Shown here one piece after another: positions 1 to 64,000 of a stretch of 64,000 bases of DNA (within the stretch, counting starts at the first letter, position 1; each line of letters opens with the position of its first letter). Source of the stretch: Cutaneotrichosporon cavernicola (Eukaryota > Basidiomycota > Tremellomycetes > Trichosporonales > Trichosporonaceae); assembly GCF_030864355.1 (NCBI RefSeq), contig NC_083396.1:496001-560000 (forward strand), written 5' to 3'. Position numbers and translations under genes: made by a program. The notes below the pieces were generated by a model. That model ran no database searches. It had not been told where the DNA came from and was given only the letters and a program-made list of their open reading frames with translations.

Positions 1-1803
1 TCACCGTTAGCCCCCTTAGAGCCCGCCACCCCCGCCACTGATATAGAGCCAGCCGACGACGTAGTGGCCGACGGCCACGCCACTGAGCCAACCGACGACG
101 CAGAGCACGAGCCCGAACTCGAGCCCCTCGCCCCGATCCTGCTGCACACGAGTGGCGGTACACGAGCACTCTTCGTGCCGCCGGAGTACGACGACGGCGG
201 GGAGCAGGTCGACGTGCCAGTCCTCCTGGCTGGTCGGGACGACCTGGCCGACGAGGGCCTCAACGTGCTCTGGGAACACGTGCGTCGTGAACTTGCGAAG
301 GATGGCACAGAGGTGCGCGGCGAGATGGTTGTGACCGAAAAGCAGATGGAGCTGCGTATGGGCGAGGTGAGTGCGAGCGGGAATTTCTTGGCTAGATGTT
401 GACGACAGGACGATACTCACCTCGCCAACGTCACGTTGCTCGACTTACTCGCATTACACGAAGGCTGTGGACTGCCTACACCCGTGCAGCTGTTCGTGAC
501 CGACGAGCCGCACAGGTTCATCACGCGGTTTGAAGCGATCAGACGCGAGGTCGAGGCTGCTGAGGAGCGCGAGCGGAGCCAGGAGGGCAGCGAGGAGTGG
601 CATGAGGAGTGGGAGGGGGAGTACGAGGGGGGAGGGGAGGAGGCGGACGAGGGCGATACCAAAGAAACCATTGAGGGGAAGGAGGCCGAGGCTCTCCAAG
701 AAGGAGAAGAGGGTGGCCAGCCCGTCGACGAGGGCGCTGCTGAGGGCGCGACCGAGGAGCCAGCTGAAGCCGACGTCACTATCGACGCCGAGCTTATCCT
801 GGACGAGGGAGATGTCACTGTTAACGAGGAACTTGTCCAGGACGAAGGCGACGTCACTGTCGACGATGAACATCCCGCCGAAGGTGACGAAGTCGCCGTC
901 GAGCAAGCCCAGGGAGAGGGGTTCGACGCCGAAGGCGACGGCGAGTACTACGACGAAGAGTACGCCGAGGCCGAGGGCGCGGACGAAGCACACACGCCCG
1001 AATGCACCGAGGTTGACGCAGACGCCCACAACCCAGGCGCAGAGGACGCCGACGCAGCCGCGACCGAGGGCGCTGAGGAGGTGGAGGCTGAAGAGCAGCC
1101 CAAGACAGAGCCCGAGGCGGTAGCACCGGCCGAGCACCCCGAAGCCGAAGCTATCAACAGGCCAGAACTGGCCGACGAGCCCACTGTCGAAGAGACTGAG
1201 ACGGCCGAGGCCGACGAGTACGACGACGTGGACGAGTACGGCATCGACCAAATTGGTGATGATGCGCTTGCCGCGTCGGCCGCTGAGCCTGTGGATGAAG
1301 GTGAGCTTCTGCGTCTGCCTTGGCACGCACAGCTGACATCAGATCTGAGCGTCGCGCCCACCCTTGAGGACCAAGAAGACGAGTTCGCTGAAGATGAGGA
1401 TGCAGAGCACGACGAGCTCGCCGAGGATGCCGAAGGCTTCGCTGAAGATGAGCACGATGAACTCGCTCATGGTCGCGAAGAACACGACGAGCTCGCCCGT
1501 GATGACGAAGAACACGAGGAAGACGAACTCGACGCCGACGAACCCCACGACGATGAGGATGAGGAATACGAAGAGTACCACGAGGAGGGTGAGGAGTACG
1601 AAGAATACGAGTACGAGAATGGTGGGAATGAGCTCGAGGAGGGCGAGGAGGACGAGCTCGCGGAGGAGGGTGAAGAGCCGTCGTCGCCGCGGAAACGAGG
1701 GCTCTCCGAAATAGATGAGGGCGAGGAAGTCGTGGCCAAGAAGACGCGGTTGGAGGGTGAGTGCAGCTTTCACATTCGTCGCATGTAGCTGACAGCAGCT
1801 TGA
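1..1803 (+). CDS. Acidic protein of unknown function, 5' end missing
   Basis: The frame is open from base 1, so the gene starts outside the window. Exons: 1-366, 409-1756, and a short last exon at about 1796-1803 reading Ala-Ala-stop. Both introns start GTGAGT and end in GACAG (42 and 39 nt). The first ~150 visible residues look globular, with motifs such as RALFVPPEY, VTEKQMELRMGE and LLDLLALHEGCGLPTPVQL across the first junction. The rest is extremely rich in Glu and Asp and poor in predicted structure. The C-terminus has two basic clusters (PRKR and KKTR) about 15 residues apart, resembling a bipartite nuclear signal. I do not recognise the family. A nuclear role is inference from the acidic tail and basic clusters. 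The last exon is the least certain part, because another AG lies downstream. Confidence 0.7.
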
Positions 1804-2721
1804 TGCGTCTAGACCGCGTCACCGTTGTGTGGCGTCTTGCATTGTTGGCCGCACCTTGTCTCCAACGCGTCTGCCATGAGGCAATGTCGTACCTACCATC
1901 CCTCACTTCTCCACACCACCTCAAATGCCATTATCCACACACCACAACAGCGCCTCAACATTCCAACACGCGTCACCAAGTTCTCGCGGCTAGCCGCATC
2001 CCAGACCCCTACTAACGCCAGCGACCAGGTAAGTCCCCGTTTCTCTCAGCGGCATCCACCCTTATTGGCCTGGCCACCCAAACGAGCCAGTGGGCTCGAT
2101 CTGTCTAGTACCCTGCACGGTATACCCGCGCGATGTTAGATGATTTAATGGCGCTGAGGGTCGCGGCATCGGCACGTGCTACATACGACGCCACAGATAG
2201 CAAGCCGATCCAGGCACAATCGCTGGGGATGACAAGTAGCATTCCACATCAACCTTCAAAGCCACGACCGACGTGTTCCCAACGTTCATCTTACAGGGTA
2301 CACAGCCGGCGTCCGAGTGTGTGCAGCCTGGCGTGTTGCGCGTGTTCGACAAGTCCGTTCGAGAACAGGGTGGAACTGTGTTGCCGGTGGCAGCAGAAAC
2401 GTCGTAGGCGGTCAAGTCCGACCTCAAGTCCGACCTAACGTTCGTTCCCATCGCCATACATGTACAAGTACCCTACATGCGTGGTCGCCCTTGCATGGCC
2501 GTCAAACCAAAGAACGCCCTCTTTCCATTTCCCCTTCCTCCCCGTCTCAAGTTGTGGGTAGACGACCATGGAATATGGGTGACATGGCCTCTATGACGTA
2601 TGCCCGAACTCGCGATCGGCGACCTGGATCTAGTCACCCAAATCAGTCCTCTGTCCTCTGTCCACCTCCTGCTCTTTCCTATTCTCTTCTCTTCTCGCCT
2701 ATTCTCATCTACATCTTGACC
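1804..2721. other. Intergenic region upstream of the oxidoreductase
   Basis: Both strands show only short overlapping open frames without recognisable domains. The last ~80 bases before 2722 are C/T-rich, as in the leaders of other genes in this window, so this is probably the promoter and 5' leader of the next gene. Confidence 0.5.
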
Positions 2722-4590
2722 ATGGCTCTCTGCGCCACCCTCCCTCTCGCTCGCTCCGCGCGGTCCTTCACAACCCGCGTGGCCCAGATCCAGTTCCAGC
2801 TGTTCCAGCGCGGAATCAAGACTACCACCCCCGCGCAGGTTGCACCTAGCCTTGTAGCTAGAGATGGGGGCAACCAGGAGCCGCCGCAGTGCGGTATCAA
2901 TGTCGACACGCCTGTGCGGATGGATACGTGAGTCTGTGTGCAATTGAATTGGCAGATGCCACTCCACGGTCAGCTGCTTCCTCATCTGTCTGAGCTGACT
3001 CCAGTGCATCTCCGCCGCCGCCGGGAGACGACTTTCCCGTCGCGATGATCGGAGCGGGTGTGAGTGGGTCGGAAACTTCCTCACCCCCCCCCCCCCCCCC
3101 CCCCCCCTTCCCCCCTCCTCCCCTCACTCACCACCTGAACCACAGCCGCTCATCACACCTCCCCCTCTCCCGCACCCAACTTCCTGGCACTTTGGCTCCT
3201 TCGAAGCCTCAGGCTGGACGCCGCGCTGACCGCAGAACATCATGTTCGGCTCAAAGGCCGGGCCGTGGAACCACTCCTTCCGCATCGAGCACAAGCTCGG
3301 CCCCCGCCTCAAGGTCGCAGCTCTGATCGACCCGGACGAAGCGCGCGCCAAGGCCGTCCTCGCAACCAAGTGCGCTAGTTTCGTCAACTCAGCGTACAAG
3401 GACACGCAAGTGTTTCCTAACCTTGGTGAATATGTCAAGTCGATCGAGGCGGGGGGGCCTGATCCTCGGTGAGTTCTTCTCTCTCCTCTCTCTCCACTCT
3501 CCTTCCCTCTCCTCTCTCTTCATCGTCCTTCGCAACCCACTCCTCCTTTCTCCCCTAGAAGACGCTCACCCCAGAGCAATCATCGTCGGCACGCCGCCCG
3601 AGTTCCGCGGCGGCGTCACTGGCGGACGTAACCTCGAGCTTGAGCTCCTCAAGTACTTCCCTAGCGTCGGGTACTTTATCGAGAAGCCTGTGTCGACCGC
3701 CCCGATCGGTGAGGTCAAGGAGGTTGCGGCTCAGCTCGCCCAGAACAATAACGTCGTCAGCGTCGGATACATGCTTCGATACCTGCGTTGCGTGCAGAAG
3801 ATGAAGCAGATCATCCACGATAACAAGTTGACGATCATGGCCACGAATGCGCGTTACGTGAGTTGGTTGAGGCGGAGGGCCCAGGGCACACGAAGGAGAA
3901 GAGTTGCGCTTGCTGTTGCGGGATCTCCGTCCGCTGGCTGGTCACTCGCGCCGGTTCCGCTCTGGCAGGCACTAATCCCAGTCCGCCGCGTACCAGTCGA
4001 TCGACAAGCCCGCGTGGTGGGACAAGTCGAAGGACATGGGCCCGGTCATCGAGCAGGGCACGCACTTCTGCGACCTGTCGCGCTACTTTGGCGGTGACGT
4101 AGACATCCCGACCGTGGTAGCTTACAGCGTCGAAAACGACGAGGCGGCGGGCAAGCTCTCGGCCATTCCGGTCAACGAGGACGCCATTCCTCCTGACCAG
4201 CGGATTCCGCGCATAACCTCGGCCGTGTGGAAGTACGTCAACGGTGCCGTAGGGAGCTTCACGCACACGGTCGCGCTGCAGGGCACGCTGTATGACTGCG
4301 AGCTCGAGATCTGGGCCGACGGATACCACATGCGACTGATTGATCCGTACAATGCGCCACAGCTGCTCGTGCGTCGGCCGGGTGATGACCACTCGGAACT
4401 GCATCAGTTCAACGACGACGACCCGTTCTTTTCCGAGATGAGCTCGTTTATTGACGCCGTCGAGGGCAAGCCGGGCGCCCATATCCTCAGCTCGTTCGAG
4501 GACGCCACCAAGACGTACGAGCTCACGTGGGCTATCAGGCTTGCGTCCGAGAAGAGCGCTGAGGCCCGCCGGGCGGCAGGCAAGGCGTAG
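2722..4590 (+). CDS. Gfo/Idh/MocA-family oxidoreductase
   Basis: Exons: 2722-2927, 3005-3059, 3236-3468, 3559-3857 and 3982-4590. The ATG is in good context (gaccATGgc). The Rossmann start PVAMIGAG is split by an intron before NIMFGSKAGPWNHSF. Strand and helix motifs follow (AALIDPDEARAKAV, AIIVGTPPEFRGG, FIEKPVS with the family Lys, SVGYMLRYL). The C-terminal substrate domain has WWDKSKDMGPVIEQGTHFCD. The family uses NAD(P) to oxidise or reduce sugar-like substrates; the substrate cannot be told here. The first ~45 residues (MALCATLPLARSARSFTTR...) look like a mitochondrial presequence. Exon 3 to exon 4 does not join in frame as written: seven Gs at 3451-3457 give the wrong phase. With six Gs the whole model is 466 residues and in frame. 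Intron 2 holds a 24-nt C run. Confidence 0.85.
3084..3107. repeat. Poly-C tract, 24 nt, in an intron
   Basis: An uninterrupted run of 24 C lies inside intron 2 of the oxidoreductase gene. Two other runs of exactly 24 occur at 13420-13443 and 18097-18120. The length may be unstable or limited by sequencing accuracy. Confidence 0.9.
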
Positions 4591-4773
4591 GCATCACAAT
4601 GGAGCAACCGATAGAGTAGCGTTGATGTATCAAAGTGCGTTTCGGAGAGAGCCGCAAGCTAGAACGAGTCGCAGTCAAACTAGTCAGTGGGCGTTAGTGT
4701 TACATGTCATGGCAGAGTCTGCCGCGATTGGGAAACGAAACAAACAAAAACAATGCGTACAACAACCAAAATA

Positions 4774-7700
4774 CTACCCCCCCTCATCCGCACCCTGTGT
4801 GTGATCCGGTGGACTATTGTCCACGTCCCCATCTCCCGCCGCCGCACTCTCCTGACCTCCCGTGCTCGCCTCTCTAGTCCCCCCAGCCTCCTTCCTTGCC
4901 CGCGCTTCGACCAGCTTAGCCTCCATGTCGGTCTGGTGCACTGGCTTGGGCAGGATAGCGTCGGCCCCAGCCTCGCGATACTCGTGCTGGTCCTCCTCGA
5001 GCGCGTTACCCGTACACCCGACGACGAACAGTCGACTCCCGCTCGCGCGAAGTACACGCACAGCCTCGACGCCCGACATCTGAGGCATCTGGTTATCCAG
5101 GAAGACGACGTCGAACTCGTAATCCGCAATGGCGTCGAGCGCGCCCTGCCCGTTATCGGCATTACGCACGTCCGCGCCGAGACGCTGTAGCATGCGAGTC
5201 ATGAGGCGGCGGGTGAGCGTATCGTCGTCGACGACGAGGGCACGCAGCCCGTCTCCGAGTTTGCGGCGGGGCGTGCGGGCCGGACGAACACGGGTGGCGG
5301 GGTGGGGTGGGCCGCAAGTGGGTGGCGGTGGCGGGCCTAGCTGGGACGTGCTTGGCGCTGTCGACGCCGGCTCGATCACGGTCAAGATCGGGGGGTATTC
5401 TGGCGAAGTTCGGCCGCTGGGCGCTGGGGGTGGAGGGCAGGACACTTCCAGTCCCCATCGCTGGTCCCAGTGTACCGAGTTGCAGGAGCTTACGCTCGCG
5501 TTTGAGTTCGCGCGCGAGTGTGTGTGCGCGCCCGCGCCAGAGGCAGAGGGATCGGGCTCGGGTTCGCTCTCCGAGGTCGCGCTCGCACTCACTCTCTCGG
5601 GGAGGGAGGAGAGGTGGCTTCGCCGGGCTCTAGGTTCAGGGGCGCTCGTTCTGCGCTCGTTCAAGAGATCTGGGCCAGCTGGACTCCACCTCATTGGGGC
5701 AGAGGAGGGCCGTTCCAGTCCGCTGACGAGGCTCGGCGAGTCGGGCGCGGCATGTGCCGGCGCGTCAAAGAGGGGGTATTGTAATTCAAACCAGAATGTA
5801 CTGCCCTCTCCAAATTTCGAGTCGACACCAAGTCGGCCACCGCTGATCTTGACGAGCTGCATGACCAGTGCGAGACCCAGTCCCGAACCTTTACCTCCCT
5901 GTCGCCGGCCTATTTCCGTCTGCACGTAGGGGGAGAAAAGGCGATTGTCCACCAAGTCGGAGGGGCGGAGACCGGGCCCAGAGTCGCGTACTTCCACACG
6001 GACGATGGCGAAACGTTTCTCGCGCGAGTGCCGCGACCCACTTGAAGGGGGTATGGAGAGGCGTTTCTCGCTTAGTCCGAGCTCGACGTCATGCTCAATC
6101 GCCGCCGTGCTTGTTCCCAGCGTACCGTCGCTTGGTGGCCCGCCGTCGCTGCGTGCACGCACGTGGGCGTGGTCTGCCACGCCTACACCCACGTTCACGC
6201 CGTCGGGCGCGAGGAGGCACGTCATGACTGTCACGGAACCTGCGCAGGTGAATTTGAGTGCGTTCGATACGAGGTTGCTCAGCATTTGCCTGAGGCGCAT
6301 CTCGTCCCCTACTAGCAGGCCAAGACTGTCAATCCTAGGGTCGAGGACCATACTGAACTCGACGTGGGTTGCGTCCGCTTGACCCCTGTGCGAGAGGGCG
6401 ACGACCTGCACCGACTTGTGGAAGTCGAAGGGCTTGCGCGCCTGCGTAAGTTTTCCCGACTCCATGCGGTTGAACGACAGCACGTCGTTCAACACCTTGG
6501 ATCAGCTTTTGCCCAGTTGCCCAGCTTGGTGTCGTACTCACCTTCTCCATCATGCCCAGACTCGAGCTAAGGCCGTGCACCATGATCTCGTGGTCCTCCT
6601 CCAGGTGCTTGAACACGCCCTCTCCCTCGAGGTTTTGAACTGCCAACATGGCCGTGTTGAGGGGCACGCGCACCTCGTGAAAGATATACGAGACGAACTG
6701 TTTCTTGCTGTGTTCAGCGCGGCGTTCCATAGTCTGCGCGGTCTGCAGTTCGGTATATTGGGTGCGCAGTTGTTGGCGGAGGAGGAAGATCTGCCGGTCG
6801 GCCCGTTCGCGCCAGTACGCCCACAGGCTGATGTAGATGTGATACAGCAGCAGACACACAGGCTGACGAACCCACGGCTGCTGTCTACGCCAGCCAGGGA
6901 GGAACATGATATTCGTCATGATCATGTACACGGCCGCCATCATGACGCAGAGCACGCGCTGGCCCCACAGTCCGATGACTGCGATTGTCGGGAGCCCAAA
7001 TAGCAGCCCGAACATGTACAGGAACATGCGGTTGCCGCACTTGTTCTCCGGCGACCCATCACCATGCTGGTATCCGCAGCGGTACTGCTATCAGCTGGTT
7101 TGCGGGCAGAGGTCCAGCTTGACCCACCATTTCAATGGTCTGCATGTATCCCGTCGACCACGTCGCCAGCAGCACAAATGGCTGGTACAGCCATTGGAAG
7201 CGTCGCGGGCCATTGAAGCCAACCATGAACGGAAGGGGGACGGTGAAGATGCCCACGATACCAATGTACGCGTAGTAATGGTAATCCTCATCTTTGTTCT
7301 GCAGGACCGCAAACAGGGCATACTGGATGAGGAGGAAACACGCCGCGAGCATGGCGCTACTCTTCTCCGCCATCCATCGCTATCGTCAGCCAGATCTTTG
7401 ATATACTCACCTCTCGCGTAAACTGTCGTTCCATGCGTTTGTCAGAAAAGGAGGAATTGGCATAATGAAGCAGCGGAACGAGAATAACGTCTCTCAACCA
7501 ACTCGACACCCCTGGCGTACTAGTCCTCGAACTAGCAACACTAGGCGACTGGATAACACTCTCCTTCTCGATCGTACTGTCGATACTGAACCGCCGTATT
7601 GGACCAAACGACCCATCGACAACAACAGCACTGACGCTGGTAATCTCTCCACTCTCCTCCTCCTCCTCCTCCCTGGGATATCGATACTCGGCATCATCGG

Positions 7701-8007
7701 CCAGCATCCACCCACCCCGCCGTTTTGTGCCGCTGTGTGTGCGGGCGAGATTTGCGAGATTTGACCTGCTCGAAAGACTCCCGGAGGAAGAGGAGGCGCG
7801 ACTCATAGCCGAGGAGAGCACACCCACGTCGGGGTGGGCTGGCGGGGCGAGGTGGCTGGCGAAGGTGCTCAGCGCCGAGCGGACACCGAGTCGACGCGGT
7901 TTCTTGATTCGAGCGCGTTTGCGCGCGGTTACAGGTGCACCTATTCCCGCTGCCACGCCACCGGGCATGCCGGCGGCGCCGGCGCCGCTTAGGTCGTACG
8001 ACGGCAT
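4774..8007 (-). CDS. Hybrid histidine kinase with six membrane segments
   Basis: Exons on the minus strand: 8007-7411, 7379-7128, 7087-6542 and 6495-4774, giving 1038 residues. Residues 1-199 are a low-complexity, Ser/Arg-rich N-terminus. Six hydrophobic segments lie between about 200 and 375. A helical linker leads to the HisKA motif SYIFHEVRVPLN, with phospho-acceptor His at about 420. The ATPase has an N box (LSNLVSNALKFT), G1 (VRDSGPGL) and G2 (GKGSGLGLALV). A Ser/Pro-rich linker precedes a receiver domain with LVVDDDT, phospho-acceptor Asp about 932 (FLDNQMPQMSG) and Lys about 982 (LPKPV). All catalytic residues are present. It should pass phosphate from His to its own Asp and on to a histidine phosphotransfer protein. 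The ligand is unknown; no PAS, GAF or HAMP domain is visible. Intron 1 is only 31 nt. The start chosen is the first ATG of the long N-terminal frame. Confidence 0.88.
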
Positions 8008-8942
8008 GCGCCGGGCTGCCGGGCGGCGGGGCAACGGGGGTGGGTTGGGAGAGGGTATGCCGGAAGGTGGGTGACGGGGTGAGAGGAACGGGGGAGGTGG
8101 GCGGGGGGAGGGAGGAGAGGGTTTGGAGGGAAAAGGGGGATGATGTGGGTGTGAGGAGGGAGGGCGCGAGAGGAGGTGGTGGGAGGGTGGAGGGTTAAGG
8201 TTGAAGGAGGAAGGGGATGAGGTTTTGGGCGGGGCAGTGGGTGCACTGGGTAGGTGACAAAAGTGACCCGGGCGACAAGACGACCAAAGTTGGAAGCGAC
8301 GCGTTTAGATGACGGCGCTGGGGTTCATGGAGGGACTGCGACTATGGAGCAACGATGGATATGGAACGAAGCGAACGACGAGGGTCGAGTAAACTGTGTG
8401 GCTACTGACATACACTCAATTGTCCAGGAGCCGGGAGAAATTGCCCGAGCCATACCGAGCCAGTTGACCCTTGCCCCACCTCTGCACCCAGGATACGAGC
8501 CACAACCAAACTTGTGCGCTTGACTCTTGACCTCTTGACGCTTGACGCTTGACGCATGGCGTTCATCATTCTGCGATCCATCCTGCCAAATCTGCACGTC
8601 ACTTTGGATTGCCTTGCTTGGCCTGCCTTACCTGCCTTGGTTTAGCTTCAGACCTTTCAGACTCTTCAGGCCTGCTAACGCCACGGCGCACTGTGCGATG
8701 CATTGTTGGTTGGTCGTGCCGGCAGGGAGCGCTACCTGATTTCTGAAGTCGCTGATTGTGCCTAACATGTTGATGGAGGTCTGTGCTGGGCTCGGCGATA
8801 TCCTGAGACAGTTAAACTGATGGATGGATTGATAAAGCCCTCTCTTCATCTGCCAAGCTGCCAATTCTGCAAAGCGCAAAGCGCCAAGGCCCATTTACCA
8901 GAATCCTGGATCCAGCCAGTTTCGGCATGCGGCGTCGTGGTA

Positions 8943-8970
8943 GCGAGGTGCGAGGTGCGAGGTGCGAGGT
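8943..8970. repeat. Tandem repeat, 7 bp x 4
   Basis: Four perfect copies of gcgaggt stand head to tail in the intergenic region. Confidence 0.9.
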
Positions 8971-9144
8971 GTGCCGTTTGGCCTGTGAACCACTCGTGGA
9001 ATCATATGCTGAGATCTTGAGATTCCGCAGTCAACGCGGAACGTTGGTACCGTCTACAGTACAGTCCATATCGCTGCGGCCGCCGCGCTCCTGCGTCCTC
9101 GCGCTCACTCACTTGTGACCAATGCAACACGCATGCATCCATGT

Positions 9145-9176
9145 CCCCCCCCTCCCCCCCCCCCCCAAAAAAAAAA
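9145..9176. repeat. C8-T-C13-A10 homopolymer block
   Basis: Eight C, one T, thirteen C and ten A in a row, about 35 bp beyond the stop codon of the 9210-13141 gene. On that gene's coding strand it reads T10 then G13, so it could lie in its 3' UTR. Confidence 0.9.
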
Positions 9177-9209
9177 GAACTACAGAGCAACATCCATTCA
9201 ACGTATACA

Positions 9210-12200
9210 CTACACCCCCATGACAGCCACGCACCCAGCCCAGATCAAGTCGAGCATCTGTCGCCCGCTGTCGCTCAGTCCGGTTCCGCGCCATTCCTCG
9301 TAGCCGGTCGGACCCCATGCGCTCTCACCCTTGCACAAGCCGAGCCGATCAAGACCCTCGAGCACAAACTCGACGCCAGTCGTCTGGCTATGGCACACAG
9401 CGATGACCGTCGGGAAAGCGCGGTTGGGGTTGACCAGGGAGGGGTTGTCCACGACAGACGGAGACCGACTCGGAATCTCATTCAAGCGCCCGTCCATTGG
9501 CGGTGTGTGGATGCCAGCCGCCGGCTTGCCCGTGCGCAGCTGCTCGTTCCATGCCTCGAGAGGGATGACCGGGACTGCGGACTCGGCACGCAGCTCCTCA
9601 GTGTTGACGATCATAGCCACCACGCGGAATCCGCGGAACGGCAACGGTTGCAGGTTACGCGACGCTCTTGATGACGACCGTGACCGGTCTACTTCGTCAT
9701 CCGTCGGCGGCGTCGCAGTCGTCGGCCGCACTGGGACGCGTTTCAACCCGCCGGAATGGTGGTCGGCGCGGTTGCCCCGCGGCCGCAGCAGCTTGGGCAA
9801 CCGCGCCAGCGATGACGACATCGAGCTGCCACCCTCCCATCCCTCGTGGTGAGGCGCCTCGGTGATCTTGAACAGCGTCGACGAACCCTGCCTCTTAGGG
9901 CTGTCGATGAAAGTGGACGATCCCGAGGGGTTGAACGGCGTAAACCACACAAGCAGCGCTTTGCGCGGGCCGCCGACGAAAAACGGGTTGATAAACGCCT
10001 TGGTTTCTGCTGGAGAGTGAAGAGGAGGAGTGGCAGCCCAGTCCGACATGACCGGGACGACCATGGCCAGCGCCTCTTCGGGCACAAATTCCCACCCCTT
10101 GCCCTCCTTCCAAGGGTGACCACCGTTCTGTTCGTCCTCGATGCCAAGACCCAGCGACCCGAACATCTCGTCGGGGTGCTCATCGTCCGCGCTCTCGCTC
10201 GCGTACTTGCTCGAGTGCTGCGACGACGCCGACGCCGAGTCGCTCCGGTCCGAGTTGTGGTGTGGCAGCATGCGGTGTATAGGGGCCGTGGTCTTGAGGC
10301 TACCGCTGGTGCCATTCGGCCAGAACTTGCGGCCGCTCTCCTTGCCCTCCTCAAGCATGTTGGTTGCTTTGAACAACCCGCGCTTGAACACGCCCGAGAA
10401 GCCCTTGTCCTTCTTCTTCTCATCGTCTGTGTCCTTTCTGCCCTTGATGGTCCTCTTCTCCTTCGGGCCCCTCTCGTCCTTGGGAGGGGAAAGCGAGGTC
10501 GGCGAATTGTTCGATGCGCTGGATGTGTTGGAGTTTCGATGGCGCATTGCTGGGACTCGGGGTGGCTGGATGGGGTGAAGAGGTTGGGCCTGTGCGGTGG
10601 CAGTGGCGCCTGAATCCTGACTGCTTGTGCGTCGGCGCTCATCGCTCTCGAGCAGGTCGCCAACGCTTGGGCGATTCCGACTCGCGGCGACGAAGCGGCG
10701 CGAGAAGCGGCTGTTCCGGGATAGTTCGCGCTGTACAGGAATAGGAAGCTTGACGCCGCCATTTTCTGTGTGGGCAGTCTTGGATGTGAGAGCATAAGCG
10801 CTGCACGGAGTGAGCACGAGCGGTGGCGGAGTGCTCCCTGGAGGCTCGCCGACGTTGACCGCGGAGAGAAGCCCCGGCATGGGCTGCTCGAGCTCGTACT
10901 CTCTCGTACTGGCGCGCTTGACGCGCCAGACACTCCCAGACTCAACGGACCGGACATCGCCATTCGGGTAGATTTCGTATCGGCCCGCGCCTGAGGACTC
11001 CCATTCCGCGCGGGGTACTGGCCGTGTCGGATTCTTTCCGACTGGCTGCACAGGTCGAGGGAGAGCGCGGAACGTCCACTCGCCACGGCGGCCTCCATAC
11101 TCGTCGTCATGAGCACCCACAAACAAGGCAAACGAGTCTTCCTCCTCGAGGGGGGGGCGGGCCCCTTGCCCTAGGCTCTCCACGCTTCCCCTCCGACTCT
11201 GGTTGCTGCGACGTTGTGAGCCTTTGCTGCCTTCGCGGCCGAGTTGAGATCGCGAACCAGCGAGGATGAAGTCGATGTCGAACTCGGACAGGTCGACGGG
11301 CTGTGGAGGGTGGAGAGATGGCGGTAGTGGCGCAGGCAGTGGTTCAGAGGCGAGGTTGCGAGCATGAAGAAGATGAGATGCGCGATGCAAGGCCAGTGTT
11401 GAGGGGAGAAGACGGGGCACGGGGTCGGAAAGAGGGAGGAGTGGAGGGAGTGGCCGTTGAGGGGTTGCCTGCAAGGGTCAGCGTTTTTCGTTTGCCTGGG
11501 TGCGAGTTGAGGCCTGCGGCACATGCCATGCCACCTCGTCCTGAACCGCCAGGTCCGCACTCGGCGCACGAGCCTTCGGCTCGCACATCTCGGACCACTC
11601 ACGCCTACGTCTTCCACGTCTGGAAGGTCATCAGGGTTGTCCCACACGGTCTGATCGTCGAACAATGCGGCTTGATCCGCGCGCGGTGTCCGAGGGATGT
11701 TGACCGGCAGGCTCGGGCGTCTTATCTGGATTAGGTCGTCGCTGGTTGTCGTTGAGGGTCCACCTGGTGTCCCGTGCCCGGTTGAAGACGAGCTCGTGCT
11801 GCTCTTGATACGCTCCCAGAGTACCAAGCTCTGGCGGCGCGTCGAGGCTGGCGAAGTAGTCGCAGAGTTGCCGCCCAGGCTGAGGCGTGCTCGAGCGCGG
11901 CGACCTTCTTCCCCATAGGTTGCGGCGAGAAAGGCCCGCCGTTGGCGCTCGGCCTCGGCCTGCTCGGCTTCCTCAAACGCTGAGGCCTCCGACTTCTTGG
12001 CCCATGAGAGCTGTGCGATACGCTGAAGCGAGCCGGCGGCTCCGTCCTGCTCCTGCTCGGCCGAGTTTATCGAGCCAAACTTGAATCCTCGCCTTATCGT
12101 CGCCTGGCCGAGATCACTTTCACCACTGCCCCTTCGATCACCTGTACTGGTCCATGCCCCATAGTAGAGCTGAGGCAGACTGCCTCGCCTACTCTCTGCC

Positions 12201-13141
12201 TGGAGAGCTGCCGCGCTTCCTCGCCGTTCCGCGACGACGTCTGCCGTATGTGCGTGTATTGGCAGATCACCTGCGGACAACTTGGCGACGAGCTTGCCCG
12301 CTGCGAGCGCACGTGTTGGCGACGGGGCAGAGAGAGTGGGAACCGAAGGAGTGAGGGAGCCTCGTCGGCGGCTACTGTCAACCAACGGTGTGGAGCGATG
12401 TGTTGGCAATAGCTGCGGAGAAGAGGTTCCTGCTGGTAGGCTTTGTAATGAGGGAGTCAACGAGGAGCGGCGGTAGACACCCGAGGAGTAGCCTGGCCGC
12501 GTCGCTGTGAGGTATGATGCCCCGCTGGTCTTGGATGCCGAGCTCGATGTCGTGGCAACTGAGTCACGTCGTTGCCCGCCGAGCATGTATGCCGAGCCGT
12601 CGGCGGCGTGGAAACCAACGGTACGCATCGGTGAAGAGCCTAAGTGCGACCCGCCCTCTGCAAAGTGGACGGCACCGTCGACGTGTTGCAGCTGTGGGGC
12701 GACTGGGGAAATGACATTAAGTCCCAGGGGTGTGATGGATCCTCGACGGGGATGATGTGTGTGGATGAACTGCGAGGGGTGCGTGACGGAGATGACAGAG
12801 GGCGTGGGTGGAGCCGAGCTTGGGCCATCAAACATCTCGATGCTGCTGTGTATCAGTACAAAGATCCTCGTTCGCACAAGGCCTGTTTATCTGTGGACTC
12901 ACGTGTCGGGAAAGGAGCCCGGTATATCTATATGTCCTGGAGCGGGGTGAGACGAGTCCAGTGGATCTACGCCCGTGAATCTGCTGGAGATGCTGCCATT
13001 GCGGACTCGATCCGAAGGAAGGGATGAGGGCGCGGCGTCGATGGTGTCGGGCTTGTGGTGGGCATGGTTGACGCCGATGCCTGTTGGGTCGTCTGGGTCG
13101 TCCAGGACACTCTGCGAATGAGAGTTTGATCCGGCAGTCAT
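9210..13141 (-). CDS. Large protein dense in PKA-type RRxS/T motifs, unknown function
   Basis: Exons: 13141-12903, 12842-11603 and 11468-9210, giving 1245 residues with all phases consistent. The N-terminal half is Ser/Arg-rich and carries repeated basophilic kinase sites: RRGSIT, RRDSVA, RRSSLT, RRGSLT, RRGSAA, RRGSLP, RRGSGE, RRQSLV, RRPSLP, RRGSVE and RRTSSQ. A more structured part begins near SEFDIDFILAGSRSQLG and continues with GRYEIYPNGDVRSVESGSVWRV. A Lys-rich stretch and the most conserved-looking C-terminal ~300 residues follow (GWEFVPEEALAMVVPVMSDW, NPFFVGGPRKALLVWFTPF, RGFRVVAMIVNTEEL). I do not recognise the family. The motif density suggests a substrate of protein kinase A or a related AGC kinase; that is inference. 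The acceptor of intron 2 was chosen for its gctgacccttgcag signature; an alternative AG nearer to PVDLSEF would also keep frame. Confidence 0.72.
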
Positions 13142-15429
13142 GTTGAGAAGCCGTCGTAGGAAGGGGATAGGGTGTGTGTCGGGGTTGGCGCGCGGAGCGG
13201 ATGAGTCCCGGTGTCAACGACGGGCCGTTGGCCGGGGTTCCGCGGCAGCCACGACGTGCTGACTGGGTTTGTCGGCGCGAGCAAGGGACCAGAGGTTTGC
13301 GGGATGGAGCGCGTCGCACGAAATTGGTTGTAGAAGAGTTTGCGACCGTGCTGATGCTGGTCAAGCAAGGATGGGGTGGAATGAGGGGAGGAAGGTGTCG
13401 ATGGGAGGGTGGGGGGGGAGGGGGGGGGGGGGGGGGGGGGGGGTGGAGCTAGGAGAAGGTTGGGCAGGCCCGGTTGGATTGGTCGGCGGCGGCAGCGGTG
13501 GTACCAGCTCTCCAGCTTTGGGGCCAACGATGCCGCTAGTCGCTAGTGCTTTAGCGCGCGCGGGGTCTTTCAGGAGCTCGGCATGAGTTGAGACGGGGGA
13601 GGAAGATGTGGATAGGCAAGGGAGACGGATGTATTGTGGATGAGATGTGGAGACGTTGTGAATGTAAATGAGGATGAAGATGAGGATGAATTGTTGAGGA
13701 GTAGTAGGTGAGTCGTAGGGAGGGTTTGTGGGTGGTAACAGGTGGTAGCGTGTGATAGTGATGGCGGTCAGAGCGACCACCAAAGGGCAAAGGGACCCCG
13801 GGGCCAGAAGCAAGGAAGAGACAAGTATGACTGAGGGAGGAGGGGGGAACGGGAGGAACAGGAGGAACAGGAGGAACAGGAGGGGAAGGTAGCGCGACCA
13901 AGGTGTGATTGACAGGGGGTCAAGACTACACTACAAGAGGTTCCTATTCTAAAGTGGGGGTAACATTTTCAACCATTTGTATTAATTGTATTACGGCTAT
14001 TAATTTGACCGCTCTCACTCCCCAGTCCCGAGGACTTAGTCCAGTCCACACTGGCCCAAAAAAAAAGCCAGGTCAAAGTAGCTATAAGGAACTGAGGCCA
14101 GTCAGGGTTACAGCATGCAAGGGTTGCATGAGAAGGAAGCAGATCAGCAGATGGGGACAGAGTTGTGTTGTACCTGAATATTGTTGGATTCACAATGCCA
14201 ATGACGATCTATTATCCTGACATGGCACGGTCTCGTACACATCCCACACATCCCATTCAACCATTATTCATTCTCTTCAATTCTTCATAATCTTCCCGTA
14301 CCTCCGTCGGGCCTGTGGCATGTGGACACTCGCACTTCGGCCCTTCATAAATGTTCTTGCGCCGCCGGCTTGATGCACTTGGCTAATTGGCCCAAGTGCA
14401 AATGCGAGTGCGGCCAACTCATGGGTGGTGTGCAGCAGTAACTGGTGGGAACATTCGGGTGCAGGCACAGGCACAACTCAGCCCTCTTGGGAGTTGGTAA
14501 TTTGGTGGCGTTCATGGCCGGTGACCAGATGTTTGTTTTAGTGGGTTCTCTAGGCAATCGCAAAGGGACATTGGGCGAGGGACATTGGAGCGAGGTGGCG
14601 AGGATGGAAGGCGGCCACCGATAGTGATAGTGATAGCAACGGGACGGGTGTGTGAGTGGGCAGGGAGTTGGGTGAGGTTTGTGGTTCAAGGTCAGTGTTC
14701 CCAGCGCGCCCAGTGGCCAGCGGAATGTAGTCCTTTGTCACAAGTGGGACCATTCATTGACACAGCTATCCAGCAAAGTACAGAGTACGTGGACTGGGCT
14801 TGGCGACGATCTGCATCCCCGGTGGCCCGGTCGCGGCTAATCGCCCGATCTCCGATTTCCAGTGTAAATGATGTGTCATGACGTAGGCGGCGGATCGGCG
14901 ACGACGATCCGTCACGGCCAAGTGATAGAGAGGGGACGATCCTTCCTGGCATCCAGAAGATCAAAAGACACCTCTGGACAAGGATCGGCGCAAGTGGAGC
15001 GGGGGGCAAGGGGAGGGATGATCGTCTTACTAACCCATGCAAACTCCTGAAGAATCTCGGCTCGCACAAATCGGACAGTATGCACAGTCTGTCAATGATG
15101 GTGACTTTCACGAGGTGCTTCAGGCGGCGCATTGCTCTGCGGGCTGTCAAGAACAACGATGGTGAATGAGTCTTTTGTATGCACGGTGCACTCTTGTTTT
15201 GTGGAGCTGTTTACGCTGGTCACCGCAATACCCCGGTACCCCGCCATGCACTCAATGAGCCGGCTGTAAAATGGCCCGGTGTCACCAACGGACCAATCAC
15301 CACACACCGGAGATAACAGCGGTAAGTATCGGTAGTCTCGGTCCGATGTGTTCATCCAACCATCCAATATACGTACCCATCCCATCTACTCTTCACTGTT
15401 CTCCATCTTCATCTATCCCGCTACAAACA
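13142..15429. other. Divergent intergenic region with a poly-G tract
   Basis: It separates the minus-strand RRxS protein from the plus-strand lactonase. The ~760 bases nearest the former are purine-rich (C/T-rich leader on its coding strand) with tandem gaggaacag copies near 13850-13880. From about 13900 to 15250 the base composition is less GC-rich. Open frames here are short and show no domain. Confidence 0.5.
13420..13443. repeat. Poly-G tract, 24 nt
   Basis: An unbroken run of 24 G, preceded by eight G and one A. It lies about 280 bp upstream of the start codon of the RRxS protein, probably in its leader or promoter. Confidence 0.9.
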
Positions 15430-17023
15430 ATGTCCTACACCCTAATCGCTGGCGGATACCGCAGCGCGATCGCGCGCCTCTCGTTCGACGGGGACCGGCT
15501 CACCCTCGTCTCGGACAGCAAGACGCCCCAGGACCCGAGCTGGGTCGAGGGGTTCTCACCCATCTCCGCGTTCGCGACGTCCGAGGCAGAGGGATTGGTT
15601 ATGAGCCTCGATGTTGGGGATGGGGTTACGGTTACGTCTCAGGTCGAGACACATGGGAATCCTGCGCAGGGTGAGTGCGAGTATGGCGAGTGGGCGAGTG
15701 GGCGAGTGGGCGAGTGGGCGAGGGAGATGCGATGGAGATACGAGGCGAGGTGCGGGGCAGGCGAACGCGTGCGAGGGTGAAGAATCATGCGTGAGAGTAA
15801 CGCCGAAAGTCCCCTGACAAAGCTGACAAGCGGCTTTGAGAACCCGGAGCGCGAGCGTGCTCCTTGGTGCCGGCGGTGGCTGTGAAGACTACGCCCCAAG
15901 TGGGCAGGCGTGATGGTAGTCGCTTGACCTTGGCCCGAGTATTGTTCGGCCTTGCCGGCTGCTCGACTGCTCGGCCTACGGTCTTCTTCTAGGAGGATGA
16001 GCGGGAACTGAGAGAGGCTCGGAGGCTTACCTGCCGACCCGTCCCTTCTTAGCGATGACACCGGAGATATCACCCCGGAGATATATCATCCAAGGATACA
16101 AAACACTAACCTCAGTCATAGTCCTAGCAGACAAGTCTGCCGTCGCAGTAGCAAACTACGTCGGTGGCAGCATAACCCTGCACCCCATAAACGTCGACGG
16201 CACACTTGGCCCCTCCAAAGCCACCCCCCTTCCCTTCCCATACGCTGAAAAGGCCCCCAATCCAGACCGCCAAGATGCGAGCCATGGACACGGGATCGTC
16301 GAAGTCGCGGGGGTGCTGTACGTCGCAGATCTTGGCAGTGATCGCGTCTACGCTGTGAGGAGGAGTGGTAGTGGTGGTGGTGGTGGGTTGGAGGTGGGCG
16401 AGTATGTACAATGCAAGCCGGGGTTTGGGCCGCGACATTGTGCTATCAGCCGGGATGGTGAGTTCTTTGGGGAGGGGAGAGTGAATGAGGGAGAAAGAGG
16501 AGAGAGAGAACAAGGACTGATGACAGAATCCGTCATGTACGTCCTTGGCGAGATGGGACATTCTGTCGCGGCATTCAATATCCCCAAGGAAGGAACAAAC
16601 GAGAATACCCCGATCTGGGACAGTGGATACCTGCCCCCTTCCGTTCCAAAGGAGTATACCACATTCATGGACGGCGCCGAGATCCAGCTCCATCCCCAGC
16701 ACGACGTACTCTACGTCTCGAACCGCCTCGAGTTGCATGCCGCGGAGAAGAATAACCTTCCTCCTCGTGCTGCTGAGAGTGGTGACGCCGTGGCTATTAT
16801 GCGCTTAAGCGAGGACGGGCGTAGCGTTCTTGGTACCGAGTGGGTGCAGACTGGTTGCTGCTGCGTCCGCGGGATGCAGGTCAGCCGGGATGGCAAGTAC
16901 GTCGCTGTTGCGGGGCAGTGCAATTCCACCGTCGAGATGTACGCTCTCTCGGACGACGGCATCAAGTGGACCAAGGTCGCTAGCCTCCAGCTCGACGCCA
17001 TCACCGACTTTGTGTGGATGTAA
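15430..17023 (+). CDS. Lactonase-type seven-bladed beta-propeller protein
   Basis: Exons: 15430-15670, 16116 (or 16122)-16457 and 16527-17023, giving 357-359 residues. It opens with MSYTLIAGGYRSAIARL and has the repeated blade motifs of the family that includes 6-phosphogluconolactonase and carboxy-cis,cis-muconate cyclase: AVANYVGGSITLHPI, DASHGHGIVEVAG, YVADLGSDRVYAV, GFGPRHCAISRDG, SVMYVLGEMGHSVAAF, DVLYVSNR and RGMQVSRDGKYVAVAG. These enzymes open or form sugar or aromatic lactones; which one applies cannot be decided from sequence alone. There is no signal peptide, so it is probably cytosolic. Intron 1 is long (about 450 nt) and holds an 8-bp tandem repeat. The two possible acceptors differ by two codons. 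Confidence 0.85.
15686..15723. repeat. Tandem repeat, 8 bp, in lactonase intron 1
   Basis: About four to five copies of gcgagtgg lie just inside the 5' end of the intron. Confidence 0.85.
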
Positions 17024-17631
17024 CATGCATATAGTGGTCATGATGGACAGGGACGAGTGGATGTGGTAATGTACAGTGAACAATGGTGCTATGAACTGGG
17101 CCATGCTGGCGTGTACAAATCCGGGTGGGATAAAATACTCATGGTCGGTCGTGTCATTTGCGATGCCTTTGGTTTGATGATAAGGGGAAGGGAAAATGCT
17201 GTGAGCAGGGTTATTCATGTAGCCACTGCGTTGGGCCGGGTTCACCTGTGGGATGACGTTGGATCAATGCGACTTGTATCGCCTACTCATGTCTACTCGT
17301 ACTCATCTGCTTCATCAGCACAAAGGTACTGTGGGTGCTTACATCTCATGCGCGCCAGGGCAGATTTGCACCGGCTCCTCCCGCTTGTCTTGCCATCCTT
17401 GCCCTGCATCTGCTTATGCCGTGGGTTAAACATGGCTGGTGTCGAACTCGCGGCGCGGGTCGACTTTCTCGCAGAGGACTCTCTCGTGGCTGCTTCTTTG
17501 TCGTACTTGACTGTTTCTTTCCTGCTTGCCCTGGCTGCCTGGCGTTGAAGCTACTGGTCAGTTCCTTCCTGTGCGAGGTCTGTCACTCGCCAAACTGTCT
17601 CACAGCAGTCACAGGAGACCTCCTCGTTCAT
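17024..17631. other. Convergent intergenic region
   Basis: This is 3' to the lactonase and 3' to the minus-strand unknown gene. Short frames only; I see no gene. Confidence 0.45.
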
Positions 17632-19660
17632 TCACAACTTGAGATTGATCTCTTCGACGTGTCGTTTCTTGATCTTGGTAGAGTCACGCTCCTCGCTCTC
17701 CGCTACGAGTTGTTCGACGCTGTCCTCGAGGTCTTCAAGGAACTTATTCTGAGGAAGTTGGTCCAGATGAATGTCCCACATCGCCTCGTCCAGCGGCGCC
17801 TTTGCAACCATCAGGGTTTCCTCAGCTCGCTTTGCCGCCTCCTCCGCTGTACAGACCGGATTGATGGTCGTCCAAGTAGCTCCTCCGCGCGAGGGCAGGA
17901 TCGGTGGCAGAGTCACTCACTTGGTCACTTCCGTGCGTCGACTGTCATTGGCAGGCTGGTTGGTGGACTTTTCGCGTCTGGTGGTACGCTGCATCTCGAC
18001 GCGAAGAACTCCTTGAAGAATACCTCTGCCGCATCCTCTCTCCAGGCATTCAGTGTCATCAACCACTTCTGGAACGAGACTTCAGCCTTGCAAAATCCCC
18101 CCCCCCCCCCCCCCCCCCCCACCGCAGGAGACGACATGCTTGACACCAATCCCACAGTAGGGAAGCGTCTTGCTGGCACCACGGTGGAAGTTGACCACGT
18201 CAACGGACAGCCACACGGACTTAACCAGGTCCCCCAGAATGACCCCTCGCTCAGGCGCCATGTCGTCGAACTTCTCGTGGCGTTTTCCAATTTGATATTC
18301 CTCGTCGCGGAAGGTGAGGTTGCAGTCGATATCGGTGGAGCCACGGAATGAGAGATCGAAGTCAACGCAGAGGTTGGACGGAGACGCCAAGAGGGAGAGA
18401 TAGTGCATAGAGATGTGAGAGTTGTCGAAGAGGTCCTCGGCCGCACTCTGCCGAATGACGTCTGTGATGACCTTGGGGCAAAGGACGGCGGTGAGGCCTC
18501 TCGACGCGATGGGAGACACTTGTGAGCTACGGTCAAGAGCTTTGTCGTCTTGTACGCAGGAAAGTGCTCGTTGTAGTTTGTAGTTGAGGTTGCCGCCAGG
18601 CAAGTCTTGGAGGATGAGCTTCCTAGCTTGCTCAATCCGGCCGAAGACGATCAGGGCTCCCAGCAGTACGAGGGGAGGGGTTTCACCCCGGAAATCGTTG
18701 TCCGACACGAATGACAAAATTGTTTCGAGTGCGCCCCGGGTAAGAGCAAGAGGATGGCACGAGTCGATGATGTTGGCTGCGCGCTCTCGGCCTTCAAATG
18801 AGAACTCGTCGAAACTGGCTACAAGCTCGGCGGCGGAGGGGATGTTGGCAGGGCCTGGCACCTCGGCGGATACAGCCGCCACAAGATCTGCAATTGTCGC
18901 GGTCGTAACCTCATCACGTACATTCTTGAGGACCAGAGGCTGCTTCTTGGGGATCTGCGTCGACTGGTCCAGTTGTGGAGCTATCCGGAGCCGCTTCTTG
19001 GGGTGAACGGCTGCGGCCAGAGTCTCAACCGTGCAGACGTCTGGGGAATGGGGCCTCTTCAGGATGAACGACAGCCCGGTCTCTCAGGATGCAACACGGG
19101 AGACGACGGTGCTGACGACGACGAGAGGATAATGGGGTCACTTGATGTCGTCCCTTGCGCAGTCAAAGGCTTCATGTCCTTGCGTGCCTGACTCGAGCTT
19201 GACCAGGGAGTCGTTAACGACGATGACGAAAGTGGATGATTACAACCCTCGACTGTCGGCAGGTCATACAGTGCCAGGAAGTCGTCAAGCTCGTCCATGT
19301 TGACGTAGTTTAAGTCGACGTCCTCCAAGTCGAATGGGCCGCTCAGGCGATGCTCGCGCGCGGACTGGAGGGAGCCAAGGTGCTCAGCATTGTCAGTGAG
19401 TGTGGAATGGGTAGTTTGGGAGGGTTTGGACGTCTGGTCGTTGGTTGTGTACTCTGAAGTCACTTGCAGAGATGGACGAGTAACGGTGACAGGGAGTGCC
19501 ACATTCTCGGGCTGCTGTTCCTGGAGTCAGCCCGAGAGAGAAAGGTGAAAGGCTGGTAAGCTTACTCCGGACTCAGTGTCGTCCGCCTCCGAATCTCCCC
19601 ATTGACCGGGGAACGCGAATTCAATCCCTTCAATATCGCCGCGGCGCGGCGGGCGGCGGC
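17632..19660 (-). CDS. Unknown protein, multi-exon, gene model unresolved
   Basis: Several clearly coding blocks lie on the minus strand but do not join cleanly. (1) About 19660-19566 (GIEFAFPGQWGDSEADDT) splices through a 45-nt intron ending gctgactccag to 19520-19063, which is Ser/Thr-rich with an acidic FDLEDVDLNYVNMDELDDF segment. (2) A second frame, from about 19070 to 18098, encodes a globular domain (KRLRIAPQLDQSTQIPKKQP, LALTRGALETILSF, GALIVFGRIEQARKLILQDL, DFDLSFRGSTDIDCNLTF). (3) After a 24-nt G run (coding strand) comes VSFQKWLMTLNAWREDAAE. (4) The last block, 17916-17632, ends with a helical charged segment (EEAAKRAEETLMVAKAP). Blocks 1 and 2 are in different frames without an obvious intron. 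The G run stands where block 2 meets block 3. No family recognised. It could be one gene, damaged or with odd introns. Confidence 0.42.
18097..18120. repeat. Poly-C tract, 24 nt, in or beside coding sequence
   Basis: Twenty-four C on the plus strand (G on the coding strand of the unknown gene). Read as coding it gives a Gly run and then a stop after ILQG; one more G would open the next block. Confidence 0.9.
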
Positions 19661-20070
19661 CGCAGCCTCCACTTCAATAGAGAGGTAAGGGCTCCGCGAC
19701 GATTGATTGCTCCTCAGTCAGCGATGCAGCTGGTAAGGGCAGCGGGTGTCACCTACTGTTCAGGCACAGACGGGAGCTGGCGCGGGACCTGTCCTTGCGG
19801 TGGATATGTCTTAGTCCGTGAGTGACTCGCAACACCGGCGTGAGCGGCGCGGTATTGCGAGGCGGGTGAATGGAGCGGGGTCGTTGAGAGTTGTGTCGCG
19901 GCACTGCCCAAGGCGCTGGGATACGGGGCATAACGACCAGAGACGTGGCGCACATAGGAGGACAAGATTCAGGCAGGCTGCTGGGACTGTGAGGATCTGG
20001 AATCGCTTCTCAGGCGGGAGATGGGTTGACTGAACGGTCAACAGCTGTTGGCTATTTTGCTCACCGTCTC

Positions 20071-20611
20071 TTACGACGTGCTCTGGCTCTGGTCAGAGGA
20101 GAAGTCGGGGCAAAAGCAGGGACTCTGAGGAGCGCACTGGGAGGGCGCTGAGAATGTTGGCGGGGAGATAAAGTGAAGGAAGGTGGGGGGTGAGTCACCC
20201 GCTCCGCCTCCCACTCTCTGCCTGTAGTACAGAGGTGGCGGCGGGGCCATTGGACGCCGTTGTTTCATGGTCGTGCTTGTCCCTATCGAGTGATTGGCCA
20301 GAAGCGCGGATATTATGTGGACGGGCTTGAGTCGCCCACACGGAAGGCATAGAGCGACCTTGGTGAGAGGAGACTGAGTCTTGGCGAGTGCTGCAATATC
20401 AGGACGAGATGCGAGGGATCGGGACACCTTGGGCACTCTGTTCAACATACCCCTGTGATCCGCGGGAAGGCACCGTGTTGCGCCAAGAGGAATGCTGGGT
20501 CGGCTGGGTCGGCTGACGCCGAAGGGGTAGGTTCTCGTCATCGATGTTGGTAGAGGAGGGGTCGCTCTCGTCATGCCACTCCCACGGGGGGCGGCGATTG
20601 GAGCGCGACAT
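20071..20611 (-). CDS. Unknown protein, probable 5' coding exons
   Basis: An ATG at 20611 opens MSRSNRRPPWEWHDESDPSS, followed by a Gln/Pro-rich stretch. A possible intron ends at a ctgatattgcag acceptor near 20390. After it comes ALAKTQSPLTKVALCLPCGR and KPVHIISALLANHSIG, down to about 20073, where GTAAGA could be a donor. A further Ser/Pro/Gln-rich open stretch lies at about 19965-19753 (YAPYPSALGSAATQL). These may be the 5' exons of the gene at 17632-19660 or a separate small gene. No domain recognised. Confidence 0.35.
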
Positions 20612-21212
20612 GATGGCGTACAATCGAGGGAGAAGGGTTTAGGGATAAGGGGAAGAAAGTGGGAAAGGATAGTAATGGCTGGAGGGGGAGGGGGATGATG
20701 AGGATGAAGTGTAGTGGCAATTGATGGGTGACGGTGTTGAAGGTCGCGCGAGGAAGGTTGTCAGAGAAAGCAAGTGGTAGACCAGGACCAACATCCTTCC
20801 TCACCACTCGTTTCCTCTTTGCCCTCTTGAACCTCCTCATGTGTCTTGACACTCACTACTCTCACCGCGCTCCCGCTCGAACGTCGTCGGCGATCGTGCT
20901 GCGCCTTATTTTGAGGGTGCCCCGCGCTCGTAATATCGTGCATCGATCCCTCCGCCGCTCCACGCATCTTCACCACCCCCGCCACCTAAGCTCCCATCGC
21001 TCTCCGTCACGAGCGCCGCCTAGCCTCAAGCGCACGATGGTGCGGAACAGGTGCCGACACGTGTATCGTTGACGCGGACGGAAAGGTGCGCTGGTCGAGA
21101 GGGCAGGAGGGATATTCTTCCTCTAGTGATGGCACAGAACGAACGCGGATGGTGGTAGTGAGCGCAAGGAGGGAGCGTTTGCGCCTGTCCCACACGGTGT
21201 TCGGGTATCCTT
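20612..21212. other. Intergenic, no supported gene
   Basis: Upstream of the minus-strand ATG at 20611 the plus strand is purine-rich, that is, a pyrimidine-rich leader on the minus strand. Overlapping open frames on both strands are basic or low complexity and look like chance products of GC-rich DNA. Confidence 0.4.
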
Positions 21213-21428
21213 CTAGAGCCTCCCCCGGTGCGGGCCGGAAGGGAAGCAGACCGCGCGGTATCCGGCCAGCTTGTGGTGAGTGACCACGATCTCGGCGTAC
21301 AGTGGGCGGACGACAAGGTCGTACGCCGCGCTCGAGACGGACATGAGCGCTGCGAGGGTGGGTCAGTCGTCGATGGAATGGACGATGGCCGCGAGTACCT
21401 CGATGGGGAGGTGGAGAGATGTCGTCAT
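21213..21428 (-). pseudogene. F-box fragment with an in-frame stop
   Basis: From an ATG at 21428 the minus strand encodes HLPIEVLAAIVHSIDD, then a TGA at 21365-21363. The same frame continues with PTLAALMSVSSAAYDLVVRP and LYAEIVVTHHKLAGYR before a TAG at 21215-21213. LPxEVL...I...DD, then PTL..LM.VSSA.Y.L..P.LY, is the typical F-box pattern of fungal F-box proteins, in which the stop position normally holds an amino acid. An intron with donor gtactc inside the F-box would remove the stop but also most of the helix. A decayed or truncated gene is the better reading. No leucine-rich repeats follow. Confidence 0.5.
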
Positions 21429-23017
21429 TCCCCCAGGAGAGAGATGAGTGGAGGGTGGAGAGGGTGGGAGGATTGAGAGGGTAAGAAGGCAGCAGGAGGC
21501 TTCTCGATGCAGAAGGCAAGAGCAGGAGGAAGACAAGAGGAAGCGGAGGATCTGATGAATGCGTGGCGTCGGCACGCAGCTTGTCCTGGATGACACGCGC
21601 GGATCGCCGCTCAGGTAGGTCACCCCTTGGCATCAACGAAGCATGCCGTTCGTAGCGTAAGAAGACTGTCCTTGGGCACTTGTTGATTCTTCTGACCTGC
21701 ATCTCTATGTTGTTGTTCTCAGGAAAAGTGGAATGCAGCCAAGGTCCGGGACAACATGCCTAATGAAGGGTGGAATGTTGACGACCCAGGCAGTGTGAGG
21801 GTTACAGAGCCCCGATTCTTGCACCGGACACCGCGTCAGTCACCCCATGCGCTTCAAGGATAGCTCAAGATCCATCCTACCATCTCGGGGTTGCTTTATA
21901 TGGAGGTACGGAGGCGGGGCTTGGAGCTGGGCTGCGTAGACTGGTTGACTTGTCACGCTCGTGACCAATCCTCGGCTCCACGATCCGCGCTTAGGCCCAC
22001 TTCTCGCATCCTACTTGGCACCAGACAAGCTCATCTCCTGGGCTTTTTGGGCAGCTGATTAAAAGCAGTGGTAGCAGCCAGACTAGTCGACATCGCCTCT
22101 CTACAAGGTTAGATCGCTATGTAGCAAGGCATTCCGGCCAAAGCCGGCCAAGCACAGTCTGATATATGCGTTCACGTGACAGCAAATATAGCTCCTTTGA
22201 TTACCGGGTGCCGGGTCTTGTATCTTGGATGAGGATGAGTTGTTGAGTGCCTGTGCTACACACGAGCGATATGTATGACAGGGCGCCAGGGATGGCTGAC
22301 CCAGAAGCTGTGCAGTCATTTCCTTATTCATTGCTAATGATTTTTCAGGAACATTAGGAAATACATTGGAACCGAGGTAATTGGACCTCGTACTCTTTCC
22401 CCTTGAACCCCCGCCTCCCTGCTCCTGTACCATGGAGTAGTCTCCAGCTTTACGTTGAACGGGGGGTTTTCGACTCTTGAGCGATTGAGCAAAGCCAAAG
22501 AAGCCTCTGCCATACTACCTAAGTCGCAAGTTTGGGGCCGTGAAACCGTCAACCCCGGACCCCCACCATTGACCCGTTACCTTACCTTACATTCTCATCC
22601 CATCTCCTGTCAACTTGTCACAAATTGATTGTACAACAACACAGTACAGCAGTACAGTAACAACGACACACAACTGCATCCATCATCACATTCACAATCA
22701 CATCGTCTACATCAATCAAACTCGTCCATTCAATAAGTCAACAATTGGCCCTGCACTTTCACTTGCACCTCACCCTGTTACCCCGCGCTCCAAAACACAA
22801 ACCCTTGCCCCACATTGCGGTCCACGGAGCAACAACGACGCGACGCGCTCAGACCTCGTCCTCGCCCTCGCCCTCGCACACAGGCCCCTCCCCTCCTCAC
22901 TATCCCTCTATTGTCTGCCAACCTCTCCGCGTTCGACTTGATTATCATCAAGCTTGCATTGTCGTCTAGCCCACAGCCGCCGCGCTACGATCATCCCTCG
23001 CAGGCGCGCTTGTCAAT
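21429..23017. other. Intergenic region and leader of the phosphatase gene
   Basis: About 1.6 kb without a convincing gene. From about 22560 it becomes C/A-rich with CATCACA-type stretches, as expected for a transcribed 5' leader of the gene starting at 23018. Confidence 0.45.
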
Positions 23018-26000
23018 ATGGCTGCGGCGGGCTCAAGCTCGTCCACATCAATGTCCACTGGTGTTGGTGTGGACGCACGCGGCTCGACGGCCTCCACAAC
23101 ACCGCTTTCCCCACAGTCATCCCCGCATTCTCCACGACCCACAGCCACCTCCAAACTCCCTCCATCATCGTCTGCAACCATGGACTCTATCGCAACAGCT
23201 AAGAGCAGTCAATACTCTGCATTCTTGCGCACACCAACAACACCCATCATGACCCACTGTTTTGTCGACTCGCCAACAGAGTTCCCAACACCCTTCGCCT
23301 CCTTTCACAGCTTTGTCGCCCAGCCCAGCTCATTGTCGTCCATGGCTGTTCCTCCTTCACCAGCAAGTGACAAGGCGCCACCAGATATGGACAGAGTCCG
23401 CGGCGTCATTGTCCCAACACAAAGCAAGAAGCGGCCCAGCCCACTATCGCTCCAGGACGGGGGCGTCGAAGTCGAAGAGCCACTCACCTCCAAATCGACC
23501 GAGAGCTGTGGGTGAGGAAGGCGGTGCATGCTGACAACGCAGTCCTGAGCAGCGAGCTCGAGCAACTCAGACGCTCCGTCCACCAGAACCTCCGCGACCG
23601 TCCGTTAGGCATCAGCGTCGAGGACAGCGACTCCGAGTTTGGCGAGGCGGGGTCCAGCATCACTGCATCTCTCAACGACGACATGTGCATCTCGCCGATA
23701 GCGGCTTTGGCAATGGTGCACAGTAGTCCTCAAGCGCTTGTCATCGACACGCGGCCGCGCAAGGACTTTCTGGCCGCGCACGTCGCACAATCAGTGCACG
23801 TCTCCATCCCATCACTCATCTACAGTCGCCTCCGCAGGCAACTGAACGGGCCTGACGCTAAGAGCAGTGTAGCCACGTGGTCCTCGCTCAGCGCATTTGT
23901 CAGCTCATCCGCTGACCGTGCCGTGTGGAACGGCGTAGACCTCAACGCGCACATCGACGTGATAATCGTCGGTGTGGACCGTCACGACGAAGATGCACCA
24001 TGCGCGCTCGCCACCGTCCTTGGACAGGTCGTTTCGATCGGGACGGTGCGCATCCTCAAGGGCGGCTGGGCGGCGGCTGCACCTCTTGTCCAGGTGGAAG
24101 GGCTTCAAGTCACGGGCGAAGGGGGCGGTGCATCGCGCAGCGACGCCATCCCGGTGGCGCTGGGCCCGACAATCTCGCCACCAGAAACAGGCTCTGGCGC
24201 CTCGACGCCGATGGCAATGGCAGTGTCCCCAACAAAACCACGAGGTCAGTTACCCCTGAGTGCGTTCACTGGTGGAGCGCCAGCGCCGAGCCAGATGGTC
24301 AAGCGCCTCAGCGTGTCGAGCCAGGGTAGCACGAGCAGCAGCAGTGGCAGTGGCCCATCCCTCAGCCCCGCGCATCGCAGCCTTCCGCAGCTCTCCCTCA
24401 ACCCGAGGGCACCGCAACCCTCTCGGCGTCCACCACCAAAGCTGAGCCTCCATATCCAACAACCAAATGCGATGCTGGGCTCTGGCGCGGAGCCGAAGAA
24501 GGCGTTCAACTCCCGCACAGCCAAACCTGGCCCGCTGAGGCTCCACATTGGTGACTTGAGCCGACCCAACGCCCCAAGTGGGGCGATGAGTGCGCTACCG
24601 ACCTGTGGTGGGCCGACGGGCCTCACGCCAATACAGCCACTCGCTCAGGCGGCCAGCGCTGGTCTGATGCCGCCAGCCGGCGAGCCGTGGCAGGGGAGCC
24701 TCCGCTCGCCCGTGGTTGCGGGACAGCCGTACTCTGGCGGCTTGTACTCGTCGAGCCTACCGACGCCGTCACCGATGCGCCAGGCGCCGATAAATATCTC
24801 GACAGTCCTTCCAGGCTTTCTCTACCTCGGCCCCGAGATCTCAACGAATACCGACGTGGAGATGCTGGTGTCGATGGGCATACGACGTGTATTGAATGTC
24901 GCGCTCGAGTGTGACGACGACGAGGGTCTCGGCCTCCGCGAATCATTCGAACGCTACTTCCGCATCCCTATGAAGGACACCGTCGAGGAGTCGGGAGTTG
25001 CTAAGGGAATACGGGACGCCTGCGACATCCTGGGTAAGTCGTGCATCTGTTCTGTTGCCTGTCTTCCCTTCTTCCCGAAACGCGACACCTCTTCGCGTCG
25101 AGTTGCCCTGGACTTCTCTCTTCCCACTCTAAAGCTTCCTCACCTTTCTGTTCCTGGCACATCCCTGTTGTCCACTGCTCCGAGACAGTGCTCGCCTGAT
25201 CTCCTAAACTGGTGCATTCTTCCGTGAATAGCATTCCTCACGTGAGGCCAGAGTCTGATCTTGAAGGGTTGTGACGAACCCTTCACCAGAATGCTTCAGG
25301 CGCCATCGCCATCGTCCTTCCCGTCTTTTTCACATGTTTCCATTCCTCTGTCTGCTGTGTTCGGTGCTTCCGAACGGCTTCGGCGCATTCCAGAATGAAC
25401 CTGAGCGAGATGGTGCGGCTGGATTCAGCTCATTGCCTCTCCACTGGCACCGTTCCGGTATCCTTCGAACCCGTTGTCTTCATCGCTCCTGTCTCCTCGT
25501 TGTCTTCATCCCACCCGTCTTCTCAACGCTACACGGACTTTTCATCACCGATCACGGGAGCAGCTTCCCGGGCATTCGGGTTTATACGGAGTGGTGCACG
25601 TATGCCCTGTGCCGTTGCTGTTGACAAGTCTCCGTGTTTGGGAGTCGGGTTCAGCCTTAATGGGCATCATCATGTCGACTCTTCGTGGTACCTACCTTGC
25701 GATTCATCTCTCCTGCTTGCCGCACTCGTGCCTCTTTTTTTTTCTCGATTGTCTCCTGCTGCCCGCTTTGTGTTGTCGGACAATTTGCTGACAAGGTAGA
25801 TGACGCTCGCCTGCACGACGCACCCGTCTATGTGCACTGCAAGGCTGGTCGTTCGCGATCGGTAACTGTTGTCCTTGCTTACCTGATTCACGCAAATGCG
25901 TGGACTCTCAAGACGTCCTACGCCTATGTGGCCGAGCGGCGACACGGCATCTCGCCCAACATCGGTTTCGTAGCTGAGCTGATCCAGTTCGAGGAAACTG

Positions 26001-26447
26001 AACTCGGGAACAAGGGCAAGGGTGCGGAGAGCGAGAGCCAGAGCCAACTAGGTCATGGCGCTCCAGAAGTGCCAGAGGCTCCTTCCAATGTCAAGCCAGG
26101 TACCACACGTTACGGCCGGGATAGTCTGCCGCCAGAATGGGGCCGCGACGATCCCTCATCAAACCACCAACCCCTGGGACCGATTGTAGCCGAGCCCGAA
26201 CACACGCCAGAGGGCACATCGAACCGGAGGCAAAAGCAGAGCGCGGCCGATATCGAGGTCCGCAAGAATGGACAATGGGTGCACGGACGTCGGTGAGTGT
26301 TATTTGTCCGATTTTTCTCGACATGGTACTGATGCCAGTGCGCCCGTAGACCGCACGACACTTCAGCCAGGCCGGCGAGTGTCAAAGGCGGGCCTCGAAT
26401 CGATGATGATGCGTCCACTAGAACCCGCCTCGCACCGCAAACCATAG
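23018..26447 (+). CDS. Dual-specificity phosphatase with rhodanese domain (MAPK phosphatase type)
   Basis: Exons: 23018-23507, 23543-25033, 25800-26292 and 26339-26447, giving 860 residues in frame throughout. A Ser/Pro-rich N-terminus leads to a rhodanese-like domain at about residues 225-380 (ALVIDTRPRKDFLAAHVAQS, VRILKGGWAAA). Its usual catalytic-loop Cys is absent (IIVGVDRHD), so it is probably a docking module. A long disordered linker with RLSVSSQGS follows. The catalytic domain begins VLPGFLYLGPE and has general acid Asp about 642 (IPMKDTVEE) and the signature HCKAGRSRS with Cys about 674. The arrangement matches fungal MAP-kinase phosphatases of the Msg5/Rok1 kind, which dephosphorylate the TxY loop of MAPKs; the exact orthologue is inference. 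Intron 1 is 35 nt. Intron 2 is 766 nt and splits the catalytic domain. Confidence 0.88.
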
Positions 26448-27527
26448 AGCGTCGAGTAGTCACGGCTGGGAAACAAAGGTTTGTTTTGTTGTGGCTGGCA
26501 AGTAATCCCAATAATTCTTGTATTGTATAGGTTGCAGTACAGTGACTGCCCCACTCGCCATGGTATGTATCGTACGTCTGTGGCGCCTCGTGATCAACTC
26601 TGACACCTCATATAGGAAGCTGACAGCTTGGCAGGGCAAGACAAGGATCAGCAGTGGCGGGTAGTCATGAGCATCACCCTTTCAAGCGATCCCATTGACG
26701 TTGACAGTTGACTCTGAGACCGGAGTAGAGCATTGTTACGGAAGGCGGGAAGGTGTTCACCAGCTCCACAGAATAGCCTCGGCTCTTGTTCTTTCGGTGA
26801 CGACAGCGTGCGTGGCGGGTGGGGGTTCGGGCGAGGGGGTACGGTAAGAGGGGAAAGGAGGGGTGGGAGCGCCAGTTGCCGCGGACATTGACCCTATCTA
26901 TTACTAACAGCCCAACAGCCCTGTAGATAGCCTTATTAAGTGGCTGCCAGCTGCCAGCTGCCAGCTGCCAACATGCCATATGTCTGGGTGCCCACCTGAT
27001 TAAGGGAATCGGTGCCGTGGCGTATATCCTTACGGCACGTCAACTGCAAGAGACGCTCTTCGGAAGCTCTGGAATCCCTGACTTTCTCGTCCTCATGTCT
27101 TCTCGTCCTCTCTCGCCAGCCATCAGAAAAACGGCCATGAACCGCGGATTGTGGCGTTGAGCCTGAACCTCAGCATGAGTCTGAGTAAGCTTCCAGATTG
27201 CTGACAGGTGGGCTGGGCGTATAGTCATGGCGTTCAGCTGTGATTGCAAACCTGTAAAGAACCGCCACATATTCAGGGTTACCTTTTCCAAACTGTGTGT
27301 GAAAAGGTACTGTACTCTCAGTGGGTCAGTAGTGGATAATGTGGAGCTTCAAACTGCAAACTAACAAACTATTCAGCATCCAGGATCCAGGACTGACAAG
27401 CTGACAAGGGTTATAAGGGTGAAAGGGATGGAGAAAGAAGGGTTTTAGAGCAAAAGTGAGATTTCGAGTTTGAGCCTTCGGTGTATGCATCTCGGCGCCA
27501 CATTTTCCCCCAGGGGTAACCGTAAAC

Positions 27528-27530
<3 letters not shown>

Positions 27531-27561
<31 letters not shown>
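27531..27561. repeat. Poly-C tract, 31 nt
   Basis: The longest homopolymer in the window, intergenic. Confidence 0.9.
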
Positions 27562-27570
<9 letters not shown>

Positions 27571-28236
27571 AGATCGGTCTGGCGGCGGGTTGTGAGCCGA
27601 GGTGGGTTTGCGGGTGCGCGGGGGAAGGCTTGGGGGCGTTTGTTTGTAAAGGGGGTTGGGGATCTCGTGCCGTATGTGCCGGTTTTGGGTGGTACCTGGA
27701 ACCGGCCTCCTCCTGGCCACAGCTTGTCTTTCTGTTGGTCCTTTGGTCCTACTGGAGAATAACTGGAGGCTCTGTGCGCGTGTTTGGCGTTAGCTGTGCG
27801 TGGCAGTGTCAGGATCTTCAGACTCTTTAGCACATACCAACAGTAGCCGAGTTGGAGAGGATTGGAAGTGATTGGAGAGGGAGCTTGGAGGTCTTGCATT
27901 ATAACCTTGTTCTTGTTGTATAATTGTATAATTGGATAAGAACATAAGAGTATGACTTGAAATGGATGTACCTAGTGCCAGTGTTTGGGAATGTGGTGAA
28001 CGTTCAGGGGGGCCAAGGCCTGAATTGGAGGTAGGGAACGGAATGATCGCCTTAGGCCCGTAAGCCCTTATATCCCCTAAGTGCCCTATAGAGTGTAGAT
28101 CACCTCGTTTGTAAGACTGAATAAGGGTAGAGAAGGGGTTACGGAAAAGGGATGAGGGAATAGGTCGGTCGGGGAGATCATCATATTGATGATATTGTAT
28201 TTTGATGACAAAAAGGGCCAAAGGCTACCATGATAC

Positions 28237-28276
28237 CATGAGGCCATGAGGCCATGAGGCCATGAGGCCATGCGGG
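28237..28276. repeat. Tandem repeat, 8 bp (catgaggc) x 4-5
   Basis: Four perfect units and a degenerate fifth (catgcggg). Confidence 0.92.
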
Positions 28277-28748
28277 TTACTTGTTCCAAGGGGCAGGGTA
28301 ACAGGCCCCCCTATTTATCCCCCAAAGGCCACAAGGGATACATGCAAGCAACTTTCAACTTGCCCACCGTAGTCGCTCAACTGAACCCCCAATGCCTAAT
28401 CGTACCCCTGTACCCATGCACTCAACATTACAAAACAAAGGTCCCAGCATTACAAGGTCTGTGTGATACTGAAAACCAAACCGCCCCTTTGAATCATTTT
28501 GGATTAGAGTGAATAATAGTTTCGTGTAGGCAGCTGAGGAGAGGTTGAGAATTCCTTGGATGGCCCCCGAGGTGTTGAGGTTAAGCCAAAGTGATTGTGG
28601 ACTACAGTAAGTTGTGTAAAGGATCAGAAGAGGTTTGTAATGGACCTGGCTGGCGCCACGCGTGCGCGCGTCGTTCCTGTCCAACCAACCTTGTTGGAGG
28701 TAAAAATGGTATGAAGGGTAAGAGAGAGTAAGGTAAGGAAGCAAGGAG

Positions 28749-28809
28749 GTATGAGGGTATGAGGGTATGAGGGTATGAGGGTATGAGGGTATGAGGGTAT
28801 GGTATGAGG
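28749..28809. repeat. Tandem repeat, 8 bp (gtatgagg) x 6-7
   Basis: Six perfect units, then a short interruption and one more copy. The unit shares the core ATGAGG with the repeat about 470 bp upstream. Confidence 0.92.
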
Positions 28810-29007
28810 GCTCAAGGTCCAAACGACATGACAGGCTTGTGTCCTTGTTTAGCTGCTTAGCTCACTTTCCAACACATAATCCCACCCCGGGTCCAGGTCC
28901 GAGCAGCCTTAGTTTGACTATCATTCACCTTCCTCATCCTCTCCACTCTCTGCCACTCCACTGTCCACCATAGTATAGTGTCCCAATCCACTTCAGTCAC
29001 CTTCCCT

Positions 29008-29021
29008 CCCCCCCCCCCCCC
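29008..29021. repeat. Poly-C tract, 14 nt
   Basis: Intergenic run of fourteen C in a pyrimidine-rich stretch. Confidence 0.9.
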
Positions 29022-30188
29022 ACCTCTCCCGCCCCCCAACCCCAGTCTCACTCTCCTGCTCTCCATAGGCTGGTGCGCTGCCGCGCGCACCCAGTCCCCA
29101 CCATTCCACTCCGGAATCTTCGGCGCACGTTAAACGCCGGCCTGGCGTGCATTTCGTCCCCTCCCTTAGCAGCCGAACACCAACTTTCGGTAACCCCAGA
29201 TCAACTGGACCTGGGTTCATTACCTAACAGCCCAGCCTCACTGCAGACGACATCGCATTAGCCTCGGTCCCTCACTCTGACACCTTTGGCATTTGTTGGC
29301 TTGGCCGTGCCGCCAACCCTCAGCTGAGCGTATACCTAGTTCTCTCTCTCTCTCTCTCTCTCTCAATCTCTCTCTCTGTGCCCAAACCAGTTGGGCCGCG
29401 CGGAGCGAGAGAGCTTCCCCCAACCACAACTGGAAGCACGCGTGGTTGGCCCCGATCCCTACTGCGACCTCCGTCCACGCGTCCCAACTGTCAATTGGGG
29501 CCACGATCGCGGAAGCTTGAAACAGCGTGGGCCAGAACCAACGAACCGGATCCGCCGACCCAAAGTTTGGTCCTGGTCGGCGGCAGATGGTGTCTCACGC
29601 CTGATCCAACACCCGAGGCTGTTGCGAGTTACCCTGACCCAACCATCGCCGAACGACTAAGACCAGTACCCGCGCCCTCTCGAGTGTTCACTCTTCCTTT
29701 CGCTCTCCTTCTTCCCCTCGCTTCCCCTTCTCCCCCTCTGATCTTCTCCTCCTCTCGCCTCTTTCATCTTCTGGGTTTCCTACCTCAACCTTGGCCCCTC
29801 CACGACCCCTCGGCTGTCATCAACAAACCCTTTGTTCGCACCACCAGAGCGCATTCACGACACGCTCCCAACGATCGTTGCTATCGTCATCGCCAAGTGT
29901 CTTTGTGTCTGTCTATCTGCCGTGATCTCGTGTCACCCGTCAATTGCACCCGACCTGTCATCCGAGCGGCCGTGAATTGACCACCCACCTTTGCACTTGA
30001 ATTGCGCACCAGACTCCTCCAGCCCCACGACAGAGCTCGAAGAACAAGGACTGGCCTCGTAGTTTGGGCCGAGCGCCACTTCTTTCCACGCTGGGACCAA
30101 CTTGTGGTCTCGCAGCTTTTGCTATCACCAACACCTTTGATACCACCGCACCACACATTGCCACCCTCATCTTGCTCGTCGACGACAC

Positions 30189-32180
30189 ATGACCGCCCCG
30201 GGCGGTAGAGGCGACGTGCCTGACCCCTCGGCCCCTCCACGGCGCCGTCCTTCTATCGCAGTGTCAGACCTCATGAGTGGCGGGGACGGACAGTCATCGC
30301 GTAGGCGTGCAGGAGACGGCTACTCGCCTCCTCCAGGACAAAACGCCCCACCTGTCACTTCACACAGCGCCCGTGCCACTCCCCCCGCCTCTGGCCCTCC
30401 TCCTCCTCCAGCACTTCAACAACATCGACACTCACATTCATCTTTTGCATATCGACGAGAACAATCTCCAGGGCCACTCCCTCCAGAAGGGAGAGGACCA
30501 TCGTCATCATCATCATCCTCACATCCCCGATACTCGCACTCGCATCCTGGGGCTCCTCCTAGCTATGCCCCGCCTTTATTGTATGATGGTTCCCGCACTT
30601 CACAGCTGCCGCTTACGTCCCTACGCCATAGCAAAGACCCTGTAGACGACCGCCAGCTGCGTGACTATGATAGTGGACGCGCTTACGACCGGTGGTTCAT
30701 CCAAGAAGGGCCCGGAGCGGCGGACAGTGAAGACCCTCGTCGGATGCCAATGGCCTTCCGCTACGACTATCCCCGCGACTACCCCATCCCAGATCGACCG
30801 CCACAGCGCGAAGGCAGCTTGTACCCTTCTCCCCCTCCACATCCTCATCATTCGGGTCCATCTGCATCCGGGCCGGCGCCGCCTATCCACGATCATCCCC
30901 CGCATGGTTATCCTCAACCGTCGCGCGAGCCACCAATGGGCCTTGCACCTGTCATGGCTGAAGTTATCACTGCTTCTTCCCGAAGCGGCAGCCCATCCAG
31001 GATTTACGATCGTGGTGTCGCCCGTCCTCGTTCTCCACTACCTCCACCCTCTCGAGCCATTCAAAGTCGAGGGCGTGACGACCTCCCTCACAGTCACCCA
31101 ACACCTCCATCCATGCCACCGTGAGTTTCCTCCTTCTTTCTATTGCGATGATATACTGCTAACAATACCAGTAATCGAAGCGCAACCTACTTCACTCCAG
31201 CGCCGAAATATAATCCTAAGGGGTTGTCGGCCAACGACACTGCCCTATACACCCGGGGCTATCACGACGCCATGAAGGCCGTACAACATGGCGTAGTGTG
31301 GATCGAGGGCAAAACGTGTAAGTCGTCGAGAATATTCCTTGGCGAAAGCTTGCACGCTTACGGTTAAGACTCACAAATACCAATGTACCTACCCGACCCA
31401 TTGGAGTGGAACCAACCACATGATGGCCGCCGCGAACCGCATGATCGTCATCCCTCTGTCGATCGAAGCTACAGCCGCCCCCAACCTATTTGGGACGAGC
31501 GTGATGTTAAGCGAGAAAATCTCGGACCGTACGGCCCATCTCGGAGCCACTCTGATCCAGTCCCCCGCCTGGGCGTGGCCCCATACCCACCAGATTTCTA
31601 CCGTCCCAGCGCGCCACCAGGCTATGGCTACCCGCCACAGATGGAGCCTGGCCCGCCACACTACCCGGTGCATATGAGTGGTCCGCCCATGGGCCCCTAC
31701 ATGGGAGGCGAGTACGGGCCGAGGTACTACCCGGTTCCAATGCGCCCTCCAGGGCAGCAGATGCGAAGCCGCCAACAGATATCTTGTCATCCGTGTCGAA
31801 ATCGCAAGGTTAAGTGTTCGGGGACGACTCCTTGCGAGGCGTGCATCAAGATCAAGCGCGAGCACGAGTGCGTGTACGAGAAGACGGTGCGGCGGCGAGG
31901 TAAAGGCAAGAAAGCGGGCACGACGACTGACGAGAACGGCGATAGCAAGCCCGACACCGGCGAGGAGGGCCAGAGCGAGGATGATCGCCGGGATGTCTCG
32001 ACGTCGCCTTCTCGGGGCCGGATGGACTTTGAGCGCCGTGTTGATGACCGTGAGCGCCGAGACGAGGATGAAGGCGAGAGGGTGTCGCGCTCGGCGGACC
32101 GTAAACGTCCCCATTCTCGGTCGCGTTCACCACGACGCCGTTCAGCACTAGGGCCGCGCCATCAGCGTGACTCGCCATAG
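30189..32180 (+). CDS. Zn2Cys6 transcription factor
   Basis: Exons: 30189-31120, 31172-31317 and 31369-32180, giving 629 residues with consistent phases. The N-terminal two thirds are disordered and rich in Pro, Ser, His and Tyr, with PxRxPS-like sites. The binuclear cluster is near the C-terminus: CHPCRNRKVKCSG, then CEAC and a final Cys in REHECVYE. The spacing is C-x2-C-x6-C-x5-C-x2-C-x8-C, which fits the fungal Zn2Cys6 class. A basic linker (RRRGKGKKAG) and an Arg/Ser/Asp-rich tail follow. It should bind CGG-type DNA in the nucleus; target genes are unknown. No fungal-specific middle-homology domain is visible, so it is shorter than the classical family. The C-terminal position of the cluster is less usual. 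A long pyrimidine-rich leader precedes it. Confidence 0.85.
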
Positions 32181-33059
32181 ATGACGACTCGCGAGGTAAT
32201 TTAGACGTCCGTCAACCGGGCCACGATTTGTAGCCGTATCACGAGCACGGAATGCGCTCTCTACTTTTGTGCCATTTCCCAAGCATTCGACTGGTGCTAC
32301 GGGCGCTCCTGTTACTGTACTCTTGTGTCTGTCTTTGGCATTTGCGTCATATCTGTGGCACCACGCACCCACAGTCCCCCCACTCTCAACCAATCACACC
32401 TGCCACAAGTACTAAATACCGTGGGTGCGGCAGAGGCCAGCAAACGCATTTCCGCCAATAATGAAGCAGCGCCACAGCAAACAACTTGCTGTGTTTGGTG
32501 TGTTTGGCCTTGTCATGTCACCATGCCGGCAACTGACTTCCCGCCTCCCTGTCCTTGGCACTGTCCTGCACTCGACCATTCTGCCACATGTCTTGGAGCA
32601 TGTATCCTCAACAACCGTGGAATACTGCAAAACATTTCCCGATGGCGTGGACATGTTAGGGCTGGATGGCATTTAAACGTCTGAACGTGGAAACGTGAAA
32701 AGAGTAAGGTATCTAGCTTTTTCTGGATGAACGTCGACAGTACAGTTTCAATCCATGTTGGATTATCGCATTTATGGGATATCACAAGATGTACATTGTC
32801 CGAGCGGGACTGCGCGGGCATTTTGGTTAATTCCCAGCAGTTCCAAGTCTCCTGATCGCCTGGTAACTGCCCCTTGAACGTGCACATTCATTCTTCCCCC
32901 TTATACCCCTTAGCTCCCTCGGAGCATTCACTATCGTCGGGAGCTTTACCAAGCGCTCGAGGAGCGGCCGGAGCGGCACATCGGATCCTTCCACATCAGC
33001 CGCGGTAGATGGATGCATACGTGCCAAGGCCGGCAGACTTGAGACAAGGACAAAAACTG
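32181..33059. other. Convergent intergenic region
   Basis: 3' ends of the transcription factor (+) and the CCDC25 homologue (-) face each other. Only short frames without domains. Confidence 0.45.
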
Positions 33060-34273
33060 TTACATAAAGTCGTCGTCGCTCCAGCCTTCCTTGGCCCCAT
33101 CGATGGCCTCCTCGGAGAACATGCCATCGTAGGAGCGCGCGGCCTTGTCTGCCGCCCACTGGCGTTTCTGCTCGGTCTCTTCTTGTTGCTGCTGTCAGCT
33201 ATCCATTGGGTGCCTTGGTTAGTCTCCCGCTTCCCCGTACATCTCCTTCGACATTGTGCGAATTGCAGTGGCTAGGATGCGTTACGCGCTACTCTCAGCC
33301 GGTGTAGCAAGGTCAGGCTGAGTACTTTCATACCGTCCCTCACCCCCCTCTTTCTCTCCTCTCCAACGCTACTCCGCTCCCGTCTCCTTCCCACGTTCCG
33401 CTCTCCACTCTTTGTCCCCCACTCGGGCCCCACCGCCCACCCCACAACACCAGCCGACTCACCCGGCTAATCGCCTCAGCCTTCTTCTTCCGTCCCTCAA
33501 CGCGCAGGCGCTCCTGCCGCTCCGACTCGTGGTCCACCTCGCGCTCAACCTTGGTCTTGTTCAACCGGTTCACGACCACATTGTCCCGGGTGCTGATCTT
33601 GACGCGCTTGACCTTCTTGTCCGAGTGGAACGAGACCTGCCCCACGGCCATGTCACCCGTCTTCTTGAGGTTCGTGAACGGCGTGTAGATGATCTGCGTC
33701 AGAGATTGTCAGTGCAACACACACTGTAATGTTGTCCTTCTTGTTGCCTGGTGTCAGCTAGTGTAGCCATCTCAGCTGAGGCGACACTGGCGGTGACAGA
33801 CTCAGCGTCCGTCTTCCCCCAACCCCTTCCTGCCGCACCCCACCTTCCTCCACCTCCCACGACCACCCAACACCCCTAATCCCAGTGGATACTAACCCTC
33901 GATACTGTTGGCCTTGACGAGCTGCGCAGCGTCATTCACCAGCGCGGCCGGGAGCGCATTCCAGGCCCCGTGCGGCTCGTCCTCGCTCTGTCGCAAATAA
34001 ACGTGCGCCGAAGACAACTTGCTGCCGTCAGCTGCCATTGCGCAAGGCAGCTCACTCTACGTGGAACCAAACATCAGTGGGCAGGCCGTACTTGATCAGA
34101 TCCTCGTCTGTCATCAGCCCCGCCAACTGCCAACGCACTCTCGACCTTATCCCGTCCCCTGCCGTCAGACAGCTCTCACCTCAACTCACATGTAGATAGT
34201 CACTGGCGGTGAAACCGCTAGGGTCAGCTCATCCCACCTATATCGCACCATTGGACGTGAAGAACAGCACCAT
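33060..34273 (-). CDS. CCDC25 / Jlp2 homologue (NFACT-R domain)
   Basis: Eight exons on the minus strand: 34273-34249, 34217-34190, 34158-34139, 34107-34056, 34021-33897, 33747-33725, 33693-33463 and 33191 (or 33188)-33060. The product is 211 residues, close to the ~208 of animal CCDC25. It starts MVLFFTSNAVSPPVTIYMGR and continues with [69 protein letters not shown] and a charged coiled coil. It ends EGWSDDDFM. Each junction restores the conserved family sequence, so the small exons are well supported. The family is related to the RNA/DNA-binding domain of ribosome quality-control NEMF proteins; yeast Jlp2 has no firmly known role. Introns 1, 2, 3 and 6 are each exactly 31 nt and intron 4 is 34 nt. 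It shares a 207-bp divergent promoter with the next gene. Confidence 0.93.
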
Positions 34274-34480
34274 CGCGACTAGATGTATAGTTGAATCAAG
34301 GTCGCAAGATCTTGGCCCAAGTGGCCGACCTCCACCGGCCAGATCCGGTATTTCCGCTAACCCCGCCACGTGGCCTGTGTGGCGTGTTGTGGATCTTCGA
34401 TTTGGATCTTGGGATCTGGGCAGCTTGGTTACTGTGGATATTAGTTGTCCTATTGATCCAAGCGACACATCCCCAACAAC

Positions 34481-36724
34481 ATGAGTGCAGACGAGTACGC
34501 GCTCCCAAACACCGTGCTGCGGTATTTTGACCTCGGGTCGGCGCCGTACCGCGACGCAGCGGACATTGTCGCGCGCCGAAAGGCGTCGCCGGACGGGAGG
34601 TTGTTCTTCGATCGTCTCCTGGCGTTTGCGGAGATTGATGGTGAGTGCGCGGCGTCTACCCGAAGGTATCCTTCCTCATGTGCTTCAAGCGCATTGCAAC
34701 ACCCGTACTACTAGCGTCATAACACACTCGGCCAGCTGTTTGCTTTCTTCAAGCTGATTCCAGGCCCAGCGCTCTACCCCCCAACAACGCCTGCCGCCTT
34801 CCGCCGCCTCCTGCACGCGATCCACAGCACCGCGCGCATCGACCGCCTCAAGCGCGACTGCTTCCTCTACTACCTCGTGCGCGACCAGGCCGTGTCCCCA
34901 ACAGCCAACGGTACCGGGGGAATGGACCTCGACAGCGCGTCCGAGGCCGACAGCGAGTCGGCCTTTGTCCGTGCCCGTTGCCTCCCCCGCACCTGGCGCG
35001 TGTTCATGGACGGATACTGGTTCCTCGATCATGGGCGGTACGCGGATGGTGTGGCGGCACTCGCCGACCCCGCCATCTCCGAGCTCAACTTTGTCCCAGA
35101 GGTTGTGCGCACCCTAACGGCCATCAGTCCGCCCTCCACCGCCCTCCGACTCGTGTACGCTCTCCTCGACGCGCGCGACCTCTCAAGCGACACGGAACGC
35201 AGCGCTGCACTCCTCTCCAAGGCCAGTGTTAGCGGCATGTCCGCCGCGTTCGGCACCCTCCGCTCTCTCAACGACGCAGCCGCCCGCGCTAATGGCCGCG
35301 AAGCCGTCTGGTGCTGGGCGTTAGGAGCTCCGCGGACGCCAGCGGGGGCAGGGACCCACACGGCGCAACCGCGCGCGCTGCGCGAGCTCCTCCACCTCGC
35401 AATGCATGATGAGGAGAGCGCACACCTCGTGCGATTCCTCGCCCACCCGCCGCGCGAGATTTCGCCACCTGCGCGCTCGCTGCTCCATGACCTCGTTACT
35501 CTCCGCCTCGTCCATGCCGGCAAGTACGAGGAGACGCTCGCGCTTGACCGCGAGCTCGCGAGCGACTCGGCCCCAGCCGACCGCCAGCGCCGCCGCGAGA
35601 TGGTGCGCGAGTTCATCGACATCCTGCCCGAGGCGCAGCGCCGCATTCTCCTCGGCGAGGACTACAAGCGCGGCGCGCTGGCCAACGGTACCGCCACCGT
35701 CAACGGCGACATCGACATGGCCAGCTCATGGGAGATGGTCGATGAGCTCCCTCCCGCCATCCCAGCGATCGAGGATGTGGCGGCGCCCGCTCCCGCTGTT
35801 ACCGCTCCATCTGACGTTGCAGTCGAGACACCAACACGCTCAGCCGCCCCGGCACCATCGACGCCGGGGCCGGCTGCGCCCCAGCCCGTGCGCGTCGCTC
35901 AACGCGCTCTCGGCCTGGACACGCCCGCGCGCAACGGCACGGCCTCGCCGTTCGGTGGGCCGCCTCGCTTCGCCTCACCGCGACCCAAGGCGGACTCGAC
36001 AGCACCGTCTGTCAGCTCGCGGCATACGTCCCCCACCAGGTCGCCGGCGCCTGTGCGCCTAGCCTCGCCACCTCGACCGAGCGCGTCGCCATTCGTCCAG
36101 CCCGCAGCTACGCCCAAGCCGGCCCGCAAACCCAAGAAGGTGATCAAGGACGACACTGACGACACGCCCCTGCGCCGCTCGACGCGTAACCGCTCCCAGC
36201 CGCCCGAGGAGAAGGTGACCCCGCCCAACGTGCGTGCCGCGTCCCGCGCTCCATCAGAGGCACCTATCCCCGAGGGCGAACTTGCGCCCACGCCAGTGCG
36301 GCCCAGGCGCACCGCCAAGAAGAGCGAGAAGGCCGAGGCCGTTGTCGAGACACCAAAACCTCGCCTGCGGCGGAGCGTACGCGCGAGTTCAAGGGCGTCG
36401 ACGGTCGAGCCTGTCGAGGAGGAGGAACTGGAGCCCCAGATCCCCGGGGCGTTTGGGGAGACTCCGCGTACGCGCAAGGCCACCAAGACTGAGGAAGAGC
36501 CTGCAGCGAAGCGCACCCGCGGCAAGGCCGCCGCTACGCCGGCTACGCGAAAGAGTGTGCGCGCGCCCAGCGAGGCACCGAGCGACGTGAGTGAGACGCC
36601 TGTTCGACGGACGCGGCGTACTGCGACCAGCGAGCAGGGGAGTCCCACTCCCAGCGTGGCCAGCACGGCGGCTGGTAGCCCACTCAAGCGCACGACGAGG
36701 ACGCGGGCGCGCCGCGGCGAGTAG
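34481..36724 (+). CDS. ELYS-domain nuclear-pore assembly protein
   Basis: Exons: 34481-34640 and 34764-36724, giving 706 residues. The N-terminal ~280 residues are an all-helical ELYS-like fold: VLRYFDLGSAPYRDAADIV, FFDRLLAFAEIDGPALYPP, WRVFMDGYWFLDHGRYADGV, LLHDLVTLRLVHAGKYEETL and FIDILPEAQRRILLGEDYK. In other eukaryotes this domain is found in ELYS/MEL-28 and short fungal relatives that help build nuclear pores on chromatin. The remaining ~400 residues are disordered, rich in Ala, Pro and Thr, with many basic clusters (RRSTRNRS, RPRRTAKK, PVRRTRR, RTTRTRARRGE) that could contact DNA or import receptors. The start is the first ATG, with a well-placed intron 160 bases in. It diverges from the CCDC25 gene. 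Confidence 0.8.
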
Positions 36725-36920
36725 TTCATTGTTCTAATACAACCCACATAGTTATGCATCATGTCAGTGAAACGGATAGCAGCTGGGGTACGAGTCACAT
36801 ATGTCCCAATGCATGCCGCAGCCGCGGGCCGAGGCCTCTAGCGCCACAAAGTGGCTTAAATCTGCTGTCAGCTAGACGTCCAGAATATGAAAGCTGAAAG
36901 ACGGGTGCAAGTACACAGCC

Positions 36921-38048
36921 TCAAGTCGCCACACTCACGTATTGGGAGAGCCAGCGGAAGCCCTCGCCGTAGCCCTGGCGCATGACGACCGAGCACATGA
37001 AGACCTCGATGGGGCGGATGTCCCGGAGGGGCACCTTGCCCTTGCCGGTGGTCTGGTAGAGGCCGAGCTGGTGGCGGAGCTCTTCCTCCGAGACGGCACC
37101 GACGGCGTCAATCTTGTTGCCGAGGATGAGGAAGGGAACGTTGGCGAGCTCCTCAATCGAGACTGGTGTCAGCGGGTCGAGGAAAGCCAGTGGGCAGTCA
37201 TAGCGAGCCGCAGAGGGTGGCCCAAGGCACAAAGAATCGCCACTCACGCAGCTGGTCGAGCTCGGACTTGCTCTCGCCAAAGCGCAGGGTGTCCGCAGCG
37301 TCAACGAGGAAGACAATGCCGTCGACCTCGGGGAAGTAGTCGCGCCACAGGCGGCGGGCCTGCATGTGTCCGCCAAGGTCGTAGGTCGTGAAGCGGACGT
37401 TGCCGATCGCGAGCTCCTCGGACGTGGGGTGCAGCGTGGGCTGGAGGGTGGCGAGGCGGTCGTTCTTGAGCATATGGAGGAGGGTCTGGAGTCAGCGAGA
37501 ACAAGTGCGCGAGCGGCCGGGTAGCGTTGTGCAGCCGAGGAAGGGGCGTGACGAAGAAGACATTGCACAGCAGTGAGAGCTCTGATCTGCAACAACTTGA
37601 TCCCTACACCACACACACAGCGCCGCGTCAGACCCCCACGACAGCGGCATACGGCGTCACAGAATCGACCGTCATAGCGCCCCCCGCATCGTTGCCACCA
37701 CCGTCACCGTCACCGTCGCCCCTGCCACCCGCCATCTACGCACCGTCTTGCCCGCGTTGTCGAGACCCAGGAACAGGAGCTTGGCGTCTGTTGTTAGCTC
37801 CTGCGTGAACCTGACTGAGCTACACACTCTTGTTCATGAGGCCTAGGGTTAGTGCTGCAATATCATATCAGGGACTCACCCAGCTGGGCGAGGATGTCCC
37901 AGAACCAGTTCTGTTGTCAGCCAACTTTTTGTTTAGGTGACAAAGTGCCAGCCACGGGAGCAGCAGGCCCTATATCAATCTCCACAATGTCTCAACGAGT
38001 CGTGGTCGCGCGAGAAACGGGGAAGCGAGTACGCACAATGATGAACAT
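36921..38048 (-). CDS. SAR1: SAR1 small GTPase of COPII vesicles
   Basis: Exons: 38048-38037, 37911-37881, 37842-37828, 37787-37744, 37485-37248 and 37162-36921. The joined protein starts [19 protein letters not shown], the membrane-inserting amphipathic helix of SAR1. It continues with the P-loop [21 protein letters not shown], switch [12 protein letters not shown] and the base motif NKID. It has 193 residues, family usually 189-190. SAR1 recruits Sec23/24 to the ER membrane when GTP-bound and starts COPII budding. The first coding exon is 12 nt and the third only 15 nt. The frame ends QYVSVAT. GTGAGT stands directly after QY, so a further intron and a slightly different last residue are possible. 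A 250-bp divergent promoter is shared with the LOG-family gene. Confidence 0.94.
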
Positions 38049-38298
38049 GGTGGCGAATGTGTGAGGGAGATTGAGGGAAGAGGGCTAAAGAGATGGACGC
38101 GTGCCGAAGTTGAGAAGATGAGCGAGCACTGGCCTAGCAAGAGCGCGTGGCAAAGGAGAGAAGTGACGTGTACATCTACCGTGGGAGACTATCCACGTGG
38201 TAAAGTCCGATGTGGCAAGGGCCCCGCACTCGGCCGCCAACCATTACGGCCTTTTGGGTTAGCTTGATCTTTCGATTCACCCCTCATAACCACTCACC

Positions 38299-39492
38299 AT
38301 GTCTAGCACACCAGCCCGCTCCTCTCCTTCCCCCTTCACCCACGAGGATGGAGAGGGTAAGCCTGTCTGTGTTTTGTGAGCTCCGAGTGCTCTGTCAAGC
38401 TGATGTCAGCTGCGCCTCGTCTCCGGGTGCGGACGCAATGTACGCCACGGCCGCCGCGAGTGTCGGTGCGGCGCTCGCGGACGCACACATTCCCGTCGTG
38501 TACGGTGGCGGCCGACGTGGACTCATGGGTGAGTCTCTCGTTTCTCTTTCTTCTGTTCCTTCTTCCTCGCCACTTCCCCGCCACCATCACCGTGCTCGGC
38601 GTCATTGCGGTGAAGCCGCGGCACTTCCGACCTTCCTCCCCACCAACATCACTAAGCTCTCACCTTCGTCCGCGACCTCAGCTGACCCTAGGCGTCGTCT
38701 CGCACGCCGCCCTCGAGGCCGGTGGACGCGTACATGGAGTCCTTCCCAGAGCCCTCATGGCACGTGCGGCCGAGAGCACGCCAGTGCCCTCGCGCGACGC
38801 CAACCCCGCGCACGCCGCCAACGCCAAGTCTGCCGAAGGTATTGGCAAGGACCTCCTCGCGGACAACTACGATGGCCGACTCACGATGGAAGTGGTGGGC
38901 GGCATGCATGAGGTGCGTTCTACTACTAGGAGTGACTGACAGCAGCGCAAGGCCAAGATGGCGCAGCTGAGCACTGGCGGATTCGTCGTGCTCCCAGGTG
39001 GGTACGGGACCTTGGAGGAGTTGCTCGAGATGGTCACGTGGAACCAGATTGGGATGCACTCGCTCCCAGTCATCGTGCTGAACAGTACGTCCCAGCTGTA
39101 TTGACGCGGTTAGAGCTGACACCAGTGAACAACTTCTACTCGCCGCTGCGTACTCTCTTCGAGGGCGCTGTCGCGTCGGGCTTCATCAAGGCCGAGAACC
39201 TCTCGCTTCTGCGTATCATCGATTTGCCCAGCGAGGGGAACACGAACGCGGCGCGTGCGGCCGAGTGGGGGCCCGCGGCCGTCGAGGCGCTCCGCCAGTG
39301 GTCTCTCCCAGTGAGTATGTATGACGGGAGGAGGTATGCCGCTTCTGAGCTCCACGAAGTGTTGCCACGTCGTTCTCCTCCCACGCAGCTACGGTCGCTT
39401 TGATAACAGCTGACAGCAGAACGGCGCTGGCTACGGGTTCAAGTGGGACGACGTCAAGCCGGCCGACCTGGGCCTCAAGGCGAGCGCATAGA
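38299..39492 (+). CDS. LOG-family protein (cytokinin-type phosphoribohydrolase)
   Basis: Six exons: 38299-38375, 38410-38528, 38692-38912, 38943-39084, 39126-39310 and 39421-39492, giving 271 residues. The Rossmann fold is clear: [68 protein letters not shown] (the PGGxGTxxE signature) and [18 protein letters not shown]. The family splits ribose 5-phosphate from nucleotide monophosphates. Plant and some fungal members make active cytokinins, but many act on general nucleotides. It lacks the activity its old name lysine decarboxylase suggests. Two introns are only 34 and 30-33 nt. An aminodeoxychorismate lyase reading frame follows within ~75 bp on the same strand. Confidence 0.9.
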
Positions 39493-39565
39493 CAGATGCA
39501 TAATTGACTCTAGCCTGCTACTACTGCTGCAACTGCAACTGACCCCCCCGCACTCTTCACCACAG

Positions 39566-40254
39566 CGCGCTACACGACCGACCCCACGAAACCACTCACA
39601 CGCGCCTCGATCCCGCTGTGGGAGCGGCACGTCGCCCGCCTCCTAGCCGCGCACACGCACTTCAGCCGCGGTGCGGATTGGGGTCCTTGGCCGGGAGAGG
39701 AAGCGTTATGGGCAGCAACGGAATCTCTCCTCTCATCCCGGGATAAGGAGGGACCGGGGGACTGGCGCGTCCGTATCCTCCTCCGTCCCGAGGTGGAAGT
39801 ACAAGCCCTCCCTGCTCCTCCGATCCCTTTCTCCACGTTCTCTAACCCGGCCCCAACCCGCCCAATCTACCTCGACACAGAACCCACTGAAGACGGTGAC
39901 CTCTCGTTCCGCCTACACAAGACCGAGAAGCGGGACGTGTATAACGCCGCTTCAGCCCGCGGGCCTGGTCAACATCGTGAGGTTCTTCTGCATGATGGGC
40001 AGAAGGTTCTCGAGACGGTGACTAGTAATATCGCTGTTTTGGTGCCCCAGGAGGCGGGCGTGGGAGCGGGAAAGTGGGTCACCCCCACGGGCGTGTTGCT
40101 CCCGGGTACGGTTAGGGCCGAGTTGCTCGAGAGAGAAGAGATTGTCGAAGGGGAGATTAGTGTTGAGGATTGGAAGAGAGCGGGGCGGGAGGGGTGGAAG
40201 GTCGTCGGGTTTAATTCCCTTAGGGGCGTATGGCAGGCTGAGATCGTGCTTTAG
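39566..40254 (+). CDS. Aminodeoxychorismate lyase (class IV aminotransferase fold), 5' exon not found
   Basis: The open frame begins at an acceptor (caccacag before 39566) and ends at TAG 40252-40254, giving ~229 residues. Motifs in order: RYTTDP, SIPLWERHVARLLAAH, WRVRILLRPEVEV, LHKTEKRDVYNAA with the likely PLP lysine, HDGQKVLETVTSNIAVL, GKWVTPTGVLLPGTVRAELL and VVGFNSLRGVWQAEIVL. This matches the PabC/Abz2 family, which makes 4-aminobenzoate from 4-amino-4-deoxychorismate for folate. No start codon with a usable donor lies between the LOG stop (39492) and 39566. The first exon must overlap the LOG gene's 3' part, or the annotation of that end needs transcripts. A distant member of the D-amino-acid/branched-chain aminotransferase group is the alternative. 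Confidence 0.78.
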
Positions 40255-40448
40255 ATAGACGCATGCACGGTCTACGACGCGTAGTGGCACGTTGAATCAG
40301 GACGGTAGCAGGTTGCCCGACTAGCACCGAGCCAACATCCAGAGCATCATGTCATAACTTCAACCGCTTCGTCAGTGTCCACGTCAGCATGCTGCAGATA
40401 CGTGGGCCACAGCCCAACTGCGTCACAAAGGCGTACTGCATCTCATAC

Positions 40449-43168
40449 CTAGAACCGCCGCTGCATGAAACCCCCCGCGTACATTGGCGACTGGGGTGGG
40501 CCCTGCTGCTGGTGCTGCGATACATAGTCGTATCCGGGGTGCACATGTGTTGCGGGCGAGTACATTGGCTCGCGCTGCGGACTGCCGTACGCGTTGTTGT
40601 ACCCCGTCTGCTGAAACGGTATACGGTTCGAGTACGATGGTCCCGCGTAGTCGCTCTCCGTTGCGGACCACTGGTCGTTGTGGCTGTGGCTGTGGCTTTG
40701 GCTCACCGACTGCGAGTGCACGTGCGCGTTTAACTGCGCCAGTGCGGGGTGGAAATGGCGAGGCACCTCGTCCGCGTACCCGTTCGAACTGGGGGCACGG
40801 TGTGCAGCACCCGGCACACCGTTCCACTCGTCCCGACGGAAGGGGCTCTGACCGCGCCCCGCGGATGCCAAGGACGCGCGACGGGCAAATTCGAACCGCG
40901 ACGTTGTCCGGGGCACGTCCGCGTCCGAGGTTCCCGAGTCAACCGTGCTTGGCTCCTCCGATGTCGGCAGCGACAACGTCTCCACCTGCGACGACGGGGC
41001 GAAGGGCGAGAACGACCCCGTGTACACGTACGGTCCGTTTCGCTCCCCGCCCACTCGTGAGATGAGCGACGCCAGCGGAATGCCCAGCTTTGGCAGCTCT
41101 TGGAACAAGGGGTCGAAAGGCGACGGCTCGAACACGCCCATTCTTTGGGCAAACTCCAGCATCCGCTGCAACTCGTCGTCGTCTAACCGCAGCGAGAATT
41201 CGAAGCCCTGCTTGCGCGCGTCGGGCTCCATGAACACGTCGTCGAAGTCGGGGTACGGCGAGTGGATGGGGTACTCGGTCGATGCGGGCCGCTTGGGCGC
41301 CAAGAACTCGCGGGATGGGCCGGCCTCTGGTGCCTCTTCCTCGCGCATAGGCAGGCTCGCCTTGAGGGGCGACGCCTGCTTGGGCGGGGTGGATTCGGGC
41401 TCTGAAGGTGGCGGTGTAGGCTGAGACGGCGTGCTGGTGACAGTGGATGGCGGGGCCAGGCCTGGTGGCGGTGCGAGTCCAGGAGGGGTTGCACGTACAG
41501 CCTTCGGGGCAGCCGGAGCCGCCTCGGAAGGGGTCGCCTTGGTGGCCGTCGTCGAGGCGCTCTGCGTCAACGAGTTCAGGGACGCAACGCTCTTCGGTGG
41601 CGCACCAATCGCAGACTGTGTCATCGTGATGGTCACAGCCTTCTTCTTGGGCGACGCCGACGCGCTCGTGACGCCAGGTCCAGAGCTAATGCTCGAACTG
41701 CCGCTTCTCCCGCGCGCCATGCTCTGCGCCTTCTCCTTCTTCCTGTCCAGCTTGCTGTGCACCGCTGGGACAGGCGATGGAGTCGGTGGAGGAAATGCGG
41801 ACGAGTTACGACCACCTAAAGGGATGAGGTTGCTGTTGATCTTGGACATGGGGCGCGACGAGCCGACCGGTGCGATGCGTCCCCCGTTCGCTGATCCTGG
41901 ACGAGCCGCCTGAGGCCGTGGCATACCCCAGCTAGCGGTCCGAGGTAAGGCGTTCGAGGAGTCTGAATCGTCCACCGACGAGGGCTTCGGCCATGCCGAC
42001 TTCTGAGTTAACGGTGGTGGCTGGATCGGCTGTTGCTTCTGCCGCGCATCATACTCGGCGGGTCGAGTCAAAGCCGTGATGAGGTCGGTCCGAGTGAAGG
42101 AATCGCCTTCGCCGCCCCACTCGTGGAGGTTCTGACACCCCTGGTAGTCGCACTTGGTGCCGCGGAGGAACGCGTCGCAGTAACGTGTCGTCCCGTACGA
42201 TGCATGGAGTAGCGTCCCCGGTGGGCCCTGCGGCGCAGGAATGCCGTCCAAAGCTGCAATCGCACGCGCTGCGTCTTCGCGTCGAATGTAGACAATGTAT
42301 ATGCCGGTCGACGTCGCAGCCGAGTCGGGTGAAGGGCCGGGCGAGGGCGAGCTGACGTTCGTGCGGTCGCGAAGGTGCAACCGTGCAATCTTGCCGTACT
42401 GTCCGAAGAACTCGTTGGAGCGTAGGATGGAGACGGCTTCTTCGGGCGAACCCGATCCTGGGATTTTCATGCCCACGACGTAGACAGAGTTCTTCATGAC
42501 AATGCGCGTGTCCAGCATGGAGCGTCGACCGATTGCCTCGAGCTGTTTGGCGATCTTTGCTCTCTTCGCCTTCTTGTCCTTTGCCTTGCGCACTCTGGAG
42601 GTCAGCTAAGCGCTATCCGCGGACGCACTCTTCAAAGTCGACCGGCTCATACACCACGCTCTTTGGGTCGTACTTGCGACGACATCCTGGGCAGCGTGGG
42701 TCATCGCGAAGCAGCTTGTGGTAGCAGAACTGGCAGATCTGAATGTCAGTACAACTCCCTTGGAAACCCAGTTCAGCACGCGCTGCGCACTCACGTCGAG
42801 ACCACACTGGCAGGGCTCAAAGTTTTGATCCGAGAGGTCGAGGGGTTCGGCGCAGACCATGCAGTCTGGGTCGTCCTGCGGCGTGAGTAAACGGAACATG
42901 GGGCCTCGATCATCGATTTGCCGCCCAGTGGGCAAGAGGGCTGTGCGTCGAGCCGGCGGCACAACAATGCGCCACCCATGTCGCACGGCGTGCCACTGGG
43001 ACAGACTGGACGCACCTCGTCATCGCTCCAGGCAACATCTTGAAGCCCCTTGAGAATGTCACGGTTGACGCCAGAAGAGGAGGTGCCGCCACTGAACGCG
43101 CCGCGCAAAGCGGCGAGTGGCTGCTGGCCGGTTGTAGGGTTGACGGGAAGGGGGTGGACGGTTGGCAT
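40449..43168 (-). CDS. NOT4: NOT4/CNOT4 E3 ubiquitin ligase of the CCR4-NOT complex
   Basis: Exons: 43168-43016, 42875-42795, 42738-42629 and 42594-40449, giving 829 residues. The C4C4 RING at about residues 54-105 reads CMVCAEPLDLSDQNFEPCQC, GLDICQFCYHKLLRDD and CPGCRRKYDP, assembled over two introns. The NOT4 linker (RKAKDKKAKRAKIAKQL) and an RRM follow (NSVYVVGM, FFGQYGKIARLHL, GIYIVYIRREDAARAI). Then comes the CCCH finger (TTRYCDAFLRGTKC, LHEWGGEGDSF). The C-terminal ~550 residues are disordered. NOT4 ubiquitinates ribosomal and other proteins and links mRNA decay to translation quality control. Domain order is that of the whole family, so the call is firm. Intron 3 is only 34 nt. It diverges from BUD13 across 710 bp. 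Confidence 0.94.
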
Positions 43169-43878
43169 GTGGTGATGCGGTGGATGGGGAAGGGGTAGAG
43201 GGGAGGTGGTCGACAGTGTTGCTTAGAGGGGTGGAGAATGGTGATGGATTGAAAGTTGCTTGTTGGTGGGGAACGGGTATATGGGCGTCCGTTCAAGACG
43301 CGATTGTGGCTTTGATGGGGGACGGTAGGGGGGCGATACGATGCAGGTGTTTGGGGGAGTGGTATAAATGATGAAGCAAAGAACAATGAGGTGGTGATGA
43401 ATGAATTGTTGACGGCGAGCTCCAAGTGCAATGTCAGCTCAACCACAGTTGCAAGGTTGAGCCGGCTCAAGGCTGGGCGGCAGTTGCATAACCTCCTTTC
43501 CCTTCCACCCACCGTACAGCCATGCGCCTATACGGGGGAGGGGGGGCAATGTGTCCCAAACGCCACCGTACTTCCACTCTTCACTTCTCCCTGGACCGAA
43601 CTGCCACGTGAAGAATCGGAAGATTGCGGCATTTGCCACTGAGGCACATTGAATCCTCACGGTTGGGTGGCAACCTTGGACCTCCACTTTAGACCACCCT
43701 ACTGTCACACCCCCCATCACCACCAGTCACAACCTTCCTCAACTACATCTGCCCGACACTCTTCAACAACAAGCGCTTCAAGAGACTGCTCATCCTAACG
43801 GCCCGGATCACCTCGTCAGTAAGGCCTAGCGCTTGTAATTGCGAGACCGTCCCGTCAACGACCGCGACAACTTTCACC
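43169..43878. promoter_or_regulatory. Divergent promoter region of NOT4 and BUD13
   Basis: 710 bp between two divergent start codons with no supported gene. No specific element recognised. Confidence 0.5.
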
Positions 43879-45265
43879 ATGTCGAACAACATGAAGGCCT
43901 ACTTGGCCTCGAAGTGCGTCAGCTCTTACCTTCTCAGCATGCAAGCTGACATCAGATACATGTCGGGGCCCAAGGCGGACATGATTCTCGAACACGCGGG
44001 CGTAAAGAAGAAGAGAAAGCGTCCAAAGAACGAGGACTACACCGCCACGGTTGCCGAAGGAGACGGCTTGGTGCTGCAGCACGCGGACGACTGGAGGAAG
44101 TCGAAGCGGAAGGATATGGACCTCGATGCAGATGACGCTCCAGGTAAGCTTAGGGGACTAGACGGCGAGCTCACGGCAGTGGTCGGCAAGGGGGCTACGA
44201 CGTTCAAGAAGGCTACGTCGGCGTGGTCGACTGTCGGCTCGACTGCGCTACCTGTCTCCTCCCGCGCCTCCCGCGTTAAGGAGGAGCCGCGCGAGAATGA
44301 AGCAGGGCCATCGACTGCGGCGGATGCTGTCGATCCCAAGCCACAGCTCACAAAGCGTCGAGGCGGTCTGCGCACCGCTGCTGAGGAGGCTGAGGAGTCG
44401 GCGGCGGCGGCGGCGGCTGCCGACCTGTCGCCGTCGCCAGAACCCGACGCACAAGCGACGACGGTACACCGTGACCAGGCTGGTCGTGTGCTTGATGTTG
44501 AGCAGCTCCGCGCCGAGGCGAGGCAAGCTGAACTCGAGGAGCAATTGAAGGAGAAGGAGCGCGAGGAATGGACAAAGGGCGTGAGACAGCGCGAAGAGCG
44601 TGAACGGCAAGCCAGGGAGGAGCGGTCTATGGCTTCGATGGATGTTGCTCGGTGAGTGTGCCCAGGAGATTGTTTTCTGTGTGGTGCGAGCGGCGCTCCA
44701 GGTGTGACCGCGGCGGAATGCGGTATGGCCGGGGCCATGTTTACGGAACTGGTTGCACAGGCGCTGTGCTGGCTCGATGAACGGCGACAACGGGTGGGCG
44801 GCGCTGACGGCAGACGCGCAGACGACGCAGCCATGAACGCCGAACTGAGGCAGATCGAGCGAGAGGACGACCCTGCAGCGCAATTTCTTACGGTGAGCCT
44901 TGCCTGTCACTGTTGGTCTCTCTGCTTCAGGTGCCTACGGATACGTCTGTTTGGACGCGTCCAATGACCGATCCCGGCGCCGCGCCAAGAAGCTACGATT
45001 CACCGATACTGACGCCAGTCCAAGAAGCGTAAGAAAGGACGGAAACGTCATGCGTACAAGGGCTCGTATCCGGAGAACCGCTTCGGCATTGCGCCAGGGT
45101 ACCGGTGGGATGGCGTTGGTGAGTAATCAAGCGTGGCATAAGGGACGACAGCATGAGCTGACGGCAGACCGGTCAACGGGCTTCGAGAAGAAGTGGTTGC
45201 TGGCTCAGAATGCGCGCGATCGCCGAAAGTACGAGAGCGACAGGTATGACATGGAGGATTTGTAG
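43879..45265 (+). CDS. BUD13: BUD13/CWC26 pre-mRNA splicing factor (RES complex)
   Basis: Exons: 43879-43913, 43956-44143, 44180-44651, 44814-44892, 45019-45118 and 45168-45265, giving 323 residues. It starts [20 protein letters not shown], the family N-terminus, and has a basic and a long Ala/Glu-rich coiled-coil middle ([20 protein letters not shown]). The conserved C-terminus is [40 protein letters not shown] and [16 protein letters not shown]13 forms the RES complex with Snu17 and Pml1 and promotes B-complex activation, especially on introns with weak signals. The intron at 44144-44179 is 36 nt, a multiple of three and free of stops, so it could be retained as 12 extra residues. Confidence 0.93.
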
Positions 45266-46737
45266 CATTTTATGTTGGCCCAGGTTCTCATTAAATGAAG
45301 GATGCGGCTGTGCTGAGCGGGAGGTTGCTGCCGTACACTAGAGCGCCTGACACAAGAGCGGAACACCGCGATCCGATTCCGTGTCGGGACATTTGAGCGA
45401 ACCCTATTGACAGAGGCCGATTGCCCACACTAACAATCTGTCGGTAGTCGGCAGTTAGCTCCACAGCTAGCTCCACATGCGACGTCCGAGTAAGCGACGC
45501 GACGCGCGTGTCGACCAACACGTCTTCTCGCATCGCCGCGTCTCATGTTAAGGACAAGCTCTAGAGGTGCGTGAGCAGCGTGACAGACACGAGCGCGAAC
45601 GCATCGTACCTCGCGTCGTTGAAGATGGAGCTGTTGAATTGCTAAACTATGATCCCGCAAGGCACGTGACAAGAGGAGAGCAGAGAAGAGGAGGGAGAGG
45701 AGGTTGGGTGGATAGCCGCAGCCGGGCCGCTATTGTTGGCTTGCTTCAGCCGCGCAATTCCCGAGCTCCCACGAGTCGGCATGAAGCACCAAGGGGGTGC
45801 CAGGTCCAGAACATCGGAACAGTTCCCACTGCTAATAGAGAATACTGTAATCCGGCACTCATTGCATAGACTGATTACCAAGCAAGATGCAATATGAAAG
45901 GGAGCGGCGATGAGTCGGCCATTGAGAGGATAAGAGATTGCGAGATCCAAGTGACTCGGTGTGACATTTTGATTGGCGTATTGTTAAACAGAGCAAACAG
46001 GGGACGCGTCTTTGTTATGGTGGGCAGTTGGGTATCTGGGTACCATCCCTCCTACCCTTTTACTCCCTTTGTCTCGTTCTCTCCTCTCCCTCCCCACCCT
46101 CCAATCCCACGTTGCCCCTTTGACCACACCTCTACAGTTTAATCCCTGACAACCAAGCCACACTAAACCACCCCGTGTCCTTGACCCCCTACCTCCCCTT
46201 TCCCCACTTTATAGAGTAGAGTGTTACTCGCAGTACTTGGTATCATCTTGTTGGACCCAATAGTAGTGATATTCCATTTGACATCTACACATCCCCCTTT
46301 CAACCCTCTCTTCAACCCCCTCACCTTCCCTTCTTGTCCATCCCATCCCAAACCAAACGCTTTGTACCTCTCAACATCGCGTCACCATCATCACCCATCA
46401 CTCACTCCATCTTGCCCCTGTGCTCACTCCCAACACCAGTGTCTCTGTATCCAACCCTAAATACCCTCGGCCCTCCCCCACCCCACTCCCTACTCCCGCG
46501 CGATCCTGGCGCCTGACACGCGTCTCGATCCATCTCTTTACCTCTTATATCTACATCACTCGCCCAGTCCCGTGCAACACCGCGCTCAGGCCTCATCTAG
46601 CCCGGCTCGGTAACCTTCCCCACCATCTCCCATCCACGCACCATCGCGGCAAACGTCCCGTCGTCTCACCCGACGCGTCCTTTTCCCTCTCATCATCCCG
46701 CATCCACCTCTTCTAGACGCTGAGCGCCCACCCGCGA
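45266..46737. other. Intergenic region
   Basis: About 1.5 kb. From ~46030 the plus strand becomes pyrimidine-rich, probably the leader of the gene at 46738. No gene seen. Confidence 0.45.
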
Positions 46738-47048
46738 ATGGACCAAGAATATCCGTACCGTTCTCGTCCCACGACGTCCTCCTACGTCAACAAAGAGCTC
46801 GCCAACGCGCTCATTGACGTTGTCCAGGTCACCCGTAACGGCTCCTCTGAACCAGTCAGCGCTAGCAACTCGCACCTTGGCCTCGCAGCGGCTGCAAACG
46901 ACCGTCCACGCCGCAGCCCTTCGCCCCGCATGCCCAACTCGTTCGAAGCCGCCATGTCCATGTCGCCACCAAAGGATCCCTTTGTCGACGACCTCGACAA
47001 GTCCGAGGCCAGCGGCCGTGTCGACAAGGACCGCGCTGGATTCAAGCG
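46738..47048 (+). CDS. Putative 5' coding exon of the Pal1 gene
   Basis: An ATG after a CT-rich leader opens MDQEYPYRSRPTTSSYVNKE and runs 104 residues (RRSPSPRMPNSFEAAMSMS, PPKDPFVDDL) to a GTGAGT donor. The Pro/Ser style and the FEAAMSMSPPKDPF motif suit the N-terminus of a Pal1 protein. But between about 47540 and the next coding ATG at 47663 there is no AG acceptor. A phase-compatible acceptor (ctgcag, ending 47743) would skip the first ~27 residues of the following block. Either two transcripts start separately or the splice pattern is unusual. Confidence 0.5.
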
Positions 47049-47662
47049 GTGAGTGTGAAGTGTTTGCGGACGTGTCCCCCGACGTGTACAGTGGAAGATG
47101 AGTTGTACGAGAAGTGTGTTGCGCCTGCGTCTGCTGTCGCTGGTGGCGTCGGGATTGCGTGACGCGTCGGTCAGCCGTCGAACGACACAACCGAGACATA
47201 GCACCCGCTTCTCTTCCGATCGCGGATTGGATGGACCTGGCGAAGTGTGTAAGCGTGTCAGCAGGCACGTGCGCGTCTGCTGTATCGAAGTTCCTTCTGT
47301 GTCACCTCAGCTGGAGCGAGGGTGTCTGGGCGGCGAGCATCTGGGCGGCGAGCAGAAGCGGAGCGTTGTGTAAGCAGACTGGATGTTTGGAGGTTTGTTT
47401 GTCCCCAGTCGTGCTTTCAAGTGGAGGCCCGAGGTGAGGAGATGTCTAGGGCTCAACGAATAAGGGGGAATGGGAGGGCAGTAAGAGTTGGATGGCGTTG
47501 TATGGATCTTGGAAAGAGGTGGTCCGAGTGTTAACTCGGCTCGTCGCGGTTGACAATGCCATCCTCTGCCCCTCTGGCGCCTCTCGCCTTTCTCCCTTTT
47601 TCTCTTCTTTCCACCGTTCCACATACTGCTTCCTCTTGACAACTGTGCTCACCACAACCACC

Positions 47663-48978
47663 ATGAACCCCAACCGCCGCCATACGTTTGACGCGCTACG
47701 ACCACCTGTCCCGCCAAAACCTGGTCATACCGCCTGCAGCCCCTCCACGTCGTCTAGCAACCCTAAGAAGAACTCTTCGTCTCGTCGTGACAAGGACCGC
47801 TCCACGTCCGAGAGCAAGGACAGGAGGCCCAGTCGTCATGCCGATGTTATCGACACTTGGGATCCTTCCGGTGGTAGTGCCAGTGAGTCCCACAGCAACA
47901 CTACCCACTACGAACTAGGCTGACGCAGCAGTGTGGCACCAGTGAGCAGACCTCTCCCGCACAAGTCGTCATACTCACACTGCAGCTCTGGGCCGTACGA
48001 TGCTGCCGCCCCGTCCCGCAACCTGAACCAGCCCAAGACCCACGCACCGATGCGTGCGTTTGAGCGCGAGGAGGCTGCCAAGGCTGCTGTCGCTGCAGCC
48101 ACTGCCAAGGAGTCACCATCGCGCACGGTCCCCCAGGTCGTGGCTCACGCTCCCGCCCCGGCCGTTCCCCCCAAGGACAATGACGGGGGTGCTCGGAGCC
48201 CAACTGTCGCTACGCGCAACATGCCGCGTCGGACTAGTGGAGGTCTCAGTGCGCAATACTCGACCTCTTATCCGACTGGCGGGGGTCACTTTCCCAACCA
48301 GGACGTGCTTCCAGAGGACGAGACACCCACGTCACCTCGGTACCAGCGGCGCCAGAAGGAGGAGAAGCAACGCGCCCTCCAGGCCGCATGGGGGATTGAT
48401 GAGCGTGAGTGTTGGAATCCCTTGATGACATTGCTCAACTCCAGCCGAACCGTTCGAGGACTTTGGCTCTTCTCCGCGCGACGAGTCGTACATTGACCGT
48501 GAGTATCCTCAACCAGTGGTTACTGACCACAGTAGGTGACCACCTCGGCTCTCCGAACGAGCAAGCCGGCCCCCGCGGCGGCTTCTTCGGTCGCAGCGGC
48601 GCCAAGGGCCGGGGCATGGAGGAGGCAACTTCTCCTGGCCCGGACGACCAGACGTTTGCAGCTAAAGCAACTCGCCCTGGCGGTGGTGTCAAGCGAACCA
48701 AGAGCTTGATGCAGAAAATCAAATCCATGGTGCGTCGAGAGTCTGAAGGCATGCCTGCTGTGCCCGCGCTGGGCTATAGCCACCCCCGATCGCAGTCAAT
48801 GTCGTCTGCACCTGACTTCCGTCGGCCCAGTATGGGTGGTGCGTGGCGCGAAGCCCCCGTCCTCGAAGAGGAGGATGAGACCCAAGAGCAGCTGGACCCG
48901 GCAACCGCCGGTTACTCCGCCGCCGCTCTCACGTCGGACTCGCGGGGAACCCCTGTTCCCGTCGCTGGACGATACTAG
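47663..48978 (+). CDS. Pal1-family cell morphology protein
   Basis: Exons: 47663-47882, 47929-47941, 47986-48404, 48445-48498 and 48536-48978, giving 382 residues from the ATG at 47663. It starts MNPNRRHTFDALRPPVPPKP. The Pal1 core is SRHADVIDTWDPSGGSATVW, then HHSGPYDAAAPSRN, formed across a 13-nt micro-exon that encodes most of TVWHH. Later motifs are EPFEDFGSSPRDESYID and SLMQKIKSMVRR. Pal1 proteins bind endocytic Sla2/Hip1R-type partners and shape the cell at growth sites. The frame ends PVPVAGRY, but a further coding exon downstream (49129-49668) has the same style and the stop may be bypassed by an unrecognised splice. Confidence 0.82.
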
Positions 48979-49128
48979 GCGCGCGCATTGGGTCTTAGGG
49001 ATGGTCGCATCGGAGGGGGTGGAGGAGGGGAAGTAGGGAGGAGAACACAACTGTAGCACAACCCGAACCACCGCGGGACCCGGCAGCCAGCCCACCTCCC
49101 TCGATGTGGGTTTGCTGACAAGTTCCAG

Positions 49129-49668
49129 CGCGGCGACCGCTCACAATCACCGAACAAGTACTCGCCTTCTTCCGAATATCCACCGATGCCCTCGTTGGCG
49201 CACGGAGGCCCGGCGTCGGGACAGGCTGCGAAGCCGAGCATGGACGACCACCGCCGCCCCTCGTTGCCCGCTAGGCCTGAGCGCTCGGCGGCGCGTCTGG
49301 GCCCGACGTCTACCTCTGAACCCTCCACCGCGCCAGGCTCGGGCCCCGTGTCCAAGGCTGGCTCGGCCACCAACTCGGCGCACGGTCACTCGGCTTCGCT
49401 CCCGCCCGAGTTGACCGAGGAGATCGTCGAGAACGGTAACGGGCACGGACACAGTCTTAGCACCCACCTGGAGCCGTACACTTACTCGAGCGGCGGCATG
49501 CGGCGTCCGAGCAAGAACCTCCCGCAGCCGCCTGTAGGCCCAGTCATGCCCGACTTTGAGGAATTCCTCCCCGGCCGGCGCAGCAGCTCCAACAGAGCCG
49601 ACGAGGGCGAGCCTATGAAGCGCAAGACGAGCGTTGTCAAGAAGCTGACGGGGAGAGTGAGCCGGTAA
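49129..49668 (+). CDS. Probable 3' exon of the Pal1 gene
   Basis: An acceptor with the local signature (gctgacaagttccag, ending 49128) opens 179 residues: RGDRSQSPNKYSPSSEYPPM, a Ser/Pro/His-rich stretch, LPPELTEEIVENGNG, MPDFEEFLPGRRSSSN and a basic end, MKRKTSVVKKLTGRVSR. No start codon with context and no standard donor connects it to the exon ending at 48978; phase 0 would be needed. It is most likely the C-terminal part of the same protein, from an alternative transcript. A separate small gene is less likely. Confidence 0.5.
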   Translation, partial: RGDRSQSPNKYSPSSEYPPMPSLAHGGPASGQAAKPSMDDHRRPSLPARPERSAARLGPTSTSEPSTAPGSGPVSKAGSATNSAHGHSASLPPELTEEIVENGNGHGHSLSTHLEPYTYSSGGMRRPSKNLPQPPVGPVMPDFEEFLPGRRSSSNRADEGEPMKRKTSVVKKLTGRVSR

Positions 49669-51277
49669 GCGCGTTTGGGCCTTCAACTGGCACCCGCAAT
49701 ATGTGTGGTGATGTACGCTTCAAGTGGAGTCGCTGAGTAACCCTATTAATAGTACCCGATCTGTTTCGTATGGATTGGTTTGTTGACGGCTGAAGTGGCA
49801 TCCCATAATGGGGCAGGGAGATGATGGCTGCACACGTGGCTGATGTTGTTATCTACGCGTCCAGGGCGTCGTTGATGATGAAACCCAGAGCCCGTCCATG
49901 CCCGGCATGGTGTAAGAAGGCTGTGCATCTCGGGACGCTATGCATGTACTCTTGCATTATAATAGGACCTCGTTCTCGGGGTTTGAAAAGCTTGTACGCA
50001 TTACGATGAAGCTCTGCTCTAGACCAAGTTTTGAGGAGCAAGACTAAGTACAAGTCGCAGGGGAGGCAGCAGGCCCAGGCCAAATAACACGCTCAGTGAC
50101 GATTCCATGTGTCAAGCCTGGTGCGATTCATGTCCTTCATCTTCTGTGCTCTGATCTCTTCGCGATCATTGCGACCAACTTGTTTGTTTCTCTGGAAGCG
50201 GCGATCATTTGGCGCCGCTTGAAGAGACCGAACAAAACAACAAGTTTGTCAACAAGGCGCATCTTTTGGGAGTCGGCTCCAACTTTGGAGAAACTCCATC
50301 GGAGAGATACCCGAGGCTTTGCCGATGACATGTGGTCAAGTGCTCGGCTCTGGCCCCATAGCCCCCTTGCCAGTCCAATAGCCATCAGGCAATTGCGGAT
50401 GACCAGCGCGCTCGTCGGGACTTCCGTCCGGATCAACATGTAGTGCAGCCGGTGATGGGATATCATGGAAAGGATGCGACCGAAGCGAAGTTGGCGGTTA
50501 CTCTGTAGAGGGGTCACAGAGGCACGTGAGGTGCCTAGAAATGCTATGCGGATACTGACTATCTCGTTAGGCAGTGCCGTGGGCGACGTTTGTGAAAGCC
50601 AGTGTGGCACTTTGCTCTGGAGCTCTGGAGACTGAGACTAGAGTACGACAACCATGCCAGCTATATGGCAACTAGACCGGGAGATGTGTCCTCTCCGCTT
50701 CGCTCCAAAGTGTCTTCCTCGCTGCGGAAAAAGTGTCTTCCTCGCTTTGGTTGACTGGAGCGCGGAGCGTCTTCCCTCTTTTTTCTATCTCATCTCTCTC
50801 TCATCTCATCTCATCTCTCTGTCTCCCCTCTTCGCTACCGATAACGTCAGCCTCAAGCGCTTCCTTTCCCACTCTGCGCCTCTACCAATGTGCCACCTCG
50901 TTCGAGATGGGACGAGGCGCCACAGCCCCCAACCGCCCCCCCCTCGTGCGATCCCGAGTCGACCGACAGCAGCTCGACGACCCCTCATGAGCTCAGACAT
51001 GGACTCGGACACCGACAGCAGCCTCACGGGATCAGAAGGAGTCGGACGACACGCAATGCGGGGACCCATTGGGAGTGACCGTGTGGTTCCCACTTGGTTC
51101 GTCTCCACCAAGTTCGACTTACGGTATACGACTCACGGTCGTCCTGCATGCTTACTGCCTGCTCCGCTCGCCACACGTGTATGCGCTTGAGAAGTGCTTC
51201 ATAAATGCCTACATTCCCTTCATCGTATGCAAGATTCGTCTCTTGTCGCCGTTTTTGGTTTTGGTGTTGTAGCCTAT
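49669..51277. other. Intergenic region with a doubtful small frame
   Basis: A CT-rich leader-like stretch (50787-50830) precedes an ATG at 50888 and a 100-residue frame (MCHLVRDGTRRHSPQPPPPR ... SSDMDSDTDSSLTGSEG) ending at 51190. It has no known domain and no support beyond the leader. Otherwise I see no gene. Confidence 0.35.
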
Positions 51278-52080
51278 CTACATCATTCCCATGCCGGGCA
51301 TGCCGGGCACTGTATTGTTAGCTGGACTCTCGGCTTAGCTTACTTCCACCGCCCATGGGCATAGACGGGCTCTTGGTCTCATCGTCAACGACGCAAGCTT
51401 CCGAGGTGGTGAGGAGGGAGGCGACACCCGAAGCGTCAGAAAGAGCGGTGCGAACGACCTTGAGGGGGTCGAGGATACCGGCGGCAATCATGTCGCGGTA
51501 CTGCGAGGTGGCGGCGTCGTAGCCCCAGTTGAACTTGTCGGCAGCGATAAACTCGTCCGAGAGGAGACGGCCAACGACAACAGTGCCCTCCTCGCCGGCG
51601 TTGTCGACAATGGTGCGAACAGGGCGGCGGATGGCGTTGCGGATGATGCTGACGCCGAGCTTCTGGTCAAAGTTCTCAACATCGAGGTCCTCGAGCTGTG
51701 CCGAGGCCTTGAGGAGAGCAGTGCCACCACCCGGAACGATACCCTCCTCAACGGCAGCGCGGGTTGCGTTGAGGGCGTCGTCGTAGCGGTCCTTCTTCTC
51801 TCCGACCTCAACCTCCGAGTGGCCACCGACCTTGATGACGGCAACACCGCCGCCAAGCTTGGCCAGGCGCTCCTGAAGCTTGGTGCGGTCGTAGTCCGAG
51901 GTGCTGGGGTCGGCAATGACGCCGCGGATCTGCTCGCAGCGAGAAGCAATGGTCTGCTTGTCACCGCTGCCGTTGAGAACGATAGTGTCGTCCTTGGTGA
52001 CGGTGGCCGAGCCAGTCTGGCCAAACATGTCGGGAGTGGCCTTGTCAAGCTTGACGTCAAGCTCGTCAGTGAAGACGGTG

Positions 52081-52112
<32 letters not shown>

Positions 52113-53243
52113 CGACTTGCGGTTGTCGCCAAAGCCGGGGGCCTTGACGGCGCAAACCTGGAGCTGGCCACGGAGCTTGTTGAGGATAATGGCAGCAAGA
52201 GCCTCACCGTCAACGTCCTCGGCAATGACGAGGAGGGGGCGGCGCTGCTGAGCAGCAATCTCGAGCGCGGGGAGAATGTCCTGGAGAGCCGAGATCTTCT
52301 TCTCCGAAAGCAGGATGAGGGGGTTCTCGAGCTCGGCGCGCTGGTTCTTGGCGTCCGTGATCATGTATGGCGAGATGAAGCCGCGGTCGAAGCGCATGCC
52401 CTCAGTGATCTCAATCTCGTCAGAGATGGTACGGCCCTCCTTGACGGTGATGACGCCCTCCTTGCCAACCTTCTCCATGGCCTGGGCAATGATCGAACCA
52501 ACGTGCTTGTCGCCGTTGGCCGAGATGGTGGCAACAGCGGCAATCTCCTCCGAAGTGGTGATGACGCGCTTGTTGGCCTCGAGGACCGAGAGGACCTTCT
52601 CAACGGCCTTGACGGCACCACGGCGGAGGTCCATGGGGTTGCAGCCAGCGGCAACGTTCTTCACACCCTCAGAGTAGATGGCGCGCGCGAGAACGGTCGC
52701 GGTGGTAGTACCGTCACCGGCAGTGTCGTTGGTCTTGGACGCAACGTCCTGGACGAGGCTGGGCATCAGTGACTCTTCTCTTCTCGTAGGTCATAGGTGA
52801 CTCACCGAGCACCGAGGTTCTCAACAGGGTCCTTGAGAGTGATGGCCTTGGCGACCGACACACCGTCCTTGGTGATCTTGGGCCCACCGAAGCTCTGGGC
52901 TGTGGGGTTAGCGCTTCACTATGACTTTTCCATCGTCGCCGGTTTTGGTCTGGACTAGAAAAAAAAAAGGGCCCCCACAACCATTGCATCTCTACTCAGC
53001 CGACACTGTGCTCGTCCCTCTCCTCCTTTCATTACTAGACTCACCGATGATGACGGTACGGCCCTTGGGGCCGAGGGTGGCCGAGACAGCCTTGGCGAGG
53101 GTGTCGACACCCTTGAGCATGCCCTGGCGAGCATCGTTGCCGAAAACGACGTCCTTGGAGCCCATGTAGCGGCGCTGGGCGGCCGAGGCGCTCTGCATGA
53201 GCTTGTGAGGGCGGGGGAGCGCGGCACGAGATGCGGCGAGCAT
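51278..53243 (-). CDS. HSP60: Mitochondrial chaperonin HSP60
   Basis: Exons: 53243-53045, 52899-52806, 52758-51344 and 51309-51278, giving 579 residues. A mitochondrial presequence ([20 protein letters not shown], then [16 protein letters not shown]) leads into the GroEL fold: [40 protein letters not shown] (ATP-binding loop), [32 protein letters not shown] and [13 protein letters not shown]. The last 32-nt exon adds the Gly-Met tail [10 protein letters not shown] after a 34-nt intron. HSP60 forms the double-ring folding chamber of the matrix with HSP10, whose gene starts 343 bp away in the opposite direction. Codon use is strongly biased, as for highly expressed genes, which also creates a long open frame on the opposite strand. 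Confidence 0.97.
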
Positions 53244-53586
53244 TTTGGGCTTTTGTTTTGGAAGGGTGTTGGGAGGAAAGGAGAAGAAGCAAGTTGGTGG
53301 GCCTTTTGGTTAAGACGTCTTTAGCAGTTAGGTAGTGGCGGGCGTACGGAGGTCGGCAAAAGGCCAGGTAAGCGGAACGGACCACCGTGGGAAATTGAGA
53401 ATGCTCTAGAAAAGTTCAGACGTGATGACTTGACCAAGAGCCGCTTAGGTCCGAGCTCGGGTCTCGAGTCCTTCTTTATCCCTCCTAATAACCAATTAGC
53501 TAGCCGAGACTTGAACCAGACTCAATCGATCAATCACAAAAGTCGTCACCTTTCCTCCTTCTTATCCAGTTCCAACCTTTGTCAAA
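53244..53586. promoter_or_regulatory. Bidirectional promoter of HSP60 and HSP10
   Basis: 343 bp separate the two start codons. An imperfect heat-shock-element-like stretch (ctctagaaaagttcaga, 53404-53420) has GAA and TTC blocks, but with 3-nt instead of 2-nt spacing. No other element recognised. Confidence 0.6.
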
Positions 53587-54495
53587 ATGGTAGGAAGACG
53601 ATTAACTGACAGAGTCACTGACTCCAGTCGGCCACCTTCAAGTCGATCCGCTCGCTCCAGCCCCTCTTTGACCGCGTCCTCGTCCAGCGCTTCAAGGCCG
53701 AGACGGTGCGTGTTTGCATTGATGGTGACGGTGTGTGGGTGGGATCGTGAGGCAGTCTGGGCTGCAAGCTGCGGGTATAGGACACCAGCAATCAGATGCG
53801 GCAAGAGGTACACCTGTGCCAATTTCCGCGCTCCGAGTGCTGAATGCGGGATGGCTGGAGAAGTTGCTGGAAGATGGAGGTACGGTCAAAGTTGTTGGCA
53901 GATGGAAGGCACGGCGACGCCCCAGCAGAACACAAGTCGTTTACGCCTGGCCTGCTGCCTGCTTGGGATGCTGGGACGAATTGCGTACTGCTGCGCGATG
54001 ATCCAGCGAGTATCGCTATGTTTGCAAATGAGCACCGTCAATCCCCGGACACCAGAGGGAGCCCGGCAGTCGCGCGCAGGCTCCTCTTCGGTCTCTCGCG
54101 CAACCGGCCTCCAGTGCTAATGCGCGTGGAGCGGTGCTCCACCGTATGCACACGCGCTCGACTCCATTCCCCTCCCGACCCGTTTCCTGCCTGGATCAAG
54201 CGCTAATCGTTGCAGAAGACCGCGACCGGCATCTTCCTCCCTTCGTCCGCGACCCAGTCGCCCCTCCCCGAGGCGACCGTCATCGCTGTCGGCCCCGGCG
54301 CCACCAGCGCGGACGGCAAGGTCGTCCCCTGCTCGGTCAAGGAGGGCGACCGCGTCCTCCTCCCCAGCTGGGGCGGTTCGCCGATCAAGGTCGGCGAGGA
54401 GGTGAGTTGTTGCCCTCCCAGGGTCGTAGCGCGCTGACAGCCAGGAGTACCAGCTCTTCAAGGACGGTGAGATCCTCGCCAAGATCAACGAGTAA
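53587..54495 (+). CDS. HSP10: Mitochondrial co-chaperonin HSP10
   Basis: Exons: 53587-53589 (the ATG alone), 53628-53705, 54216-54401 and 54445-54495, giving 105 residues, the family length. The joined protein reads MSATFKSIRSLQPLFDRVLV, QRFKAETKTATGIFLPSSA (the mobile loop that contacts HSP60), EATVIAVGPGATSADGKVVP, VKEGDRVLLPSWGGSPIKVG and EEEYQLFKDGEILAKINE. HSP10 caps the HSP60 ring. Intron 2 is 510 nt, the others 38 and 43 nt. The first coding exon holds only the start codon: aaaATG followed at once by GTAGGA. Confidence 0.95.
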
Positions 54496-55556
54496 TTATA
54501 TCGGGCATGTATTGCATTAACCACTGCGGTGGACAGGAACTAACCTTGGTTAGAAGGGACCAGTCGAGACTGGTGCAGGTTGAAGGTGCAGGTTCGGGTC
54601 AACTCACTTTGTACTAATGAGGGACCGCGGGTGGTCGCTCATGTCGATCATGGAGACGGAGGCGTGCCAACCAAAGCGGGTCCAGATAAGACGGCGACCG
54701 GTGGCCCGAGCAGCTGGAGCAGGGATGCACATATCTGTATTTACACACCGGCCCAGATGGAACACGGAACATGAAACCCGTCGGAGCGCGGAACGGAACA
54801 GCAAGTCTGTGCTGGTCCTTGCCGCACAACTAGCCGCTACTCGAGCTTGGTTGTAGACAATAGTGAGGTTGGGCCCACTGTTAGTCTCGTCTGGCGAAGA
54901 GCCGAGACTTTGGATGACCAAACGACCGTGACAGCCCTCACCGTCAAAGCAAAACTCAGCCAGGAACGAGCCAGATCTTGCAAACTTGGCATGTGTTCGG
55001 CGTCATGCGTCACGGCCACGCGTCCTCCCACGTGGCCGCCATGCACTCCCTCCATCATGCTCAAGTTTGGCCCGGCAGAACGGCAATTCACCCTGAGGGA
55101 AGGTTTGTGGCTGCAATTCGCGAGTAACCGCTCCGCCACACTCGCCGTCAGCTTGATGGACGGGCAGTTTGATGACTTGGGCTGGACCACAAGTGGTGTG
55201 GACACGTCGTTTGGGACCCCTCAGTATCCGTATGAAATGTATCACGAACATACTCTAAGTGAAATTCATTTATTAGGCTAGGGAAATGCTGAGACGGCAA
55301 AGACTGATTCGGTGCTTCATGTGCTTGCGGCGAGACATTAATCTGCCAGATACGATAAATAGGTAGGTAGAGGTGATAATTGTGTTTGGGCTCCAGGCCG
55401 GCCGCGCAAGAGTGGTTGGAATGGTTGATGGAGATGCAGTTAGCGATGAGTGATGATGGAAGGACTGGTACGAAGAGCGGGGCGTGGGGTGAACCGCCAG
55501 CTCAACTGTATCTTGGTTCCAGTATAGAGAGTGGGGGTGGGTGGGGGGTGGAAGGC

Positions 55557-55572
55557 GGGGGGGGGGGGGGGG
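55557..55572. repeat. Poly-G tract, 16 nt
   Basis: Unbroken run of sixteen G inside a G-rich purine stretch. Confidence 0.9.
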
Positions 55573-57492
55573 AGGGGTTTGGGGGGAATTCTGTAAAAAT
55601 GCTGCATGGTTGTGGGGAGCTGGTGGCGAATGCACAGGATCAACCTAAGAGCATCATCTTGGGCAGGAGGGGTTGCTCATCCTGTGGCTCTAGGCCTGTA
55701 GGCTAGTTACAGTACTTACAGTTAGACTAGAGCTCTAGGGATCTAAAGGAGCCGTGAGGTAAACGAACGTATCGATATCTAGAACCTGGTTGTTGGTCTG
55801 TTCTGTAGGGATGAATAGTTGGTCATTGGATTAGCTGACAGTCATAAGATCGGGAACTTTCCAAAGTACATGAGACAGTAGTTCAGGAACAAAACAGCTA
55901 GGATCTGAGATTCGGGGGGATTCAATGACTCAACAAACTCCTTCATTCAGAGAGTGGTTTGAGCAGCAGTGGCAACCTCACAACCCCCAAAACCCCCTTG
56001 CCATCAATTATATACCACAGCTGCTTGGTATTTGAAAAGAATATCCACTATTGTCCCTAATAATGAGAACCATGCAATGCAAAAAAACGTTAGGCGACCA
56101 CCATGACGGTGTTTGATGCGGTTGAGCATAGCGGTTCTCCATAGGCCGCCCAGCAGTGGTGCCGGCCGCCGGCTGCCGGCTTGGAATATCAACCAGACTT
56201 TGGTTGAACAGATAGCAGCACATGACTGTATTTGCTGAATCTCTAGGCAAATGGCCTTCTAGATTTGAGATTTACACCAGTGACACAACGCGTACGTGGG
56301 GCCCTCACCAAAAAAATGTCCGAGTCAACCATGTGTCAATTCTCTCCTCTGTCTGAATTGACTGTCTTACTGCACAGAATGGTCGCGCGATATTGTCGTG
56401 TGCACCACTGCAACACTGCTGTTCCAGACCCCAGAACAACACGTTTCACCAGTACAATACATCAAATACATGCACACAACACATCCAGTTCCTCTTCGAT
56501 CTGTGACTTTTTACAGTTGCCACTTGCAAATCCCAATTTGGGTCAGCTTTTATGTCCGCCGCGTCATGCGCTCGCACCCTGGCAAAGGTAACATTCAGTT
56601 ATAGGATCACCAGGATGACAGGACCAAGCTAAAGGTAGCTGCCATTGAGGGGCGGCCAGCATGGGTAGTTGCCGCGGCTAACAACGCGGTATGCGAACTG
56701 TCACATGAAGCGTAGTGATTCCCTTGGATGGCGACGCTGGACCGCGTGGGGACTTCCCACGCAGCTATACAGCTTAGTTTGTGGAAACATCATGGGTTGA
56801 AGAAAAGTGACAAGCGTATCAAATGACTCAGAAGCGACTCTGGATGAAACTAAACAGGTCGTGTTCAGGCGCAGGAATGCACTCTGTCAAACCCGGGTAC
56901 CCATGTTCGGTGGGTTAGAGCATCCGATGGTACGTCTCATCGTCCTGCGTGGTACAAACGAGGCGTCATCTGGAGCAGTCATTGAGGGAAGCGAGGTTTA
57001 GTGGTGGCATGGCGGCTGAGGTATGCAAGGCAAGGTCAAGTGGGCGGCAAGACATGGGCGGGAAGTGGTCATCGGGGACTTGTCGTCCACAGGGACAGTT
57101 ACCCGTGAGGCCACCAAAACGTGGCCAAAACAACAAGTTGGACCCGAAAGACACCCGAACCCAGTCGGATGTTGCACCTTGTAAGGGTGACTTGGTCAAG
57201 GCCGAGTACGGTCCTTTTTCACATATTCCTGCAACGATAGTGGCCCGAGTATACGGCCGAGTAGTACACGTTGCCCCATGTGATGCGATGTAATACCAAG
57301 TGGTGAGCGGGAAACCCATGATAGCATTACAGAGCTTTACAGAATTACAGAGCCTCTCCATTGAATGCGTTGCGGATGATCGGTGCCAAGCTGCCTGATC
57401 TCAAGTTGTGAGACAAGTTGAACACGACTTGAACCCTAATATCCAGAACTTTGCAAAGTTGACAGTTAGGTGAACCGTGAGAGACGGCTGTA

Positions 57493-57576
57493 CGGCTATG
57501 GTTACAGCTAGGGCTACGGCTACAGCTACAGCTAGGGCTACGGCTACTGCCGACAGCTAGAGCTAGAGCTAGAGAG
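57493..57576. repeat. Imperfect hexamer tandem array (ggctac / agctag)
   Basis: A chain of 6-bp units such as ggctac, agctac and agctag over ~80 bp, ending in perfect agctag copies. Confidence 0.85.
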
Positions 57577-58077
57577 CTGACAGTAGGTATGAGGTTTACA
57601 GGAACTGTAAAGATGTGGAATGCTGACCGGGTCTAAGTCGACCACGGGATTGTACGCGCCGCGTATCAAGGTATGTGACTTTGTATCCCTGAGGCGTCCG
57701 GCGATCCAGCGATCGCTGGCGTCATTTCAAGTCGTGATGTCTGAGGCCTGACCTCGTGGCGTCCTGACAGCTGACACTACCAGCAATGAATGGGGACGTG
57801 GCATTGAGCTTTTGAATTTGGATTGTATGCTAGTGTTCTGGGTGTCTTGGCTGGTATTGCTGAAGCATGTACGACATCCAAGTTGGGGTTAGCTGGGGTT
57901 GGGCGAGGGGCCCGACTGAGTTGTGGGGTTGGGATTTCAGGGCAAAGAAGCACGTTGGTTTGGTGATCTGGTGACTACGTGACTTCCAATATTTCAATGG
58001 CGTTCAACATGGCGTGCCTTGGATTAGTCTTGTAGGTTTCGAGGGATGATAGGCATTCACGGTTCACTCCGGGCCGG

Positions 58078-58137
58078 CCGACTTTGACTGGTAGGTGGTA
58101 ATACCCGCCGACTTTGACTCCTAGGTGGTGATGCCCG
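58078..58137. repeat. Direct repeat, 30 bp x 2
   Basis: Two adjacent 30-bp units starting ccgactttgact and ending tgcccg or tacccg. They differ at four positions. Confidence 0.9.
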
Positions 58138-58902
58138 CCGGCTGACCAGGTCAAGGGTCTTTAGCCTTGCAATTCAATTGCCAAACCATTGTCTCGACGC
58201 GTGACAACTGTTGACTACAGTAGCCGTACAAGGCCTACACAGCCCCAATCGTACCAATCGACTAGCCCAAGACACTGTGGACGGATTCCAGACTTACGAG
58301 TCGACAGTCCAACAGCAGCATTCAACATTCCGCTCCCCTTACCTCTCACTCTCAAGCACTGTAGTAGCTTAAAAGTCACTCGTATCTCTCTCTCTCATCT
58401 TCATCTCTCTCTCGTCTTCTTTCATCTCTCTCTCATCTTCATCTCTCTCTCGTCTTCTGTCATCTCTCTACCTCATCATCCTCCATTAGGCAATTCCTCA
58501 AAGGTACGTACTTCTAGAATATTTCCAAGAATACTACCAACGTCCACTCTCTGCTACTCCTTCCCCAAATACCTTCCTCTGCCTTGGCTAACACCTGAAG
58601 ATCCTTCCCCTTTGTAAAACTCTTCAAGTATCCCTCGTCGCTACCCATATCCATCTCCTCTTCTTCAAAGACTTCAACAGTCGCCTCACCTCTCTTCATT
58701 GGAGCTCTTTATAAACTTGTCCTACCGAGACCAGTGAGTCTTATCAAGACATGTCTAATTTCTTCTGTAAACATGCTGACTGGACCCTTATAGGAAATAC
58801 AAACAACTTCAACATCGCCGACCTTCCATCCACACATCGTCAGCTGACTCTGTAACTTGTCGAGGCCTACTCCCCATTGTCATCACCCACGCCTTCTTAC
58901 CA

Positions 58903-60682
58903 ATGCCCCCCGACAGACGCACTACGACCGCTCTGTCAGCCCAGTCTGAAACCGAATTCAACCTAGCAGGACCACGCTCACAGCGTGGCGCCCGTAAGTT
59001 GTCTGAGTTACGGTGGATTGTGGCTAACTTCCAATAGCCCTTGGCCGTCAGGGTTATCCTTACTACCTGCGTCAGGCGATGAGCACGTCCGACATTTCGG
59101 CTGAAATGCTCAAGAGCCAGAAAATGGTTGTTCCAGATGTGCCGCTTTCCAGAGCCGAAATGGAACGCCAGCTTCAGCTCCTCAAACGTTACATCCCAAA
59201 CATCGTGTTTCATCAACCTGAAAATTTCCAGCTCGCATTGAATCCCGCCTCGTGGTCCCCTCAAGAGACGCAGGCTCGGCGGCGGATTATCCAGTTCACC
59301 GCGGTGCGAAGCTTCATCGAACAGGACCCACAGGCTCACGTCATCTCGGCTCTCGTCCCACAGGTTGCCATCAACTGGAGTGCCATCAGTCAGCAAGAGT
59401 GGCAGGGAAACAGGGGCGACACCTTCGCAATGTCAGTCATGTTGTTTGAGGGCAAGGCCCTAATCACGTCGGTCGACATCATCGGCAGCGCCGAGTGCTT
59501 CTTCGGGACACACTTTTGCACGAACGAGAAGAACCGCATCCGTCGTGGTTTCGAGTCCTCGGGTCCTAACACTCTCCACAAGGATGATGGGGCCATGTAT
59601 TCTCTTCTTCGGTCATTGGTCAACCCCAAGCCCCGCAACATTGACAAGTCGGTCAAGGTGTTCCTCGCCACTTCTTTCCGAACTCTTATTGATAAGATTT
59701 GCAGCAACTACGTGAGTGCGACCTCCAGCCTGATAGGCTCTTACGGCAGATTGTCACCGTCGATTCCCGCTGGAAGAAGGGCCCACTCACGCACTACACC
59801 AACCCTACGCATTGGGCGACCGATTTGAGCTCAATGGACGAGCATCGCCGCCTCGCCCACAAGTTTGTCGCCCCTCCAGCTGCGGACGAGACTTACAGGG
59901 CTTCGGAGGATTCAATGGCAGGGCAAAGCGCGAACTTTGGAAGCAGGTATTACCCCAATGCCGTCGTTCCCGACAACGGTATCGATCGCAGGGCAAGCAC
60001 CGGCACCACCTATACCTATGGAGACCACAGCTTTTCGAACGGACTTTCCAACTATGCCCAACTCCCGCCCATTCCCGTCATATCTCGTCCTTATGAGCTG
60101 GCCCGCCCGTTGGACGCCTACGCCTATTCACTGTACTCCCACGGCGCAGGCCATGCGACGGCCTCCAACTCGACGTTCGCCACTCACCACACGGGTCTTA
60201 CCAACGAGGCATCCTCTAACCACGGGAACACCCTCTCTACAATGAACTGCTACACCGACGGCTCCTACGCCACCTTCCCCAACGGCTCCTTGAGCTCTTA
60301 CACCACCGTCACCAGGGGCTCCTCAAGCTCCTACGACACTGTCCCCAACGGCCGCCTCACTGCCGCCGAAACCAGCGAGACTGCGGCTTCATCCGGTCAC
60401 AGCATAGCTCCCAATGCCCCTCTTGGAGACCACTTTCCAAACAACGCCACCACTCAGATGTTTGAGACTGCCCACTCGGCGACCTCGTCATACTCGAACA
60501 ACACCGGGACCGAGTCGGATCACCGCCCTCTGAACGTGTACGGCCAGCCCCAGCACCTGAACAGTTTCCGGAGCCCCTCGTACAACTCCCAGGGTGCCTC
60601 TGTGTCTAACTCGTTTTTCAATGCCTTTGTGTTCAACCCTCACCAGACTCACTCGGAGAGTCCCGATACGGTTCCTCGTTGA
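58903..60682 (+). CDS. DUF7082-type fungal regulatory protein
   Basis: Exons: 58903-58993, 59038-59711 and 59750-60682, giving 565 residues. Residues ~110-265 form a conserved domain: WSPQETQARRRIIQFTAV, EWQGNRGDTFAMSVMLFEG, CTNEKNRIRRGFESSGP and SLVNPKPRNIDKSVKVF. The arrangement (E..ARRR.VQF, GN/D.., EKNRIRR.., PNPKPRNI.K..KVF) is that of the fungal DUF7082 domain, found in proteins linked to development and transcription in filamentous fungi; the name is from memory of the pattern. The C-terminal 300 residues are Ser/Thr/Asn/Tyr-rich and disordered, with near repeats (YATFPNGSLSSYTTV and YDTVPNGRLTAAET). A nuclear regulator is inference. The start is the first ATG in frame, after a CT-rich leader with an apparent intron. 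Confidence 0.72.
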
Positions 60683-61854
60683 GCTCCACTTCCAACGACG
60701 TCCCTGCGCATCAAGCACTCATGCCTTCCAACACCTTCCCTTGCCCTCGTCATTCTTGAGGGACGCGACACAAAGGCTCATTTAGGGAGCAATCAATGGG
60801 TTTTATATAGATGTTCCAGCCACTTTTCCGTTACAAGCTCCTCGAGCTCTGTAAATTCTTCTCTTGAGCTCTGCTAATTCTTCTCTTATACCACTGGCCC
60901 ACAGCGCCGTCCTATAGATGTTGTTGTACAGTAGAAGCCGTTGGGGGACCGTGTAGGATCGTAGATGGTCCCATTAGTCGCTGCTGGTCGAGGTCGTGCA
61001 GGTTGGCATAGTATTGCCAACGGATGTATTGTTAAACAGAACGTGGAGCCTAATGTTGCTGGATTATCATGCTTACATGTACATAACCCCTTCAAGCTGG
61101 CAGATTGTGATATTGCCACGACTTTTCACCTTGAGCTGGGCATGGCGATATGGCGACGAACGTCAAAGTGCCACAGCTGCGTGTGCCACAAAAGCCATGT
61201 AGCCACATGCATGGTAGGATGTAAAGTGTGCCTTTGCCACGCAAATACCTTGTGACGTATGTTGGCCAAGTCGGACATTCCGTTCTACCAAATGGTCGTC
61301 CACCTCGCTCAGTTTTAAACCCAAGAGGCTTCCAACTGCCAGCCAGGTTGTCCTCCGCATCCTCTCCATCCTAGCATCTGTGATGCTATGCATGATGCAC
61401 AGTATACCCAGTATCAGTACCAGCCATCTGGACTCGGCTCCGCCGATGACGACCAGACAGGATTATGGATTAGCATCCAGGGTCCAGGGCGGAAAGTAAC
61501 GAGTGGCTGGAAATTGCTCGACGGGCCAAATTATGACGTTTCCTACTGTACTCGTTGATGCCTCCTCTTTGGTACTGGAGAATCCCTCATTTCCTCATTT
61601 CCTCTTCCACATTTCCTCGCAGCTCATCTCATCTCATCTCTTCTCTCCTCTCCTATCATCTCGACTCGACTGCTCTCGACGAATCTTGGCTCGTCGCGCT
61701 GGCGCTAACTCTAGATCGCCACTAGTGGTTCCAGCCCCTCCTCCCCCCCCCCCCCCCCCTGCGTTCCTCCCCCATCAACCCCCTCCCCTCTTCTCTTCCC
61801 TTCTCTCCTCGCCGCCCGTTCGCAGCAGCCTCATCTCACAGCGCCTACTCCCCA
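60683..61854. other. Intergenic region with CT-rich leader
   Basis: No gene seen. The last ~250 bases are pyrimidine-rich and hold a 17-nt C run. Confidence 0.5.
61743..61759. repeat. Poly-C tract, 17 nt
   Basis: In the leader of the secreted-protein gene, ~95 bp before its ATG. Confidence 0.9.
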
Positions 61855-63103
61855 ATGCTCGTCTCCCTCTTTCTCGCCGCCTCAAGCGTCGCCGCGCAAG
61901 CCAACGTCTTCGCCGGCGGACCCGTCAACGATATCCGCGTGTCGGTCGACCACGTCGTCCAGTGTGAGCAGGCCACCATCTCCTGGACTGGCAACTCGGT
62001 ATGTCTCCCCCGTCCCTCCTCTCCCTCCTATGCTCCTCTATCCTTCTATCTCTCTGTCCCAACTCCGCCGATCCATCCTTCTCCGCCGCCCATTTGGATT
62101 CGAACATTTGGGTTCGAACAATAGACCTCAGTCCCTGGAACGTGCTTGAGTTGAAGGCACGAATGACTTGTGCTCTGTGACCTCCGCGTTCGAACGCCGC
62201 GCGTATGACATGCCCAGCTTGTCAAACGCTCCAAACAGCCATCGCGAGAAAACGCGGGGGCTGGCCATTCACTTGGTGATCTGGCGATCTCATCGAAGGT
62301 TGGCGGAGGAACGGAACACGAGTTTCGCGACTGTTTTCTCTTCCCACGCCCCACGCCGCCACCTCCACCCCTGTCCCTCGCTACCAAGACAACCAACACC
62401 AATATCCACCCCCCCACTTACGCCACCGTCCATGTCAAGCTGACACCAGGGTGCTGTCGACGTCCAGATCGGCCTCGGGGGATATTACGTTGGGACCAAT
62501 TGGATCGCCGAGATTGCGGCCCAGACCGGCAGCAGCACTTCCTGGACTGTCAATCAGGCTGCAGGCGCAGGCACCCTAATTTTCCAGGTGACGGACACGA
62601 CCGGCGCCTTCAACTACGTCCAGAATATCGCGATCCAAAGCTCGGACAAGTCCTCGTGCCTCACTGGCGATGGCAGCCAGGCCGCGACCACCTCCGCCCA
62701 GATTTCCAAGTCGAGCGAATCCCCCGAATCGGGTTCCTCGAGCTCGGACACAAACCCCCCGGCGGATAGCCCGACTCAGAGCGCCGGTGACCAGGCGCCG
62801 GGCACGGACCAGAACTCTGTGAGCCCCAGTCTCGCGCCGTCTGCCACCCCCTCTGCGGCCGCTCAGACCCCGCAGCCGTCGTCCAACCAAGCCGCCGACG
62901 CCACTTCGACCCTGACGGTCGACTCGTCGCCCGCCCGCGCCGAGTCTCCTTTGGCAGCCAGTGCGTCGGTCGCTGCTGTCTCTGTTGCCCGGCCTGCTGC
63001 GAACGCGTCGCCCTCAATTTCATCCGCTGGCTCGGGTGCGCAGCACGTAAGCGTCGCTGCTGGCGTGATCATTGTGGGGGCTGCGCTGGTCGCAACTCTG
63101 TAG
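61855..63103 (+). CDS. Secreted, probably GPI-anchored Ser-rich surface protein
   Basis: Exons: 61855-61998 and 62450-63103, giving 265 residues. The N-terminus MLVSLFLAASSVAAQANVFA is a signal peptide, probably cut near AQA. Residues ~25-120 form a beta-rich domain with two Cys: DHVVQCEQATISWTGNS, then GAVDVQIGLGGYYVGTNWIA and GTLIFQVTDTTG. This pattern is widespread in basidiomycete surface proteins and resembles the Kre9/Knh1-type N-terminal module. Ser/Thr/Ala/Pro-rich sequence follows, suited to O-glycosylation. The end is a short polar stretch (SSAGSGAQH) and a hydrophobic tail (VSVAAGVIIVGAALVATL), as needed for a GPI anchor. Cell-wall or membrane location is inference. The intron is long (451 nt). 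Confidence 0.75.
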
Positions 63104-63813
63104 TATATTGAGATGTATCTGATTGCTTGCTCCTCGTGGTGATGTGACGAACGGGCTATGCACGGAACATGCAACAGCAGTTTTCGGGCAGATCGGTTGG
63201 GACTATGGAAAAGCGTGCAAGTGGCAGGGCAGGGTTGCTTGGCAATCAGAGCGTGGGGACACATTTAGGCATCGGACCCCAACCAGAACAATGCTGCTCA
63301 CGACCTACTACGTGGCCTCACACGGATAGAGGATGCCCAATTGTAACAAACCTGGTCATGCAGGACGAGGCCTTTCGCACACAGCATCGAAAGTGACACC
63401 ACGCCTCCGGTCCCCATGCTGTCCACTTACAGGTCCTACAGTGACCTCAGACTCTCACGTTCGCGTCTGATCAACCTCTGCGCCAACATCTCACGCACCC
63501 AGCCTTGCCTGCTTCGCACTCCCACCTCCTGCAAGTCGCATTCACCCTCTGCTCTTGCACTGCAATCCTGCTTCATTTGCATCCTCGCCCACCCCTCACC
63601 TCTCACCTCTCACCTCTCACCTCTCACCTCTTAACTGACTCCCACTTCTTCACCCTTCCCCTCCCCTTCCCCTTGCGCAACCAAGTCCATCTCTCAAGCA
63701 TATAAAATCCCCACTCCTCCCAGTTCCTCATTCCCATCCCCTCCACAACCGCCAACATTCCTACCTACGCCACACGCTTCGTTTACCAGACCCACCCGCG
63801 GCCTTATATCACC
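63104..63813. promoter_or_regulatory. Promoter and leader of the last gene, with TATA box
   Basis: tataaaat at 63700-63707 lies ~110 bp before the ATG at 63814, inside a C/T-rich stretch. A tcacctc repeat (7 bp, about five copies, 63595-63630) lies just upstream. Confidence 0.55.
63595..63630. repeat. Tandem repeat, 7 bp (tcacctc) x ~5
   Basis: Perfect head-to-tail copies about 70 bp upstream of the TATA-like box. Confidence 0.88.
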
Positions 63814-64000
63814 ATGCTCGCTCAGCACTTTAAGAATCAGTACGACCAGCTCGAGAAGTTTGGCGACGTGAGTATCGTATCCGCCCTCGAATGTTACTCA
63901 TCCCCCTTCTCACCTACATCCTCCCCCTCCGTCTGACTCCCGGCCCAATACCCAACCCCCCTGCTCCTTCGCCCGGTCGCTCATCTCAGGACATCACCGA
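63814..64000 (+). CDS. Start of an unidentified gene, cut by the window end
   Basis: An ATG in good context (atcaccATGc) opens MLAQHFKNQYDQLEKFGD, with GTGAGT directly after. An intron of ~120 nt ends at ctcatctcag near 63990, where the next exon begins D-I-T. Too short to identify. The TATA box and leader support a real, probably well-expressed gene. Confidence 0.55.

Follow-up and report, generated by a model that had tools for sequence, protein, structure and literature searches.

A lower edge of intron length near 30-31 nt and a class of AGCT-bearing introns in Cutaneotrichosporon cavernicola

Introduction

Four of the seven introns in the CCDC25 homologue of Cutaneotrichosporon cavernicola have the same length, 31 nt, and the locus raises the question of how short an intron can be in this species. 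A sequence-only reading of the window, i.e., the whole stretch of 64,000 nt analysed here (NC_083396.1, positions 496,001 to 560,000), had taken the repeated value as a hard lower limit of the spliceosome. The four introns could also be an oddity of one gene, or the segments might not be introns at all. The window was therefore analysed together with 28 other stretches of the same genome (L001-L028; 323,486 nt in total), and motif searches covered the genome of 20.21 Mb in 8 contigs.

Gene structure of the CCDC25 homologue

The gene is located on the minus strand, and its features are as follows.

33060..34273, minus strand: CCDC25 (NFACT-R domain) homologue, CDS 34273-33060, 8 exons, 210 aa when spliced
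34218..34248, minus strand: intron 1 of 31 nt in phase 1, with nt 25 as the branch A
34159..34189, minus strand: intron 2 of 31 nt in phase 2, with nt 25 as the branch A
34108..34138, minus strand: intron 3 of 31 nt in phase 1, with nt 25 as the branch A; translated in the public model of C. cavernicola
34022..34055, minus strand: intron 4, 34 nt, GTGAGCT...AGCTGAC class, with 10-nt arms complementary but for 1 mismatch (MFE -16.7 kcal/mol)
33748..33896, minus strand: intron 5, 149 nt
33694..33724, minus strand: intron 6 of 31 nt in phase 0, with nt 26 as the branch A
33189..33462, minus strand: intron 7, 274 nt

All seven introns have GT...AG ends, and none has a length that is a multiple of three. 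The five short ones carry CTGAC or CTGAT, and their final G follows the branch A by 5-6 nt. The coordinates first proposed for introns 1, 2, 3 and 6, each 31 nt long, proved right, and so did the length of 34 nt for intron 4 (34055-34022). The sequences of the four 31-nt introns differ from one another.

The spliced product matched the NFACT-R_1 profile (PF05670) over residues 1-114 with 110.5 bits. The search of the whole genome with the same profile gave no match, probably as a result of the introns that interrupt the gene. The best protein matches were those of C. cavernicola (91%), C. spelunceum (88%, a shorter model) and, over the full length, Vanrija albida (85%) and Apiotrichum porosum (84%). 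In the alignment of 13 relatives, 10 agree with the proposed splicing through introns 1-4, and the residues restored by splicing of introns 1-3 are in register in 11. The two exceptions are P0001, in which exon 2 is skipped and intron 3 retained, and the Cryptotrichosporon argae model (P0022), which deviates around introns 1-3. The C. spelunceum model (P0004) agrees through intron 3 and is missing the part that separates intron 3 from intron 4.

The public C. cavernicola model of CCDC25 skips exon 2 and reads the 31-nt intron 3 as coding. It contains MVLFFTSNGDGIRSRVRWQLAGLMTDEDL, which is reproduced when the donor of intron 1 is joined to the acceptor of intron 2 and intron 3 is kept. Outside the region of introns 1-3 this model differs from the spliced product by 1 residue. 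The identity of 91% is mostly due to the introns. The annotated UBC9 of the same species, whose gene has predicted introns of 31, 44, 35, 55, 35 and 34 nt, matches the complete spliced query with 100% identity, and its public model is right, including the 31-nt intron. UBC9 thus refutes the notion that 31-nt introns are invariably lost from public annotation.

Other short introns in the window and protein evidence

Further short introns or intron-like segments of the window are given below.

7380..7410, minus strand: 31-nt intron in a putative histidine kinase gene, called by the flat-prior gene finder
42595..42628, minus strand: intron of 34 nt in the NOT4 homologue, for which only the RING domain was matched; located in the sequence
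51310..51343, minus strand: 34-nt intron in HSP60, a GTAAGCT...AGCTAAC variant of the AGCT class
38376..38409, plus strand: 34-nt intron-like segment in the LOG gene, a GTGAGCT...AGCTGAT variant; excision joins VCV to FCASSPG
38913..38945, plus strand: predicted intron in the LOG homologue, 33 nt if the branch-to-AG distance is 6; excision joins GGMHE to RKAKM
23508..23542, plus strand: 35-nt intron in a putative phosphatase gene, located in the sequence
44144..44179, plus strand: 36-nt intron-like segment in BUD13, a GTAAGCT...AGCTCAC variant of the AGCT class

The introns named earlier in the histidine kinase (7410-7380), NOT4, HSP60 and phosphatase genes were thus found again at matching lengths, as were both LOG segments, for the second of which a range of 30-33 nt had been given. 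The VCV/FCASSPG junction presumably resembles the start of a LOG-like protein. The BUD13 segment is present as well, but its length is a multiple of three, it contains no stop and the gene finder treated it as coding, so that it may be retained. According to Pfam, BUD13 is a pre-mRNA-splicing factor of the RES complex, and retention of the 36-nt segment would add 12 residues to it.

Protein evidence beyond CCDC25 came from four proteins picked for their conservation among genes with introns of 33 nt or less. Alignments to PDB sequences covered the junctions of the 31-, 35-, 35- and 34-nt introns in UBC9, of the 33-, 36- and 35-nt introns in PRMT1, of the 35-, 33- and 36-nt introns in medium-chain acyl-CoA dehydrogenase and of the 32-nt intron in xylitol/sorbitol dehydrogenase. 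None of these 11 junctions, all from introns of 36 nt or less, coincided with an alignment gap; the closest gap lay 11 residues away from the 32-nt junction.

These results bear on the possibility that the search for open frames has created false short introns, some of the segments being coding insertions or retained. Intron 3 of the public CCDC25 model and the open BUD13 segment would fit such an explanation, but the ungapped junctions in the four chosen proteins and the register of introns 1-3 in 11 of 13 CCDC25 relatives argue against it. Moreover, the retention of any one of CCDC25 introns 1-6 leads to a stop by codon 115 (for intron 7, only at codon 209). We consider this explanation very improbable and infer that these segments are spliced in the cell.

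Intron length distribution

Intron lengths were obtained with a semi-Markov gene finder whose length prior was flat between 12 and 400 nt. A lighter setting chained false introns through intergenic DNA and was replaced by heavier intron penalties. In the 323,486 nt, 119 genes with 314 introns of a median length of 45 nt were predicted; the CCDC25 gene itself, whose exons are tiny, was missed. No intron of 12-27 nt was predicted, and the shortest lengths were represented by 1 (28 nt), 3 (30 nt), 13 (31 nt), 8 (32 nt), 12 (33 nt), 15 (34 nt), 26 (35 nt) and 10 (36 nt) introns. The lone 28-nt intron ends in GAG and is doubtful. The most common length was 35 nt (26/314).

The length edge is not produced by decoy donors. 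Six runs, each with another kind of decoy donor, gave 24-32 false introns each, with 0, 2, 3, 0, 1 and 0 of 12-27 nt and 1, 0, 1, 1, 1 and 0 of 30-36 nt. Introns longer than 60 nt are partly false, as 112 were predicted against about 23 decoys per run. Cruder motif counts in 264 kb showed the edge as well: GTRNGT...CTRAY...YAG had 12 matches at 31 nt, compared with 0-1 for each of the five controls with a mutated motif, and a further count had 18 matches at 20-30 nt (control 16) and 13 at 31 nt (control 2).

A sharp lower edge of intron length near 31 nt in this genome is supported by these analyses. The floor is 30-31 nt and not exactly 31, because three 30-nt introns and the doubtful 28-nt one were predicted; the hard limit of 31 nt proposed earlier has to be relaxed accordingly. 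Of the peak or edge at 31 nt that had been expected, the edge was found, but there is no peak, with 13 introns of 31 nt against 26 of 35 nt.

The distribution also bears on the idea that 31 is an oddity of the CCDC25 gene, with introns of shared origin and no genome-wide limit. The equal length of 4 of its 7 introns speaks for it, but the edge is present across the sampled genome and the four introns are unlike in sequence. At the rate of 13/314 per intron, the chance of four 31-nt introns in a seven-intron gene is about 9e-5; with seven introns in every one of the roughly 7,700 genes, the expected number of such genes would be about 0.7 at most. Such a gene is not very improbable once the floor exists, so the four introns need no special cause; we give the single-gene explanation very little credence.

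Branch site position and spliceosomal components

The CTRAY motif occurs in 277 of the 314 predicted introns, and 37 have none in reach. The distance from the branch A to the final G was 6 nt in 148 of the 277. Among introns of at most 60 nt with a branch-to-AG distance of 4-10, none had 20-22 nt between the 5' splice site and the branch A, while 2 had 23 nt and 13 had 24 nt. In three introns the only CTRAY lies 12 or 21 nt from the donor and 16-37 nt before the AG; this motif is unlikely to be their branch site.

The genome-wide search for GTGAGTN{6,23}GCTGAC gave 1161 matches against 61 for the backward pattern. Among the 100 matches listed, all from contig 1, the donor-to-branch distance was 16-22 nt in 4, 23 nt in 6, 24 nt in 7, 25 nt in 14 and 26 nt in 15. 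Upstream of the branch site there is a mild pyrimidine richness (0.53-0.60 at -20 to -12); there is no room for a pyrimidine tract after the branch A because the AG follows only about 6 nt later.

In two largely separate samples, which overlap slightly on contig 1, donor-to-branch distances of 29-31 nt were scarcer than those of 28 and of 32 nt, forming a trough. Among the 100 GTGAGT...GCTGAC matches listed there were 12 at 28 nt, 3, 3 and 6 at 29-31 nt and 10 at 32 nt; the introns of the gene-finder sample outside the AGCT class gave 18, then 5, 4 and 4, and 12.

The analysis of spliceosomal components revealed two copies of U2 snRNA with the usual branch-binding letters, one copy of U6 snRNA and matches to Prp18, Slu7 and SF1. 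A U2AF65-like match of 241 bits, in a single exon, lay under the whole-protein cut-off. The Rfam model of U1 found no match in this genome, nor in the control genomes, and the same was true of the U12 snRNA model. With these matches, nothing points to a stripped-down spliceosome.

Minor-spliceosome RNA genes have been reported in C. oleaginosum (PMC7072748). The predicted introns of C. cavernicola have a GTRAGT-like donor and a CTRAY branch site, and the U12-type signature was absent from their matrices. The U12-type consensus is RTATCCTT for the donor and TCCTTAAC for the branch site.

Judging from the sequence features described, these are very probably ordinary U2-type introns at the shortest form that the spliceosome of this species accepts, with a minimum set by two spacings. 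The 30-31 nt would arise from a distance of 23-24 nt between the first intron base and the branch A and one of 5-6 nt between the branch A and the final G; the floor would lie at this value because the two minimum spacings plus one add up to it. The cause may be steric. The first spacing would most likely reflect the RNA needed between the 5' splice site, bound by U1 and then by U6, and the branch site, bound by U2/SF3b, and the second how near the AG may come to the branch helix. Recognition would proceed by intron definition.

A class of introns with AGCT-bearing donor and branch sites

Some of the short introns have a donor GTGAGCT and a branch site AGCTGAC. The pattern GTGAGCTN{5,21}AGCTGAC, outside which donor-to-branch distances above 33 fell, gave 733 matches in the whole genome against 7 for the backward control, while GTGAGCV...BGCTGAC, which covers nine further choices of letters at these two sites, gave 158 in total against 58. 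Among the 100 matches listed, from contig 1, the distance from the donor to the branch A peaked at 27 nt, with none at 17-23 nt and the first at 24 nt, and it was 26-29 nt in 84.

In the gene-finder sample, GTGAGC donors are concentrated in introns of 34-36 nt (12/51; 27 over all lengths). The wider pattern GTRAGCT...AGCTNAY...YAG was found 19 times in the 323 kb, 18 times at a gap of 13-17 where 5-60 was allowed, against 1 for a false donor; eleven other letter combinations and a scrambled branch gave 0-12 each, with 0-4 at gaps of 12-18. Among introns of up to 60 nt, every one of the 16 that carry +6C and +7T has A at branch position -5 and G at -4. Over all lengths, the comparison of +6C+7T with branch AG gave 17 and 1 versus 52 and 184 (p 7e-10 in Fisher's test, post hoc).

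CCDC25 intron 4, the HSP60 intron, the LOG segment 38376-38409 and the BUD13 segment are members or variants of this class, and so are three UBC9 introns supported by protein alignment. The introns of 34-36 nt, which had been read as part of the same short series as those of 31 nt, are indeed short, but they belong in part to this discrete class.

The loops between the two ends are unrelated among the 100 matches listed, with a mean identity of 0.254 against 0.251 +- 0.003 in shuffles and a best pair of 0.625 against a mean best of 0.64 in shuffles. TGA and ATG trimers occur in these loops at about twice the expected number (44 and 39 in the 100 listed), at no fixed position.

As a tentative explanation, the donor and the branch site may be recognised as a matched pair, GTGAGCT with AGCTGAC, at a distance of at least 24 and mostly 26-29 nt and with a free loop. 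If true, this would mean an intron definition that reads both sites together, by pairing or through an AGCU-specific bridging factor.

The possibility that the AGCT arms pair in the RNA, forming a short hairpin that joins the donor and the branch site, is also only tentatively put forward. AGCT is self-complementary and GT/AC add two pairs; the strongest of 132 position pairs in introns of at most 40 nt was that of +7 with branch -5 (z 3.5); and the A and G in all 16 sampled +6C+7T introns and the fold of CCDC25 intron 4 (-16.7 kcal/mol) agree with pairing. However, compensatory combinations were not favoured, with 15 of 57 pairing against 17.8 expected (57 of 65 taken from the 100 GTGAGCV...BGCTGAC matches listed), and among the matches listed the pairs past +7 were near chance (31 against 25.2, 23 against 25.1 and 19 against 25.3). 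Moreover, +7 and -5 were without association among the GTGAGT matches listed (30 against 27.7), and introns of 34-36 nt fold barely better than shuffles (-6.68 against -5.71). A pairing of +7 with branch -5 across all short introns was discarded, as it was not repeated in the genome-wide GTGAGT list.

Introner elements are known as many introns with like ends. The AGCT class could accordingly consist of old mobile or introner-like copies of which the terminal inverted repeats survive. In favour of such an origin, the inverted copy of the donor (GTGAG) is nearly a branch site (CTCAC), and the class has 733 copies with narrow spacing and 7-nt mirrored ends. The class shares like ends with introner elements, but its loops have no family resemblance: whereas introner copies are alike along their length, the 100 of 733 members listed are not, and there is neither kinship of loops nor any recent copy among them. 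We regard a mobile origin as unlikely.

Discussion

Ultra-short introns are a known kind. Cryptococcus neoformans, which also belongs to the Tremellomycetes (PMC10568926), resembles C. cavernicola in its many short introns, for which a size class of 20-40 nt has been analysed (PMC11913375); the portion of that source considered here gives an average of 56 nt and states neither a hard floor nor an AGCT-ended class (PMC11913375). Ciliates and nucleomorphs likewise have a narrow distribution at a very short length, with about 25 nt in Paramecium and 18-20 nt in nucleomorphs (PMC5014332) against the floor of 30-31 nt in C. cavernicola, where, in contrast, a clear CTRAY lies mostly 6 nt from the AG. 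Because some ciliates have introns of about 25 nt (PMC5014332), the floor is a limit of this species and not of spliceosomes.

Among fungi, the introns of Fusarium core genes have GT-AG ends and CTRAY as here, with a reported range of 42-529 nt (PMC5677156), and median intron lengths of 50 nt in Peltaster and 45 nt in Pneumocystis have been given. Human ultra-short introns, for which a threshold of 65 nt was used (PMC4463651), are likewise an unusually short class that is removed by the spliceosome.

In the literature searched, neither intron floors in Trichosporonales nor introns with AGCT-bearing ends as a class were the subject of a paper. A fungal floor of 30-31 nt with a two-part cause, and the AGCT class, were thus not found in it.

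For the annotation of this genome, the results mean that gene models can fail at such introns, as three of them are modelled wrongly in the public CCDC25 entry of C. cavernicola. Limits that annotation software sets on intron length may be linked to such errors. Sequence reads for C. cavernicola are public (DRA016334-DRA016337, BioProject PRJDB15446), and RNA-seq went into the published annotation (PMC10568926).

The floor, if it is set by the two spacings, would put a measured lower limit on the ways in which a substrate can be held by the spliceosome of a fungus.
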